64,000 nucleotides of DNA from Vandammella animalimorsus. Its GTDB lineage: Bacteria > Pseudomonadota > Gammaproteobacteria > Burkholderiales > Burkholderiaceae_C. The notes under the pieces were generated by a model. That model saw nothing but the letters and a program-made list of their open reading frames with translations. It made no database searches and was not told the origin of the DNA. The stretch is taken from contig NZ_NSJB01000001.1 in assembly GCF_002285265.1 (NCBI RefSeq), positions 372,001-436,000 on the forward strand, read 5' to 3'. This document shows, piece by piece, positions 1 through 64,000 of the stretch (its first letter is position 1; every line of letters starts with the position of its first letter). Position numbers and translations under genes: made by a program.

Positions 1-16
1 CCATGCCAAGGGTGGC

Positions 17-787
17 GTGTGCATGGGCACTAAGAAAACTTCGGCGCCCGCCGCTGCTGGGGCCGCTGCAACCACTTCTGCCGCTGCGGGGCGCATTCAG
101 CTTCCCAAGGGATTCAGGCCGCAAGACGTGCCGGTTCTGGCCGTGGACCATGCGCTGCCCAAAGTGCCCGATGCCGCGCAGACGATCGCCGCCATGCGCG
201 AGCGCTTCGAGCGCCAGCCGGTTTGGGTGCCCGAGTGGGTTCGGGAGTCGCCGCTGCTGGGCGGCACTGAGCGCACGCCGATCCAGGCGGCGGTGCTGAT
301 CCCCATCGTGGCGCGCGCCGAACCCACCGTGCTGTTGACGCGGCGCTCGGCACAGCTCAAGACCCATTCAGGTCAGATCGCGTTTCCGGGCGGGCGCATC
401 GATCCCCAGGATGCGGATGCCGTGGCTGCGGCCCTGCGCGAGGCCCAGGAGGAAGTGGCATTGTTGACGCAATGGGTCGAGGTGATCGGGCAGCTGCCCG
501 CTTACGTCACGGGCACGGGCTTTCATGTGGTGCCCGTCGTTGGCGTCATCGCGCCTGATCTGCCCCTGCGGGCCAATCCGCATGAAGTCGATGAGATTTT
601 CGAAGTGCCCTTGCGCTTCGTGCTCGACCCGGCCAACCATCGCCACCATGCCTACACGCTGGGCCAGGTGCAGCGCAAATGGCTGTCCATGCCCTACATG
701 GCGCAGGGGCGCGAGTATTTCATCTGGGGCGTGACGGCCAGCATCCTGCGCAACTTCTACCGCTTCATGCAGGCGCCCTGGCGCTGA
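17..787 (+). CDS. Nudix hydrolase, probable CoA pyrophosphatase
   Basis: Predicted to hydrolyse the pyrophosphate bond of CoA or a related nucleotide in the cytoplasm. The Nudix box is visible at residues ~125-147 (FPGGRIDP followed by ALREAQEEVAL), matching GX5EX7REUXEEXGU. The stretch TRRSAQLKTHSGQIAFPGGR just before it resembles the NudL/YeaB CoA pyrophosphatase subfamily. The C-terminal part, including PHEVDEIFEVPL and FIWGVTASILRN, also fits that family. The frame has no stop between this GTG and the window edge, so the true start may lie upstream. It is 79 bp before tsaB on the same strand. The Nudix class is certain; the substrate is inferred. Confidence 0.85.
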   Translation: MCMGTKKTSAPAAAGAAATTSAAAGRIQLPKGFRPQDVPVLAVDHALPKVPDAAQTIAAMRERFERQPVWVPEWVRESPLLGGTERTPIQAAVLIPIVARAEPTVLLTRRSAQLKTHSGQIAFPGGRIDPQDADAVAAALREAQEEVALLTQWVEVIGQLPAYVTGTGFHVVPVVGVIAPDLPLRANPHEVDEIFEVPLRFVLDPANHRHHAYTLGQVQRKWLSMPYMAQGREYFIWGVTASILRNFYRFMQAPWR

Positions 788-832
788 TTGCCCAGGCGCG
801 CGCATTCGCTGCAAAGCAGCAAGGGCTGCCGA

Positions 833-838
833 TATACT
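833..838 (+). promoter_or_regulatory. candidate -10 box upstream of tsaB
   Basis: TATACT lies about 28 bp before the tsaB ATG. No convincing -35 hexamer is present at the usual distance and no clear ribosome binding site precedes the ATG, so a very short or leaderless transcript is possible. Confidence 0.35.
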
Positions 839-866
839 GCCGCGCCCATTCCCATCTTGAATTTGC

Positions 867-1583
867 ATGAACCTGCTTGCCTTCGACACCAGTACCGACA
901 TGCTGTCCATCGCCGTGCAAGCGGGCGATCAAGTCTGGCAAGTGCAGCAGGCAGGGGGGGCGCAGTCCTCCAAAACGCTGCTGCCCCAGGTGCTGGAGCT
1001 GTTGCGCCAGGCCGGGCTGGCGCTGACGCAGCTCGATGCCATCGTTTACGGCTGTGGGCCCGGTGCCTTCACCGGCCTGCGCACCAGCTGTGCGGCCGCC
1101 CAGGGTTTGGCCTGGGGCAGTGGCGTGCCGACCTTGCCGGTGGATTCTCTGCAGGCGATTGCCGAACAGGCCCGGGCCGAGCATGGCGCCGAGCGTGTCA
1201 TGGCCGTGCTCGACGCGCGCATGCAGGAGGTCTATGCCGCGCCCTACCGCTGGCATGCCGCCAAGCCGGGGCAGGCCGACGCGGGCCATTGGCAGCGCGA
1301 GGCCGACATCCTGGCCTTGCCGCCGCAGGCGCTGCAACTGCCGTCAGGCTATGTGCTGGCAGGCAATGCCCAGGCCGCTTACCCTGAAGCATTTGCGCAC
1401 CATGCGGCGGCGCATTACCAGGCGCGGCCCACGGCGCAGGCGATGCTGCGCCTGGCCCCCGCGCTGATGGCCCGCCATGGCTTGCAAACGGCCATGGAAG
1501 TCGCGCCGCTGTACATCCGCAACAAGGTGGCGCAAACGACGCAGGAGCGCCTGCTGGCACGCCAGCGTGAGTCTTCATCCTGA
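867..1583 (+). CDS. tsaB: tRNA threonylcarbamoyladenosine biosynthesis protein TsaB
   Basis: TsaB (YeaZ) is the partner of TsaD in transferring the threonylcarbamoyl group onto A37 of ANN-decoding tRNAs. It is a cytoplasmic pseudo-enzyme of the ASKHA fold. The N-terminus MNLLAFDTSTDMLSIAV carries the phosphate-1-like loop, and GCGPGAFTGLRTSCAAAQGLAW at ~60-82 is the family signature. At 238 residues it matches the usual length. The rimI gene that often follows tsaB is absent; the next gene downstream is an unrelated lipoprotein behind an AT-rich tract. Confidence 0.93.
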   Translation: MNLLAFDTSTDMLSIAVQAGDQVWQVQQAGGAQSSKTLLPQVLELLRQAGLALTQLDAIVYGCGPGAFTGLRTSCAAAQGLAWGSGVPTLPVDSLQAIAEQARAEHGAERVMAVLDARMQEVYAAPYRWHAAKPGQADAGHWQREADILALPPQALQLPSGYVLAGNAQAAYPEAFAHHAAAHYQARPTAQAMLRLAPALMARHGLQTAMEVAPLYIRNKVAQTTQERLLARQRESSS

Positions 1584-1659
1584 TGGGCGCGCCTTGGCTG
1601 GCGCCCAGATTGCAGGCGGCCGATGGCTGCTGGCCGCTGGATGCCCATTATTGAGAATC

Positions 1660-1850
1660 GAACTGCAATAATTACTAAATATTGATGTTTTAAATCATTT
1701 GATTTGAATATGTTTTGTTGATTTTTTGATTCCTTGATTTGATTCATGTTGCTTAATGTTTGAGATTTTGTCTCATTTTGAATTTTGACCATTAATTGAC
1801 ATTAATTTTTGTATTTTGCATCTTTCATTACAATTGGTCGCACTAAAATC
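1660..1850. other. AT-rich intergenic tract with iterated TTGATT motifs
   Basis: The ~340 bp between tsaB and the lipoprotein gene holds no gene. Its core is strikingly AT-rich against a GC-rich background. TTGATT or TTTGATT recurs about six times between roughly 1695 and 1750, followed by a short hairpin TGAGA-TTTTG-TCTCA (1761-1775). A TTGACA hexamer sits at 1796-1801 and TACAAT at 1829-1834, but their 27-bp spacing is not a standard promoter. It may be a promoter region with bound repressor, H-NS-like silencer DNA, or a horizontally acquired scrap. Confidence 0.55.
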
Positions 1851-1921
1851 CGCCTCAAGTCAAATAAACAGACGTGCCCATACTGCGCAGGCCGTCGAAT
1901 TCAGCTGAGGAGGACTCATTC

Positions 1922-2353
1922 ATGAAAAACGGAGCAAGGCATGGCGATGCTGTGCGCCTGGCGGGGCTGAAGCGGATGGCGCCCGTGCTGGCAACAGTGG
2001 TGGCACTGGCAGGCTGTTTGGGGGAGGAGATTCCAAAGTGCGATGCGGCGTCGGCATTGCAGCGGGTAGAAGGGATGCTCAATGAGACCTTCGCGCAGAA
2101 CGCTTTTGGCAAGGAGCTGCAGGCCGGCGTGCGCTATGAGCTGCGCCAGGTTCGGCAAATCGAGCACCACGCCAGCGGCCGCTACACCTGCCAGGCCATG
2201 GTGGCCATACATGGCAAAGAGTCGCAAAAAGCCTATGAGGCCGACATTTTCTACACCATCCTGGCGCGAGGCAGCGGTTTTGAGGTCAATGTGAATGGCC
2301 TGGATGCCGTGGTGCTGGGCGCCGCCCGCGCCAAGGGGCAAGGCATTCTGTAA
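1922..2353 (+). CDS. putative small lipoprotein of unknown function
   Basis: This encodes 143 residues. The start is set by a strong GAGGAGGA (1907-1914) seven bases before ATG. The N-terminus has positive residues, a hydrophobic stretch (APVLATVVALAG) and a lipobox ending ALAGC at about residue 33, so export and lipidation are likely. The mature part (CDAASALQRVEGMLNETF, later IEHHASGRYTCQAMVAIHG) resembles small periplasmic proteins with a secretion-dependent disulfide, but I do not recognise a named family. It is preceded by the AT-rich tract and followed by an intrinsic terminator, so it is probably monocistronic. Confidence 0.7.
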   Translation: MKNGARHGDAVRLAGLKRMAPVLATVVALAGCLGEEIPKCDAASALQRVEGMLNETFAQNAFGKELQAGVRYELRQVRQIEHHASGRYTCQAMVAIHGKESQKAYEADIFYTILARGSGFEVNVNGLDAVVLGAARAKGQGIL

Positions 2354-2403
2354 AAGCCTGTTCTCAAACCCCACGCCATGGGGGGCGTGAGGCCTGAACT
2401 CTC

Positions 2404-2435
2404 AAAGCCTGCAAGCTTCGGTTTGCAGGCTTTTT
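2404..2435 (+). terminator. intrinsic terminator after the lipoprotein gene
   Basis: Perfect 11-bp stem (AAAGCCTGCAA / TTGCAGGCTTT) with a 7-base loop, running into five T residues. It lies about 50 bp past the lipoprotein stop. Confidence 0.85.
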
Positions 2436-2710
2436 GCCGCGGGCTGCCAGGGCAGCCGGGCAGGGGCAAGGTCTGCACGAATGGCAGCGCCGCATGTGGC
2501 CGGTTGTGCGTCTGCCCATGCGCCCTGCGGGTGCTTGCGATATGCGTGCTGTCGCGCGCTTGAAGACTTCCCATGTCCAGCGCAGCACAGCCAGGGGGCA
2601 CCCCATCGTGCACACTCGGGCTGCGCGGCGTTTTCATTCATCCATTGCTCAGGGATGCTGAAATTCCTGGCAGCGCAGGCGCGCATCACACCACTTTTTT
2701 GCATCGCACC
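2436..2710. other. intergenic region without a recognisable gene
   Basis: The stretch between the terminator and the CoA-transferase ATG contains no credible coding sequence. The CoA-transferase frame is open upstream to 2573, but that N-terminal extension has no family similarity. No convincing promoter hexamers were found. Confidence 0.4.
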
Positions 2711-3667
2711 ATGTCTGGAGCTTCTTCCCATCCCCCCACCTCTACCGAGCCGCCAGCGGCAGCAGGCCCGCTGGCGGGCGTGCGCATTCTCAGCCTGGCG
2801 CTGAACCTGCCTGGCCCTGCGGCATTGATGCGCCTGGCCGGCATGGGCGCGCATTGCACCAAGCTGGAAGCCCCGGCCCCAGCCGGGGCCAGCACCAGCG
2901 ACCCCATGGGGCAATACGATCCTGCGGCCTACGCACAAATGCATGCCGGCGTGCAGCGCGTGCAGGCCGATCTGAAGTCGCCCGCCGGCCAGGCGCAGCT
3001 GCAGGCCTTGCTGGAGCGCAGCGATGTGCTGCTGACTTCTTTCCGGCCTGCGGCGATGAAAAAGCTGGGCGTGGATTGGGCCACTTTGCAGGCGCGCTAC
3101 CCTGGGCTGTCGCTGGTGCAAATCTTCGGCGCTGCTGGCGAGCGCGCCAATGAGGCAGGCCACGATCTGAGCTACCAGGCCGAGGCCGGCCTGGTGCCCG
3201 GCCTGCACATGCCGCCGTCGCTGCTGGCCGACATGGCCGGCGCGCTGATGGCTTGCGAGGCGGTGCTGCAGGCCTTGCTGGCGCGACGGGCCGATGGCCG
3301 GGGGCACTGCATCGAGGTGTCCCTGCTCGATGCGGCCCACTGGCTGGCGCTGCCGAGGACCTGGGGGCTGTGCGCCCCGCAGGGCATGACGGGCGGCGCG
3401 CATGCGGGCTATCGCCTCTACCCCTGCGCCGATGGCCGTGTGGCCCTGGCGGCGCTGGAGCCGCATTTCGCCCAGCGCCTGTGGCAGCAGGTGTGCGCTG
3501 CGGGCGAGGGCACGCAAACTGCCGACGCGCCAGGGGCTGCTGCGGGTGACATGCTGGCTGAGGGCACGCACGAGGCCGTGGCTGCGTTCTGCGCCGCGCG
3601 CAGCTGCGCCGAGCTCGACGCACTGGCCCAGGCGCACGACATCCCCTTGCTGACCATGCCGGACTGA
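2711..3667 (+). CDS. CoA-transferase family III (CaiB/BaiF) / alpha-methylacyl-CoA racemase-like protein
   Basis: This 318-residue protein has the family III N-terminus (PLAGVRILSLALNLPGPAALMRLAGMGA...KLEAP), the DLKSPAGQAQLQALLERSDVLLTSFRP segment and a GHDLSYQAEAGL motif. The last resembles the GHDxNY catalytic histidine region of alpha-methylacyl-CoA racemase more than the formyl-CoA transferase pattern. A downstream Asp in PSLLADMAG is at the expected place for the second acid/base residue. It is shorter than typical members (about 360-400 aa). The start at 2711 is where family similarity begins. An Asp/Glu racemase-family gene follows after 4 bases, so the two are probably co-transcribed. 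Substrate unknown. Confidence 0.8.
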   Translation: MSGASSHPPTSTEPPAAAGPLAGVRILSLALNLPGPAALMRLAGMGAHCTKLEAPAPAGASTSDPMGQYDPAAYAQMHAGVQRVQADLKSPAGQAQLQALLERSDVLLTSFRPAAMKKLGVDWATLQARYPGLSLVQIFGAAGERANEAGHDLSYQAEAGLVPGLHMPPSLLADMAGALMACEAVLQALLARRADGRGHCIEVSLLDAAHWLALPRTWGLCAPQGMTGGAHAGYRLYPCADGRVALAALEPHFAQRLWQQVCAAGEGTQTADAPGAAAGDMLAEGTHEAVAAFCAARSCAELDALAQAHDIPLLTMPD

Positions 3668-3671
3668 GGCC

Positions 3672-4376
3672 ATGGCCAGCACTGGCATGAAGCACATCGG
3701 CATTCTGGCCACGACGGCAGAGGGCGCGGCGCTGGTTTACCGGCAGATTTGCGCGCTGAGCATGGCGCGGCTGGGCGGGCATCGCCACCCGGAAATCTCC
3801 CTGCACGCCTTTTCGTTTTCGGACTATGCGGGCAGTTGGGCGCAGCGCGAGCAGCATTGGCCGCAGCTGGTGCTGCGCTCGGCCGCCAAGCTCCAGGCCT
3901 GCGGCGCGGATTTCCTCATCTGCCCCGCCAACACGACCCACGAAGCCTATACCCAGGTGGCGCCGCAGCTGCCCATCCCCTGGCTGCACATTGCCGACCC
4001 CGTGCGGCGCGCGGCGCAGCAGCAGGGACTGCAGCGCCTGCTGCTGCTGGGCACGCAGGCGACCATGCAAGGGCGGGTGTATGAGCCGCGATTGGCAGGC
4101 AGCGGCATTGAGTTGCTCAAGCCCGATGCGCAGGAGATCGAGCAGGTGCACCGCTTCATCATGGAAGAACTGGTGGCCGGCGTGGTCACGCAGGCCGCGC
4201 GCGGCTACTTTTGCGCGCTGGCTGCCAAGTACCACCGCGAGCAGGGCGCGCAGGCCGTGGTGCTGGGTTGTACGGAATTGCCGCTGGTGCTCGATGCCCA
4301 GGCGGGGGTGCCGCTTTTGGACTCCACCGCCTTGCTGGCCCAGGCGGCGGTGGAATACGCGCTGGGTGAGGGCTGA
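3672..4376 (+). CDS. aspartate/glutamate racemase superfamily protein
   Basis: This 234-residue cytoplasmic enzyme belongs to the two-cysteine racemase superfamily. The N-terminal motif MKHIGILATTAEGAALVYRQI and the C-terminal VVLGCTELPL, with its catalytic Cys, are clear. At the first catalytic position most family members have Cys immediately before NT; here the motif reads ICPANTTH, with Cys three residues before the Asn. The subfamily may use that Cys or be a non-racemase member. The first ATG is called; an ATG at 3687 (MKHIGILAT) starts closer to the conserved region. It follows the CoA-transferase gene by 4 bp and converges on bfr. Confidence 0.75.
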   Translation: MASTGMKHIGILATTAEGAALVYRQICALSMARLGGHRHPEISLHAFSFSDYAGSWAQREQHWPQLVLRSAAKLQACGADFLICPANTTHEAYTQVAPQLPIPWLHIADPVRRAAQQQGLQRLLLLGTQATMQGRVYEPRLAGSGIELLKPDAQEIEQVHRFIMEELVAGVVTQAARGYFCALAAKYHREQGAQAVVLGCTELPLVLDAQAGVPLLDSTALLAQAAVEYALGEG

Positions 4377-4470
4377 GCCGCTCGCCAGGAGCAATGCCCG
4401 CGCCCGCGCGACAAATCAAATCCTGCGAGCAGACCGCGCAAGGGCGTGCAAGGGGCGCTCAGCCTCAGCC

Positions 4471-4938
4471 TCAGCCCATTTGCGTTTGCAGGTAGTTGGG
4501 CAGGCCGATTTTCTCGATCAGCGCCAACTGCTGCTCCAGCCAGTAGGCGTGGTCTTCCTCGGTGTCGCGCAGCTGCTTGAGCAGCATGTCGCGCGAGACG
4601 TAATCGCCTTGCTCTTCGCACAGCTGCATGGCCGCGCGCAGCCGATCGCGCACTTCCAGCTCCGTGTCCAGGTCTTTTTGCAGCATTTGCGGCACGGTGT
4701 CGCCGGGTGTGAACTCCAGCGGGCGCATGTCGGGCTTGCCCTCGAGCATGAAGATGCGGCGCATGATGTCGTCGGCGTGCTGGGTTTCCTCTTCCATTTC
4801 GTGGTTCAGGCGCTCATAGAGCTTTTTCAGCCCCAGGTCCTCATAGCGGCGCGAATGGTAGAAGTACTGGTCGCGCGCGGCGAGCTCGCCGCGCAGCAGT
4901 TGCACCAGGGTGTCGATGACTTTGGGATTGCCTTGCAT
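4471..4938 (-). CDS. bfr: bacterioferritin, ferroxidase-type subunit
   Basis: Iron-storage 24-mer subunit of 155 residues. All ferroxidase ligands are present by alignment with E. coli Bfr: Glu18, Tyr25, Glu51, His54, Glu93/94, Glu127 and His130. The haem-ligating Met52 is replaced by Thr (EEETQHAD), so this subunit should oxidise iron but not axially ligate haem by itself. The second bacterioferritin in this window (9424-9906) has the opposite residue set. The start is chosen at the conserved [11 protein letters not shown], with an AAGGA-type site nine bases upstream. No bacterioferritin-associated ferredoxin gene is adjacent, and the gene is convergent with the racemase. Confidence 0.95.
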
Positions 4939-5440
4939 GGGGGGGATTCCTTGGAAAAAAGTGTGAGGGTGCCTGCCAAGACTGCTGTGTGGCGGCGCCC
5001 ATGGCTTGTGCGGTATTCGAAAAGGCGCTTTGCGCGCCCTGAATTGGAGCGCAGTATCGGTCTTCGTGCAGCGGCTGTGAAGACAAGCCCCCAACCCGCC
5101 GGTATGCATACGGATAGGTATGCAAAAGCGCGTGAGATGCGTTCTTGTTCGTCGGCGTCTTGCCAGGGGGGCATGTGCTGTCGGCCAGTGTGCTGCCCCG
5201 CAAATACCTACACATCCAACCGATGCCTGCCCCGCCATGGCCGCCTTGCCAATGCGCGCGATGCCGCCTGCCATCGCTGTGCTTTGCGCCTTGCCCTGAC
5301 ACGACATGCAGCGGCTTGATTCGTGCAGTGATCTGTGCGAGGACAGCACACTGGCGCGGCCTTTGGGGCCTGGCAATCTCCCTATAATTTTTCCTTTTTT
5401 CAGGCGCAGACGGCGCCAGCTGCCGCCGGGCTTTTTTGCA
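4939..5440. other. divergent intergenic region between bfr and ispB
   Basis: About 500 bp without a credible gene; I looked specifically for bacterioferritin-associated ferredoxin (CxC...CxxC) on both strands and did not find it. GGTATGCA occurs twice, at 5101 and 5117, in a small AT-richer patch that could be part of the bfr promoter. The ispB promoter lies at the right end. Confidence 0.4.
5383..5388 (+). promoter_or_regulatory. -10 box of the ispB promoter
   Basis: A perfect TATAAT lies 52 bp before the ispB ATG. The -35 region is weak: CCTTTG is at 17-bp spacing. Confidence 0.55.
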
Positions 5441-6412
5441 ATGACTCGCAACGACCAAGATTTGACCTTGATCTCCCAGGACATGGAAGCCGTGGATGCC
5501 GTGATCGCTGCACGGCTGAGCACCAATGTTGCACTCATCGGCCAGGTGGCGCATTACATCATTTCCGCAGGCGGCAAGCGCCTGCGCCCGGCCATGCTGC
5601 TGCTGGTGGCCAAGGCCCTGGGCTACCAGGGGCGGCAGCACCACGAGATGGCAGCGGTGATGGAGTTCATCCACACGGCCACCTTGCTGCACGACGACGT
5701 GGTCGATGAATCGACGATGCGGCGCGGGCGCCCCACGGCCAACCAGAACTTTGGCAACCCCGCCAGCGTGCTGGTGGGCGATTTCCTGCACTCGCGCGCC
5801 TTCGAGATGATGGTGGCCACGGGCAACATCCGCGTCATGCAGGTCGTGGCCGCGGCCACCAACATCATTGCCGAGGGCGAGGTGCAGCAGCTCATCAACA
5901 TGCACGATGCCTCGCTGGACGAGGGCGGGTATTTGCAGGTGATCCGCTCCAAGACCGCCAAGCTGTTCGAGGCCAGCACCCAGGTCGGCGCGATCCTGGC
6001 CAGCGCCGATGCGGCGCTGGAGCAGGCCGCCGCGGTGTACGGGCAGGCGCTGGGCACGGCCTTTCAGATCATCGACGACGTGCTGGACTACGACGGCAGC
6101 GCCCAGGAAATGGGCAAGAACGTGGGCGACGACCTGCGCGAGGGCAAGGCCACGCTGCCGCTGATCGTGGCCATGCAGCGCGGCGATGCGCAGCAGGCGC
6201 GCACCGTGCGCGAGGCCATCGAGCAAGGCTCGGTCGAGCAGCTCGCAGAAGTGATCGCCATCGTGCGCAGCACCGGGGCCTTGCAGGTGGCGCGTGAATG
6301 CGCCCAGGCCGAGGCGCAGCGCGCCCTGCAGGCCCTGGCCGCCTTCCCGGACAACGCCTGCACCGCCGCCCTGAAGGCCCTGCCCGAGCGCCTGCAGGCG
6401 CGCCGCAACTGA
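5441..6412 (+). CDS. ispB: polyprenyl (octaprenyl) diphosphate synthase
   Basis: Condenses isopentenyl diphosphate units onto an allylic primer to make the side chain of ubiquinone. This is a 323-residue trans-prenyltransferase. It shows GGKRLRP (~residue 45), the first aspartate-rich motif LLHDDVVDE (~80-88), GDFLHSRAF, and the second aspartate-rich motif IIDDVLDYD (~205-213). Length and motifs fit IspB. The start at 5441 follows the TATAAT promoter; the frame is open further upstream but has no homology there. The chain length (C40) is inferred from the betaproteobacterial context. Confidence 0.95.
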
Positions 6413-6439
6413 AACCGAACCCTCTTGCAGGAGCGCAGC

Positions 6440-7099
6440 ATGCAGCTCTACAACTACTTCTACAGCTCGACCTCGTACCGGGTGCGCATTGCGCTGGCCC
6501 TCAAGCAGCTGCCCTTCGATTACCTGCCCATCAACCTGCGCACGCAGCAGCAGCGCACGCCCGAGTACCTGGCGCGCAATCCGGCCGGTGGCGTGCCGCT
6601 GCTGATCGACGACGATGGTTTTTCGCTGACGCAGTCGCTGGCCATTCTCGACTACCTGGAGCAGCGCCACCCGCAGCCGGCGCTGCTGCCACACGAGCCG
6701 CACCAGCGGGCGCGCGTGCTTGAGCTGTGCCATGCCATTGCCTGCGACATCCACCCGGTGAACAACCAGCGCGTGCTGCGCTATCTGCAGCAAGAGCTGG
6801 GGCTGGACGAGGCGCGCAAGAATGCCTGGTACGCGCACTGGATCGCCCAGGGGCTGCAGGTGGTGGAGCACCTGCTGGCGCAACTGCGCAGCCAGGGCCA
6901 TGCCGGCCCCTATTGCTTGGGCGCGCAACCCAGCTGGGCCGATTGCTGTCTGGTGCCGCAAGTGGCCAATGCGCTGCGCATGCAGTGCGAGACGGATGCT
7001 TACCCATTGACCATGGCGGTGTACCAGCACTGCCTGGCGCAGCCGGCCTTCCAGCAGGCCGCGCCCATGGCCCAGCCTGACGCGCCCGCGCAAGCCTGA
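6440..7099 (+). CDS. maiA: maleylacetoacetate isomerase (zeta-class glutathione S-transferase)
   Basis: A 219-residue zeta-class GST that isomerises maleylacetoacetate to fumarylacetoacetate, using glutathione, in tyrosine/homogentisate breakdown. The N-terminal thioredoxin-like half has the zeta signature SSTSYRVRIALALK; the usual Ser-Ser-Cys is Ser-Ser-Thr here. NPAGGVPLL and FSLTQSLAILDYLE give the glutathione-binding region, and DIHPVNNQRVLRYL marks the helical half. A CAGGAG site (6429-6434) sets the start. No homogentisate pathway gene is adjacent, so an alternative maleylpyruvate isomerase role cannot be excluded. Confidence 0.85.
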   Translation: MQLYNYFYSSTSYRVRIALALKQLPFDYLPINLRTQQQRTPEYLARNPAGGVPLLIDDDGFSLTQSLAILDYLEQRHPQPALLPHEPHQRARVLELCHAIACDIHPVNNQRVLRYLQQELGLDEARKNAWYAHWIAQGLQVVEHLLAQLRSQGHAGPYCLGAQPSWADCCLVPQVANALRMQCETDAYPLTMAVYQHCLAQPAFQQAAPMAQPDAPAQA

Positions 7100-7176
7100 G
7101 GCTGCCTGCAGCGCCCGCTGGCAACTGGCCATTGATAACTGGCCATTGGCAGAGCCGGGCAGGGCGCATCTCTATC

Positions 7177-7182
7177 TACAAT
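7177..7182 (+). promoter_or_regulatory. candidate -10 box for the TPR membrane protein gene
   Basis: TACAAT lies 35 bp before the ATG at 7218. TTGGCA occurs upstream at 7146 but is too far away (25 bp), so the -35 element is uncertain. Confidence 0.35.
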
Positions 7183-7217
7183 CGCCCGTTTCTTTTCTTG
7201 AGAGATCGGAGACGGGC

Positions 7218-7988
7218 ATGCCATTCATTGGGCTGGGGCTGCATTTGCTGGTGGCGCTGTTCTTTGCCGTGCACGCGGTGCGCACGCGCCAGCAGAACTA
7301 CTGGCTGTTCATCCTGTTCTCGTTCCCGCTGCTGGGCAGCCTGGCCTACTTCTTCAGCATCTACCTGCCCAGCAACCAGCGCATGCAGCGCCAGGGGCGC
7401 AAGCTGATCGCCGCTGCAGGCCAGGTGCTGGACCCAGGTCGCGAGTTGCGCGAGGCGCGCCAGGCCTGGGAGTACACGCCCACCGCGCAGAACCGCATGC
7501 GCCTGGCTGCGGCCCTGCTCGCCGCCGGCCAGGCCGAGGAGGCGGCCAGCGAATATGCGCAATGCCTCAGCGGCCCCTTCGCCAACGATGCCGACATCCG
7601 CCTGGGCGCGGCGCAGGCCTTTGCGCTGACCGGGCAGCCGGCGCGCGCCCTGGAGCATCTGCAATTCCTGCAGCGCGAGCAGCCAGGCTTTCGCCCCGAG
7701 GAAGTGGGCATCCTGCTGGCGCAGACGCTGGCGGCCAGCGGCGATGTGCCAGCGGCTTACGATTTGTTCGAGCAACTGGCGCAGCGCCATGGCGGCTTTC
7801 ATGTGCATGCCGAATACGCCATCGTCGCGGCCCAGCAGGGCGACTGGGCCAGGGCCGAGCGCCTCAAGCCCATCATCGAGCAGGCCACCTCGCAATGGCA
7901 AAGGGCGCAGCGCGAGCTCAACGCCAGCACCATGCAGCGCCTCAATGCGGCCTACCGCAGCCTGGAGCAGCCGCCGGCGCAAGGTTGA
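7218..7988 (+). CDS. membrane-anchored tetratricopeptide-like protein, function unknown
   Basis: A 256-residue protein with two hydrophobic helices at the N-terminus (IGLGLHLLVALFFAVHAV and a second one near 30-52 ending FFSIYLP). A soluble, alanine-rich helical region follows, with TPR-like pairs: RMRLAAALLAAGQAEEAASEYAQCL, then DIRLGAAQAFALTGQPARALEHLQFL, then LLAQTLAASGDVPAAYDLFEQLA. This suggests an inner-membrane protein presenting a cytoplasmic or periplasmic scaffold. ATG 7218 is chosen because it begins the hydrophobic segment; the frame is open back to 7146. It sits between maiA and hisC with no obvious functional link. Confidence 0.7.
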   Translation: MPFIGLGLHLLVALFFAVHAVRTRQQNYWLFILFSFPLLGSLAYFFSIYLPSNQRMQRQGRKLIAAAGQVLDPGRELREARQAWEYTPTAQNRMRLAAALLAAGQAEEAASEYAQCLSGPFANDADIRLGAAQAFALTGQPARALEHLQFLQREQPGFRPEEVGILLAQTLAASGDVPAAYDLFEQLAQRHGGFHVHAEYAIVAAQQGDWARAERLKPIIEQATSQWQRAQRELNASTMQRLNAAYRSLEQPPAQG

Positions 7989-8090
7989 ACAGGCCCTTGG
8001 TTTTTTCACCAGGCGCGTCTGCGGAGTTTGGAGCGAAAACACCGCCGCAACACTGAATTTCAACAGCCCCTACACACACCGAACCCAACC

Positions 8091-9167
8091 ATGAACTTCT
8101 GCAGCGATGGCCTGCAGGCGCTGGAGCCCTACATCCCGGGCGAGCAGCCGCAGGTGGCCGATCTCGTCAAACTCAACACCAACGAAAACCCCTATGGCCC
8201 CTCGCCCCAGGTGATCGCCGCCATTGCGCAGGCCGCCCAGCAGGGGCTGCAGCTCTACCCCGACCCCTTGTCGCTGCGCCTGCGCCAGGCCATCGCGCAG
8301 CACCACGCCAGCGCCGGCATCGATGCCGCGCAGGTCTTCGTCGGCAACGGCTCGGACGAGGTGCTGGGCCATGCCTTCCGGGCCCTGTTCGTGCGCCCTG
8401 GGCGCAAGCTGCTGATGCCCGACATCAGCTACAGCTTCTACAAGGTCTATTGCCAGCTGCACGGCATCGAGATGCAGCAAGTGCCGCTGCGCGAGGACTG
8501 GCGCATCGCCGTCGAGGACTATCTGGCCATCGACCCGGCCAGCTGCGCCGGCGTGGTGCTGGCCAACCCCAATGCGCCCACGGGCATGGCCTTGCCGCTG
8601 CAAGACATCGAACGCCTGGCGGCGCATTTCACGCAATCGGCCGTGCTGATCGACGAGGCCTATGTGGACTTTGGCGCGCAGTCGGCCGTGCAATTGGTGG
8701 CGCGCTACCCCAATTTGCTGGTGGTGCACACCCTCTCCAAATCCTGGGCGCTGGCGGGCCTGCGGGTGGGCTTTGCCATGGCCCAGGCGCCACTCATCGA
8801 GGCGCTGGTGCGCGTCAAGGACAGCTTCAACTCCTACCCGCTGGGGCGCCTGGCCCAGGTCGGCGCCCAGGCGGCGCTGCAGGATTGGGCCTACTACCGC
8901 GATTGCACGGCCCGCATCGTCGCCACGCGCCAGGCCTTGGCGCAGGCCCTGCAGCAGCGCGGCTTTGAAGTCCTGCCCTCGTGCGCGAACTTTCTCTTCG
9001 TGCGCCACCGGCAGCATGCGGGCGCGCAGCTCTACGCCGGGCTGCGCGAGCGCCAGGTGCTGGTGCGCCACTTCGACAAGCCCCGCCTGGGCGAGCACCT
9101 GCGCATCAGCATCGGCACGCCCGAGCAAAGCCAGGCCTTGCTGGCCGCGCTGGATGCCTTGCTGTAG
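8091..9167 (+). CDS. hisC: histidinol-phosphate aminotransferase
   Basis: A 358-residue PLP-dependent fold-type I aminotransferase converting imidazole-acetol phosphate to histidinol phosphate. Visible features are LNTNENPYGPSP near the N-terminus, GNGSDEVL, VVLANPNAPTG, IDEAYVDF, the PLP lysine motif HTLSKSWALAGLRVGFA, and the phosphate-binding Arg in LRISIGTPEQ. It is not within a his operon here. Burkholderiales often carry more than one hisC paralogue, so this may be a second copy with aromatic aminotransferase activity. The start is set at the ATG preceding the conserved region. Confidence 0.88.
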   Translation: MNFCSDGLQALEPYIPGEQPQVADLVKLNTNENPYGPSPQVIAAIAQAAQQGLQLYPDPLSLRLRQAIAQHHASAGIDAAQVFVGNGSDEVLGHAFRALFVRPGRKLLMPDISYSFYKVYCQLHGIEMQQVPLREDWRIAVEDYLAIDPASCAGVVLANPNAPTGMALPLQDIERLAAHFTQSAVLIDEAYVDFGAQSAVQLVARYPNLLVVHTLSKSWALAGLRVGFAMAQAPLIEALVRVKDSFNSYPLGRLAQVGAQAALQDWAYYRDCTARIVATRQALAQALQQRGFEVLPSCANFLFVRHRQHAGAQLYAGLRERQVLVRHFDKPRLGEHLRISIGTPEQSQALLAALDALL

Positions 9168-9423
9168 GGGCAGCGCATCCACAGGCAGCCGCTGCACTGT
9201 GTGGCTCTGCATTGCCTGCCTGGGCGCGCAGGGGCAAGGCATAGGAAACATTCTTAATCTCACGTGCAACAAAACCGCGCGCAAGGGGGCTTGCATTGCC
9301 AGGCGCGGCGCGGCTTGGAACAATGGCGCCCGTTGCATGCAGGCCCGATGGCCTGTGTGCCTGGCGAAGCGGCCTTGGCGGCCACAGTTCGCCAGTTTTC
9401 ACGGACACGAACAGGAACCCCCG

Positions 9424-9906
9424 ATGACCGGCGATCCCCAAGTCATGCGCCATTTGCAGGCGCAACTCAAAGTCTTGCTGACCAACATCAACCAGACTTT
9501 CGTTCACTACCGCATGCTGCAGCACTGGGGCTTTGGCGTGCTGGGCAGGGCGGAGTACAAGGCCTCGATCAAGGCCATGAAGCAGTCCGACGAGTTGATG
9601 GCGCGCATCTTCTTGCTCGACGGCCTGCCCAACCTGCAGGACTTGGGCAAGCTGCGCATCGGTGAGGACGTGGCCGAGCTGCTCGAATGCGATCTGGCGC
9701 TGGAGCTTGAATCGCAGGCTACGCTCAAGGCCGGCATCGCGCACTGCGAGCAGGTGGCCGATTTCGTCTCGCGCGATCTGCTGCAGGGCATGCTCGATGA
9801 GGTGGAAGAGCGCATCGACTTTCTGGAAACCCAGCAGTCGCTGATCGAGCAAACAGGCCTGCCCAACTATCTGCAATCGCAAATGGACGAAGGCGCAGGG
9901 CATTGA
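9424..9906 (+). CDS. bfr: bacterioferritin, haem-binding subunit lacking a ferroxidase centre
   Basis: A 160-residue bacterioferritin homologue. Aligned to E. coli Bfr, the haem ligand Met52 is kept (IKAMKQSD). The di-iron site is lost: Glu18 is Leu, Tyr25 is Thr, Glu51 is Ala, His54 is Gln, Glu127 is Val and His130 is Arg; only Glu94 remains. The overall fold signatures (LLDGLPNLQDLGKLRIGEDV, FVSRDLL, GLPNYLQSQM) are intact, so it is not a pseudogene. It is expected to co-assemble with the ferroxidase subunit at 4471-4938. It is preceded by a 256-bp intergenic region and followed by an intrinsic terminator. Confidence 0.93.
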   Translation: MTGDPQVMRHLQAQLKVLLTNINQTFVHYRMLQHWGFGVLGRAEYKASIKAMKQSDELMARIFLLDGLPNLQDLGKLRIGEDVAELLECDLALELESQATLKAGIAHCEQVADFVSRDLLQGMLDEVEERIDFLETQQSLIEQTGLPNYLQSQMDEGAGH

Positions 9907-10004
9907 GCCGCTGGCCTGCCCCAAGGCCTTGGCAGGGGCAGGCGGGCAAACCACAACGGTCGACCCACGATCGAAATCAAAGAAAAAACTCCAAAAATCC
10001 TTGC

Positions 10005-10035
10005 ATGGGCCATCGCTGCGATGGCCCATTTTTTT
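10005..10035 (+). terminator. intrinsic terminator after the haem-type bacterioferritin gene
   Basis: Perfect 11-bp stem (ATGGGCCATCG / CGATGGCCCAT) with a 3-base loop, followed by seven T residues. It lies ~100 bp past the stop. It may also insulate the convergent ligA. Confidence 0.9.
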
Positions 10036-10107
10036 GCCTTGTGCCTATGCCTATGCCTGTGTTTGTGCCTGTGCCGCTATGCCTGGGCGCACAGTGGCCG
10101 GGCGGCA

Positions 10108-13610
<3,503 letters not shown>

Positions 13611-13665
13611 AGTGGGCGCTATTTTATGGAAGGCGCCCAGCCGCGCCGAGCGTTTGAGCAGGTTC

Positions 13666-14232
13666 TCAAGCGTTGCGCACAGGCGTGTTGCCGCCAGGCG
13701 TTTCTTCGCCACTGGCAGGGGCAGCCAACAGCAGCTGGGCCTGGCGCGCGACCTGCACGCATTCGCGCAGGTGTTGCTCGCCCAGGTAGCGCAGCGCAGC
13801 ATAGCCAATGCTGGCGGAGATGGCCTGCCCGGCCAGGGGCACGAACTTGGCGGCCTGCTTGCTGCTCATGCGCAGGCCGATGCGCGTGGCCAGTTTGACG
13901 ATCATCTCCCGCGTGACCAGCTTGCCGATCAGCACCGAGCCGACCATGGCAATGGCTTTTTGCACCTGCTCGCGCTTTTCCGGGTGCAGGGCGTCGATTT
14001 GCTCGGGGCTCAGGCCGAATTCGCGATTGATTTGCGGAATCAATTTGCTCAGGAGCGCTGCATCGGCGGCCCAATCCAGCCCAGGCACGGGCACGGAACT
14101 GGCCACGGCGGCCATCAGGGCCTTGCGGTGCAGGATTTTCCGGCTGCGACGCACGGCCTCTTCCAACTGGGGATGGCCTTGGGCCAGCTCCAGGGCGGAG
14201 GGCGGGGTGTTCAGGCGAGGGGTTTTCATCAT
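13666..14232 (-). CDS. conserved hypothetical protein, DUF697-like
   Basis: A 188-residue protein beginning MMKTPRLNTPPSALELAQ. It contains an Ala-rich hydrophobic region with SSVPVPGLDWAADAALLSKLIPQINREFGLS, then a helical segment, then KFVPLAGQAISASIGYAALRYLG. This pattern of paired glycine/proline-rich hydrophobic hairpins resembles DUF697/YcjF-type membrane-associated modules, but I am not certain of the family. GGAG seven bases before the first of two adjacent ATGs supports the start. It lies between glsB-like and zipA on the same strand, 55 bp before zipA. Confidence 0.6.
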   Translation of the reverse strand: MMKTPRLNTPPSALELAQGHPQLEEAVRRSRKILHRKALMAAVASSVPVPGLDWAADAALLSKLIPQINREFGLSPEQIDALHPEKREQVQKAIAMVGSVLIGKLVTREMIVKLATRIGLRMSSKQAAKFVPLAGQAISASIGYAALRYLGEQHLRECVQVARQAQLLLAAPASGEETPGGNTPVRNA

Positions 14233-14298
14233 GGGCCACTCCAACTCCAATGCGTGCCGTGGGGGCACTATCGAGAAAAAGACAGAGGAGAAAAAGAC

Positions 14299-14318
14299 AG
14301 AGGCCCGTGCGGGCCTCT
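14299..14318 (-). terminator. intrinsic terminator after the GlsB-type gene
   Basis: On the minus strand, a 9-bp stem (AGAGGCCCG / CGGGCCTCT) is followed within two bases by CTTTTTCTC. It lies 30 bp beyond the stop at 14348. Confidence 0.7.
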
Positions 14319-14347
14319 TGAGGATAGGCGCTGAGAACGCGAGAGGC

Positions 14348-14602
14348 TTACTTCTTTGCCACGACGCCCCAGATGACCAACAAAATGATGGCGCCAATTA
14401 CCGAAGCGATAAAGCCAGCGGGCTCGTCGGCGCGGTAGAAGCCGACTTGCGCGCCCAGAAAGCGGGCCAGGAAAGAGCCGGCAATGCCCAGCAGCGCGGT
14501 CATGATCCAGCCCATGGGGTCGCGGCCTGGCTTGAGGGCGCGGGCAACCAGGCCCACGATCAGGCCGATGAACAAAGTACCGATGATGGCTGTAATACCC
14601 AT
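14348..14602 (-). CDS. GlsB/YeaQ/YmgE family stress-response membrane protein
   Basis: An 84-residue protein of the transglycosylase-associated (GlsB/YeaQ/YmgE) family. It has three hydrophobic segments: TAIIGTLFIGLIVGLVARAL, the glycine-rich GWIMTALLGIAGSFLARFLGAQVGFY, and ASVIGAIILLVIWGVV. The first is followed by the family motif KPGRDPMG. These small inner-membrane proteins are usually induced by envelope or acid stress; the molecular role is unknown. An AAGGA site precedes the ATG, and the gene has its own terminator. Confidence 0.9.
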   Translation of the reverse strand: MGITAIIGTLFIGLIVGLVARALKPGRDPMGWIMTALLGIAGSFLARFLGAQVGFYRADEPAGFIASVIGAIILLVIWGVVAKK

Positions 14603-14768
14603 TTGATTTTTCCTTTTTGAAAATCCGCAGAGGCGGGGGTTAATGACAGAAAGCCTGAATTGGGCATAAGGCCCTGGTTTTTCAAGCTTGGTTTTGTAAG
14701 CCAATGTTTGAAAACCCAGGCCAATGCCCGATTCGGATTGGCCAGCGCGCGGCAGTTTAGTGGGCATG

Positions 14769-14800
14769 AAAAAAAGCCCATGGCTTGTAGGCCATGGGCT
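14769..14800 (-). terminator. intrinsic terminator of the serine protease gene
   Basis: On the minus strand, a 10-bp stem (AGCCCATGGC / GCCATGGGCT) with a 6-base loop runs into a T tract (14769-14775). It lies 15 bp past the protease stop. Confidence 0.9.
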
Positions 14801-14815
14801 GGGGGGCAACGGTTT

Positions 14816-16345
14816 TCAGAATGGCCGCCGCGCTGCGGCCAGGAAGTTCTTCAGGCCGCTCTCGAATGCCAGGTCCAGGCGGCCGTAGAAATCGGGCTCG
14901 TCGGGGGCCGAGCAACTGGCCGTGCCGCCATGCAGGGTGCCGATGACGTGGCCCGATTGCGTGAACAGGGCCGAGCCGCTGCTGCCGGCCTCGGTCGTGC
15001 CATCGCCCCAACGCACTTCATAGTAGCGACCGCGCCCGTCAGTGGCGGCCCGGCAGTGGCGCCCGTCGCAGTTGGCGTAGTTCTGGGTCTCGCCGCCGGA
15101 GATCTTGCCCAGCGCGCCGTTGGGGTGGTGCAGCGAGAGGACTTTCTGGATGGAGTTGTTCAGGCGGGCATCCCAGCCGGCCAGGTAAGTGCCGGGCGGC
15201 GCGGCGTCGTTGAGCGCCAACAGCGTGGCGTCAAAGCCCTGGCCGACATTGCTGGTGTACAGCAGGCGCGCGCCGCGCGTGCGGGTGGTGCGGCGCGCAT
15301 CAAGGTAGGGGCTGCCGCAGCTGGCGGTGCGGAAGAACCAGTCGGTCTGCAGGCTGCCGGCCACCGTTTGCGAGCTGATGCAGTGGTGGGCGGTGATGAA
15401 GTAGGGGATGTCCGACTGGATGGCGTCGTTGAGCAGCGTGCCGGTGCAGAAGTAGCCCTTGCCATCCTTGACGAAGGACATGCGGGCCACGGCATCGCGC
15501 TCGGCGCTGCCGTTGGAGTAGCAGCTCATGTCCAGGTTGCAGCTGCCTGCGCTGGGGATGCGCTCCTTGCTCAGGCTGGCGCGCTGGGGTTGCGCGGCTT
15601 GCAGCGCGGCGTCGTCGCCGGCATCGACGAAGCGGTGCGAGATGCTGGGCAGCGCCAGTTGCAGGGCCTCGGCGGTGGCGCCGGCGGGCAGGACGATCTC
15701 CAGCGTGACGGAATCGCCGCCCAGGTCGGGCGACCACCAGGTGCGCGCGGCCTCGCCTTGCTCGCCGGCCTGGGCGTTCAGGCGCAGCACGGCGTTGATC
15801 TCCGCGCCCGTGGTTTCATAGCCTTGCGCCGTCTGGCTGTCTGGATAAAAGCGCAGCAGCGCGGCATCGGGCAGCGCCTGCACCAGCAGGCCCAGGCGGA
15901 TGCCCAGGGCATCGGCGGCCTGCACGCGCAGCGCGGCCACTTGCCGGCCCTGTGTGTCCTGGCCCCAGCGCAGCAGGCTGGCCAGTTGCTCGGCGGTCTG
16001 GGCCTGGGCCACGGTTTGCGGCAGGGCGATCAGCACGGGGCCGCCCAGGCTGTCGCCCTGGGCTTGGGCCTTGGCCTGGGCCTGGGCATCCAGGGCCGGC
16101 AGCGCGATCTCTGCGGCCTCGCTGGCGCCGGGGGCCATGTCGGCCCTGGCGCGAAAGCCCGAGTCCTGGTGGCTTTTGTTGTGGTGGTAGCGGCCGTCAA
16201 CCTTGGTGATGTTCAGCAAGGGCGTTTGCGGGGGCGGTGGCGGCGGTGTGTAGCCGTTGTCGTGGTCGTCGCTGCCGCCACAGGCGGCCAGCACGGCGGC
16301 GCTGGCGAGCGCGATGAGCGAGATACGGAGTGTGTTGTTGGACAT
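14816..16345 (-). CDS. lipoprotein trypsin-like serine protease (lysyl endopeptidase-like)
   Basis: A 509-residue exported protease. The N-terminus SLIALASAAVLAAC is a signal peptide ending in a lipobox (Cys ~22), followed by GGSDDHDNG and a run of prolines. An N-terminal pro-region spans ~50-260. The chymotrypsin-fold domain shows the catalytic triad: His in YFITAHHCIS, Asp in GFDATLLALN and Ser in TEAGSSGSALF. The cysteine-rich pattern (SCNLDMSCYSNG, SCGSPY, NCDGRHC) resembles Achromobacter-type lysyl endopeptidase. ATG 16345 has an AAAGAG site; an in-frame ATG at 16363 gives six more residues. It is monocistronic, with its own terminator; three 14-bp tandem repeats lie upstream. Confidence 0.88.
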   Translation of the reverse strand: MSNNTLRISLIALASAAVLAACGGSDDHDNGYTPPPPPPQTPLLNITKVDGRYHHNKSHQDSGFRARADMAPGASEAAEIALPALDAQAQAKAQAQGDSLGGPVLIALPQTVAQAQTAEQLASLLRWGQDTQGRQVAALRVQAADALGIRLGLLVQALPDAALLRFYPDSQTAQGYETTGAEINAVLRLNAQAGEQGEAARTWWSPDLGGDSVTLEIVLPAGATAEALQLALPSISHRFVDAGDDAALQAAQPQRASLSKERIPSAGSCNLDMSCYSNGSAERDAVARMSFVKDGKGYFCTGTLLNDAIQSDIPYFITAHHCISSQTVAGSLQTDWFFRTASCGSPYLDARRTTRTRGARLLYTSNVGQGFDATLLALNDAAPPGTYLAGWDARLNNSIQKVLSLHHPNGALGKISGGETQNYANCDGRHCRAATDGRGRYYEVRWGDGTTEAGSSGSALFTQSGHVIGTLHGGTASCSAPDEPDFYGRLDLAFESGLKNFLAAARRPF

Positions 16346-16420
16346 GAAGCAGCTCTTTCTCAAGTGAGTGGGGGCGGCAGCGCCTGGGTCTGAGCCTGGG
16401 CCGGGCAGCGTGTGGCTTGG

Positions 16421-16462
16421 AGCCTGGCATTCAGAGCCTGGTATTCAAAGCCTGGCATTCAC
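16421..16462. repeat. three tandem 14-bp repeats upstream of the protease gene
   Basis: AGCCTGGCATTCAG, AGCCTGGTATTCAA and AGCCTGGCATTCAC lie head to tail, starting 76 bp upstream of the protease ATG. The position suggests an operator array or a slipped-strand duplication. The rest of the 317-bp gap to livF holds no gene. Confidence 0.75.
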
Positions 16463-16662
16463 CGCCGAGGGGCACCTTGCGTGGCAGGAAGGTGCTTTGA
16501 GTGTGGCCGCGATTATGTCCCACAGCCTTTGCCTGCGCCGGGGGCAAGGTCGCCCGCCTGGGTGTAATGCCAGCGCAAAAGATGTGAGTGCCTGTTCAAA
16601 GGCCCTGACATCTGTTTGCGCTTTTGCTTGGGGCGCCAGGCTTTGAGAAAGCGCAAGGGTTG

Positions 16663-17376
16663 TCAAACCTCCAGCCATTCCTTGCGGATGGCGGCGTCGG
16701 CGCGCAGCTGCTCGGGCGTGCCGTCGAAGACGATGCTGCCGTGGCCCATGAGCAGGCAGCGGTCGGCGATTTCCAGGGCGATGGTGAGCTTTTGCTCGAT
16801 CAGCAGCACCGAGACGCCGCGCTCGCGCAAGGTGGTGAGGAATTGGCCGACCTGCTCGACGATCTTGGGCGCCAGGCCCTCGGTGGGCTCGTCGATCAGC
16901 ACCAGGTCCGGCTCGCCCATGAGGGCGCGGCACAGCGCGAGCATTTGCTGCTCGCCGCCCGAGAGTACGCCGGCCTCGGTGTGCTGGCGCTCGCGCAGGC
17001 GCGGGAACAGGCGGTAGGAGTCCTCAAAACTCCAGCGGCTGCTGCCCTTGTGCCCGCTTTTCTCGCCCAGCGTGAGGTTTTGATGCACGGTGAGCTTGGG
17101 GAAGATGTCGCGGTTTTCGGGCACGTAGCCCACGCCCAGGTGGGCGATTTCATAGGGCTTCTTGCCCACCAGATTGACGCTGCTGCCATCTGGGCGCTGC
17201 AGCAGGATCTGGCCCGTGCAATCGACCAGGCCCATGATGGCCTTGGCGGTGGTGGAGCGCCCCGAGCCGTTGCGCCCGAGCAGGGCCAGGATCTCGCCGC
17301 GGCGCACGTCGAATTGCACGCCGTGCAGGATGTGGCTTTTGCCGTAATAGGCATGCAGTTGGTCAATGCGCAGCAT
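16663..17376 (-). CDS. livF: branched-chain amino acid-type ABC transporter, ATP-binding protein LivF
   Basis: A 237-residue ATPase. The sequence has LRIDQLHAYYGKSHILHGV, the Q-loop region, a signature VLSGGEQQMLALCRALM, Walker B LVLIDEPTEGLAP and the switch His replaced by LLIEQK, as is normal for LivF (Gln/Lys type). The Walker A reads GRNGSGRST: the invariant lysine is Arg (residue 40, codon CGC). A strict Lys-to-Arg change usually cripples hydrolysis, but LivG in the same complex has a normal P-loop. The start overlaps the end of livG by 14 bp. It is the last gene of the livKHMGF operon. The actual ligand is not determined by sequence. Confidence 0.9.
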   Translation of the reverse strand: MLRIDQLHAYYGKSHILHGVQFDVRRGEILALLGRNGSGRSTTAKAIMGLVDCTGQILLQRPDGSSVNLVGKKPYEIAHLGVGYVPENRDIFPKLTVHQNLTLGEKSGHKGSSRWSFEDSYRLFPRLRERQHTEAGVLSGGEQQMLALCRALMGEPDLVLIDEPTEGLAPKIVEQVGQFLTTLRERGVSVLLIEQKLTIALEIADRCLLMGHGSIVFDGTPEQLRADAAIRKEWLEV

Positions 17377-18199
17377 GCTCGCGCTCTCCTTGTGCGGGTT
17401 GGGGGGCTGTGCCCTGCAGGGCGGCGCTGGCCTGGTTTTGCGCCAGCACCGAGCCCAGGTAGGCCTCCTGCACGGCCGGATTGGCGCGCACGTTCTCGGG
17501 CGTGTCAAAAGCGATGACCTGGCCATAGACGACCACGGCGATCTTGTCGGCCAGGCCGAAGACCACGCCCATGTCGTGCTCCACGGTCAGCAAGGTCTTG
17601 CCTTCGGTGACTTCCTTGATGAGCTCGATGAAGTGCGCGGTCTCGGTCTTGCTCATGCCGGCGGTGGGCTCATCGAGCAGGATCACCTCGGCGCCGCCGG
17701 CGATGGTGATGCCGATCTCCAGCGCGCGCTGCTCGGCATAGGTCAGGTTCATGGCCAGCTCGTTGCGGCGCTTTTCCAGGTGCAGCCGGTGCAGCAGCGC
17801 CTCGGTGCGGGCATTGGCATCGTGCAGGTTGGCCAGAAAGCGCAAAAAGGTGTAGCGGTAACCAGTGTGCCACAGCAGGCCGCAGCGCAGGTTCTCGAAC
17901 ACGCTGAGCTTGGGAAAGAGGTTGCTGACCTGAAAGCTGCGCGCCAGCCCCAGGCGGTTGATCTCATAGGGTGTCTTGCCGTCGATGCGCTGCCCGCCCA
18001 GCCAGACTTCGCCGCTGCTGGGCTGCAGCCGGCCGCTGATGAGGTTGAACAGCGTGGACTTGCCCGCGCCGTTGGGGCCGATGATGGCCACGCGCTCGCC
18101 GCGCTGCACGGCCAGATCGACGCCGCGGATGATCTCGGTCTTGCCGAAGTGTTTGGTCAGGCCGCGCAGTTGCAGCGCATACGGAGTGTGGGTGTTCAT
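17363..18199 (-). CDS. livG: branched-chain amino acid-type ABC transporter, ATP-binding protein LivG
   Basis: A 278-residue ATPase with an intact Walker A (GPNGAGKSTLFNLISG), the LivG-type long insert after RIDGKTPYEINRLGLARSFQVSNLFP, signature NLTYAEQRALEIGITIAGG and Walker B VILLDEPTAGMS. The switch region is LLTVEHDMGVVFGLADKIAVV. The C-terminal tail PAVQEAYLGS is the family ending, with an added ~35-residue low-complexity extension. Its start overlaps the livM stop by 4 bp (ATGA) and its end overlaps livF. It pairs with LivF on the cytoplasmic face of the LivHM permease. Confidence 0.95.
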   Translation of the reverse strand: MNTHTPYALQLRGLTKHFGKTEIIRGVDLAVQRGERVAIIGPNGAGKSTLFNLISGRLQPSSGEVWLGGQRIDGKTPYEINRLGLARSFQVSNLFPKLSVFENLRCGLLWHTGYRYTFLRFLANLHDANARTEALLHRLHLEKRRNELAMNLTYAEQRALEIGITIAGGAEVILLDEPTAGMSKTETAHFIELIKEVTEGKTLLTVEHDMGVVFGLADKIAVVVYGQVIAFDTPENVRANPAVQEAYLGSVLAQNQASAALQGTAPQPAQGEREHAAH

Positions 18200-19578
18200 G
18201 TGCTGGCTCCTGTTGGCCCGGCTCCTGTTGGCGCCTCCCCGCGCTGGGCGCGCAAGTCGGCTTCGATCAGCTCTTGCTGGCGGTGCCAGACTTTGATGAA
18301 GCCGCGGCGCACCCAGGCGAAAACGATGGCGCCCAGCACGGCCGCAGCCACTGTCAGCGCCCAGTGGGTCTTGTCCTGCACGTTGAGCGTCAGGCCCATG
18401 AACTTCAACTCGGGGCTCATGATGGCGTTCATTTGCAGGTGGTAGACCATTTCGATCAGCGCGGCCAAGGCCAGGAAAGCGGCAATGCCGGCCAGCGCCA
18501 GCGCCACATAGGGCAGCAGCAGCGGCCCGAAGCGGCCAAACTGCATGACGCGCACGTTGTGCATGACGATGCTGGCCACGCCGCCGGGGGCGAACATCAC
18601 CATGAACAAAAAGGCCATGCCCAGATACAGCATCCAGGCCTGCGTCAGCTCAGAGAGCAGCACGGTGGCCAGCACCATCAGCACGGCGCCGATGATGGGG
18701 CCGAAGAACAGCGTGGCGCCGCCCAGGAAGGTGAACAGCAGGTAAGCGCCCGAGCGCACGGCGTTGAGGCTGTCCATGGCGGTGATGATCTCGAAGTTCA
18801 GAATCATCAGCCCGCCGCCGATGCCGGCGAAAAAGCCCGAGATGATGAACGAGAGGTAGCGCACGCGCTGGGCGCTGTAGCCGATGAACTCCACGCGCTC
18901 GGGGTTGTCGCGCACGGCGTTGAGCATGCGCCCCAGTGGCGTGCGCGTGAAGGCGAACATCAGCGCGGTGCAGACCAAGCAATAGGCCGCGATCAGGTAG
19001 TACATCTGGATCGAGGGGCCGAAGGTGATGCCCAAAAAGGGCTGGCCCACCACGCGGTCGGTGGAGATGCCGCCCTCGCCGCCGAAGAACTCGGGGAACA
19101 TCAGCGACATGGAGGCCACCAGCTCGCCAATGCCCAGCGTGATCATGGCGAAGGTCGTGCCGGCTTTCTTGGTCGTGACGTAGCCAAACAGCGCGGCAAA
19201 GAAGGCCCCGGCCAGGCCGCCCACCAGCGGGATCAGCGTCACCGGCACGAAGAAGGCGCCATCGCCGACTTTGTTGAGCACGTGGATGGCAATGAACGCG
19301 CCCAGGCCGACGTACACGGCGTGGCCGAAGCTGAGCATGCCGCCCTGGCCCAGCAGCATGTTGTAGCTCAGGCAAATGATGATGAGGTAGCCCATCTGCG
19401 AGAGCATGCTCAGCGCCAGCCCGCTGGTGAAGATCTTGGGCGCCAGCAGCAGCGCCAGCGCAAAGCCGCCCCAGATGATGATGCGCCACTTGTTGAGCAT
19501 GGGCGCGTGCGCCGGCGCGGGCAGGGGCGCGCGTGCGTCGCCGGTCTTGGCAGTGGGGGTGTGGGTGGTGGTGTTCAT
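18196..19578 (-). CDS. livM: branched-chain amino acid-type ABC transporter permease LivM
   Basis: A 460-residue inner-membrane permease. The family core is clear: YNMLLGQGGMLSFGHAVYVGLGAF, GYVTTKKAGTTFAMITLGIGEL, LIVAAYCLVCTALMF-like helices, and TPLGRMLNAVRDNPERVEFIGYSAQRVRYLSFIISGFFAGIGGGLM, the EAA-like loop that contacts the ATPases. It is longer than E. coli LivM because of an extra C-terminal segment with two or more membrane helices (~350-430). It is third in the livKHMGF operon. Confidence 0.94.
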   Translation of the reverse strand: MNTTTHTPTAKTGDARAPLPAPAHAPMLNKWRIIIWGGFALALLLAPKIFTSGLALSMLSQMGYLIIICLSYNMLLGQGGMLSFGHAVYVGLGAFIAIHVLNKVGDGAFFVPVTLIPLVGGLAGAFFAALFGYVTTKKAGTTFAMITLGIGELVASMSLMFPEFFGGEGGISTDRVVGQPFLGITFGPSIQMYYLIAAYCLVCTALMFAFTRTPLGRMLNAVRDNPERVEFIGYSAQRVRYLSFIISGFFAGIGGGLMILNFEIITAMDSLNAVRSGAYLLFTFLGGATLFFGPIIGAVLMVLATVLLSELTQAWMLYLGMAFLFMVMFAPGGVASIVMHNVRVMQFGRFGPLLLPYVALALAGIAAFLALAALIEMVYHLQMNAIMSPELKFMGLTLNVQDKTHWALTVAAAVLGAIVFAWVRRGFIKVWHRQQELIEADLRAQRGEAPTGAGPTGAST

Positions 19579-19584
19579 GGTGTC

Positions 19585-20538
19585 TCAGCCCTCTCGTTTG
19601 CCCATCAGCCCGCGCGGGCGCAGGATCAGCATCAGCACCAGCAGCAGGTACGGCAGGATGGGCGCGACCTGGGCAATCGTCAGGCGCAGCACCGGGTAGC
19701 CGAAGGTTTCGGGGCCGGCCTGCACGCCCAGGCCCTGCAACAGGCCCAGCAGCGAATGGTCCATGGCCACGGCAAAGGTTTGCATGATGCCGATCAGCAG
19801 CGAGGCGATGAAGGCCCCGCCCAGCGAGCCCATGCCGCCAACGACCACGACCACGAAGATGATGGGCCCCACGGCCAGCGCCATGGCCGGCTCGGTGATG
19901 TAGGTGTTGCCGCCGATCACGCCGGCCAGGCCGGCCAGCGCCGCGCCGCCGCCGAAGACCAGCATGAACACGCGCGGCACGTTGTGGCCCAGGGCCTCGA
20001 CCGTCTCCGGGTGCGTCAGCGCCGCCTGAATCACCAGGCCGATGCGCGTGCGCGTGAGCAGCAGCCAGATCGACACCAGCATCAGCACCGCCACCAGCAT
20101 GATGAAGGCGCGCGAGCGCGGGAATTGGGTGTCAAACAGCGTGAACAGCGGCCCCTGCAGAAACGGCGGCAGGCCATAGGGCACGGCCGCGCGGCCCCAG
20201 ATCAGCTGCACGACCTCCAGCACCAGGTAGGACAGGCCGAACGTCACCAGCAGCTCGGGCACGTGGCCGAACTTGTGCACGCGCCGCAGGCTGAAGCGCT
20301 CGAACGCCGCGCCCAGCGCGCCCACCAGCAGCGGCGCAATCAGCAGCGCAGCCCAGAAGCCCACAGCGCTGGAGATGACGTAGGCAAAGTACGCGCCCAG
20401 CATGTAGAAGCTCGCGTGCGCAAAATTGAGCACGCCCATCATGCTGAAAATCAGGGTCAGGCCCGAGCTGAGCATGAACAGCAGCAGCCCATAGCTCAGC
20501 CCGTTGAGCAGCGATATGACGAAGAATTCAAAACTCAT
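19585..20538 (-). CDS. livH: branched-chain amino acid-type ABC transporter permease LivH
   Basis: A 317-residue inner-membrane permease. Recognisable segments are LLNGLSYGLLLFMLSSGLTLIFSMMGVLNFAHASFYMLGAY, RTRIGLVIQAALTHPETVEALGHNVPRVFMLVFGGGAALAGLAGVIGG and the GPIIFVVVVVGGMGSLGGAFIASLLIGI motif. The last two are the LivH loop and the conserved glycine-rich helix. It ends 7 bp before livM. A strong palindrome lies in its leader, after the binding-protein gene. Confidence 0.95.
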   Translation of the reverse strand: MSFEFFVISLLNGLSYGLLLFMLSSGLTLIFSMMGVLNFAHASFYMLGAYFAYVISSAVGFWAALLIAPLLVGALGAAFERFSLRRVHKFGHVPELLVTFGLSYLVLEVVQLIWGRAAVPYGLPPFLQGPLFTLFDTQFPRSRAFIMLVAVLMLVSIWLLLTRTRIGLVIQAALTHPETVEALGHNVPRVFMLVFGGGAALAGLAGVIGGNTYITEPAMALAVGPIIFVVVVVGGMGSLGGAFIASLLIGIMQTFAVAMDHSLLGLLQGLGVQAGPETFGYPVLRLTIAQVAPILPYLLLVLMLILRPRGLMGKREG

Positions 20539-20571
20539 GGCTGGTCATCGGTGCGGGGGAGAGGGAAGGGC

Positions 20572-20593
20572 GCCAGGCCGCGCGCGGCCTGGC
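20572..20593. other. perfect palindrome between livK and livH
   Basis: Two 11-base arms (GCCAGGCCGCG / CGCGGCCTGGC) meet without a loop in the 98-bp gap between the binding protein and permease genes. There is no T tract, so it is more likely an mRNA-stabilising or partially terminating stem that lowers permease expression relative to the binding protein. Confidence 0.6.
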
Positions 20594-20636
20594 CGCAGCG
20601 GGCGCTGCACAGGGCAGCGCCTGGCCTGCGCCCCCA

Positions 20637-21908
20637 TCAGGAGGGGCGCTTCATCTGGCAGGTGGTGGGCGTGCTGGCCTGCGCGGGCTCGAAGTACTGC
20701 ACCGGCTGGAAGGCCAGGCCGGTGTTTTCCTGCGAGTAGGGCATGGCATCGCTGGCCTTGCTCCAGCGCGTGATGAACAGACCCTGCTGCAGCTGGTGGT
20801 CGTCCTTGCGCATCGTCAGCGTGCCGTGCGCGCCGGGGAACTCCAGCCCCTCCATGGCGGCGGCAACCTTGAGCGGATCGGTCGAGCCGGCCTTGTGCAT
20901 GGCGTGCGAGAGCATGGCCAGGCCGTTGTAGACCGAGGTGGTGTACATGTCTTCCTTGAACTTGTCCTTGAAGCCGCGGGTGATCTCGCCGATCTCGCCG
21001 GGCAGGTTCATGTGGCTGTAGAACACCTCATAGACCTTGCCCTCGGCTGCCGCGCCAAAGGCCGTGGGCGAACCGCTGGCCGTGCCGTAGTAAACGAAGA
21101 ACTTGACGTCCTTGAGCCCTGCGTCATTGGCGGCCTTGACCAGCAGCGACAAGTCCGAGCCCCAGTTGCCGCTGATGACGGCATCGGCGCCGGATTGGCG
21201 AATCTTGGCGATGTAGGGTGCAAAGTCGCGCACTTGCGCCAGCGGGTGGAAGTCCTCGCCGACGATCTGCACATCCGGCGCGTACTCCTTGAGGTACTGG
21301 CGCGCATAGCGCGTGACCTGCTGGCCGTGGCCGTAGTTCTGGTTGATCAAATAAACTTTCTTGACCTCGCCTTGCTGGCCGATGAATTGCGCCAGCGCGC
21401 GCATTTTCATGGTCGTGTCGGCATCGAGGCGAAAGTGCCAATAGCTGCACTTCTCGTTGGTCATCTCCGGGTCCACGCCCGAATGGTTGATGAACACCAC
21501 CTCCTTGCCCGGGTTGCGCGCGTTGTGGCGCTCCAGCGCCTCCATGATGGCCAGCGAATTGCCCGAGCCATTGCCCTGCACGATGTAGCGAAAGCCCTGA
21601 TCGATGGCCGAGCGCACCAGGCTGGCCGTCTCCTGCGGGCTGAGCTTGTTGTCAAAGCCCTGCACCTCGAACTTCACGCCCGCCGGATTGTTCTTGCTCT
21701 GCGTATTGAAGTAGTCGCTGACGTACTGAAAGCTCTTGAGCTGATTGCTGCCGATCGAGGCCATCAGCCCCGAGAGCGGGTCGATCCAGGCGATCTTCAC
21801 CGTCTCGCCCTGCTGGGCCTGGGCGCTGCCGGCCGCGCCCAGCGCGCACAGTGTGGTAGTGGCGGCAAGCACGGCGTGCCAGAAGGCGTTGGGGCGCTGC
21901 AAAGACAT
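20637..21908 (-). CDS. ABC transporter periplasmic substrate-binding protein, LivK-like
   Basis: A 423-residue type I periplasmic binding protein. A signal peptide (~1-31, ending GSAQAQQ) precedes VKIAWIDPLSGLMASIGSNQLKSFQYVSDYFN. The two lobes follow, with YIVQGNGSGNSLAIMEAL, VFINHSGVDPEMTNEKCSYWHFRLDAD and QNYGHGQQVTRYARQYL. The binding-site pattern looks like the branched-chain amide/amino-acid group rather than urea, but the ligand is unknown. AAGGAG nine bases before ATG supports the start. It is the first gene of the operon livKHMGF. Confidence 0.92.
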   Translation of the reverse strand: MSLQRPNAFWHAVLAATTTLCALGAAGSAQAQQGETVKIAWIDPLSGLMASIGSNQLKSFQYVSDYFNTQSKNNPAGVKFEVQGFDNKLSPQETASLVRSAIDQGFRYIVQGNGSGNSLAIMEALERHNARNPGKEVVFINHSGVDPEMTNEKCSYWHFRLDADTTMKMRALAQFIGQQGEVKKVYLINQNYGHGQQVTRYARQYLKEYAPDVQIVGEDFHPLAQVRDFAPYIAKIRQSGADAVISGNWGSDLSLLVKAANDAGLKDVKFFVYYGTASGSPTAFGAAAEGKVYEVFYSHMNLPGEIGEITRGFKDKFKEDMYTTSVYNGLAMLSHAMHKAGSTDPLKVAAAMEGLEFPGAHGTLTMRKDDHQLQQGLFITRWSKASDAMPYSQENTGLAFQPVQYFEPAQASTPTTCQMKRPS

Positions 21909-22094
21909 GGGGGCGATCTCCTTGAATCTTCAATGGTTGACGGGGCTGGCTGGGCAGGGGCCGCGCAGCATGGCGCGATCAGGGGCCAAGCAAAGCAAGC
22001 CGCAAGGGTATCGACACGCAGGCGGCGCGGCATCGGGCAAACCCGCATCGGCGGCCCGATTTGTCACCTAAAAGACTGTTGGGTGTCGTTCTTG

Positions 22095-22257
22095 AGAGCC
22101 TGTTCAAAATCTTTGCACGGCGGTCAAGAGAGCGGATTTGGGCGCTCTGCTGCGTTACAAAGCCTCGCCATAGCCCCAGCTATGGCTGCGTTTTGCGCCT
22201 TGCAGCCCACCCCAAACCGCTTCTTGCCCACTCGCGCCGAGATTTTGAACAGGCTCT
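22095..22257. repeat. 163-bp terminal-inverted-repeat element, copy 1
   Basis: Bounded by perfect 18-bp inverted repeats: AGAGCCTGTTCAAAATCT at the left and its exact reverse complement at the right. Inside there is a small hairpin (CCATAGC...GCTATGG) and no coding sequence. Related copies occur at 25550-25722 and 36908-37003 (inverted, internally deleted), and a solo end at 60568-60600. Structure suggests a MITE-like or REP-like non-autonomous element. It sits in the 455-bp gap between livK and the TRIC gene, which holds no other gene. Confidence 0.85.
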
Positions 22258-22363
22258 GAGCGGCAGTGCAGCCCCGGTTTGCACCGATACTTGGCAAAGA
22301 CCTTGCGCAGACATCATGCGCAGGCTCTCCAGGCCTGTTTAGCCCATTCTTCACACTGCCCCC

Positions 22364-23020
22364 ATGAACGACGCCTTGCTTCAAGCCGCCATGCCCGACC
22401 GCCTGCTCTACAGCCTGGATCTGATGGGCACCGTGGTATTCGCACTCAGCGGCGTGCTGCTGGCGCGCCGCCTGCACATGGACGGCTTTGGCCTGCTGGT
22501 GCTGGCCACAGTCACCGCCATTGGCGGCGGCACCATCCGTGACCTGGTGCTGGGCGTGCGCCCGGTGTTCTGGGTCACCCAGCCCGAATACCTGATGCTG
22601 ATCGTGGCCACCTGCGTGCTGGCCGTGCCATTGCTGCGCCCGCTCTCGCACGAGCGTGTGGGCTGGCTACTGCTGCGCGCCGATGCCCTGGGCCTGGCCA
22701 CCTTCACGGCCATCGGTGCCAACAAGGCCTTGCAGCTGGGCGCGCCGGGCATCGTCGCCGTGGCCATGGGCGTGCTCACCGGCGTGGGCGGCGGCATGAT
22801 CCGCGACGTGCTCGCGCGCGAAGTGCCCATGGTGCTGTGCCGCGAGGTCTATGCCACGGCCGGCATCGCCGGCGGCCTGGTGCTGGTGCTCAGCCACGCC
22901 TGGTGGGGCGATGCGCGCTGGGCCATGCTGGCCTGCATGGTGGTCACGCTGCTCATCCGCCTGGCGGCGCTGCGCTGGCACTGGCATCTGCCCAGCTTCG
23001 GCGGTCTGGAACGCCCATGA
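22364..23020 (+). CDS. TRIC-type cation channel family protein (UPF0126)
   Basis: A 218-residue integral membrane protein of the prokaryotic TRIC/UPF0126 family, which forms trimeric monovalent cation channels. The protein is an internal duplication: the repeat motifs GGGTIRDLVLG and GGGMIRDVLAREVP each follow a hydrophobic helix bundle (LMGTVVFALSGVLLARR, and DALGLATFTAIGANKAL). About seven membrane helices are visible. It is upstream of the phoR-like gene with a 52-bp gap, so co-transcription is possible. Confidence 0.9.
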   Translation: MNDALLQAAMPDRLLYSLDLMGTVVFALSGVLLARRLHMDGFGLLVLATVTAIGGGTIRDLVLGVRPVFWVTQPEYLMLIVATCVLAVPLLRPLSHERVGWLLLRADALGLATFTAIGANKALQLGAPGIVAVAMGVLTGVGGGMIRDVLAREVPMVLCREVYATAGIAGGLVLVLSHAWWGDARWAMLACMVVTLLIRLAALRWHWHLPSFGGLERP

Positions 23021-23072
23021 CTGGAGCGCCCATGAGTGCCCGCGCGCGCCATCGTGTGCAAGAGGCCCGCTA

Positions 23073-24626
23073 ATGCGCTGGTGGTCCTTTTTCTGGGTGC
23101 AACTGGCCGCCGCGCTGACGCTGCTGTGGCTGAGCGGTCAGGGCTGGCTGGCGCTGCTGGGCGCCTGGTGCGCCGCCTGGCTGTGGTGGCTGTGGCAGGC
23201 CTGGCAGCAGGCGCGGCTGCTGCGCTGGCTGCGCCGCGATGGGCCGCCCGCCGAGCCGCCAGCACAGCCAGCGCCGTCAGCACAGACAGCGCCGCGCCTG
23301 TTTGGCATCTGGGCCGAGCTGCAGTACTTCTGGCGCAAGCGCCAGCAACAGCACCAGCGCAGCCAGGCCCAATTGCAGGCCAACCTGCAAGAGCTACGCC
23401 AGGCCATCCAGGCCACGCCCAATGGCGTGATGTTGCTCGATGCGCAATGGGCCATCGAATGGTTGGATGGCCAGGCCTGTGCGCACTTCGGCCTCGACGC
23501 GCACAAAGACCAGGGGCAAAACCTGCTGACCCTGGTGCGTGACCCCGAATTTGCCAGCTACTGCACCGTGGGAGACTTCCGCGAACGCCTGCACATGGAC
23601 GGGCGTAGCCTGGACGCGCACGGCCTGCCCGGGCGCAGCAGGCTGGCCGTGCAAATCTTCCCCTACGGCGACGGAAAGCGCCTGCTGCTGTCGCAGGACG
23701 AAACCCACGTGCAGCACAACGAAGCCATGCGGCGCGACTTCATCGCCAACGTCTCGCACGAAATCCGCACCCCGCTGACCATCTTCGCCGGCTACGTCGA
23801 AACCCTGCAAACCCTGCCCCTGACGCCCGAGCAATGCCAGCAGTACTACGGCCGCATGCGCCAGCAGGCCCAGCGCATGCAAGTGCTGGTGGAGGATTTG
23901 CTGACCCTCTCGCGCCTGGAAGGCAGCCCGCTGCCCAGCCTGGGCGAATTCATCGAAGTGCAAACCATGCTGCTGCGCTGCCGCGACGAGGCGCTGGCCC
24001 TCTCGGCCTCGCTGGCAGCGCTGCCAGCAGGCGCTGGCGCTGCGGCAGCGTCGGCCCCATCGACTTCGGCATCGACTGCCACATCGAACACCGGCGGCCA
24101 GCCGCAGCACCGCATCACACTGCACTACGCCGACGACAGCCTGGGTCTGCAACTGGACTTTGCGCCAGGCCAGCCCAGCCCGGCATGGCCAGAACAGCCC
24201 GGCCGCATTGCCGGGGCCGACAAGGAAATCCACAGCGCCTTCTCCAACCTGATCGCCAACGCAGTGCGCTACACCCCGGCCGGCGGGCGCATTGACCTGC
24301 ACTGGCGCTGGCTGGCCGACGGCAGCGCCCGCTTTACCGTGCAAGACAGCGGCCCGGGCATCGCCGCCGAACACCTGCCGCGCCTGACCGAGCGCTTCTA
24401 CCGCGTCGACCGCAGCCGCTCGCGCGAAACCGGCGGCACCGGCCTGGGGCTGGCCATCGTCAAACACGCCGTGCAGCGCCACGGTGGCCAGCTCCACATC
24501 CAAAGCACCCCCGGCAGCGGCTCGCAATTCACCATCGAACTGCCCGCCACCCGCCTGCAAACCCCGGCAGCCCTGGCCGAACAAGAACAACAACGCGCCC
24601 AGCGCGAACGCCTGCTGGCGCGCTGA
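23073..24626 (+). CDS. phoR: PhoR-like sensor histidine kinase
   Basis: A 517-residue inner-membrane sensor kinase. Two closely spaced N-terminal helices (~6-45) fit the PhoR topology. A PAS domain follows (~105-200, IQATPNGVMLLDAQWAIEWLDGQACAHFGL), then a HisKA with the phosphoacceptor His229 in NVSHEIRTPLT. The HATPase shows an N box (FSNLIANAVRYTPAGG), DSGPGI and GGTGLGLAIVKH. An Ala/Ser/Thr-rich low-complexity insert sits at ~335-365. A phoB response regulator normally lies directly upstream; here the neighbour is the TRIC gene, so the cognate regulator must be elsewhere or this is another PhoR-class kinase. Confidence 0.82.
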   Translation: MRWWSFFWVQLAAALTLLWLSGQGWLALLGAWCAAWLWWLWQAWQQARLLRWLRRDGPPAEPPAQPAPSAQTAPRLFGIWAELQYFWRKRQQQHQRSQAQLQANLQELRQAIQATPNGVMLLDAQWAIEWLDGQACAHFGLDAHKDQGQNLLTLVRDPEFASYCTVGDFRERLHMDGRSLDAHGLPGRSRLAVQIFPYGDGKRLLLSQDETHVQHNEAMRRDFIANVSHEIRTPLTIFAGYVETLQTLPLTPEQCQQYYGRMRQQAQRMQVLVEDLLTLSRLEGSPLPSLGEFIEVQTMLLRCRDEALALSASLAALPAGAGAAAASAPSTSASTATSNTGGQPQHRITLHYADDSLGLQLDFAPGQPSPAWPEQPGRIAGADKEIHSAFSNLIANAVRYTPAGGRIDLHWRWLADGSARFTVQDSGPGIAAEHLPRLTERFYRVDRSRSRETGGTGLGLAIVKHAVQRHGGQLHIQSTPGSGSQFTIELPATRLQTPAALAEQEQQRAQRERLLAR

Positions 24627-24681
24627 AAAGCATCGCGTTGAAGAGCGCGACGCCCCGCACAAGGTGTAACGCAGAAAACCG

Positions 24682-24712
24682 TTTGTCCGTACGCCGTCCG
24701 GACAAATACAAT
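24682..24712 (+). promoter_or_regulatory. promoter with overlapping inverted-repeat operator of the GNAT toxin-antitoxin pair
   Basis: TTGTCC (24683-24688) and TACAAT (24707-24712) are 18 bp apart and make a good sigma-70 promoter. An 8-bp inverted repeat TTTGTCCG / CGGACAAA with a 9-bp spacer (24682-24706) occupies exactly the -35 and spacer. This is the expected place for autorepression by the ribbon-helix-helix antitoxin encoded next. Confidence 0.75.
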
Positions 24713-24774
24713 CAGAGCCTGATCTCTGTGCCGCATTGGTGCGCAGGGTCAACAACCTTGCTCGGAGCTGTGCC

Positions 24775-25053
24775 ATGAACACCCTGAACCTTTCGAAGAC
24801 CGAACGTATTGACGTGCGCGCCAGCGCGCCGGTCAAGCAACTGCTGCAGGAGGCGGCGCGTGCTTGCCATAAAAACGTCAGCGAGTTCCTGCTCGATGCG
24901 GGCGTGACGGCGGCGGAGCAGACTTTGGCCGAGCGTCGGCAGTTCGTGCTTGATGAGGCCCAGTGGCAGCTCTTTGAGCAGGCGCTGGATCGGCCGGTGC
25001 AAAGCAAGCCGCGCCTGAAGAAACTGCTGAGTGAGCCGGGGGCGTTGGGGTGA
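24775..25053 (+). CDS. DUF1778/TacA-type antitoxin
   Basis: A 92-residue antitoxin with an N-terminal ribbon-helix-helix DNA-binding half (TERIDVRASAPVKQLLQEAARACHKNVSEFLLDAGVTAAE) and a C-terminal toxin-neutralising tail (FVLDEAQWQLFEQALDRP). Both are typical of the DUF1778 family. It should bind the adjacent GNAT toxin and repress its own promoter at 24682-24712. Its stop overlaps the toxin GTG start by four bases (GTGA), so translation is coupled. Confidence 0.92.
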   Translation: MNTLNLSKTERIDVRASAPVKQLLQEAARACHKNVSEFLLDAGVTAAEQTLAERRQFVLDEAQWQLFEQALDRPVQSKPRLKKLLSEPGALG

Positions 25054-25550
25054 GCAGTGCCTGGGCCCCTGTGCGCAAGCTGCTGGCCTCGGATCGGGTT
25101 GAGGCGTTCGATTGCGGGCAAGCTGCGCTGAACCAGTTTCTGCAGCGCTATGCGCTCGTCAGCCAAAAATCCCACAGCGCGCAAACCTACGTGTGTTGCC
25201 AGGGGGATGGGGTGGCGGGCTTCTACAGCTTGGCCGTCGGCAGCATCGACGTGCAAAACGCAGCGCCAAGGGTGACCAAGGGCCTGGCGCGGCATCCGGT
25301 GCCGGTCATGATCCTGGCGCGCCTGGCCGTGGACAAGCGGCACCAGCGCCGCGGCTTGGGGCAGGCGCTGCTCAGGGATGCTTTGCTGCGCACCGCCCAG
25401 GCTGCGGACATCGCCGGCATTCGTTGCCTGCTCGTGCATGCCAAGGACGATGCCGCAAGGCGCTGGTACGAATCCTGGGAGTTCGAGCCCAGCCCGACCG
25501 ATCCCTACCACCTGTGGCTGCTGCTCAAGGACCTCAAGGCCATGCTTTGA
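25050..25550 (+). CDS. GNAT-family acetyltransferase toxin (TacT-like)
   Basis: A 166-residue acetyltransferase. TacT-type toxins inactivate translation by acetylating the amino group of charged tRNAs using acetyl-CoA. FDCGQAALNQFLQRYALVSQKS near the N-terminus and YVCCQGDGVAGFYSLAVGSI are characteristic of this toxin class. LARLAVDKRHQRRGLGQALLRDAL is the acetyl-CoA binding loop, and ARRWYESWEFEP provides the catalytic-region Tyr. The GTG start overlaps the antitoxin stop. The stop TGA is immediately followed by copy 2 of the inverted-repeat element. Confidence 0.92.
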   Translation: MSSAWAPVRKLLASDRVEAFDCGQAALNQFLQRYALVSQKSHSAQTYVCCQGDGVAGFYSLAVGSIDVQNAAPRVTKGLARHPVPVMILARLAVDKRHQRRGLGQALLRDALLRTAQAADIAGIRCLLVHAKDDAARRWYESWEFEPSPTDPYHLWLLLKDLKAML

Positions 25551-25722
25551 GCCCCTGTTCAAAAGCTTTGCGAGGTGGGCAATCCATCGGATGTGGGCGC
25601 TTTGCCGCATCGCAAATGCCTGGCCACAGCCGCGGCCATCCATGGCTGTGTGTTGCGCCTTGCAGTTGCAGCCCATCCCCAACCGTTTCTTGGCCAAGTG
25701 CACAGAGATTTCGAGCAGGTTC
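25550..25722. repeat. terminal-inverted-repeat element, copy 2
   Basis: Same layout and internal sequence order as copy 1: CTGTTCAAAAGCTTTG, later GTGGGCGCTTTG, GCGCCTTGCAG and a right end AGATTTCGAGCAGGTTCT. The ends are now imperfect, so this is an older or diverged copy. Its first base is the last base of the toxin gene stop codon. Confidence 0.75.
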
Positions 25723-26210
25723 TGAGGCTACGGTGCATGCGTCAGCAAACGCACACTTTGTCCAGAGAAAGAGACATTGCCTTCGCAAGCCTGCTCATGT
25801 TCATAGCCTTCAACAGGCTCAGCCCGACAGCAGCCACAACCGCAGCTTGGCGCGCAGCCATTGGGCGTGCGACTGCGGCTGCTTATGGCTGGCCTGCCCA
25901 CAGTCTGTCAATCCGGCGGCCCTGGAGCTTTGGAGCTTGTCAGCAAACATGCCGATGCGCACTTGCATGCGCCATGTCGGCTGCGCCAATTCAAGCCAAT
26001 TGCGCGGCGATCCACGTACTTCGCATTGCGCTTTGACGATGTTTGACATTAACCCGCTGTATCCGCTTGCAGCAATTGGCTATAAAGCGTAACGAATCGC
26101 AGCATGGTGGTACTTCCTGCCAGTGACTCGCACAAGCGGCGAGCCTCAACACAATGGTTTTATGTCTGCCCTTGGTTGTGATCCAAAGCTTATCCAACAG
26201 CCCAGGCCGC
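25723..26210. other. intergenic region between the repeat element and the accessory patch
   Basis: Nearly 500 bp without a recognisable gene. It contains TTGACA near 26043 without a matching -10. At 26088-26102 it contains CGTAACGAATCGCAG, which recurs with one mismatch at 27301-27315 ahead of the next accessory gene. It may be a degraded gene; no family similarity was seen in any frame. Confidence 0.4.
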
Positions 26211-27068
26211 ATGCATTACATCTTTGGAAATCGTAGGCGCATTGCAATTGCCGTCATTCTTGGCATAGGCATAGTCATCGCCTTGCTGGGCGCAGTTGAT
26301 CGCGCCAAAAAAGCCTTGTCAGGCCAGCAAAGGCCAGTTGCAGCCAGCCAAAGCCAGGCCACGAAGGAAATACGGGATTTGCAAAAAATCCCGAAAGAAA
26401 GCGCGTCCTTCGGTGAGGAAAACCACTCCATTCCCATCAAACTGCCCCAGAAAGGCCCGAACTACCGTGGCGACCTGGGCGGGGTCACCGTGCAAGTGCC
26501 TAAGAGCTGGGCTTTTTTATTGTCCTACGACGATGCCAAGAACCCCGAAACACAGGAATACATCATCAAGGGGTTCATACTGCGGACCAATGCTGACTGG
26601 TTGATCAGTGGCAAAGGGGATAGAGAAAGGATTGGTGAATTAATGAATCGAGCCTCAATTTTCGTCACTGCAGGCGTTCGCCCGCCGTCCCGGGAGCTGT
26701 CGATGAATTATCTCTCCTCTCCTTGTGTGCTTGGGTTAAGGAAAAATAGATATCCATACAAAAAAAGTCCAAGCGAGGTTCATGGGTTGGAGTGGTGCTA
26801 TCCAGAATATGAATTCAAGAAAAGCAATGAAAAACTGCACGACGAGAATATTTATTACAAAAATCATGATAGGGTGGTAACGGATGTCGTTATTTGCTTT
26901 AATGGGGTGACTGGATCATCTTATTGTGATCATACGTTCTTCTTGGATCATGGGCCTCGCGCAGAAATTTCGATCAGATATCACAAAATTCATTTGCAAA
27001 ATTGGAAGCTGATTAGAGATCGCGTTCAGTCTGTGTTTATTGATTTTGCTATCCCTCGGCCCAGTTGA
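26211..27068 (+). CDS. membrane-anchored hypothetical protein, possible effector-immunity type
   Basis: A 285-residue protein with one N-terminal membrane helix (IAIAVILGIGIVIALLGAV) followed by a soluble domain outside the membrane. The motif NYRGDLGGVTVQVP and the C-terminal pattern SSYCDHTFFLDHGPRAEISIRYHKIHLQNWKLIRDRV resemble proteins often found beside type VI lipase effectors in Burkholderiales. That resemblance is from memory and needs a search. Codon use turns markedly AT-rich in the second half. The start is ambiguous (ATG 26154 or 26211); 26211 places the helix near the N-terminus. No ribosome binding site is convincing. Confidence 0.6.
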   Translation: MHYIFGNRRRIAIAVILGIGIVIALLGAVDRAKKALSGQQRPVAASQSQATKEIRDLQKIPKESASFGEENHSIPIKLPQKGPNYRGDLGGVTVQVPKSWAFLLSYDDAKNPETQEYIIKGFILRTNADWLISGKGDRERIGELMNRASIFVTAGVRPPSRELSMNYLSSPCVLGLRKNRYPYKKSPSEVHGLEWCYPEYEFKKSNEKLHDENIYYKNHDRVVTDVVICFNGVTGSSYCDHTFFLDHGPRAEISIRYHKIHLQNWKLIRDRVQSVFIDFAIPRPS

Positions 27069-27164
27069 GTGAAGATATTTGGGCGAAGGAGTTGGTTTTT
27101 TAAGAGCTGTTTGGTTTCATTATTTGATCGGTGCGAGAAATATTGGTGTTCTATGGCTGCCTAG

Positions 27165-27257
27165 TTGGCCACGGATATTGTTAAGCACCTTGTGCCAAAG
27201 GCGTGGCAAATAGTCAAGGTCGGGCAAGAGTCAGTGCATGGGCTGCATGTGCAGTGA
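27165..27257 (+). other. short orphan reading frame, possible gene remnant
   Basis: A 30-codon open stretch without an ATG reads LATDIVKHLVPKAWQIVK and ends VHGLHVQ. It lies ahead of the first paralogue. It could be the C-terminal scrap of a deleted gene, but it matches nothing I recognise. Confidence 0.25.
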
Positions 27258-27331
27258 TTGATAATGAAGAAAACCCAATGACAGCGATGGGCCATAAAAA
27301 CGTAACGTATCGCAGGTGAAAGAAATATCTC

Positions 27332-27934
27332 ATGGTTGTCATTCCCATCGTCTTCATGTGGCTGTGCTATTTGGGGCTGAGCCTTTGGCTGGCGCAGATC
27401 TTCAACCGCTGGGCCCGCGGTGAAAAGCACCGCTTCAGGTATCCGGGGGTGATCGTGATGCTGGTCATGTGGCTGCCGGTGCTGTGGGATGCGCCTTTGC
27501 AGGAGATGAAGTACCGCAAGCTGTGCCGCGAGGAGGCGGGATTGACGGTGTTCAAGACGCCAGAGCAATGGGATCAGGAGCATGGTGGTCTATTGAAGAC
27601 TCTGACTCCTGTGGAAGGAGTTGTCAGTACGACGCTAAGCAAAGGTCATTCTCGCTATTTTTTGAATGAGAGATTTGCATTTGACTCTGTTTCAACCCCG
27701 ATAGGCTATAGATTGATTGAAAGAAGGAAGGAGGTTGTTGATTTGATTAATGGGGAGGTAATGATTAGGTTTGTGGATTTTGATGCAGGTCCTTTGCATC
27801 ATATTCCAAGTTTCGGGCGGATATGGTTGAATAAGCCCAGTTGCAGGGATAACAAAGAAATTCCGAGGAGCTCGGAGATCTTGAGTATGAGGTCAAAATT
27901 TTCGAGTATGGAATCGAAATTTAGTGGCAGATAG
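27332..27934 (+). CDS. hypothetical membrane protein, paralogue 1 of a tandem pair
   Basis: A 200-residue protein. The N-terminal ~75 residues contain two hydrophobic helices (VVIPIVFMWLCYLGLSLWLA and YPGVIVMLVMWLPVLWDA). They are almost identical at DNA level to the paralogue at 28356. The rest diverges, apart from GYRLIERR and FDAGPLHHIPSFGRIW, and is AT-rich. I do not recognise a named family. The tandem duplication around a lipase-like remnant suggests immunity genes for a secreted toxin. TGAAAGAAA lies ~10 bases before ATG. Confidence 0.6.
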   Translation: MVVIPIVFMWLCYLGLSLWLAQIFNRWARGEKHRFRYPGVIVMLVMWLPVLWDAPLQEMKYRKLCREEAGLTVFKTPEQWDQEHGGLLKTLTPVEGVVSTTLSKGHSRYFLNERFAFDSVSTPIGYRLIERRKEVVDLINGEVMIRFVDFDAGPLHHIPSFGRIWLNKPSCRDNKEIPRSSEILSMRSKFSSMESKFSGR

Positions 27935-27951
27935 AAAAGGAATTTTTAAAA

Positions 27952-28281
27952 ATGAAGCTTTCTGCGCATGAATTGGCTTTATTGTCTGAAGCATGTTGTA
28001 CAGAATTTAATTCGGGTGATGATGGGCGTTGATTACTAAAGATATTGAAGATGGTTTGGAGGGAAAAGGCTTCTAAAAATCCCAAGCCCAAGACTTCGTC
28101 GCCCGCTGGGAAGTGGTTTATCAGGAAGCCAACACCCCTTCAGGCTTCTCAGCCACCTTGTTCAAAAGCAAGGATCCCAATGCAGCCAGCCCTATGTGGT
28201 CAACTTCATGCAGCGCATTGCCTCGCCCAAGGAACAGGGTTTTCGAGGGCAGAGCGCATACCTGGAATGCGCTGCGCCGTA
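27952..28281 (+). pseudogene. decayed lipase-like toxin gene fragment
   Basis: The pieces of an N-terminus lie in order but are broken. ATG 27952 opens MKLSAHELALLSEACCTEF and stops at 28032. A frameshift near 28026 continues as LITKDIEDGLEGKGF, then a TAA at 28074, then KSQAQDFVARWEVVYQEANT and PSGFSATLFKSKD to about 28190. That last stretch resembles the region before the lipase GxSxG core of large calcium-binding or type VI lipases. At ~28193 the frame shifts again to YVVNFMQRIASPKEQGF and ends by 28281. The catalytic core is missing, so this is a remnant with an internal deletion. Family assignment is inferred. Confidence 0.5.
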
Positions 28282-28355
28282 AGCAGCAAATGAGTAATTC
28301 AAGGAATATTGCTCAGATCAGGCTCAATCAAGCTTTCATTTGAAAGAAAGATCCC

Positions 28356-28961
28356 ATGGTTGTCATTCCCATTGTCTTCATGTGGCTGTGCTATTTAGGG
28401 CTGAGCCTTTGGCTGGCGCGGATCTTCAATCGCTGGGCCCGCGGTGAAAAGCACCGCTTCAGGTATCCGGGGGTGATCGTGATGCTGGTCATGTGGCTGC
28501 CGGTGCTGTGGGATGCGCCATTGCAGGAGATGAAGTACCGCAAGCTGTGCCGCGAGGAGGCGGGCTTGACGGTGTTCAAGACAGCGGAGCAATGGGATCG
28601 TGAGAATGGTGGACTGCTCAAATCTTTGACCCCAACCAAAGGGGTTGAAACAATCGAAATTGACAAAATAAATTACAGGATGCCTATCAATGAGAGGATT
28701 CATTACGATATATTTTCCATCAATAGGGGTTATAGATTGATCGAGAGAAGGATTGATGTGATAGATGCGGAGACAGGCGAGGTGATGTTGAGACATGTGG
28801 ATTTTGATGCAGGCCCTTTGCATCACATACCCAGTTTTGGAAGGATATGGATGAATAAGCCCAGTTGCATGAGCAATAAAGAAATCCCCAATCATGAAAG
28901 GCTTTTGAAGATGGAGTCGGAATTTTCGAGGTTGACGGCGAAATTCGAGGGGAAGAAGTGA
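28356..28961 (+). CDS. hypothetical membrane protein, paralogue 2 of a tandem pair
   Basis: A 201-residue paralogue of the protein at 27332. The first ~230 bases differ at only a handful of positions. The C-terminal domain shares RGYRLIERR, VMLRHVDFDAGPLHHIPSFGRIWMNKPSC and a helical end, but little in the loop at ~90-120. Two predicted membrane helices lie near the N-terminus, with the remainder likely periplasmic. The pattern of a constant anchor with a variable exterior domain fits diversified immunity proteins. Function not established. Confidence 0.6.
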   Translation: MVVIPIVFMWLCYLGLSLWLARIFNRWARGEKHRFRYPGVIVMLVMWLPVLWDAPLQEMKYRKLCREEAGLTVFKTAEQWDRENGGLLKSLTPTKGVETIEIDKINYRMPINERIHYDIFSINRGYRLIERRIDVIDAETGEVMLRHVDFDAGPLHHIPSFGRIWMNKPSCMSNKEIPNHERLLKMESEFSRLTAKFEGKK

Positions 28962-29078
28962 AGTATGAGAAATGTTTTTGCATGATGCGGATTTTGGGTT
29001 GTGCTGCATGATTTTATTGAGTTAAATAATTTTGGATTGTTGAATTTCCTGGGGTGTTGATCAGATTGCCGTAAAAAA

Positions 29079-29116
29079 ACCGCCGCACGGCTTTGGCCGT
29101 TGCGGCGGTTTGTTTT
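29079..29116. terminator. bidirectional intrinsic terminator
   Basis: A strong stem (AACCGCCGCACGGC / GCCGTTGCGGCGGTT, one bulge) has a T-rich run on each strand: TTTGTTTTT on plus and TTTTTTAC on minus. It separates the plus-strand accessory genes from the minus-strand cyd operon. Confidence 0.85.
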
Positions 29117-29134
29117 TGGGCTATGCCCAACAGC

Positions 29135-29257
29135 TTAGAGCGTGTTATGCGCTTGGCGCTCGCGCGCGGCGTCGTCCATCAGCTCATACCACATGGCGTT
29201 GAGCACGGCCAGGGCGGCGGCCAGCGGCAGGCCCAGCATCCAGGCGAAGTACCACAT
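29135..29257 (-). CDS. cydX: cytochrome bd small subunit CydX
   Basis: A 40-residue single-helix subunit that stabilises the haems of cytochrome bd oxidase. It begins MWYFAWMLGLPLAAALAVLN followed by AMWYE, which is the CydX signature. An AAAGGA site precedes ATG. It is the last gene of the cydDCABX operon. The final ~10 codons (RERQAHNTL) coincide with a dispersed repeat that also occurs near lldP and lldD. Confidence 0.95.
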   Translation of the reverse strand: MWYFAWMLGLPLAAALAVLNAMWYELMDDAARERQAHNTL

Positions 29258-29293
29258 CGTTGATTCCTTTCAAAACGGTTGATTCGTTCACAA

Positions 29294-29314
29294 GCCGGCC
29301 CCGGCGGGGCCGGC
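29294..29314. other. hairpin between cydB and cydX
   Basis: Nine-base arms (GCCGGCCCC / GGGGCCGGC) with a 3-base loop lie in the 69-bp gap. No T tract follows, so partial attenuation or message stabilisation is more likely than full termination. Confidence 0.5.
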
Positions 29315-29326
29315 CTTGGGTTGTGT

Positions 29327-30484
29327 TCAATAGATGGCGTGGCCCTTGTCGCTGTCCACGTCCTCGTTGCGCACTTTGCCGCGCATGACGGCGTACACCC
29401 AGCTGGTGTAGGCCAGCACGATGGGCAGGAAGATGAGGGTGACCACCAGCATGATGAACAGCGTCATGTGGCTGGAGGACGAATCCCACACCGTCAGGCT
29501 GGCCGCCAGGTTGGAGCTGGAGGGCAGGATGAAGGGGAACATGGACACGCCCACGCTGAGGATGATGCCGGCGATGCCCACGCCGCTGGCCAGCAGGGCG
29601 AGGATTTCGCGCCGTGCGGCCAACATCAGCGCGGCCAGCACGAAGCCGAGGATGCCCAGCGCCGGCACCAGCCACAGCACGGGGGCGGCGGCGTAGTTGG
29701 CAAACCAGGCGCCGCCATCGGCGACGACGGTTTTGTACAGCGGGTTGGAGGGGCCGTTGACGACCACATCGCTGGTGATGCGGTAGCCCTCAACGCCTTT
29801 GGCCAGGTACAGGCCCAGCAGCGCGAACAGCACGGCGCTGCCGATGGCGCAGGCGATGCCCCATTGGCGCACGCGCTGCTGCACGGGGCCTTCGGTCTTC
29901 AGTTGCAGCCAGGTGGCGCCGTGGCAGGTGAGCATGAGCACGGAGAGCACGCCGGCGAGCAGCGCGAAGGGGTTGAACAGCGCCCAGAAGGAGCCTTCGT
30001 AGTGGATTTGCATGTCCGGCTCGATGCGGAAGGGCACGCCTTGCAGCACGTTGCCCATGGCCACGCCGAACACCAGCGAGGGCACGAAGCCGCCGATGAA
30101 CAGCATCCAGTCCCAGGTGTTGCGCCAGCGGCTGTCCTCGACTTTGCTGCGGAACTTGAAGCCTACGGGGCGCAGGATGAGCGCGAACAGGATGGCGAAC
30201 ATGGCCAGGTAGAAGCCGGAGAAGGACACGGCATACAGCTGCGGCCAGGCGGCGAAGATGGCGCCGCCGGCCAGGATCAGCCAGACCTGGTTGCCCTCCC
30301 ACACGGGGCCGACGGTGTTGATGACCACGCGGCGCTCGGTATCCGTCTTGGCCACGAAGGGCAGCAGGGTGCCGGTGCCCAGGTCGAAGCCGTCGGTGAC
30401 GGCAAAGCCCACCAGCACCACGCCCAGCACCAGCCACCAGATGACGCGCAGGACTTCGTAATTGAGTAGTTCGTGCAAGATCAT
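29327..30484 (-). CDS. cydB: cytochrome bd ubiquinol oxidase subunit II
   Basis: A 385-residue inner-membrane subunit of the high-affinity quinol oxidase. It opens with YEVLRVIWWLVLGVVLVGFAVTDGFDLG, the CydB signature, followed by GPVWEGNQVWLILAGGAIFAAWP and VEDSRWRNTWDWMLFIGGFVPSLVFGVAMGN. Length and about nine helices match the family. The start overlaps the cydA stop by four bases. It forms the bd complex with CydA and CydX, reducing oxygen to water without proton pumping. Confidence 0.97.
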   Translation of the reverse strand: MILHELLNYEVLRVIWWLVLGVVLVGFAVTDGFDLGTGTLLPFVAKTDTERRVVINTVGPVWEGNQVWLILAGGAIFAAWPQLYAVSFSGFYLAMFAILFALILRPVGFKFRSKVEDSRWRNTWDWMLFIGGFVPSLVFGVAMGNVLQGVPFRIEPDMQIHYEGSFWALFNPFALLAGVLSVLMLTCHGATWLQLKTEGPVQQRVRQWGIACAIGSAVLFALLGLYLAKGVEGYRITSDVVVNGPSNPLYKTVVADGGAWFANYAAAPVLWLVPALGILGFVLAALMLAARREILALLASGVGIAGIILSVGVSMFPFILPSSSNLAASLTVWDSSSSHMTLFIMLVVTLIFLPIVLAYTSWVYAVMRGKVRNEDVDSDKGHAIY

Positions 30485-32103
30485 GCGGATTCTCCAGCAG
30501 CAGTACGAGGGGTCAAGGAAGGGGCGGCGGCGTGACCCGCCGGTGCGGGCGACAAATCGCCGGGCAGGGCTTGCAGCTCACGCGCATCGGGGCCTTTGCG
30601 GATGGCCGCCAGCATCAGCTTCATCTCGATGATGAGCAGCACGGTGTAGATGGCCACGAAGCCCAGCATGGTCAGCAGCACGGTCTTGGCGCCCAGGTTG
30701 GAGACGGCCACGGCCACCGGCAGCACGCCTTCGATGGCCCAGGGCTGGCGGCCGAACTCGGCCACGAACCAGCCGCATTCGGCGGCAATCCAGGGCAGCG
30801 GGATGGCCCACACGGCCACTTTCAGCAGCCAGGGGTGGGCATCGAGGCGGCGGCGCGCCGAAAGCACGAAGAAGGTGGCCGTCAGAGCGATGAAGAAAAA
30901 GCCCAGGCCGACCATGATGCGGAAGGTCCAGAACAGCGGCGCAACCTGCGGCACGGTGTCCCAGGCAGCCTGTTCGATTTGCGCGGCGCTGGCCTGGCGC
31001 GGATCGTCCACATAGCGCTTGAGCAGCAGGGCGTAGCCCAGGCGGTCGCTGTGCGCCTCGAACTGCTCCATCAGCGCCTGCGGCGCTTGCTTGCCGTTGA
31101 GGGCGCGGATTTGCTCCAGCGCGTCATAGGCAACAAGGCCGCTGCGGATGTGCTGCTGCGCCGAGGCCACCAAATCCTTGATGCCGGGGATTTGCGTGTC
31201 CAGGCTGCGCGTGCCGATCAGGCCCATGACCCAGGGGATGTGGATGGCGTAGTGCGTCTTGCGCGCCTCTTGGTCGGGCAGGCCGATCACGGTGAAGGAG
31301 GCGGGCGCGGGCTCGGTCTCCCACATGCCTTCGATGGCGGCCAGCTTCATGCTCTGGTGCTCGGAGGAGAGGTAGCCGCTCTCATCGCCCAGCACCACCA
31401 CCGACAGCGAACCAGCCAGGCCAAAGGCGGCGGCCACCGTCATCGAGCGCTTGGCCAGCTCCAGGTGCCGGCCCTTGAGCACGAACCAGGCGGCCACGCC
31501 CAGCACGAATACGGCCGCCACGGTGTAGCCGGCCGAGACGGTGTGCACGAACTTGGCCTGCGCCACGGGGTTGGTGACCACGTCAAAGAAGCTGTCCACC
31601 TCCATGCGCATGGTGTGCGGGTTGAGCTTGGCGCCCACGGGAAATTGCATCCAGCCGTTGGCCACCAAAATCCACAGCGCCGAGAGGTTGGTGCCAATGG
31701 CCATGGCCCAGGTCACCACCAGGTGCTTGACCTTGGACAGGCGCTCCCAGCCGAAGAAGAACATGCCCACCAGCGTGGCCTCCAGGAAGAAGGCCATCAG
31801 CGCCTCGATGGCCAGCGGCGCGCCGAAGATGTCGCCCACGTAGTGGCTGTAGTAGCTCCAGTTCATGCCGAACTGGAACTCCATGACGATGCCGGTGGCC
31901 ACGCCCATGGCGAAGTTGATGCCAAAGAGCACGCCCCAGAACTTGGTCATCTGGCGCCAGATGGGCCGGCGCGTCATGACGTACACCGTCTCCATGATGG
32001 CCAGCAGGATGGAAAGCCCCAGCGTCAGGGGCACGAAGATGAAGTGGTACATGGCCGTCAAGGCAAATTGCAGCCGTGACAGACCAACTATGTCGAGATC
32101 CAT
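30481..32103 (-). CDS. cydA: cytochrome bd ubiquinol oxidase subunit I
   Basis: A 540-residue haem-bearing subunit containing haems b558, b595 and d. The N-terminal SRLQFALTAMYHFIFVPLTLG includes His19, a haem ligand. GRQPWAIEGVLPV marks the conserved bd signature near the C-terminal part, and the quinol-binding Q-loop is in the middle. AMGVATGIVMEFQFGMNWSYYSHYVGDIFGAPLAIEALMAFFLEAT is near-identical to known CydA. It ends with an overlap into cydB and follows cydC by 78 bp. Confidence 0.97.
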   Translation of the reverse strand: MDLDIVGLSRLQFALTAMYHFIFVPLTLGLSILLAIMETVYVMTRRPIWRQMTKFWGVLFGINFAMGVATGIVMEFQFGMNWSYYSHYVGDIFGAPLAIEALMAFFLEATLVGMFFFGWERLSKVKHLVVTWAMAIGTNLSALWILVANGWMQFPVGAKLNPHTMRMEVDSFFDVVTNPVAQAKFVHTVSAGYTVAAVFVLGVAAWFVLKGRHLELAKRSMTVAAAFGLAGSLSVVVLGDESGYLSSEHQSMKLAAIEGMWETEPAPASFTVIGLPDQEARKTHYAIHIPWVMGLIGTRSLDTQIPGIKDLVASAQQHIRSGLVAYDALEQIRALNGKQAPQALMEQFEAHSDRLGYALLLKRYVDDPRQASAAQIEQAAWDTVPQVAPLFWTFRIMVGLGFFFIALTATFFVLSARRRLDAHPWLLKVAVWAIPLPWIAAECGWFVAEFGRQPWAIEGVLPVAVAVSNLGAKTVLLTMLGFVAIYTVLLIIEMKLMLAAIRKGPDARELQALPGDLSPAPAGHAAAPSLTPRTAAGESA

Positions 32104-32181
32104 GGGGGGAGACCTTTCAGTAGTTCAAAGTGCAAAAGAAAAGTGGTGAGAGAAAAAACCGGGGGTGCCAAGACAAGAGGC

Positions 32182-34044
32182 TCAACCATCGCGCAGCCGC
32201 GCCAGCAGCGCCTGGAACTCAGCGCTGCCGCGCACGGCCTGGGCCGTGATGCGGCCGTGCTCCAGCAGCAGCAGGCGGCCTGCCAGCGCGGCCTCGCGGC
32301 GCATGTGCGTGGCCAGCACCACGCTGCGGCCGCGCAGCGCCGGCGCCAGGCGCTGCAGCAGGGCTTGGGCGGTGGCGGCGTCCAGGCCGTCGGTGGGCTC
32401 GTCGAGCAGCCACAGCGCGCCGGCTGCATCGGCTGCATCGGCTGCATCGGTTGCATCGGCGCCGGGCTGCGGGATGCGCGCCAGCAGCAGCCGCGCCAGC
32501 GCCAGGCGCCGGCCCTGGCCTTTGGACAGGCCCAGGCCGCCTTCGCCCAGGCGCTCGTCCAGCCCGGCCGGACGGGCGGCAATGGCCTCCTTCAGGCCCA
32601 CGAGCTCCAGCGCGGCCCACAGCGCCGCATCGTCCAGCGGGCGCTGCTGCAGATTCAGATTGGCGCGCACTGTGTCGCTGAACAAGGCCGTCTGCTGCGG
32701 CAGGCCCAGGCTGGGCAGGGCGCGCACCGTGCCGCGCGTGGCGGCCAGCTCGCCGGCCAGCAGCGCCAGCAGGCTGGATTTGCCACTGCCGCTGGCGCCC
32801 ACCAGGGCCAGCACCTCGCCTTCGGCCAGCGTGAGCGAGCAGTCCTGCAGGCGCGCCAGGCCGCTGCGGCCGCTGTCGAGCCAGACCTGCTGCAACTGGG
32901 CGGCCAGGCCGGCCTCGGGCGCGGGCAGGGCGGCGCTGGGGGCATGGGGCGCATCTGCGTTGGCTGCGTTGGCTGCGGTGTTGGCGGCGGCGGTGTTGGT
33001 GTTGGTGGCGGGCGTCAGGCTGCGCGCCAGCGGGGCCTGCAGGCGGCGCGCGGCCAGCAGGCAGGCGGCCCACTCCAGCGTGCCGCGGCGCAGCGCAGCA
33101 AAGGGCTCCATGCCGGCCATGGCCATCAGCACGAAAAAGGCCGCCAGCGCCACATGCATGTCGCGCGCCAGCACCAGCCAGGCGGCCACGGCCAGGGCGG
33201 CGGCCAGCGTCAGCGCCTGCAACGCCTGCCAGGCCGCGGCGGCGGCGGCATCGCGCTGTTGCAGGCGCAGCTCCAGCGCGGCCAGCTCGGCCTGGCGCTG
33301 GCGCCAGCGCTGCAGCGCGGCATCGAATTGCACGGCCATGGTCAGCTCGGCCTGGCCGCCCACCAGCTCCAGCGCCTGCTGGCGCATGCGCTCGCCATGG
33401 CGCGACTGGGCCAGCGCCAGCGCGCTGCTGCTGCGCGCCAGCCACAGCGTGATGCCCAGGCCCCAGCCCCAGAACCACAGCCAGCAGGCCAGGCCCAGCC
33501 ACAGGTGCTGCCAGGCCAGCCACAGGCTGATGGCCAGCGTGGTGGCCAGGGCCGCGGCGCAGGGCAGGGCCAGGCGCAGGTACAGGGCCTCGGCGGCGTC
33601 CAAATCGCGCGTCAGGCGCAGCAGCAGGCGCGCGGGCTGCAGTTGCCAGGCGCGCTGCGCGGCCGCCAGCTGCGGCGCTTGCGCCGGGGGTTGGGCAAAG
33701 CTGCGCAGCAGGCGCTCGCGCAGGGCCACCAGTGCGTCCAGCGTGGCGGCGTGGCCGACCAGGCGCTCGGCATAGCGCGCGCCGGTGCGCCCCAGCGCCA
33801 GAAAGCGGATGCTGGCGCTGGGCACGAAGACGTCGAAGGCCAGCGCCGTGGCGGCGCTCAGCCCGGCCAGGGCCGTGCCGGTGATGAACCAGCCCGACAC
33901 GCCCAGCAGCAGGGCGCCCATCAGCGCCGTGGCGCAGGCCAGCAGCAGGCCGGCGGCCATGCGCCGGCCGTGGCCTTGCCACAGGGCGGCCCACAGCAGG
34001 GCCAGGCTATGGCGGCGCGGCGTCGTTGGCGGGCGAGCACTCAC
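32182..34044 (-). CDS. cydC: thiol reductant ABC exporter subunit CydC
   Basis: A 620-residue half-transporter with an N-terminal six-helix domain (GVSGWFITGTALAGL, then FLALGRTGARYAERLVGH) and a C-terminal ATPase. CydDC exports cysteine and glutathione and is needed to assemble cytochrome bd. Walker A is GASGSGKSS. The signature reads LSKGQGRRLALARLL instead of LSGGQ, and Walker B is ALWLLDEPTDGLD. Between signature and Walker B there is a low-complexity insert rich in Ala-Asp, encoded by 9-bp repeats. A second Asn/Thr/Ala-rich stretch precedes the ATPase. It overlaps cydD by four bases. Confidence 0.92.
   Translation of the reverse strand: MSARPPTTPRRHSLALLWAALWQGHGRRMAAGLLLACATALMGALLLGVSGWFITGTALAGLSAATALAFDVFVPSASIRFLALGRTGARYAERLVGHAATLDALVALRERLLRSFAQPPAQAPQLAAAQRAWQLQPARLLLRLTRDLDAAEALYLRLALPCAAALATTLAISLWLAWQHLWLGLACWLWFWGWGLGITLWLARSSSALALAQSRHGERMRQQALELVGGQAELTMAVQFDAALQRWRQRQAELAALELRLQQRDAAAAAAWQALQALTLAAALAVAAWLVLARDMHVALAAFFVLMAMAGMEPFAALRRGTLEWAACLLAARRLQAPLARSLTPATNTNTAAANTAANAANADAPHAPSAALPAPEAGLAAQLQQVWLDSGRSGLARLQDCSLTLAEGEVLALVGASGSGKSSLLALLAGELAATRGTVRALPSLGLPQQTALFSDTVRANLNLQQRPLDDAALWAALELVGLKEAIAARPAGLDERLGEGGLGLSKGQGRRLALARLLLARIPQPGADATDAADAADAAGALWLLDEPTDGLDAATAQALLQRLAPALRGRSVVLATHMRREAALAGRLLLLEHGRITAQAVRGSAEFQALLARLRDG
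32422..32457. repeat. four tandem 9-bp units inside cydC
   Basis: GGCTGCATC is repeated three times exactly, followed by GGTTGCATC. It keeps frame and encodes an Asp-Ala-Ala/Thr repeat between the ABC signature and Walker B. Because the unit is a multiple of three, copy number can vary without a frameshift. Confidence 0.9.
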
Positions 34045-35942
34045 GGCAGGGCCTCCTCGGTCGTGCTGGCGGTGGCGGCGGCGGGGGCGGCAGCGCGCAT
34101 TTCTTGCGTTGGCGCATCGGGGCGGCGGCGCCAGCGGGCCTGGCCCTGGGCGTCCAGCTGCAGCACCCAGGGCAGGGCGGCGATGGCCTGCGGCTCGTGC
34201 GTGGCCAGCAGCAGCGTGCGGCCCTGCGCCAGCGTCAGGATCTGCGCCAGCACCTGGGCGCTGGTGGCGCTGTCCAGGTGGGCGGTGGGTTCGTCGAGCA
34301 GCAGCAGCGTGGCCCCGGGCGCGGCCACGAGCCGGGCCAGCGCCAGGCGCAGGGCCTCGCCGCCGGAGAGGCCGCTGCCGCCTTCGCCCAGCAGGGCCTG
34401 GCTGCGCTGCTGGACAAAGGCCCCCAGGCCCACTTGCTGCAGCGCGCGGGCCTCGTCCTCGGGCGTGGCCGGCGCGGCGCGGCCCAGGCGCAGATTGCGC
34501 TGCAGCGAGCCGGCAAAGACATAGGGCTGCGCGCCCATCCAGCCCATGCGGCGGCGCAGCGCCGCGGCGTGGACCGCATCCATGGGCAGGCCGCCGATGC
34601 GCACCTGGCCGCTGGCAGGCTGCACCAGCCCGGCCACCAGGGCCAGCAGCAGGCTTTTGCCGCTGCCGCTGGGGCCGGTGATGGCCACGTGCGCCCCGGC
34701 CGGGATGTGCAAATCCAGCGCCGGGCGCGCGGCCTGGCCTTCGGCCAGCGGCAGCGCCGGCTGCACGGCCTGCAGCGTGATGGCGGGCGCACCTGCGGGG
34801 ACGGCGGGGGCGGCGGGCTCGGCAGTGTTGGCGGCAGTGTTGGCGGCAGGGGGCTGGCCTTCGCTCTGGCCCTCGCCCTCGCCCTCAGTCAGGGCATTGG
34901 GCACCAGCGGCGCCAGCTCGTCGAGCAGGGTGTGCAGGCGCTGCAGCGCGGCGCGGCCATTGGCGCGGTCGTGCCAGACGGCCGAGAGCTCGCGCAGCGG
35001 CTCGAAGAAGGCCGGCGCCAGCATCAGCACGAACAGGCCCTCGTGCAGCGTCAGGCGCGCCCCCCAGGCGCCAAAGGGCAGCTGCCCCAGCAGGTGAAAG
35101 CCCACGTACACGGCCACCAGCGCCACGCCCAGCGCCGAGAACAGCTCCAGCACCGCCGAGGACAGCATGGCCACGCGCAGCACGCGCATGGTGCGCTGCG
35201 CCAGGTCGCGGCCCAGCGCGCTCATGCGCTGCGCCGTGGCCTGCACAGCGTGCAAGGCGCGCAGGCTGGGCAGGGCGCGCAGGCGCTGCAGCAGATCGCC
35301 ATGCAAATGCCCCAGCGCCTGCAGCTGCGCCTCGCTGATGGCCTGGGCGCGCCAGCCGATGATGGCCATGAACAAGGGGATCAGCGGCGCGGCCAGCAGC
35401 AGCAAGAGCGCCGCCAGCCAGGAATGCCAGCCCACGCACAGCGCCAGCGCCGGCGGCGCGAGCAGCACGCGCCACTGCGCCAGCTGGTAGCGCGCCAGCC
35501 AGGGCAGCACGGCATCGGCCTGCTCCATCCAGGCGCTGGTGATCTGGCCCGAGGGCGGGCGGCGCGCATCCAGCGGCGAGCTGTGGCGCAGGCGCTGGCC
35601 CAGCTGCAGGCGCAGGGCCGTCAGGCTGCAGCGCGCATGGCGCCAGGCCAGCCGCGTGCCGGCGTATTCCAGCGCGGCGCGCAGCAGCCCCAGGGCCACG
35701 ATGATGGCCGCGGCCTGCACGAGGCTGGCTGTGGGCGGCGGCAGGTCGGCGGCGCTGCCGCCGCCGTCTTGCCAGGCCATCAGCGCGGCAATGGCCGTGG
35801 CGATCTGCCAGGCCTGGCCGACCCACAGCAGCGAGGCCAGCGCGGGCAGGGCATGCCACCAGCCCCTGGCCTGGGCGGGCAGGGGCGATGGGCCAGGGGC
35901 CATCTCTGAAGTTGCAGCGCGTGCGCGCCCGTTGCGTGCCAT
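34041..35942 (-). CDS. cydD: thiol reductant ABC exporter subunit CydD
   Basis: A 633-residue half-transporter, partner of CydC. The membrane domain includes RLAWRHARCSLTALRLQLGQRL, then SGQITSAWMEQADAVLPWLARY and PAFFEPLRELSAVWHDRANGRAALQRL. The ATPase has Walker A GPSGSGKSL, signature SGLSGGEALRLALARL and Walker B LLLLDEPTAHLDS. A low-complexity linker (EGEGEGQSEGQPPAANTAANTAEPAAPAVP region) separates the domains. ATG 35942 is chosen; a longer in-frame start at 35987 adds residues without similarity. It is the first gene of the cydDCABX operon. Confidence 0.92.
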   Translation of the reverse strand: MARNGRARAATSEMAPGPSPLPAQARGWWHALPALASLLWVGQAWQIATAIAALMAWQDGGGSAADLPPPTASLVQAAAIIVALGLLRAALEYAGTRLAWRHARCSLTALRLQLGQRLRHSSPLDARRPPSGQITSAWMEQADAVLPWLARYQLAQWRVLLAPPALALCVGWHSWLAALLLLLAAPLIPLFMAIIGWRAQAISEAQLQALGHLHGDLLQRLRALPSLRALHAVQATAQRMSALGRDLAQRTMRVLRVAMLSSAVLELFSALGVALVAVYVGFHLLGQLPFGAWGARLTLHEGLFVLMLAPAFFEPLRELSAVWHDRANGRAALQRLHTLLDELAPLVPNALTEGEGEGQSEGQPPAANTAANTAEPAAPAVPAGAPAITLQAVQPALPLAEGQAARPALDLHIPAGAHVAITGPSGSGKSLLLALVAGLVQPASGQVRIGGLPMDAVHAAALRRRMGWMGAQPYVFAGSLQRNLRLGRAAPATPEDEARALQQVGLGAFVQQRSQALLGEGGSGLSGGEALRLALARLVAAPGATLLLLDEPTAHLDSATSAQVLAQILTLAQGRTLLLATHEPQAIAALPWVLQLDAQGQARWRRRPDAPTQEMRAAAPAAATASTTEEALP

Positions 35943-36287
35943 GGGTTTGAGGGAATGCGAAAAGCACCAGCAAGGGGCGGTCTGCACACATCACAGCGCG
36001 CAATGAATGCGGATGAACGCGGATGCACAAGGCGCTGCAAGGCGTGCAGACCTGCCCAGGCCCCTGCAAACCATCCAGCAACCAGCGCCGCAGCCTGCAG
36101 AGGCCCTTTTGAAAAAAGCGCCGGATTCTATGAATTCCAACAAACTTTATGGGGTTATCCGCACGGCTTTAGTCGGGCACCTGGGCAGGAACCTGGGCGG
36201 GCTCATGGGTGGCCACCTGGGCCTGCGCGGTGCAAGGCGCTGCGGTCGGGGGGCAGCCTTGGCGCTTGCCTGGCGCAGCGCAGGCGC
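35943..36287. other. intergenic region upstream of the cyd operon
   Basis: About 345 bp with no credible gene. It should hold the cyd promoter on the minus strand. A TAGAAT occurs near 36126-36131 on that strand without a good -35, and I saw no clear FNR or ArcA-type site. Confidence 0.4.
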
Positions 36288-36884
36288 TCAACCTGCCGGC
36301 GCCTTGAGCGCGGCAGCCTGGGGCTGATTGCTTTGCAGTTGCTGCAGCAGCTCGTGCAGCAGGGCCTGGGCGTCGCTGCCGGTGGTGGTCAGCGCCATTT
36401 GCCAGTCGCTCAGCAGCCCGTTGGCGATGCAGTGCTGCAAGAAGGGCTGCAGTGCGCTGTAGTAGCCGTCCACGTCGAGGATGCCGATGGGTTTGTCGTG
36501 GTAGCCCAGTTGGCGCCAGGTCCAGATCTCGAACAGTTCCTCGAAGGTGCCGATGCCGCCGGGCAGGGCGACGAAGGCGTCGCTGCGCTGGGCCATCATG
36601 GCCTTGCGCTGGTGCATGGTGTCCACGACGAACAGCTCATCGCAGGCTTGGTTGGCCATTTCCTTGTGCACCAGCACGGTGGGGATGATGCCCACCACGC
36701 GCGCGCCGGCCTCCTTGGCGGCCTGGGCCACCAGACCCATCAGCCCGGATTTGCCGCCGCCATAGACCAGCTGGCCGCCTTGCTCACCGATCCAGCGGCC
36801 GACGGCCTGGGCGGCTTCGATGATGCGCGGGTTGCTGCCATTGCGCGAGCCGCAGTAAACGCAGAAGGAGAAGCGGGGCTTCAT
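36288..36884 (-). CDS. LOG family protein (nucleoside 5'-monophosphate phosphoribohydrolase)
   Basis: A 198-residue Rossmann-fold enzyme of the LOG/YvdD type, which cleaves the N-glycosidic bond of cytokinin or purine nucleoside 5'-monophosphates. Motifs are FCVYCGSRNG near the N-terminus, LVYGGGKSGLMGLVA, DTMHQRKAMM and the diagnostic LPGGIGTFEELFEIWTW. Length fits the type I LOG group. It is transcribed away from the beta-helix gene's element and probably stands alone. Confidence 0.92.
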   Translation of the reverse strand: MKPRFSFCVYCGSRNGSNPRIIEAAQAVGRWIGEQGGQLVYGGGKSGLMGLVAQAAKEAGARVVGIIPTVLVHKEMANQACDELFVVDTMHQRKAMMAQRSDAFVALPGGIGTFEELFEIWTWRQLGYHDKPIGILDVDGYYSALQPFLQHCIANGLLSDWQMALTTTGSDAQALLHELLQQLQSNQPQAAALKAPAG

Positions 36885-36907
36885 CGGGGGTGCTCAAAAA
36901 CTGTCTG

Positions 36908-37003
36908 GGAATCTGTTCAGGATCTCGGCACGCGTGGGCCGCAAGGCGCAAAGCGCCCAAATTCGCCTCATTGCCCGCCGCGCGGAGATTGTGAACAGAC
37001 TCT
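36908..37003. repeat. terminal-inverted-repeat element, copy 3 (inverted, internally deleted)
   Basis: Read on the minus strand, the 96-bp copy keeps the left end AGAGTCTGTTCACAATCT, the TTTGGGCGCTTTGCGCCTTG core and a right end with CTGTTCAGGATCT complement. It lacks the central hairpin found in copy 1. Its outer base is the last base of the beta-helix gene stop codon. Confidence 0.75.
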
Positions 37004-39558
37004 CAAGGATTGAAGATGGTGTTGCCACTGATGCTGTTGCCCGTGCCCTGGTCGAGGATGGTGTGGCGGTGGATGTGGTTGCCCGTCACGGTGTTGCCCG
37101 AGGTGGTGCTCGTCAGCCACAGGCCGGTGTGCCAGAGGCGGTTGTTGCGGATGCTGCTGCCGCTGATGCGCTCGAGCGTGACGGAGCGCAGGTAGTTGGG
37201 CTCGAAGGTGTTGCCTTCGATCTGCACCCCGCTGACGCGGGCGCTGCTGGCGCTGACCTCGTAGGGCACGCCGGCATAGATGCCGTAGCCGCGGTTGCCG
37301 GCCACGTGCGCCTGGGTGATGCGCACGTTGTGGATGGTTTCGTCCTTGCCGGGCCGGATGTCGATGCCGGTCATGGGCGCCACGCCGTGCGTGCTGTGGT
37401 AGCGCCCGCCCTGCACCAGCACGTCCTGGGCCGAGGCGATGGCCAGGCCGCGGCGGCGGTTGCCCTCGGCCACCACGTTGCACAGTTGCACGTCGCGGCT
37501 GGCCTGGGTCACGGCCAGGCCATCGCCCCAGGCGTCTTGGACTTTGACTTGCTCGATGACGATGCGGCTCGAACCAGCCACCATCACGCCCGTGCCCCAG
37601 GCGCCTTCAGCGCCTTGGTGCGTGTGGCGCTCGCCCAGCACTGCGCCGCCGACCAGGCGGGCGTTGTCCACCTGCTCGAAGCGCACGATGTCGTAGAAGC
37701 TGACGCTGGCGGGCTTGGCCTTGAGCACGGCCTGCTCGGCGAGGCGCAGCGTCATGTGGCTGCGCATGAACAGGCGTTTGGCCGGGTCGATCAGGTAAGT
37801 GCCATCGGGCACCCAGACCATGCCATTCGTGCCAGCGGCCTGGTCGATGGCGGCCTGGATGGCGGCGGTGTCGTCGCTGCGGCCATCGCCTTTGGCGCCC
37901 TTGTCGCGCACGTTGACGGCCTGGCCCGCAGCGGGCATGGGCGCGCACTGCCCCGCAGTTGGCGCTGGCGTGGGCGAGGGGTTGGCCACGGGTGCGGGCG
38001 GGATGGGCGCGGGGGCCGCCACGGGCGCTGCATTGGGCGGCAGCAGGGGCACGGCGGCCAGCCTGTCGAGCCGGTTGTTGGCGATGGTGTTGTGCTTGGG
38101 GCTGCCGTCGGCGCTGGGCTCATCGACGATGAGGCGATCCAGCGCTGCCCCGGGCTGCCCGGTGACGGCGTTGTCCGTGACGGTGATGAAGGTCGCCAGC
38201 GGGCCCAGACCGATGTTGCGGTACTGGCTGTTGATGATGCGGTTGCCAGTGATGCGGGTTTTCCAGCTGCGATTGCCCAGGCCCAGGCCGATGGAGTTGT
38301 CGATGAAGGTGTTGCCCTCCAGCACGACGTTTTCGATCTGGCCGGGGTGGGTGGTGACCATGCCGATGCCACGGCCGGCGTTGTTGATGAATTGCGAGCG
38401 GCGGATGGTCACGTTCTTGACGTGCTCGCGGATCGGCTCGTTTTCCTGGCCCCAAGGCTCGATGTCGATGCCGTCCTGCGGAGGGGTGCCGTGCGTGTTC
38501 TTGAACACCGAATCCTGCACCACGATGGTGTCGACATCGGTGATGGACATGCCCTGGCGGCGGTTCTTGTCGGCCACCACGGCGCAGAACTTGACGTTCT
38601 GGCTGCCGCCGCCGACGTAAAAGCCATCGCCCCAGAACTCGCGGGCTGTGACGTTCTCGATGGCGGCGTGGCGCGCGCCGCGCATCACGAGACCAGCGCC
38701 CCATTCGCCCAGCTGCCCGTCGGCGGGGATGCGGTGCGCGTAGCGCTCGCCCTGCAGATGGCCGCCCAGGACGTGGGCGTTTTCCACATCGTTGAAATGG
38801 AAGATGTTGTAGTGCCGCGAGCCATTGGGCATGGCCTTGAGCACGGCCTGCTGTGACATGTGCACGGTCACGCCACTGCGCATCTGCAGGCCGCAGCGCT
38901 CCTGCCCCCAGCCGCCGCAGGCGTTGACCGTGGCGTCGATCATGTAGGTGCCAGCCGGGATCCAGACGCGCCCGCCGCTGCCGGCCGCTTCATCCAGCGC
39001 GGCCTGAATGGCCGCCGTGTCGTCGGCCTGGCCATCGCCCTTGGCGCCCTTGTCCTTGACGTTGACCGTCAGCGCAGAGGCGGGCATGGGCACGCAAGCG
39101 CCAGCGGTGGGCGGTGGCACGGGCTCTGCCGCAGGGGCAGGCGTGGGCGCGGGAGCTGGCGGTGATGGCGGCACCGGCGCTGGTGCTGGTGCAGGTGCAG
39201 GTGCAGGTGCAGGTGCAGGTGCAGGGGGCGAGGGCGGGACTGGCGCAGGAGCAGGAGGAGCCGGCGCTGGCGCCGGCGGGGATGGGGGCGTCGGACTGGG
39301 CGCAGGCGCTGGTGGTTGCGGAGCAGGAGCAGGAGCAGGTGCAGGTGCAGGTGCAGGTGCAGGTGCAGGTGGCCGTGGGGCGGGCACCGGCGCAGGCGCT
39401 GGCGGTTGCGATGGCGTTGGGTTGGGCTGTGGCCCAGGGGCTGGGTTGGGCGCAGGAGGACGGTTGTCGGATTGACTATCGCCGCCACCGCCACAAGCGG
39501 CCAGGGAGACGGCCAAGGCCAGCATGGCCAAACGCTTTGCGCGCATGCAACTCAACAT
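37003..39558 (-). CDS. lipoprotein with two tandem right-handed beta-helix (pectate-lyase-superfamily) modules
   Basis: An 851-residue exported protein. The signal peptide LAMLALAVSLAAC ends in a lipobox, followed by about 130 residues of nearly pure Pro-Ala repeat. Two homologous modules follow. The first opens VNVKDKGAKGDGQADDTAAI (~185) and the second VNVRDKGAKGDGRSDDTAAI (~575). Each continues into short Asn-rich coils such as IENVVLEGNTFIDNS and ITGNRIINSQYRNIGLG. This is the Pectate_lyase_3 start followed by PbH1 repeats, suggesting a surface polysaccharide-acting or binding protein. GGAGGG before ATG 39558 sets the start. Confidence 0.85.
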   Translation of the reverse strand: MLSCMRAKRLAMLALAVSLAACGGGGDSQSDNRPPAPNPAPGPQPNPTPSQPPAPAPVPAPRPPAPAPAPAPAPAPAPAPQPPAPAPSPTPPSPPAPAPAPPAPAPVPPSPPAPAPAPAPAPAPAPAPVPPSPPAPAPTPAPAAEPVPPPTAGACVPMPASALTVNVKDKGAKGDGQADDTAAIQAALDEAAGSGGRVWIPAGTYMIDATVNACGGWGQERCGLQMRSGVTVHMSQQAVLKAMPNGSRHYNIFHFNDVENAHVLGGHLQGERYAHRIPADGQLGEWGAGLVMRGARHAAIENVTAREFWGDGFYVGGGSQNVKFCAVVADKNRRQGMSITDVDTIVVQDSVFKNTHGTPPQDGIDIEPWGQENEPIREHVKNVTIRRSQFINNAGRGIGMVTTHPGQIENVVLEGNTFIDNSIGLGLGNRSWKTRITGNRIINSQYRNIGLGPLATFITVTDNAVTGQPGAALDRLIVDEPSADGSPKHNTIANNRLDRLAAVPLLPPNAAPVAAPAPIPPAPVANPSPTPAPTAGQCAPMPAAGQAVNVRDKGAKGDGRSDDTAAIQAAIDQAAGTNGMVWVPDGTYLIDPAKRLFMRSHMTLRLAEQAVLKAKPASVSFYDIVRFEQVDNARLVGGAVLGERHTHQGAEGAWGTGVMVAGSSRIVIEQVKVQDAWGDGLAVTQASRDVQLCNVVAEGNRRRGLAIASAQDVLVQGGRYHSTHGVAPMTGIDIRPGKDETIHNVRITQAHVAGNRGYGIYAGVPYEVSASSARVSGVQIEGNTFEPNYLRSVTLERISGSSIRNNRLWHTGLWLTSTTSGNTVTGNHIHRHTILDQGTGNSISGNTIFNP
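39178..39381. repeat. hexanucleotide repeats encoding the Pro-Ala linker
   Basis: GGTGCA units occur in uninterrupted runs near 39182-39230 and again near 39336-39372, with related GGAGCA and GGCGCA units around them. They code for Ala-Pro on the minus strand. Unit length is a multiple of three, so changes alter linker length only. Confidence 0.9.
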
Positions 39559-39791
39559 CACGGTTCCCTCCAAGATGAATGCCGCAACTGGCGTGCTTGG
39601 CCAAGTCGCCAGCCCCTGCCTGAACACATGCGCTGCGCAGCCCAGCGGGCCTGGCGCGGGCACAAACAAGGCGCTCTGTGGCGCCGATCGTGCAGGTGTT
39701 TGCTTTTGTAAAAAATGTGCGGGCGATTATAGAGAGCCTTGGGCGCTGTCTTTGGGCTGGCGCAGCCTTGGCAGCGGCATCGGCATCGGCA

Positions 39792-40190
39792 TCAGGCGCT
39801 TGCGCTGCAGCAGGCGGCCCATTTGATCCAAAGCGCCCAGGCCCAAATGCCCAGGCACAGCGCCAGCGCCAGCAGCACGGCGGCGCTGCCCAGGTCCTTG
39901 GCTTTTTTCGACAGCGGGTGCCATTCGGGGCCGATGCGATCGACGACGGCCTCGATGGCAGAGTTGAGGATTTCCACCAGCAGCACCAGCACGGGCAGCG
40001 CGATGAGCACGGCGGTCTCCAACCAGCCCTGCCCGACCCAGAAGGCCAGGGGAATGAGCACTGCGGCCAGCAGCAGCTCCTGGCGAAAGGCCGCTTCCTG
40101 CCAGGCGGCGCCCAGGCCGTGGCAGGAGTTGCGCAGGGCCGGGCCCAGGCGGGCCAGGCCGGTCTTGGGGGAGTGGGGTGAGGAGGGCAT
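39792..40190 (-). CDS. dgkA: diacylglycerol kinase
   Basis: A 132-residue three-helix inner-membrane kinase recycling diacylglycerol to phosphatidate. WQEAAFRQELLLAAVLIPLAF, VEILNSAIEAVVDRI and HPLSKKAKDLGSAAVLLAL are the DgkA signatures. ATG 40190 is preferred; the frame is open further upstream. A (GGCATC)n run lies just beyond the stop. It is downstream of maeB on the same strand. Confidence 0.93.
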   Translation of the reverse strand: MPSSPHSPKTGLARLGPALRNSCHGLGAAWQEAAFRQELLLAAVLIPLAFWVGQGWLETAVLIALPVLVLLVEILNSAIEAVVDRIGPEWHPLSKKAKDLGSAAVLLALALCLGIWAWALWIKWAACCSASA

Positions 40191-40366
40191 GGGCGGGGCG
40201 ATGGCGCTGCCCGGTTGCGCTGCGGGCAGCGGGTGCTCTTCAGCGGGGCCGGGTGGGGCTGGCTGGGGCGGGGCGTTCGGCCTGCTGCAGCGCTCTGGCC
40301 CTGGCGGCCCAGGGGGTAGCCAAGACCTGGGCGCTGCAGCTGGTTTGAGCCGGGTTGAGGCCAGGC

Positions 40367-42667
<2,301 letters not shown>

Positions 42668-42942
42668 GAATGCCTTGGATTGCGGAAAAAGAGACGCGGG
42701 GGCCGGGCGCGGCACGGTGGATGCTGGGGGGCGATTTTTGCAGAGCTTGGAGGGCCTGGGCACCATTTCGCATCGCAAATTGCTCGCACGCGCCAAGCCG
42801 GGACATTAGCCGCAGCAGATCAGGCGGGCAATGCGTGAAAACGGCAGTACGGCCCGCAAGGGCTGCCATCTCCCAAAGCCCCGTATTGCGTCAGAATCGG
42901 CGCCGCAGCGCACGACTGTTCCGGTGCCGCGGCAACACACGC

Positions 42943-44205
42943 ATGAACCCCACACCCGCCATCGACCCCTGCTTTCTGGCCCTGGCCCAGCCCGTGCTGC
43001 GCGGCCTGAACGGCCAGGCGCTCTCGGTCACCCCCGGCCAGGGCGGCGCGCCCATCGCCGTGCAGCCCTGGCCGGGCGCGACCGCCAGCGGCAGCGCCGG
43101 GCAGGCCATGCGCTGCTGGGGGCATTCGGCGCCGCACGACCCGGCGCCTTGGCTGGCCACGCACGATCGCATCCTGGCGCTCATCGACGGCCATCGCCCC
43201 TTGGTGATTCAGCCCCGCCAGCCCTGGGGGCATGACGGCGCGCCGCCGGATGCGCCCTATCCGGCCGTGGTGGCCGCGCAGGCGGGCGGGCTGACGGTGT
43301 TCCTGGTCAATGCAGCCTCGCGGGTGCGCGTGTTCGCGGCCGACGCGGCGCAGGCGGTGGAGCTGCCCCCGATCGACGACGCGCAGATCTACGCGGCCTG
43401 GGCGCATCAGGGCCAGTTGTGGGCCGCTGGCATGCAGCCGCGCCCGCGCGATGCCGATGGCGACGTCACGGGCTTTGGCCAGGCGCTGCTGCTGCGCTGG
43501 CGCATGCGCCCGCTGGCCGTTGAAGCCCGCTGGCAGGGGCTGGACGTTTGGCCTGTGGATGAAGCCAGCACCCCCGCAGCCGAATGGGCCGGCCTGACCG
43601 GCATGGAAGCCTGGCTGGCGGCCTTGCCCGGCCCTTCGCCCGCGCAGCCGCCCTGGCTGATCGGCGCGCCCCTGCTGCGCGGCGTGCATGATTTGCCGCC
43701 GGATCTCTCGCCCTTCTGGATGCTGGGCCCACCCGCGCCGGATGACTACAGCGCCGCCGTGCTGGCGCAGGCCAAAAACGCGCCAACCCCCTCGCCAGCG
43801 GCCCCGCCCCTGCAATTGGCGCGTGTGCTGGCCGGCCACAGCCTGCTGGCCGTGTGCGGCCAGGGCGCGGGCCATGCGCTGGTGTTCATGCTGGCCCAGC
43901 CCGAGGCCGGCGCTGCCGCCCGCGTCCACCGGCTGTGCCAAAGCCGCTGGGACGGCGCCCAGCTCTCCCCCGCGCAGCCCCTGCACATTGCTGGCCTGCC
44001 CGCGGAGGCCGGCAACGCCACCTTGCTGGATTGGGATGCCGTGCACCACCCCGGCTTCGGCTTTGCCGCCACGCTGCTGTGGCGGCCTGCCCGCCCTGGC
44101 TGTAGTGATGGCAGTGACGGCAGCGGGCCAGCGCCGGCCCTGGCTGGCGCGGTGCTGCACAGCCCCGATGGGCAGCGCTGGCGCGTGGTGCAAATGCTGG
44201 GTTAA
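42943..44205 (+). CDS. hypothetical protein
   Basis: A 420-residue, Ala/Pro-rich predicted cytoplasmic protein beginning MNPTPAIDPCFLALAQPVLRG. No signal peptide, membrane helix or known motif was recognised. Strands such as GGLTVFLVNAASRVRVFAA, DGDVTGFGQALLLRWRM and GFGFAATLLWRPA recur at regular spacing and would suit a beta-propeller-like fold, but this is a guess. Codon use matches neighbouring genes. It is convergent with lldD and divergent from maeB. Confidence 0.6.
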   Translation: MNPTPAIDPCFLALAQPVLRGLNGQALSVTPGQGGAPIAVQPWPGATASGSAGQAMRCWGHSAPHDPAPWLATHDRILALIDGHRPLVIQPRQPWGHDGAPPDAPYPAVVAAQAGGLTVFLVNAASRVRVFAADAAQAVELPPIDDAQIYAAWAHQGQLWAAGMQPRPRDADGDVTGFGQALLLRWRMRPLAVEARWQGLDVWPVDEASTPAAEWAGLTGMEAWLAALPGPSPAQPPWLIGAPLLRGVHDLPPDLSPFWMLGPPAPDDYSAAVLAQAKNAPTPSPAAPPLQLARVLAGHSLLAVCGQGAGHALVFMLAQPEAGAAARVHRLCQSRWDGAQLSPAQPLHIAGLPAEAGNATLLDWDAVHHPGFGFAATLLWRPARPGCSDGSDGSGPAPALAGAVLHSPDGQRWRVVQMLG

Positions 44206-44318
44206 GCCCTGGATGCAGCACGGGGCCTGGGCGCTCTGGCGGAGAGGCAAAGCTCAATGCGGCAGCTGCGCAAGGTTGACTCAGACACCGCCGCAATGCT
44301 GGATCTCAAGAACCCATC

Positions 44319-45455
44319 CTAGCCCTTGGCCAGCAGGTCGCTGGTGATTTCGCCCACGTTTTTCACGCTGGTCAGCGTCATGGCCACGCGCATTTCCTTG
44401 AGCATCAGGTCCAGCAGGTTTTCCACGCCGGCCTGGCCGCGCGCGGCCAGGGCGTAGACGAAGGCGCGGCCGATCATGGTGCAGTCCGCGCCCAGCGCCA
44501 GCATGCGCACCACGTCCAGGCCGTTGCGGATGCCCGAATCGGCCAGGATTTTGATCTGGCCTTTGACGGCATCGGCAATGGGCGGCAGCGCGCGCGCCGA
44601 GGAGAGCACGCCGTCGAGCTGGCGCCCGCCGTGGTTGGAGACGACGATGCCGTCCGCGCCAAAGCGCACGGCGTCCTTGGCGTCCTCGGGGTCGAGAATG
44701 CCTTTGATGACCATGGGGCCGGTCCAGAAGTCGCGGATCCATTCCAGGTCTTTCCAGGAGATGGAGGGGTCGAAGTTCGCGCCCAGGTAGCCGATGTAGT
44801 CCTCCAGGCCGATGACGCGGCCGGTGTATTTGGAGATGTTGCCCAGATCGTGCGGCTTGCCGTGCAGGCCCACGTCCCAGGCCCATTGCGGGTGCAGCGC
44901 GGCTTGCAGGTAGCGGCGCCACTTGGCGTTGGGGCCGCTCATGCCGGAGTGGGCGTCGCGGTAGCGCGTGCCGGGCACGGGCATGTCCACGGTGAAAACC
45001 AGCGTGGAGCAGCCTGCGGCCCGGGCGCGCTCCAGCGCGTTTTTCATGAAGCCGCGATCCTTGAGCACGTAGAGCTGGAACCACATGGGCCGCCCGATGG
45101 CGGGGGCGACTTCCTCGATGGGGCAGACGGAGACGCTGGAGAGGCAAAACGGCACGCCTTTGTTGTAGGCCGCCTTGGCCGCCTGCACTTCGCCGCGGCG
45201 CGCGTACATGCCCGTCAGGCCCACGGGGGAGAGGGCCACGGGCAGGGCGAGCTGCTCGCCGAACAGCTCGATGCGGGTGTCCAGCTCGCTCATGTCCTTG
45301 AGCACGCGCTGGCGCAAGGCGATGTCGGCCAGATCTTCGACGTTGCGGCGCAGGGTTTTCTCGGCGTAGGCGCCGCCGTCGATGTAGTGGAACAAAAAGG
45401 GCGGCAGGCGGCGCTGGGCGGCGGCGCGGTAGTCGCTGGCGGAGGAGATGATCAT
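44319..45455 (-). CDS. lldD: L-lactate dehydrogenase (quinone), FMN-dependent
   Basis: A 378-residue membrane-associated flavoenzyme oxidising L-lactate to pyruvate and passing electrons to quinone. It aligns closely along its length with E. coli Lld[21 protein letters not shown] at the start, [53 protein letters not shown], and the active-site [10 protein letters not shown] with FMN-binding ADSGIRNG. Slightly shorter at the C-terminus. It lies 120 bp downstream of lldP, separated by a large inverted repeat. Confidence 0.96.
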
Positions 45456-45486
45456 CTGCAGTCTCGCGGTATTGAGGTTCGATGAG

Positions 45487-45539
45487 AGCGTGTGATGCAC
45501 TTTGCGCTCTCGCGGGGGGCGCAAAGTGCATCACACGCT
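45487..45539. repeat. large inverted repeat between lldP and lldD
   Basis: Perfect 21-base arms surround an 11-base GC-rich loop (left arm starts AGCGTGTGATGCACTTTGC). There is no T tract. A half-copy lies at 47465-47504 upstream of lldP, and a third, weaker copy overlaps the 3' end of cydX, so this is a dispersed repeat and not a lactate-specific operator. Confidence 0.85.
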
Positions 45540-45575
45540 TTAGGGCTGGAATGGAGGCGGCCTGTGCTGCCGCGA

Positions 45576-47261
45576 TCAGTGCGGGATCATCCACGGCAGC
45601 ACATAGGCTTGCAGCGTGGTCATGGCGCCGATGATGACCGCAAAGATCAGGCTGTGCTTGACGGTGAAGCGAAACAGATCGGATTCGCGCCCGGCCAGCC
45701 CCACGGCCGCGCAGGCAATGGCAATCGATTGGGGCGAGATCATCTTGCCCGTCACGCCGCCGGTGGTGTTGGCCGCCACCGTCAGCACTTCGGGCAGGCC
45801 CAGTTGCTGGGCCGTGGTGGCTTGCAGCGCGCCAAACAGGGCGTTGGCCGAAGTGTCCGAGCCGGTGAGGAACACGCCAATCCAGCCCAGAAAGGGCGAG
45901 AAGAAGGTGAACGCATCGCCCGTGTGCGCCAAGGCCAGCGCCAGCGTGGCCGACAGGCCCGAGTAATTGGCGATGAAGGCAAAGGCCAGCACCATGCCGA
46001 TGGAGTAAATGGGCAGGGCCAGTTCCTTGAAGGTTTCCGCCAGCGTGCAGGCGGCCTGGGCCGGGCGCATGCGCAGGTAGAGGATGGCCAGCAGCGCGCC
46101 AATCATGATGGCCGTGCCGGTGGCGGAGAACCAGTTGAAGGAATACACCGCGCCGTAGGGCGAGGCGCTGGCGACCACGGGCGGCATTTTCTGCACCAGG
46201 TTGTGCAGCATGGGCACGGGGATGGCAATCACCCAGTCGGCCAGCGCGCCGCCCTGGGCGAACAAGTCCTTGAAGGGCTTGAGGCTCCAGATCGTCACCA
46301 TCGCCGTGAGGATGATGAAGGGCGACCAGGCCTTGAGCACCTTGCCCAGGCTCAGCTCCACCTCGGCTTGCTTTTGCGCCTGGGCCTGCTGGGCGGCCAC
46401 GGCCTGGGCGTCGCCTTCGGTTTCAAAGCGGAAGATGCGCTTGGGCTGCCAGACCTTGAGAAACAGCGTCAGCGCCACCAGCGAGACGATGGCCGAGGTG
46501 ATGTCCGGCAGCTCCGGCCCGATGTAGTTGGCCGTCAGAAACTGCACGATGGCAAAGCTGCCGCCGCCCACCAGCACGGCCGGCCAGGTCTCCTTGATGC
46601 CGCGCCAGCCGTCCATGATGGCCATCAGCCAGAACAGCACGATGACGGTCATGAAGGGCAATTGCCGCCCGGCCATCTGGCTGATCGCCATCGCATCCAC
46701 GCCCGAGACCTGCCCGGCCACGATGATGGGAATGCCCATCGCGCCAAAGGCCACCGGCGCGGTATTGCCGATCAGGCACAGGCCCGCGGCATACAGCGGC
46801 TTGAAGCCCAGGCCCACCAGCAGCGCCGCCGTGATGGCCACCGGCGCGCCAAAGCCCGCCGCGCCTTCCAGAAACGCGCCAAAGCAAAAGCCCACCAGAA
46901 TCAATTGCAGGCGCTGATCGGGCGTGATGGACAGGATCGAGGAGCGGATCACATCGAACTGCCCCGTCTTGACCGAGACTTTGTAGAGAAACACCGCGGC
47001 GACGATGATCCAGGCAATGGGCCACAGCCCGTAGAAAAAGCCATACACGCCCGAGGCCAGCGCCGCCGAAACCGGCATGCGGTAAAACAGCAGCGCCACG
47101 GCCAGCGCCAGCAGCACCGTGATGGTGCCGGCCACATAGCCTTTGAGGCGCAGCCGGGTCAGCGCCAGGAAGAAAAAGATGATGGGGATGAGCGCAACCA
47201 GCGCCGAGACCCAGACGTTGCCCGCCGGGTCGTAGTTTTGTTGCCAGATGGTGGGATCCAT
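45576..47261 (-). CDS. lldP: L-lactate permease
   Basis: A 561-residue, ~12-14-helix inner-membrane proton/lactate symporter. Its sequence tracks E. coli LldP throughout: [97 protein letters not shown] and [24 protein letters not shown] 47261 is preferred because GGAG lies nine bases upstream; an ATG at 47276 is also in frame. It is first in an lldP-lldD unit. No lldR regulator is in the window. Confidence 0.95.
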
Positions 47262-47464
47262 AGCCCGAAGCTCCATGTCACGCAAAAACGAGCCGCCACT
47301 GGACCTGCTTGCAAGGCCCACTGGCCGCAGCCTGTGCGCATCGGGCTGGGTGCTGATGCCAATTGCCCCTTGGGCCGCTGTCGCTGGGGGGATCGGCATC
47401 GCTGCAAGGGCCCGCCATCGGCCCTTGCAGCTGTGCCTTGCACCAAAACGCCGTGTGATTCTAG

Positions 47465-47504
47465 AGCGTGTTATGCACTTTGCACCCCCCCGCGAGAGCG
47501 CCCC
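47465..47504. repeat. half-copy of the AGAGCGTGTTATGC repeat
   Basis: AGAGCGTGTTATGCACTTTGC followed by a C-run and CGCGAGAGCGC matches one arm plus loop of the repeat at 45487-45539; the second arm has decayed. The two copies flank lldP. Confidence 0.7.
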
Positions 47505-47645
47505 GGCATGCGCATTGCGGCGTTGCCGTTTCCTTGCAGCCCGTCAGGCTGCGGCGCAAACGGCGCCTTGCACTGCACACGCCGGGACGCCCCGCGAAAG
47601 CCCTTGGGCAGATCAGCCCATGGCGCAGCGGCGGGCCAGAAAGCC

Positions 47646-47680
47646 AAAAGCCCGCGCCGGGCGGGCCGGTACGGGCTTTT
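47646..47680 (-). terminator. intrinsic terminator after leuA
   Basis: On the minus strand AAAAGCCCG pairs with CGGGCTTTT around a GC-rich loop, giving a terminator-like stem with a T tract. It is ~57 bp past the leuA stop. Confidence 0.75.
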
Positions 47681-47736
47681 GGGGCGCTTGTTTCAGGCCC
47701 TGGGGATCAGGCCGTGAGGATCAGGCCGTGAGGATC

Positions 47737-49419
47737 TCAGGCCGTGGTGGCCTCGGCCATGCGCAGCTGGCTCAGATCGACGCCGGCGCGCTCCACGCCC
47801 GAGAGGATGGCCGAGATCGAGGCCGAGACGATGTTGGGGTTGCGCGCCGCGCCCCAGCAGCGCTGCTGGCCCACTTCGACTTCCACGTAGGCCATGGCCT
47901 GGGCATCGGCGCCGGCGCCAATGGCGTGCTCGGCGTAGTCCAGCACGCGCACGTCGCAGCCGGCTTGCTGCAGCGCGTGGATGAAGGCTTCCACCGGGCC
48001 AGAGCCCTGGCCCTGCACCTGCGCCTGGGCGCCGTTCTTGCGGATGCTGGCCTGGATGGTGGTGGCCTGGCCGTCGCCGCCGAGCTGGTAGCTGGGCGCG
48101 GCCTCGTGCAGGCGGTATTCGCGCTGGAAGATCTCCCAGATGTCGTGGGCGGTCATCTCCGTGCCTTCGCTGTCCATGGCCTTTTGCACCACCTGGCTGA
48201 ATTCGATCTGCAGCTTGCGCGGCAGCGCCACCTTGTACTCGCTCTCGAGCAGGTAGGAGATGCCGCCCTTGCCCGACTGGCTGTTGACGCGGATCACGGC
48301 CTCGTAGCTGCGGCCCAGGTCCTTGGGGTCGATGGGCAGGTAGGGCATGTCCCAGATCTCGCCTTCCTGGCGCGCGCCGAAGGCTTTCTTGATGGCGTCC
48401 TGGTGCGAGCCGGAAAACGAGGTGTAGACCAGCTCGCCCACATAGGGGTGGCGCGGGTGCACGGGCAGCTGGTTGCAGTATTCGACGGTGCGCTTGATCT
48501 CGTCGATGTTGGAGAAATCCAGCCCCGGGTGCACGCCCTGGCTGTACATGTTCAGCGCCACGTTGACGATGTCCAGGTTGCCGGTGCGCTCGCCATTGCC
48601 GAACAGGCAGCCTTCGAGGCGGTCGGCGCCGGCCATCAGGGCCAGCTCGGCGCTGGCCGTGCCGGTGCCGCGGTCGTTGTGCGGGTGCACCGAGAGGATG
48701 ATGCTGTCGCGGCGCTGCAGGTGGCGGTGCGACCATTCGACCATGTCGGCAAAGATGTTGGGCGTGCTGTGCTCAACCGTGGTGGGCAGGTTGATGATGC
48801 ACTTGTTCTCGGGCGTGGGCTGCCAGACTTCGGTGACGGCATCGACCACGCGCTTGCTGAAGGCCAGCTCGGTGTCCGAGTACATCTCGGGCGAGTACTG
48901 GAAGACCCACTGCGTCTCGGGCTGCTTGGCGGCCAGCTCCTTGAAGAGGCGCGCGTGGGAGGCGGCCAGCTCGACGATTTCATCCTCGCTCATGCCCAGC
49001 ACCACGCGGCGCATCACCGGGGCGGTGGCGTTGTACAGGTGCACGATGGCGCGCGGCGCGCCCTTGAGGGCCTCGAAGGTGCGCTCGATCAGCGGCGCGC
49101 GCGCGGGCGTGAGCACCTGCACGGTCACGTCCTCAGGGATCAGCTTTTCCTCGATCAGCTTGCGCGTGAAGTCGAACTCCACCTGCGAGGCCGAGGGAAA
49201 GCCGATCTCGATCTCCTTGAAGCCCACCTCCACCAGCGTCTTGAACATGCGCAGCTTGCGCGGCACGTCCATGGGCTCGATCAGCGCCTGGTTGCCATCG
49301 CGCAGATCCACGCTGCACCACACGGGCGGCTTTGTGATGAGGGCATCGGGCCAGGTGCGGTCCTTCAGGCCGATGGGGGCGAAGGCGCGGTACTTGGTGG
49401 CGGGGTTCTTCAACATCAT
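47737..49419 (-). CDS. leuA: 2-isopropylmalate synthase
   Basis: The first committed enzyme of leucine synthesis, condensing 2-ketoisovalerate with acetyl-CoA. The 560-residue length and [26 protein letters not shown] mark the LeuA type 2 (mycobacterial-like) group. The TIM barrel has the metal motif with SVDLRDGNQ and [39 protein letters not shown]-terminal leucine-sensing regulatory domain follows (~430-560). It is preceded by an attenuator with a leader peptide (49487-49631) and sits downstream of pssA. Confidence 0.96.
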
Positions 49420-49486
49420 GGTCTAGCTCCTGTTCGCAGATGGGGATGGATGTTGCCGGTGCAGCCGGTGGTGTGCTGGCACACCT

Positions 49487-49530
49487 GGAAAACAAAAACG
49501 GCCCGTCGCTGCACAAGCTCACGGGCCGTT
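49487..49530 (-). terminator. attenuator terminator in the leuA leader
   Basis: On the minus strand, AACGGCCCGT pairs with ACGGGCCGTT around a 14-base loop, followed by TTTTGTTTT. It lies ~70 bp before leuA and after the leader peptide. The 5' arm can alternatively pair with ACGGGCGGGTTT at the end of the leader peptide gene. Confidence 0.85.
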
Positions 49531-49574
49531 GGGTTTTCTGGTGGTTTTTCAAGAATGGAGAAACAATGCGCGCA

Positions 49575-49631
49575 CTACCAAACCCGCCCGTGGGGCGCGG
49601 CTAGTAGTCGGTTCAGGGAGAATTTGCGCAT
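49575..49631 (-). CDS. leuL: leu operon leader peptide with tandem CTA leucine codons
   Basis: An 18-codon frame encodes MRKFSLNRLLAAPHGRVW. It has three leucines, two of them adjacent CTA codons, which are rare in this CTG-rich DNA. Its end overlaps ACGGGCGGGTTT, a segment able to pair with AAACCC and GCCCGT just upstream of the terminator. Ribosome stalling at the CTA codons would leave this segment free and prevent termination, the classic leucine attenuation logic. There is no good ribosome binding site; a possible TGATACAT promoter element just upstream suggests an almost leaderless message. Confidence 0.75.
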   Translation of the reverse strand: MRKFSLNRLLAAPHGRVW

Positions 49632-49669
49632 CGCGGCAATGTATCACAGTTTTGGGCGCTGCCAGGCAT

Positions 49670-50506
49670 CTAACGATGCAGCCCCTGCTCCTCGGGCTCG
49701 TCGGTGGAGGTGCTGATGACGCTGACGGGCTCGCCGCGTGCGCGGCGGCGCACGTAGACCACAAAGCCGCTGCAGGCGTAGCCGACGAACAGCGTGAACA
49801 GCACCAACGGCGGGTCGATGTTGATGATGGCGATGACCAGCACCACCAGCACCACGCTGATGAAGGGCATCGAGCGGCGCGCGCGCAGGTCCTTGAAGCT
49901 GTAGAAGGGCAGGTTGGTCACCATGGTGATGCCGGCGTACAGCGTGATGGCAAACATCAGCCAGGCCATGGCCGAGGGCGAGAGGTAGGCGTCCCAGCCG
50001 CGCTCGGCGTCGCTGGCCAGCCAGATGAAGCCGGCCACCAGCGCCGCGGCCGAGGGCGAGGGCAGGCCCTGGAACCAGCGCTTGTCCACCACGGCGGTGT
50101 TGACGTTAAAGCGCGCCAGCCGCAGCGCGGCGCAGGCGCAGTAGACGAAGGCCGCCGTCCAGCCCCAGCGCCCCAGACTGTGCAGGCCCCACTCATAGGC
50201 CACCAGCGCCGGCGCGGCGCCGAAGGACACCATGTCCGAGAGCGAGTCCATTTGCTCGCCAAAGGCGCTTTGCGTCTTGGTGATGCGCGCCACGCGGCCA
50301 TCAAGGCTGTCGAGCACCATGGCGGCGAAGATCGCCAGCGTGGCCAGGTCAAAGCGCTGCTGCATGGCCATGACGATGGCGTAGAAGCCGCAAAACAGCG
50401 CCGCCAGCGTCACGGCATTGGGCAACACGTAAATGCCCTTGCGCCGCATGGGCATGGGGCGCGGCGCGGCAGGCGGCTGAGGGGGCGGCGCGGGACGTTC
50501 GTTCAT
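49670..50506 (-). CDS. pssA: CDP-diacylglycerol--serine O-phosphatidyltransferase
   Basis: A 278-residue inner-membrane enzyme making phosphatidylserine, the precursor of phosphatidylethanolamine. The CDP-alcohol phosphotransferase motif D-x2-DG-x2-AR-x8-G-x3-D-x3-D is complete in DSLDGRVARITKTQSAFGEQ followed by MDSLSD. About eight hydrophobic segments follow. The start at MNERPAPPPQPPAAP is preferred. It is directly upstream of leuA, as is usual in Burkholderiales. Confidence 0.95.
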   Translation of the reverse strand: MNERPAPPPQPPAAPRPMPMRRKGIYVLPNAVTLAALFCGFYAIVMAMQQRFDLATLAIFAAMVLDSLDGRVARITKTQSAFGEQMDSLSDMVSFGAAPALVAYEWGLHSLGRWGWTAAFVYCACAALRLARFNVNTAVVDKRWFQGLPSPSAAALVAGFIWLASDAERGWDAYLSPSAMAWLMFAITLYAGITMVTNLPFYSFKDLRARRSMPFISVVLVVLVIAIINIDPPLVLFTLFVGYACSGFVVYVRRRARGEPVSVISTSTDEPEEQGLHR

Positions 50507-50617
50507 GGAGCCACGAAAAAGTGCGGGTGAAACGGGCAGCGCGCCATGCCCGTCATGGGGCGCAGGGCAACGCATGGGTGGGCTGCATTATGGCCTCGGC
50601 ATCTGCGCCTGGCAGGC

Positions 50618-51814
50618 TCACGGGCGGCAAGGAGCGCAAGCAGAGATGGCTGGCGAACTCGCTTCGCTGGCCTCGAACGCATTCTGCGCTTCGGCCTCGT
50701 CGTCCGCAGCCGGCGCGCTGCCCACGGCGACTGGCCATTGCGGCCATTGCCCGGCCAGCTCTTGCAGGTAATCGGCCAATTGCTGCCATTGGCGTTGGCA
50801 GTCTTCTTCCTGGTTGAGGCGCTGGCGCAGCGCCTGGCTGCCGGGCAGGCCGCGCAGGTACCAGCCGATGTGCTTGCGCGCGGTGCGCACGCCGCTGTAT
50901 TCGCCATAGAGGCGGTAGTGTTCGAGCAGGTGCGCCAGCAGCCATTGCCGCACCTGGGCGGTGGCCGGCGGCGGAGCTTGCGTGCCGGTGTGCAGGTAGT
51001 GGGCGATGGCGCTGAAAATCCAGGGCGCGCCCTGCGCGGCGCGACCAATCATCAGCGCATCAGCGCCGGTGCGCTGCAACGCCTGCCAGGCTTTTTCGGG
51101 GCTGGTGATGTCGCCGTTGGCCACGACCGGGATGCGCACGGCCTGCTTGACGGCGGCGATGGTGTCGTACTCGGCCTGGCCTTTGTAGCCCTGCTCGCGC
51201 GTGCGACCGTGCACGGTGAGCATTTGGATGCCGGCCTGCTCGAAGGCGCGCGCCAGGGCCACGGCATTTTTGTGCCGGGCCGACCAGCCGGTGCGCATCT
51301 TCAACGTCACCGGCACGCCGTGGGGCTGGCAGGCGGCAACCACGGCCTGGGCGATGGCCAGCGCCAATGGCTCGTTCTGCATCAGGGCCGAGCCGGCCCA
51401 GGCGTTGCAGACTTTCTTGGCCGGGCAGCCCATGTTGATGTCGATGATTTGCGCGCCGCGCTCGATGTTGTAGCGCGCGGCCTCGGCCATCATCTGCGCG
51501 TCGGTGCCGGCAATCTGCACGGCGATGGGGCCGGGCTCGCCCTCGTGGTTGGCGCGGCGCGAGGTCTTGAGGCTGCGGTACAGATGCGGCTGGGAGGTCA
51601 CCATCTCGCTGACCGCATAGCCCGCGCCGAGCTGGCGGCACAGCATGCGAAAGGGCCGGTCGGTGACGCCGGCCATCGGGGCGACGAACAGGCGGTTGGC
51701 CAGCGCAATGGGGCCGATCTGCAAGGGCGCGTGCCAGGCCGGCGGCAGCGGGGGCGCCAGGCTGTGGCTTGGAGTCGGGGCAATCGGCATGGCCTCGGGC
51801 ATGGCGGCGGGCAT
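50618..51814 (-). CDS. dusB: tRNA-dihydrouridine synthase B
   Basis: A 398-residue FMN-dependent enzyme reducing uridine to dihydrouridine in tRNA D-loops. Motifs are NRLFVAPMAGVTDRPFR, EMVTSQPHLY, the catalytic cysteine in DINMGCPAKKVCNAWAGSALM, KMRTGW, VHGRTREQGYKGQAEYD and the FMN phosphate site GADALMIGRAAQG. The C-terminal helical domain includes RKHIGWYLRGLPG, and the last ~40 residues are low complexity. It lacks the fis neighbour common elsewhere. Three ATGs are clustered at the start; the first is called. Confidence 0.93.
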   Translation of the reverse strand: MPAAMPEAMPIAPTPSHSLAPPLPPAWHAPLQIGPIALANRLFVAPMAGVTDRPFRMLCRQLGAGYAVSEMVTSQPHLYRSLKTSRRANHEGEPGPIAVQIAGTDAQMMAEAARYNIERGAQIIDINMGCPAKKVCNAWAGSALMQNEPLALAIAQAVVAACQPHGVPVTLKMRTGWSARHKNAVALARAFEQAGIQMLTVHGRTREQGYKGQAEYDTIAAVKQAVRIPVVANGDITSPEKAWQALQRTGADALMIGRAAQGAPWIFSAIAHYLHTGTQAPPPATAQVRQWLLAHLLEHYRLYGEYSGVRTARKHIGWYLRGLPGSQALRQRLNQEEDCQRQWQQLADYLQELAGQWPQWPVAVGSAPAADDEAEAQNAFEASEASSPAISACAPCRP

Positions 51815-51827
51815 GGCTGGGCCTTGC

Positions 51828-52679
51828 TCAGCGCTTGGCGCTGGCGTTGGCGTTGGATTTGCGTGTCTGGGCCTTGGTGGCTTTGGCCTGGGGGGCTTGG
51901 GGCTTGGCCGCTTTGGGGCTGTTCTTGCCGGCCTTGCTGGCCTGGGCGCTTTTGCCGGCTTGGGTTTTTTTGTCGCCCTTGGCCTGCTCCTTGCGCGGCG
52001 GGTTCACCGGCGGGGGCAGGCCCTTGCCGAGCAGCGGCGCCTCGCCGTCGCCGCACTGCGGGCCTTGGCCGCTGGGGATCCACAGCGAGACGTTTTTCAG
52101 GCCCAGCGAAACCATGCCCAGGCGCTCGGCGGCGGCGCGGCTGAGGTCGATGATGCGCCGGCCGGAATAGGGGCCGCGGTCGTTGATGCGCACCAGCACT
52201 TCCTTGCCGTTGACCAGGCTGCGCACGCAGACTTGGGTGCCAAAGGGCAGGCTGCGGTGCGCGGCGGTCAGCGCGTTCATGTTGTAGCGCTCGCCGTTGG
52301 CGGTCAGGCGGCCGTGAAATTGCCTGCCGTACCAGGAGGCCACGCCAGTCTGGTACAGGCTTTGCGGCGCGAGCGCGGAGGCGCTGGGCGCGGGCAGCTC
52401 TTTCTTCAGGCCAGGCGTCAGGCGGGTGTCAACCACGTCCTGGCTGGGCTGCAGGCCGAGGCTGGAGTGCGCAGCGCTGGGCTCGGCGCTGCTGAGCTCG
52501 TACATGGGCGGCAGCAGCTCCAGGCCGAGCAGGCGCGTGGCATCCCAGGGCTGCGGCGGGGGCTCGTCGCTGGGTTCGGTGGGCGGCAAGGTGCTGCAGG
52601 CGCTGAGCGCCAGCAGCAGCGTCAGGGCGCTGCTGGCCTGCCAGGGCAGGCGGCGAAGCGGGGGACAGGAAGAAGGCAT
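51828..52679 (-). CDS. rlpA: septal ring lytic transglycosylase RlpA family lipoprotein
   Basis: A 283-residue lipoprotein. The signal peptide LTLLLALSAC ends in a lipobox at ~28. The double-psi beta-barrel domain (~110-200) has GVASWYGRQFHGRLTANGE, LPFGTQVCVRSLVNGKEVLV and the catalytic-region NDRGPYSGRRIIDLSRAAAE. RlpA cleaves glycan strands lacking stem peptides at the division septum. The SPOR domain of E. coli RlpA is missing; the C-terminus is instead a Lys/Ala/Gln-rich basic tail (~225-283). It sits 13 bp upstream of dusB on the same strand. Confidence 0.9.
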   Translation of the reverse strand: MPSSCPPLRRLPWQASSALTLLLALSACSTLPPTEPSDEPPPQPWDATRLLGLELLPPMYELSSAEPSAAHSSLGLQPSQDVVDTRLTPGLKKELPAPSASALAPQSLYQTGVASWYGRQFHGRLTANGERYNMNALTAAHRSLPFGTQVCVRSLVNGKEVLVRINDRGPYSGRRIIDLSRAAAERLGMVSLGLKNVSLWIPSGQGPQCGDGEAPLLGKGLPPPVNPPRKEQAKGDKKTQAGKSAQASKAGKNSPKAAKPQAPQAKATKAQTRKSNANASAKR

Positions 52680-52710
52680 GGCGGGCGGTGGCGGCGCGCG
52701 GGCGCCGCGC

Positions 52711-53580
52711 TCAATGTGGCAGCAGGCCCAGGCGGCGGGCGATGTCCAGCACCAGCGGGCTTTGGTTCATGGTGTAGAAGTGCAGGCCGGGCGCGCCGGC
52801 GGCCAGCAGGCGCTGGCACAGCTGCGTGACCACGTCCAGCCCGAAGGCTTGGATGGAGGCCGTGTCGTCGCCATAGGCCAGCAGGCGGCTGCGCACCCAG
52901 CGCGGCACTTCGGCGCCGCAGGCGTCGGAAAAGCGCAGCAGCTGGCTGGCGGCGTGAATGGGCATGATGCCGGGCACGATGGGCAGATCCAGACCCAGGC
53001 GCCGGGCCTCGTCCACGAAACGGAAGTAGGCGTCGGCGTTGAAAAAGTACTGCGTGATGGCCGAGTCGGCGCCAGCGCGCACCTTGGTGGCAAAGGCCTG
53101 CAGGTCTTTTTCGGGCGAGGCCGCCTGCGGGTGCATCTCGGGATAGGCGGCCACCTCGATGTGAAAGTGCGCGCCGGTCTCGGCGCGGATGAAGGCCACC
53201 AGATCGCTGGCGTATTGAAACTCGCCGCCCAGGCCATAGCCGCTGGGCAGATCGCCGCGCAGCGCCACCAGGCGCTTCACTCCCATGGCCTGCAGCTCAG
53301 CCAGCTCGGCGCGCAGCTTCTCGCGCGTGGCGCCGATGCAGGAAAAGTGCGCTGCGGCCTGCTGGCCTTCGGCGAGGATTTCACGCACAGCGGCAAAGGT
53401 GCCCGCCTGCGTGGAGCCGCCCGCGCCATAGGTGACGGAGCAGAACTGCGGCTGCAGCGGATACAGCGCCTGGCGCGTGGCGCGCAGTTTGTGCGCGCCG
53501 GCCTCGGTCTTGGGGGGGAAGAATTCCAGGCTCAGTGCGGCGTGTGGCGCAGGGTGGTGGCTGGGGGCGGAAGCGGACAT
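52711..53580 (-). CDS. metF: 5,10-methylenetetrahydrofolate reductase
   Basis: A 289-residue FAD enzyme producing 5-methyltetrahydrofolate for methionine synthesis. SLEFFPPKTEAG near the N-terminus, SVTYGAGGSTQAGTF, LVALRGDLPSG and YFFNADAYFRFVDEAR are MetF hallmarks, and PIVPGIMPI completes the barrel. It lies at the downstream end of the ahcY-holin-tlyA-metF group, consistent with activated-methyl-cycle function and possible control by the upstream SAH riboswitch. Confidence 0.96.
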   Translation of the reverse strand: MSASAPSHHPAPHAALSLEFFPPKTEAGAHKLRATRQALYPLQPQFCSVTYGAGGSTQAGTFAAVREILAEGQQAAAHFSCIGATREKLRAELAELQAMGVKRLVALRGDLPSGYGLGGEFQYASDLVAFIRAETGAHFHIEVAAYPEMHPQAASPEKDLQAFATKVRAGADSAITQYFFNADAYFRFVDEARRLGLDLPIVPGIMPIHAASQLLRFSDACGAEVPRWVRSRLLAYGDDTASIQAFGLDVVTQLCQRLLAAGAPGLHFYTMNQSPLVLDIARRLGLLPH

Positions 53581-53703
53581 GGAAGGCAATCGAAAACGCA
53601 AGAAGCGGGCCGGGCTTGGGCGGCCAGGGGCCGTACCGTAATGGAAACGGGAAACCCCCTGCCAGGCAGGGCCTTGGGCGCTGCCTGGCCGTGGGGCGGC
53701 AGG

Positions 53704-54468
53704 CTATTGGGTGGGGGCAGCGTGGCGCTGCGCGGCGATGAAGAACTCGCGGTTGCCATCGCCGCCGGTGATGGGGCTGGGCAGCCAGTGCAGCAGCTGC
53801 AGGCCGTGCGCGGCGCAGGCCAGGCCGATGCGCTGGCGCACCTGCTCGTAGTGGCGCGCATCGCGCACGATGCCGCCCTTGCCCAGCAGCTCGGGCTGCA
53901 GCTCGAACTGCGGCTTGACCAGCAGCAGCAGCCGGGTGTGTGCGTCCATGCAGGGCAGCAGCGCAGGCAGCACCAGCGTCAGCGAGATGAAGGACAGATC
54001 ACCGACGATCAGCGCAAAGCCCTGGCCGCTTGGGTCCACCATCGCGCGCTGCAAATGCCGCGCATTGCAGCGCTCGATGGCCTGCACGCGCGGGTCGTTG
54101 CGCAGCCGCGCGTCGAGCTGGCCGTGGCCCACATCGACGCCCACCACCTGCGCCGCGCCGTGCTGCAGCAGACAGTCGGTAAAACCGCCGGTGGACTGGC
54201 CGATATCCAGGCAGCGCCAGCCCTGCACGCGCCAGCCCAGCGCGCGCAGCGCGCCTTCGAGCTTGAGGCCGCCGCGCGAGACGTAGCGCGCCTCGGCGGC
54301 ATCGAGCAATTGCAGCTCGGCCGCGCCGGGCAGCTCATCGCCGTTCTTGCGCACCGGCTGCCAGGCCGCGCCCGGCAGTCGCCACTGCACGCCAGCGGCA
54401 ATCAGCCGCTGCGCCTGCGAGCGCGTCTGCGCCAGGCCGCTGTGCACCAGCAGTTGATCGGCACGCAT
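53704..54468 (-). CDS. tlyA: TlyA-family rRNA 2'-O-methyltransferase (hemolysin A-like)
   Basis: A 254-residue protein with an N-terminal S4 RNA-binding domain (MRADQLLVHSGLAQTRSQAQRLIAAG) and a Rossmann methyltransferase domain. The latter has the SAM motif CLDIGQSTGGFTDCLLQHGA, VGVDVGHGQL, IVGDLSFISLTLVLPAL and LLVKPQFELQ. TlyA enzymes methylate 16S and/or 23S rRNA; the hemolysin name is historical. It is in the ahcY unit, which removes the S-adenosylhomocysteine its reaction makes. Confidence 0.92.
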   Translation of the reverse strand: MRADQLLVHSGLAQTRSQAQRLIAAGVQWRLPGAAWQPVRKNGDELPGAAELQLLDAAEARYVSRGGLKLEGALRALGWRVQGWRCLDIGQSTGGFTDCLLQHGAAQVVGVDVGHGQLDARLRNDPRVQAIERCNARHLQRAMVDPSGQGFALIVGDLSFISLTLVLPALLPCMDAHTRLLLLVKPQFELQPELLGKGGIVRDARHYEQVRQRIGLACAAHGLQLLHWLPSPITGGDGNREFFIAAQRHAAPTQ

Positions 54469-54510
54469 CGTGTCAGCGCCAGAGGCCGCAGTCAGGCTGG
54501 GCGGGGGCGC

Positions 54511-54855
54511 TCAGCTGCCCGCGCGCCAGCTGTTCAGGCCCCAGTTGATGAGGCTGTAGAGCAGGGCGCCGAACACCCCGGACCAGAAGCCCGAGACCTG
54601 AAAGCCGCGCATGAAGCTGCTGGCCAGCCAGAACATCAGGCCGTTGAGCACCAGCACGAACAGGCCCAGCGTGAGCACCGTGATGGGGAAAGTCAGCACC
54701 AGCAGCACGGGCCGCAGCAGGGAGTTGATCAGGCCCAGAATCACGGCCGCCAGCAGGGCGTTCTTGAAATTGGTGACCTGCACGCCGGGCAGCATGTAGG
54801 CCACCAGCATCAGCGCCAGCGCGCTGAGCAGCCAGGTTATCAACAGGGGCAGCAT
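54511..54855 (-). CDS. phage-holin-family (superfamily IV) small membrane protein
   Basis: A 114-residue protein with four hydrophobic helices: LLITWLLSALALMLVAYMLPG, the segment VTNFKNALLAAVILGLINSLLRPVLLVLTFPITVLTLGLF (first and second), and FMRGFQVSGFWSGVFGALLYSL. NSLLRPVLLVLTFP is the Mycobacterial-4TM holin-family signature. No phage gene is nearby, so it is a chromosomal membrane protein of unknown function. GAGGAGGA before ATG is very strong. It sits between ahcY and tlyA. Confidence 0.88.
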   Translation of the reverse strand: MLPLLITWLLSALALMLVAYMLPGVQVTNFKNALLAAVILGLINSLLRPVLLVLTFPITVLTLGLFVLVLNGLMFWLASSFMRGFQVSGFWSGVFGALLYSLINWGLNSWRAGS

Positions 54856-54981
54856 GGCAAAGTCCTCCTCGATCGTGGAAAAAACCAGCGCACAGGGGCG
54901 CTGGGCGGTAGCAGCCATCGTCGGCTGGCGGCCGGGCAGCGCGCCTGCGCGGGCAGGGCGCTGCGCCATGGGTTGCGCAGA

Positions 54982-56433
<1,452 letters not shown>

Positions 56434-56681
56434 GGACAAACTCCAGTTCATTGCAACAGGTGGACAGGGACCGCCTGCGCAGGCGCGCGCGCGGGCAAGA
56501 AGTGGATGGGGCCGAGGCCGAATCGCTCTTGCCGCCGCATGCGCCTGCGGGCGGTTGAGCGTCGTTGCGAAATCTGGTCATCGCGGGCCGCAGGCCCGTG
56601 GCGCTGCTGCGCCATGCCAGTGATTGCCACATTTGCAGCTTGCGCGGCGCATGGCGCGCAGTGCAATGGCAGTCAAGGATT

Positions 56682-56745
56682 TCCGAGCCTGGCAATTGCC
56701 CCGGCGCTGGGCCTGTGGCGGCAAGTTGCTGCAACGCTCCTCGGA
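56682..56745 (-). ncRNA. S-adenosylhomocysteine (SAH) riboswitch aptamer
   Basis: On the minus strand TCCGAGGAGCGTTGCAGC is followed by a GC-rich hairpin region and closes with CCAGGCTCGGA. The outer TCCGAG / CTCGGA stem with the conserved GGAGCGTTGCA and CCAGG matches the SAH riboswitch consensus known upstream of ahcY. High SAH should turn on ahcY and its downstream genes. It sits 8-10 bp after a TATAAT box, so it is the very 5' end of the transcript, about 250 nt before the ahcY ATG. Confidence 0.9.
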
Positions 56746-56755
56746 AAAGCCGGCG

Positions 56756-56785
56756 ATTATAAAAGCCCGGATGCGATCTTGTCAT
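56756..56785 (-). promoter_or_regulatory. sigma-70 promoter of the SAH riboswitch-ahcY transcript
   Basis: ATGACA (56780-56785) and a perfect TATAAT (56756-56761) are 18 bp apart on the minus strand, directly upstream of the riboswitch. Confidence 0.8.
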
Positions 56786-56860
56786 GGCGGCAGGATCGCG
56801 GCGGGGTCGGGTCGGGTTGGGCCGGGGCGCCCAGAAGTGTCCAGGAGCGCTCAGGAACGC

Positions 56861-57679
56861 TCAGACCGAAATGTCGGTGCTGAAGCCGGTGCGCTGCTCC
56901 AGGGTTTGCTGGGGCTGCTCGGCGGGCAGGGGCTCGATCTTGATGATGGCCACCGAGATGTTGTCGCTGCTGCCGCCGGCGCGCTCGTTGGCCTTGTTGA
57001 CCAGGAACATGGCCGCATCGCGGGCGTTGAGCATTTGCGTGGTCTGGCCCAGCTCCTGCGGGGTGAACTGGCTCCACAGGCCATCGCTGCAGGCCAGCAG
57101 CACGTCGCCGACTTCCAGCTTGGCGATGCTGTAGGCCGTGGCCGGCGGGTCGATGTCGCTGCCCAGGCAGCCCACCAGCACGTTGGAGTTGGGGTGGTTG
57201 TTGGCCTCTTCCTCGCTGATTTCGCCGCTGTCGATCAGCGATTGCACGTAGGAGTGGTCCTTGGTGCGGAACACCAGCCGCCCCCACTGGAAGTAGTAGA
57301 TGCGCGAGTCGCCGGCATGGATCCAGTGGCACTGGTTCTGCGGCATGATCAAGAAGGCGGCAATGGTGCTGTGCGGCTCCTGCTCGGCGGAGACGGCCGT
57401 CAGGCGGATCACCAGGTGCGCATCCTTGACGATGTTGTGCAGCAACTGCTCGGGCTTGTCCGTCTCGGGGTCGAAGCGCTCGAACAGCTGGCGCGCGGTC
57501 AGCAGCACCTGATCGGCCGCCTTGCGCCCGCCGCTGCGCCCGCCCATGCCATCGGCCACGATGCCCAGCACGCACTCCTTGCTGCGGTGGTGCTGGAAGA
57601 TGGCCACCTGGTCTTGTTGGTATTGGCGATCACCTTTGTGCAGGCCGGTGGCCGCCGTCAGTCGGTAGTTGGTTGGCAT
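56861..57679 (-). CDS. PP2C-type serine/threonine protein phosphatase
   Basis: A 272-residue metal-dependent phosphatase. The metal-binding Asp motif is VADGMGGRSGG (~42), with WIHAGDSRIYYFQWG, LLACSDGLWSQFTPQEL and GSSDNISVAIIKI at the standard positions. The N-terminal GDRQYQQDQVAIF is a variant of the usual RxxNEDxxx motif. It is cytoplasmic and without a membrane helix. No partner kinase is in the window. It lies upstream of the ahcY promoter and divergent from brnQ. Confidence 0.92.
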   Translation of the reverse strand: MPTNYRLTAATGLHKGDRQYQQDQVAIFQHHRSKECVLGIVADGMGGRSGGRKAADQVLLTARQLFERFDPETDKPEQLLHNIVKDAHLVIRLTAVSAEQEPHSTIAAFLIMPQNQCHWIHAGDSRIYYFQWGRLVFRTKDHSYVQSLIDSGEISEEEANNHPNSNVLVGCLGSDIDPPATAYSIAKLEVGDVLLACSDGLWSQFTPQELGQTTQMLNARDAAMFLVNKANERAGGSSDNISVAIIKIEPLPAEQPQQTLEQRTGFSTDISV

Positions 57680-58170
57680 GGTTGGGCCTGTCTGGTCGAG
57701 AGTGAAGACATGCCGCGCTCGCTGGCGTTGCCGGCCTTGGTGCTGCGCAGCGCATGGGGTGGCGCAAATTATGTACTGGCTCCATGCTGCAACGCAGCGC
57801 CTGGCGGGCAGATTGGCGGCGATTTCACCGCCATTGCGCCCGAATCAGTGGGGAAAATCACACATTTGTTAAAGCCTTTGGGGCGTTTGCCGCTGATCCC
57901 GGGGGGCGTTTGCAGCGCGAGCGAGAAAGCCCGCCTGGGTGGCTGGGCAGGCCCTGGCAATACGGGCCGCCATTGCAAATGCTTGCAACCGTTTTTGCCG
58001 CGCTGCGTTTTGCGCCCTGCGGCCACATGGGTGGGCCGTGCGGCGGTTGCCCCGTCCAGCCTCTGTCAACACGCCCTAAGATCACGCCACCCAAGCACAC
58101 CCAGCCTGGGGCGCTTTGCACAGTGCCCAGCAGTGCTGCATATGCCATTCTTTCTTTTGAGGTGCCCCCT
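57680..58170. other. divergent intergenic region between the PP2C gene and brnQ
   Basis: About 490 bp without a credible gene; the brnQ frame stays open here but shows no similarity. It should contain promoters in both directions. A GCATTGCAAATGC near-palindrome occurs around 57972-57984. No clear operator was identified. Confidence 0.4.
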
Positions 58171-59514
58171 ATGCCTTCTGCCAGCCAACGCCTGCCCCTG
58201 AGTCTTTTGATGGCCACGGGAATGATGCTGTTTGCGCTGTTCTTCGGCGCGGGCAATCTGATTTTTCCAGCGGCCTTGGGCCAGCAGGCCGGGCAGTCGC
58301 TGTGGCCGGCGGTCTGGGGCTTTTTGATCACGGGCGTGGGCCTGCCCTTGCTGGGGGTGCTGGCGCTGGGCCTGTCACGGGCGCAGGGGCTGCAAGATCT
58401 GGCCTCGCGCGTGCACCCTTGGTTTGGCGTGCTGTTCACCGTGGCCCTGTACCTGACCATCGGCCCCTTGTTTGCGCTGCCGCGCACCGGCTCGGTCGCG
58501 TTCGAGATCGGGCTGTCGCACTGGGTGCCGCAGCAGGGGCGCAAGCTGTGGGAGATCGGCTGCCTGGCGCTGTTTTTTGCCGCCGCGCTGTGGCTGGCGC
58601 TCTCGCCGGGCAAGCTGGTCGGGCGCATCGGCAAGGTGCTCACGCCCTTGCTGCTGCTGGCCATGGCGCTGCTGATTGCCTCGACTTTCGTCGCGCCCAT
58701 GGGCCAGCCCGCTGCGGCGCAGGCGGCCTACCAGGCGCAGCCCTTCGTCAAAGGCTTTCTGGCCGGCTACGACACCATGGACGCGCTGGCCTCGCTGGTG
58801 TTTGGCATGCTGGTGCTGATGAGCGTGCACCAGGCCGGCATCCGCGAGCCAGCCCAGGTCATGCGCGCCACCTTCGCAGCTGGCCTGGTGGCCGCGCTGC
58901 TGCTGGCCGTGGTCTATGTCTGCATTGCCCGCATGGGGGCCACGAGCCTGGCCCAGCTGGGCCTGCTGGACAACGGCGCCAAGGTGCTCTCCGGCGTGGC
59001 CATGCACTATTACGGCGCTTGGGGTGCGGTGCTGCTGGGGGTCATGGTGTTCCTGGCCTGCGTCACCACCGCCGTGGGCCTGTTGGCCGCTTGTGCGGCC
59101 TATTTCAACCATTTGTGGCCAATCTTGAACTACCGCGCGCTGGTGCTGCTGTTCGCGCTGGTTTCCTTTGCCATTGCCAGCCTGGGGCTGGGCACGATTC
59201 TTTCTGCGGCCGTGCCGGTGCTGGTGTTCCTCTACCCGCTGACCATCGTGTTGATTGTGCTGGCCATGGGCCAGGCCTTGTTGGGCTGGGGCGCGGTGGT
59301 GTGGCGCTGGGCCATGGGGGCTACCGTGCTCTCTGCGCTGCTGCATGCGCTCCACAGCGCCAAATGGTTGCCCGCAGCGCTGGCCGATGGATTGGCGCGT
59401 TACGTGCCCGGACAGGAGGCAGGCATGGGCTGGATGGTGTTTGCCGCAGCGGGGCTGGCCCTGGGCCTGCTGCACTGGCAGGCCACTGGGCGCAAGCCCA
59501 TGCAATTGGCGTAG
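58171..59514 (+). CDS. brnQ: branched-chain amino acid transport system II carrier protein
   Basis: A 447-residue, 12-helix cation-coupled importer for leucine, isoleucine and valine. It starts LLMATGMMLFALFFGAGNLIFPAALG, the BrnQ signature, then GFLITGVGLPLLGVLALGLSR and YLTIGPLFALPRTGSVAFEIG. ATG 58171 with GAGG upstream is chosen. It complements the livKHMGF ABC system. It converges with the EamA exporter gene (25-bp gap). Confidence 0.94.
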   Translation: MPSASQRLPLSLLMATGMMLFALFFGAGNLIFPAALGQQAGQSLWPAVWGFLITGVGLPLLGVLALGLSRAQGLQDLASRVHPWFGVLFTVALYLTIGPLFALPRTGSVAFEIGLSHWVPQQGRKLWEIGCLALFFAAALWLALSPGKLVGRIGKVLTPLLLLAMALLIASTFVAPMGQPAAAQAAYQAQPFVKGFLAGYDTMDALASLVFGMLVLMSVHQAGIREPAQVMRATFAAGLVAALLLAVVYVCIARMGATSLAQLGLLDNGAKVLSGVAMHYYGAWGAVLLGVMVFLACVTTAVGLLAACAAYFNHLWPILNYRALVLLFALVSFAIASLGLGTILSAAVPVLVFLYPLTIVLIVLAMGQALLGWGAVVWRWAMGATVLSALLHALHSAKWLPAALADGLARYVPGQEAGMGWMVFAAAGLALGLLHWQATGRKPMQLA

Positions 59515-59538
59515 TGAGATTGTGGGGTTTGCCGGCGC

Positions 59539-60462
59539 TCAAGCCCGCAGCCGCCCCCAGTGCATCAGCGCCATGCCGCCGATGGCCAGCAGGCCGCCCA
59601 GCAGCAGCGTGGCGCCCAATGGTTCGCCCAGCCAGAGGCTGGAGCACAGCACGCCAAACACCGGCACCAGCGTGATATAGCCCGATGCAGCGCCCGCACC
59701 CAGCGCCTTGACGCCAGCGTAATACCAAGCATAGGCCAGCGCGGCGGCGCCAAAGCTCAGCGCCAGCAATGACCACCAGGCCGCAGCAGGGGCTTGCGCC
59801 ATGGCGCGCCAGGCACTGGGGCCTTCCACCCCCAGGCTGAGCAGCACCAGCAGCAGTGCGCCCAGTACCGAGCAAACGCCGGTGGCGCTGAGCGCATCCA
59901 CGCGGGTCAGCACGGCGCGGCCAATCAGCGTATAGGCCGCCCAGCACAGCACGCAGCCCAGCAGCAGCCACTCGCCCAGGCCGGCATCACCAGCACCGGG
60001 CAACTGGCTGCTGGGCGCAGGCGCGCCACTGGCGATGGCCAGCAGCGCACCGCAGATGGCCAGCAGCATGCCCAGCGCGATGGCGCCATTGAGCCGCTCC
60101 TTGAACACCAGCGCCGCCAGCAGCAGCGTGGCCACCGGGTTGAGCGCGATGGCCAGAACAGCCCGGCTGGAGGGCACGGACTGCAAGGCCAGCATGAAAA
60201 ACACCGCATAGCCAAACACCCCGGTGGCCGCAGCCAGAGTCAACCCCAGCCATTGGCGCGATGAGAGGTTGCGCAGCGTACGCAAACGGCCGCTGCGCCC
60301 CATCCACACCAGCAGCAGCGCACTGGCCAGCAAAAAACGCGCTGCCGCCGCCGCCAGCGGCGGCATGTTCAGCGCCACGATGCGCCCCCACGGCCAGGAA
60401 GCGCCCCAGATCATGGCCATGCCCAGCAGGCGAAGGTGAATGGGGTCGAGAAGCAGGCGCAT
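59539..60462 (-). CDS. EamA/DMT-superfamily transporter
   Basis: A 307-residue, ten-helix membrane protein with two EamA halves. The first includes MAMIWGASWPWGRIVALNMPPLAAAAARFLLASALLL and the second GEWLLLGCVLCWAAYTLIGRAVL through GASGYITLVPVFGVLCSSLWLGEPL-like helices. RhtA/YdcZ-class members export amino acids or metabolites, but the substrate is not predictable. ATG 60462 is chosen at MRLLLDPIHLRLLGMA. Confidence 0.88.
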   Translation of the reverse strand: MRLLLDPIHLRLLGMAMIWGASWPWGRIVALNMPPLAAAAARFLLASALLLVWMGRSGRLRTLRNLSSRQWLGLTLAAATGVFGYAVFFMLALQSVPSSRAVLAIALNPVATLLLAALVFKERLNGAIALGMLLAICGALLAIASGAPAPSSQLPGAGDAGLGEWLLLGCVLCWAAYTLIGRAVLTRVDALSATGVCSVLGALLLVLLSLGVEGPSAWRAMAQAPAAAWWSLLALSFGAAALAYAWYYAGVKALGAGAASGYITLVPVFGVLCSSLWLGEPLGATLLLGGLLAIGGMALMHWGRLRA

Positions 60463-60567
60463 GGCGTAGCAGTGGGTGGGCAATAGGGGGCCAAAAGGGC
60501 AGCGGCCAGAGGCAGCCGGCCACAGGCCCGCCAAGGAGGGAAACAGCAGCGGGCGATTGTGCACGGT

Positions 60568-60600
60568 TTGCCCGCTCGCGCCGAGACTTTGAACAGGCTC
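60568..60600. repeat. solo right end of the terminal-inverted-repeat element
   Basis: TTGCCCGCTCGCGCCGAGAC followed by TTTGAACAGGCTC matches the right end of copy 1 with two differences over 33 bases. The remainder of the element is missing. Confidence 0.75.
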
Positions 60601-60662
60601 ATGGCCAGTACGGCCCTGGCCAGGGCAGCCCAGCTTGCCCGTGCGCCAGCGGGGCGCTAGAC

Positions 60663-60679
60663 TGTAGAACATTCCTACA
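60663..60679. promoter_or_regulatory. palindromic operator candidate of the Phd/VapC pair
   Basis: TGTAG-7-CTACA lies 14 bases before the antitoxin ATG, overlapping the probable promoter. Phd/YefM-type antitoxins bind such short palindromes to autorepress. Confidence 0.55.
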
Positions 60680-60692
60680 AATTGGAGGCCCT

Positions 60693-60977
60693 ATGCCGAT
60701 CACCGTGAGCACCCGGGAGTTCAATCAAAAAGCCAGCCAAATGCTGCAACTGTCCCAGCATGAGCCTGTTTTCATCACCAAGTGGGGCAAGATCGTGGGC
60801 GTGCTCTCCAGTTATGAGCAATACCGCCAGCAGGAGGGCAAAAGCCTGGCCGATGCGTTTGCCAGCGGGCACGAAGCGGGCGCATTGGGCGGTGCATTGA
60901 ACGCGGCTTTCGATGACCTGTTGGCCGGCATTCGCCAGCACAGCAGCAAAGTGCGTGAAACGCACTGGGGCGATTGA
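60693..60977 (+). CDS. Phd/YefM-family antitoxin
   Basis: A 94-residue antitoxin with the Phd/YefM N-terminal DNA-binding fold: MPITVSTREFNQKASQMLQL, then EPVFITKWGKIVGVLSSYEQY. The C-terminal part (FDDLLAGIRQHSSKVRETHWGD) probably wraps the toxin. A strong TTGGAGG lies six bases before ATG. Its TGA overlaps the toxin start (TGATG), giving coupled translation with the PIN-domain gene. Confidence 0.92.
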   Translation: MPITVSTREFNQKASQMLQLSQHEPVFITKWGKIVGVLSSYEQYRQQEGKSLADAFASGHEAGALGGALNAAFDDLLAGIRQHSSKVRETHWGD

Positions 60978-61402
60978 TGTATCTGCTCGATACCAACATC
61001 GTCTCCGAGTTGCGCAAGGCGGAGAAAGGCCGGGCCGATGCCCAGGTGCTGCAGTGGTTTTCAGGCATCAAGATTCAGCACGCCTATGTGAGCGTCATCA
61101 GTCTGGCCGAGATTCAAACCGGCATCTTGCTGCTGGCGCGGCGCGATGAACAGGCGGCGGCGATCTTGCAAGACTGGCTGAAAATGCGCCTGCTGCCCGA
61201 GTTTGCCCAGCGCATCCTGCCCTTGGATGCCCAGGCCGCCTTGCTCTCGGCCCAGTTTCATGTGCCGGACAAAAGCCCGCTCAACGATGCCTACATCGCC
61301 GCCACGGCCAAAACGCATGGCCTGACGCTGGTGACCCGCCATGTGCGGGATTTCGCGGGCCTGGGCATCGAGGTCTTTGACCCATTCGCCCAGGGGCGTT
61401 GA
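60977..61402 (+). CDS. vapC: VapC-family PIN-domain ribonuclease toxin
   Basis: A 141-residue PIN-domain nuclease. The acidic metal-binding residues are visible: Asp in MYLLDTNIVSEL, Glu in SVISLAEIQTGI, Asp in SPLNDAYIAATA and Asp in RHVRDFAGLGIEVFDPF. VapC toxins cleave tRNA or rRNA. Start codon ATG 60977 overlaps the antitoxin stop by one base. The pair is complete and looks functional. Confidence 0.93.
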   Translation: MYLLDTNIVSELRKAEKGRADAQVLQWFSGIKIQHAYVSVISLAEIQTGILLLARRDEQAAAILQDWLKMRLLPEFAQRILPLDAQAALLSAQFHVPDKSPLNDAYIAATAKTHGLTLVTRHVRDFAGLGIEVFDPFAQGR

Positions 61403-61422
61403 TGGGGCAGAGCCGCAGGCGC

Positions 61423-63129
61423 TCAGCGCGCTGCCGGCGCCTCTTGCGCCAGCAACTGCGCGCGCAGCCGGGCGCGCAACTCCTTGCGGCTGGTCTTGCC
61501 CACGGCGGTGGTCTCGAAGCTGTCCACAAACACGATCTGATCGGGGATCTTGAAGGCAGCAATCTGGCGGCCCTTGAACCACTGCTTGATCTCGATGGCG
61601 CGCGGTTTTTCGCCCTGGCGGGCGATGACGAAGGCGCAGCTGCGCTCGCCCAGGTATTCGTCGGGGATGGACACCACGGCCGCATCGAACACCTGCGGGT
61701 GGGCCAGCAGATGGTCTTCGATCTCCTCGGCCGAGACTTTCTCGCCCGCGCGGTTGATGTGGTCGGTGGCGCGGCCCTGCACCGTCAGGTAGCCGCGCGC
61801 GTTGCGCAGCACCATGTCGCCAGTGCGGTAGTAGCCATCGTCGGTAAAGCTGCGCGCGTTGGCCGCATCGTCGTTGTGGTAGCGGCGGATGGTGTAAGGC
61901 CCGCGCGTGAGCAAATAGCCCGGCTGCCCCTCGGGCACGGGCTGGCCCAGGTCATCGACCACCAGCACCTCGTCATCAGCGCTGATGGGGCGGCCCTGGG
62001 TTTCGATGACAGTGGCCTCGTCATCGCCCAGCCGGGTGTAGTTCACCAGGCCCTCGGCCATGCCAAAGACCTGCTGCAGCTGGCAGCTCAGGCTGGCGCT
62101 GACGCGCCGCGCCGCCTCGGGCGTGAGCTTGGCGCCGCCCACCTGCAGCGTGCGCAGGCTGCTCAAATCGTGCGCCTGGCCCGCGCCACTGCTGGCCGCC
62201 TGCGCCCACAGCAGCGCCAGCGGCGGCACCAGGCCCACGGCCGTGACGCGCTCGGACGCAATCAGCGGGAAGGCCGCCTCGGGCGAGGGCGAGGGGCTGA
62301 GCACCACCGTGGCCCCGGCGTAAAAAGCGCCAAAGGCCCCAGGCGAACTCATCGGGAAGTTGTGCGCCGCAGGCAGCGCCACCATGTACACGCTGTCTTG
62401 CGTGATGCCGCAAATTTCGTTGCTGGCGCGAAAGCTGTAGATGTAATCGTCGTGCGTGCGCGGGATGAGCTTGGACAGGCCCGTGCTGCCGCCGGAAATC
62501 TGCAAGAAGGCCACGGCCTGCGGGTCGGCATCGGCGCTGGCCAGATCGGGCAGGCGCGCCGCATCGGGTTGGAAGGCATCGAAGGCCATGAACTCCGCCG
62601 CATCGCCGCCGACGATGAACACCTGCTCAAACAAATCGTGCGAAAACGCCTGCTGCCGCAGCTCGCGCGCCAGCGTGCGGTAATCGAACTGCTCGTACTG
62701 CTGCAAGGCCACGTAGGCCGAGGCCTCGGCCTTGTCGATGAAATGGGCGATCTCGCGCGTGCGGTGCGCGGGCAGGGCATAGACCGGAATCAGCCCGGCG
62801 CGAAACAGCCCGAACACCACGCTGTAAAACTCAGGCACATTGCCCATTTGCACCACGACGCGATCGCCCGGCTGCAAGCCGCTGGCCAGAAAGCCGGCCG
62901 CTGCCGTCTCCACCTTCTGCCAGAACTGGGCATAGCTCCAGCGCTGCAGCGCCCCGCCTGCCGAGGGCGAGAAACCCACGATGGCCGTATGCCCGGCGCG
63001 GCGCTGCGCCTGCGCCTGCAGAAAGCCGGCCATCGTCTCGCCCCGCCAATACCCCGCCGCGCGGTAACGGGCCACGAACTCGGGCGGCCAGGTTTGCAGC
63101 AAGGGATGGCGGTGGCGTGAATCGGTCAT
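61423..63129 (-). CDS. 2,3-dihydroxybenzoate-AMP ligase (EntE/DhbE-like)
   Basis: A 568-residue aryl-acid adenylation enzyme that loads 2,3-dihydroxybenzoate, or a near relative such as salicylate, onto an aryl carrier protein for catechol siderophores. Motifs are QISGGSTGLSKLIPRTHDDY, the aryl-acid pocket ALPAAHNFPMSSPG, VFGMAEGLVNYTRL, YYRTGDMVL and the catalytic Lys in TAVGKTSRKEL. It is slightly longer than E. coli EntE (536 aa). The neighbours are a toxin-antitoxin pair and an unrelated exported protein, so no siderophore cluster is visible in the window. A probable Fur box lies just upstream. Confidence 0.9.
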   Translation of the reverse strand: MTDSRHRHPLLQTWPPEFVARYRAAGYWRGETMAGFLQAQAQRRAGHTAIVGFSPSAGGALQRWSYAQFWQKVETAAAGFLASGLQPGDRVVVQMGNVPEFYSVVFGLFRAGLIPVYALPAHRTREIAHFIDKAEASAYVALQQYEQFDYRTLARELRQQAFSHDLFEQVFIVGGDAAEFMAFDAFQPDAARLPDLASADADPQAVAFLQISGGSTGLSKLIPRTHDDYIYSFRASNEICGITQDSVYMVALPAAHNFPMSSPGAFGAFYAGATVVLSPSPSPEAAFPLIASERVTAVGLVPPLALLWAQAASSGAGQAHDLSSLRTLQVGGAKLTPEAARRVSASLSCQLQQVFGMAEGLVNYTRLGDDEATVIETQGRPISADDEVLVVDDLGQPVPEGQPGYLLTRGPYTIRRYHNDDAANARSFTDDGYYRTGDMVLRNARGYLTVQGRATDHINRAGEKVSAEEIEDHLLAHPQVFDAAVVSIPDEYLGERSCAFVIARQGEKPRAIEIKQWFKGRQIAAFKIPDQIVFVDSFETTAVGKTSRKELRARLRAQLLAQEAPAAR

Positions 63130-63139
63130 GACAAGCAGC

Positions 63140-63157
63140 GCAAATAAGAATGATTGC
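63140..63157 (-). promoter_or_regulatory. probable Fur box upstream of the DHB-AMP ligase gene
   Basis: On the minus strand GCAATCATTCTTATTTGC, 10 bases before ATG, resembles the betaproteobacterial Fur operator (GAATCATTCTCATTTGC type). It is AT-rich in a GC-rich context and fits iron-repressed control of catechol siderophore synthesis. Confidence 0.65.
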
Positions 63158-63342
63158 TGAAAAGCGCCGCGATTTTAGGCCCTGTGCAAGGCTTCTGAAT
63201 CAGTGGAGAAAGTGACGCTGGGCCGGGGCGCAGCGCGAACAAAGGCCGCCATGCTGACCCAGCTGTGGGGGAGGGCGTGCCATGCAGCGGCTCGCCCGAA
63301 GCGCGCATTTCTGCCGCTGGTGAAGCGAAGATGAGCGAGCGG

Positions 63343-63966
63343 TCAGCGCGGCGGCTTCAGCAATGGCTCGATCGCCTGCCAGACGTCGGCGCGGTTCACC
63401 TCCAGCGCGTAGGCCTGCCCGCCGCGCTCCAGGCAGGCTGGGGTGAAGGGGTCGGAGCTGTCCATGCTGGAGGGTTTTTGCGCTGGCATGGGCAGGGCCA
63501 GGCTGGTCAGCGCGCCTTGCCTGTCGGTGATGTCCCACAACATCATGGGGTTGATGAGGCATGGCGATTGCCCAGTCTGTGCCGCCCGTCCCGTCTGCCC
63601 CGGTTGTGCCTCGGCATCGGTGCGCACCCGCACGGCGCGCAGGTGGGCCATGCTGGCCTGCACCTGGGCCGCATCGTCCAGCGCGCGGTACAGCGCCCGG
63701 TCCTGCAGCCAGCCGCGCACTATGCCGCGCAATGTGTGGTGGTCGTAAGGCTGGGCGGCGAAGAACCAATGCGTGCTGGCATAGACCTGCACGCGCTGGG
63801 CCTGGCTGGGCAGATGGGCGGCCAGCGTTTGGTCTGCTGTTTGGGCTGCCGTCTGGGTTGCGGTTTGGGGCGTGGTTTGGGCGTCGTGCGGCGGCGCGGG
63901 CAGGCTTTGCGCCGCCAGCGTGGCGGGTAACAACAGGGCCGCTGCCCAGAGTAAACGGTGTTTCAT
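63343..63966 (-). CDS. exported hypothetical protein
   Basis: A 207-residue protein with a signal peptide (MKHRLLWAAALLLPATLAAQS). A Gln/Thr/Ala-rich low-complexity stretch follows (TTPQTATQTAAQTADQT), then a domain with HWFFAAQPYDHHTLRGIVRGWLQ, CLINPMMLWDITDRQGALTS and TPACLERGGQAYALEVNRADVWQAI. Two cysteines could form a disulfide. No family recognised. ATG 63966 follows GGAG; an upstream TTG is adjacent. It lies just upstream of the ligase but is separated by ~210 bp. Confidence 0.6.
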   Translation of the reverse strand: MKHRLLWAAALLLPATLAAQSLPAPPHDAQTTPQTATQTAAQTADQTLAAHLPSQAQRVQVYASTHWFFAAQPYDHHTLRGIVRGWLQDRALYRALDDAAQVQASMAHLRAVRVRTDAEAQPGQTGRAAQTGQSPCLINPMMLWDITDRQGALTSLALPMPAQKPSSMDSSDPFTPACLERGGQAYALEVNRADVWQAIEPLLKPPR

Positions 63967-64000
63967 CAAAAAAGCTCCTGGGGTGGGTGCATCCGAGGGC

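Follow-up and report, generated by a model that had tools for sequence, protein, structure and literature searches.

Several bacterial iron-storage cages are known to combine two kinds of subunit. According to the respective reports, the ferredoxin Bfd binds only at BfrB dimers in the FtnA/BfrB system of Pseudomonas aeruginosa, where subunit stoichiometry follows oxygen and ftnA transcription (PMC8945002). The haem homodimers of the Acinetobacter baumannii Ftn/Bfr heteropolymer (PDB 9bts, as recounted in PMC13136788) have no ferroxidase site, and this Bfr carries H18, Q51, H54, V94, E127 and Y130. A split of ferroxidase and haem roles between Bfr1 and Bfr2 was demonstrated experimentally in Magnetospirillum gryphiswaldense (PMC6529640), and SoBfr12 of Shewanella oneidensis (PDB 9iig) is a 12:12 cage of haem-free and haem homodimers (PMC12120770). 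Where the genes of a hetero-bacterioferritin are dispersed, bfd is often found near one bfr gene, a usual feature and not a defining one (PMC12120770). A literature search, limited in extent and thus no proof of absence, returned no publication on bacterioferritin in Vandammella or on Comamonadaceae bacterioferritin together with ferroxidase.

The window analysed here, a 64-kb stretch of DNA from Vandammella animalimorsus, encodes two bacterioferritin-family proteins, designated subunits A and B, in the following setting.

4471..4938, minus strand: subunit A, FtnA-like, haem-free member of the bacterioferritin family with the full di-iron ligand set, 155 aa
4785-4783, minus strand: Thr52 codon of subunit A, for the comparison at residue 52
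5053..5081, minus strand: promoter-like site 5' of A, a consensus match only
5441..6412, plus strand: polyprenyl synthetase, ispB-like (PF00348), outside the system
6440..7099, plus strand: glutathione S-transferase family protein, maiA-like (PF13417), outside the system
7218..7988, plus strand: TPR-repeat protein (PF14559) between maiA and hisC
8091..9167, plus strand: aminotransferase, hisC-like (PF00155), outside the system
9296..9324, plus strand: promoter-like site 5' of B, a consensus match only
9424..9906, plus strand: subunit B, haem-type bacterioferritin subunit without the canonical ferroxidase centre, 160 aa
9577-9579, plus strand: Met52 codon of subunit B, for the comparison at residue 52
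10005..10035, plus strand: intrinsic-terminator-like hairpin and T run 3' of B, stem of 11 pairs

Both proteins score above the curated cut-off (125.55) of the NCBIfam model TIGR00754 bfr, with 141.6 bits for A and 201.8 bits for B. Over positions 18, 25, 46, 50, 51, 52, 54, 94, 127 and 130 the residues are EYHEETHEEH in A and LTKKAMQEVR in B. An earlier, sequence-only reading of this DNA had given A every di-iron ligand together with Thr52, and had B keeping Met52 with other key residues lost; E18/E51/H54/E94/E127/H130 and Thr52 were indeed read in A, and Met52 with Leu18, Thr25, Ala51, Gln54, Val127 and Arg130 in B. All six ligands are present in 29 of 31 A-type sequences, the remaining two having Val at 94. 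The best PDB matches of A are 9bxp (219 bits) and 3r2h (213 bits), compared with 152 bits for SoBfr1 (9iig_A). 3R2H is PaFtnA (PMC12120770), 9bxp is probably the same protein given its near-identity, and by these bit scores A appears nearer to Ftn than to the haem-free subunit of the tandem type. The Bfd face is missing from A, which has Lys68, Met71 and Arg72 there. In the description of dispersed-gene hetero-bacterioferritins (PMC12120770), the haem-free subunit lacks Met52 and has the full ligand set, as A does, and the haem subunit has Met52, as does B, for which haem binding is predicted. With most of its di-iron ligands lost, B also resembles the haem subunit of the A. baumannii and Magnetospirillum type; its AlphaFold2 model (mean pLDDT 95.4) has 5zur as best PDB match.

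Compared with the canonical set, B has substitutions at Tyr25 and at five of the six ligands, both histidines among them, and Glu94 is the sole survivor. Every one of the 96 FC-intact haem-type sequences in the family sample has Thr, not Glu, at residue 127. Loss of Glu127 therefore predates the erosion of B, and measured against this intact form of the family (Thr127) four of the five ligand changes remain differences. B also differs at residues 46 and 50 of the inner iron site, which are variable in intact relatives too.

A and B lie about 5 kb apart on opposite strands, as had been reported; of the intervening genes, ispB, maiA and hisC had been recognised and a fourth, encoding the TPR-repeat protein (7218-7988), had been overlooked. 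With opposite strands and four genes between them, A and B are not in one operon. The spacing of about 5 kb is common to the window genome, V. animalimorsus L145 and one metagenome-assembled genome (MAG, L146), and the two genes are on different contigs in six other genomes of the genus; this arrangement is local to the Vandammella group. Transcription of B ending at the 10005..10035 hairpin is consistent with the sequence, this being the longest-stemmed of seven terminator-like sites in 4300-10150 (shuffle mean 4.4). With general consensus motifs, no Fur box with up to three mismatches was found anywhere in the 64-kb window, and FNR/Anr-like matches numbered 181 against 74 expected, none of them in the regions 5' of A (4939-5440) or of B (9168-9423). 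A Bfd-like gene with a CxC...CxxC motif (G000 C6:62285-62428) is on a different contig (C6) from the A/B pair (C1). The genome has no PF00210 (ferritin) match besides A and B, which would leave ferritin-type iron storage to these two.

The distribution of the two genes was surveyed in 108 genomes, two of which were left unclassified. An eroded B was found beside A in 12 genomes and without A in none; an intact B accompanied A in 18 genomes and occurred without it in 76, so A does not force erosion. Relatives retaining only the Thr52-type gene, named earlier as the case that would speak against the pairing, were absent, as none of the 30 A-bearing genomes lacked B. Within the genus, B is present and eroded in all eight genomes that are at least 90% complete (the full pattern in seven, a partial one in G004), so the pattern is not due to chance. 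An eroded B together with A was also found in an Alcaligenaceae MAG (L189), and G180 and G259 have tandem pairs with another eroded haem subunit. In a further genome of the genus (G156, 80% complete) A was found and B was not, possibly through incompleteness; its other PF00210 match is unclassified.

Of the 299 genomes in the order sample, 147 match P0001 at E<=1e-20. Nine were examined by residue, seven of them having a single match among the matches listed. G180 was rejected as a case of A without B, the tandem haem partner of its haem-free gene having fallen under the threshold; G175, G192, G201, G209, G246 and G356 were likewise rejected, their single listed matches being of the haem type.

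We consider it highly probable, by analogy with the published relatives, that A and B share one 24-subunit bacterioferritin cage with divided roles. The sequence-only reading had proposed an obligate heteropolymer. A mixed cage remains the best reading of the co-occurrence, the selective erosion and the published relatives, and B needs another subunit because it has no ferroxidase site; a reverse dependence of A on B is not supported, given the resemblance of A to P. aeruginosa FtnA, whose recombinant form assembles into a 24-mer by itself (PMC8945002). The same system offers some support for separate homopolymers, with A as an iron-storing ferritin cage and B as a haem cage doing another job, such as haem buffering or acting as an electron sink, given that BfrB too forms a 24-mer when expressed alone (PMC8945002) and that A and B lie on opposite strands, separated by four genes. 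Separate homopolymers are nonetheless improbable: mixed cages are what has been described in the relatives (PMC8945002, PMC13136788, PMC6529640, PMC12120770), iron loading would find no ligands in a cage of B alone, and eroded B without A was seen in none of the 108 genomes.

Among eroded B sequences, Glu94 is kept in nine of nine, and Glu128 and Glu129 are invariant in a 30-sequence alignment, so that a non-canonical site of Glu94 and other acidic residues might be imagined to preserve oxidation or iron binding in B. We regard this as very unlikely, with both histidines among the altered ligands and with Arg130, present in nine of nine, expected to repel iron by its charge. Met52, seven further positions assigned to the haem pocket and nine assigned to the Bfd face are constant in nine of nine eroded B. 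Against V. animalimorsus (L145), B has a dN/dS of 0.024 and A one of 0.034; the values against the second relative (L146) are 0.19 and 0.03, B being the less constrained there. Decay of B into a functionless gene, for which its many active-site changes, the long branch of the G004 copy and the looser value against L146 could be cited, is hardly credible in view of the 0.024, the constant haem pocket and Bfd face and the presence of B in all eight genomes. B is under purifying selection and looks functional; the residues, their conservation, the co-occurrence and the selection are direct readings of sequence.

In the proposed mixed cage, for which co-assembly, the homodimer arrangement and the haem and Bfd functions are carried over from published relatives, A homodimers would use their intact di-iron sites to oxidise Fe2+ and would supply the mineral core, and B homodimers would hold haem between two Met52 residues. 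The B homodimers would also dock Bfd on their outer face and pass electrons inward for iron release. B would have become a haem and exit subunit, its di-iron pocket dismantled and its haem pocket and Bfd face retained. Judging from the ligand positions alone, the vacated site may contain a salt bridge between Glu94 and the new Arg130.

A quick tree of 80 rows, built with the ten key positions masked and with 34 of 76 inner branches unresolved, gave three changes to the eroded state, suggesting about three independent erosions. With so few events, the association between A and erosion is unsuited to a test: allowing for relatedness, two to three independent pairs are left, and a sign test cannot reach 0.05. 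G004, the least eroded member of the genus, forms a long branch inside it, and G079 groups with the genus at SH-aLRT 83. An alternative tree uniting the eight fully eroded rows to the exclusion of G004 scored better by 10 likelihood units (p-AU 0.649). A stepwise order for B is allowed by these data, not proven. Thr25 and Val127 are already in G079, and Tyr25 and Thr127 are still in G004; if G079 lies outside the genus, these changes arose twice or the branching is off. We tentatively suggest, as a possibility rather short of even, that in this genus the haem subunit became, stepwise, a bacterial equivalent of the L-ferritin chain, with Glu51, His54 and His130 lost first and Glu18 last, a conserved Glu94-Arg130 salt bridge taking the place of the di-iron site, haem and Bfd docking kept, and the expression ratio of two unlinked genes setting the balance of iron uptake and release.

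The mammalian L-ferritin chain is stabilised by a salt bridge. Mammalian H/L ferritin likewise combines one oxidising and one non-oxidising chain, but it has no haem and its split is of separate origin. Among bacterial cages, the earlier reading had drawn a parallel with Neisseria; the nearer comparators are the Ftn/Bfr pairs of P. aeruginosa and A. baumannii, not the tandem Neisseria genes. With P. aeruginosa the pair shares dispersed genes, an A-type subunit for which PaFtnA 3r2h is among the best matches and, as predicted, Bfd docking confined to dimers of the haem subunit; PaBfrB, however, has a functional ferroxidase site (PMC8945002), whereas that of B is eroded. A. baumannii similarly joins an Ftn-type subunit with a ferroxidase site to a haem Bfr without one, but its Bfr keeps His54 and Glu127 and has lost Glu94, whereas B keeps only Glu94 and has the new Arg130. 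The division of ferroxidase and haem roles is shared with M. gryphiswaldense, where the genes, unlike A and B, are 11 nt apart in a putative operon and Bfr2 shows E18Q, H54A and H131M. SoBfr12 resembles the proposed cage in bringing haem-free and haem homodimers together, but its genes are in tandem and its haem subunit is less eroded (Glu18, Asp51, His54 and Glu127 present, Val94). Three naturally occurring stages can be lined up within the family sample: a lone bacterioferritin, an intact haem subunit accompanied by an FtnA-like partner, and a haem subunit stripped of its oxidising site. The division of labour between cage subunits can therefore be tested with close relatives. The A/B pair fits among the known mixed Ftn/Bfr cages of P. 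aeruginosa, A. baumannii, Magnetospirillum and Shewanella; such a division of labour is already known from other bacteria, but here the loss of the ferroxidase site in the haem subunit is unusually complete.

The bacterioferritin-family genes A and B lie on opposite strands, about 4.5-5 kb apart, and are separated by four genes, one of which had been missed when the sequence-only reading gave three:

4471-4938, minus strand: A, 155 aa, bacterioferritin family
between A and B, all plus strand: polyprenyl synthetase, GST-family, TPR and aminotransferase genes
9424-9906, plus strand: B, 160 aa, bacterioferritin family

Both proteins exceed the curated cut-off of TIGR00754 and share 38% identity (tblastn match); the host genome (given as 99.72% complete) has no PF00210 matches other than these two. 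Upstream of each gene lies a promoter-like site, a match at consensus level only. Elsewhere in the window, GC content falls to about 46-48% at 26154-28961, compared with 63-67% on the flanks. This stretch contains an ORF of 304 aa and a gene of roughly 200 aa present in two diverged copies (27332-27934 and 28356-28961), a direct repeat 1024 bases apart (91% over 300 nt, 77% over 161 nt), and may represent an island that was acquired or duplicated. It adjoins a cytochrome oxidase subunit II look-alike (29327-30484, minus strand; cydB-like, named by eye).

At ten key positions (18, 25, 46, 50, 51, 52, 54, 94, 127 and 130), A reads EYHEETHEEH and B reads LTKKAMQEVR. A has a complete set of di-iron ligands and Thr at the haem-ligand position, while in B the haem ligand persists and Glu94 alone survives of the six di-iron ligands, confirming both the earlier observation on the two genes and its list of residues. 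Residue 127, canonically the bridging Glu of the di-iron site, is Thr in each of the 96 family-sample sequences of haem type that have an intact ferroxidase centre (loci L020-L046 and L070-L138), and likewise in 5zur, an Achromobacter structure, in its alignment with B, so the change is old and lies outside the erosion of B. Glu127 is present in Pseudomonas loci, in contrast to Thr in this Burkholderiales family sample. Glu127, previously counted among the losses of B, is indeed absent, although its loss predates the erosion. Relative to the intact form found in this family, the losses in B are Glu18, Tyr25, Glu51, His54 and His130. Three further loci (L235, L261 and L269) carry bacterioferritin-like genes with Leu52 and intact di-iron ligands, neither clearly A nor B.

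Met52, the haem-pocket positions 19, 23, 26, 31, 45, 49 and 53, the Bfd-facing positions 68-73, 77, 81 and 85, and Glu94, Ala51 and Arg130 are identical in nine of nine eroded B sequences (eight genus genomes and G079); the haem-pocket and Bfd-facing lists are in part our assumption. In ordinary bacterioferritin, one iron is bound by both Glu94 and residue 130, so that a Glu94-Arg130 salt bridge is plausible in B from the ligand positions alone. Excerpts of PMC13136788 name L68, E81 and P69-Q72 as Bfd-facing, where A has Lys68, Met71 and Arg72. A Bfd-like gene is present in the window genome, on a contig other than that of A and B. For B, AlphaFold2 confidently predicts a ferritin fold (mean pLDDT 95.4), and the best PDB match is 5zur. 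Nei-Gojobori estimates against V. animalimorsus (dN 0.008, dS 0.329 for B; 0.011, 0.323 for A) and L146 (0.038, 0.205 for B; 0.006, 0.211 for A) indicate that B is constrained, though less tightly than A in the L146 comparison.

Both genes occur in all eight genus genomes (at least 90% complete), with B fully eroded in seven and partly in G004 (EYKHAMYETR). V. animalimorsus (G002) carries a B 98% identical to that of the window. The 5-kb arrangement is common to the window genome, V. animalimorsus (L145) and a Comamonadaceae MAG (L146); A and B lie on separate contigs in the remaining six genus genomes, and no A gene was found within 10 kb of B at L147 and L148. PF00210 matches number two each in the window genome, G002 and G157 (77% complete), and three each in G001 (Lampropedia aestuarii), G003 (Lampropedia cohaerens), G004, G005 (Corticibacter populi) and G006. 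On these counts, a Dps-type protein may be absent from the Vandammella group.

Among 150 family genomes, 102 gave a match to B and 48 none; with six more genus members, genes were read in 108. Intact B occurred without A in 76 and with A in 18, eroded B with A in 12, and eroded B without A in none of the 108; G037 (distant match) and G074 (fragments) were unclassified. L139, L140, L141 and L143 (partial or distant) and L142 (no usable frame) were left out beforehand. The 12 comprise the eight genus genomes, G079 and the tandem-pair genomes G020, G031 and G144, in which the erosion differs from that of the genus (E18S with H54L or H54I); G020, with two A genes and both an intact and an eroded haem subunit, was tallied as eroded. 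Seven of 80 named loci have an eroded haem subunit: L145-L149, L214 (Brachymonas denitrificans, apparently the same as G144) and L189, an Alcaligenaceae MAG (E51D, H54D, H130Q) with its A gene on a different contig. Tandem pairs in G180 and G259 show yet another pattern. An 80-row tree built after masking the key positions gave three changes to the eroded state, too few for a relatedness-respecting test; G004 and G079 hold intermediate states.

Solved and purified relatives suggest that A and B most likely co-assemble. A homodimers and B homodimers would share a single 24-mer, in which A would oxidise and load iron, and B would carry the bis-Met haem and provide the Bfd docking site for iron release. 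In the published excerpts, haem and Bfd are assigned to BfrB dimers of P. aeruginosa by haem spectra and binding data (PMC8945002), homodimers only are seen in the S. oneidensis cage (PMC12120770), and A. baumannii has haem dimers without a ferroxidase site (PMC13136788). The obligate heteropolymer proposed earlier holds in part, as a mixed cage by analogy and as obligate for B only: with one of six ligands, B alone would be expected to load no iron and so depends on A, whereas A may not need B, the nearest solved relative of A being P. aeruginosa FtnA, which as a recombinant assembles without a partner (PMC8945002). Magnetospirillum Bfr1 by itself assembles poorly, according to an excerpt of PMC6529640. 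As for stoichiometry, the P. aeruginosa subunit ratio tracks oxygen, and ftnA is stimulated by Anr (PMC8945002, same excerpts).

Among the PDB matches of A and B is 9h1u, the solved structure of a heterooligomeric bacterioferritin made up of chains with three different sequences. By the residues in the published excerpts, B keeps fewer ligands (one of six) than the haem subunits of A. baumannii, Magnetospirillum and Shewanella, a ranking that covers these three. The window pair is probably a dispersed-gene hetero-bacterioferritin of a known type.
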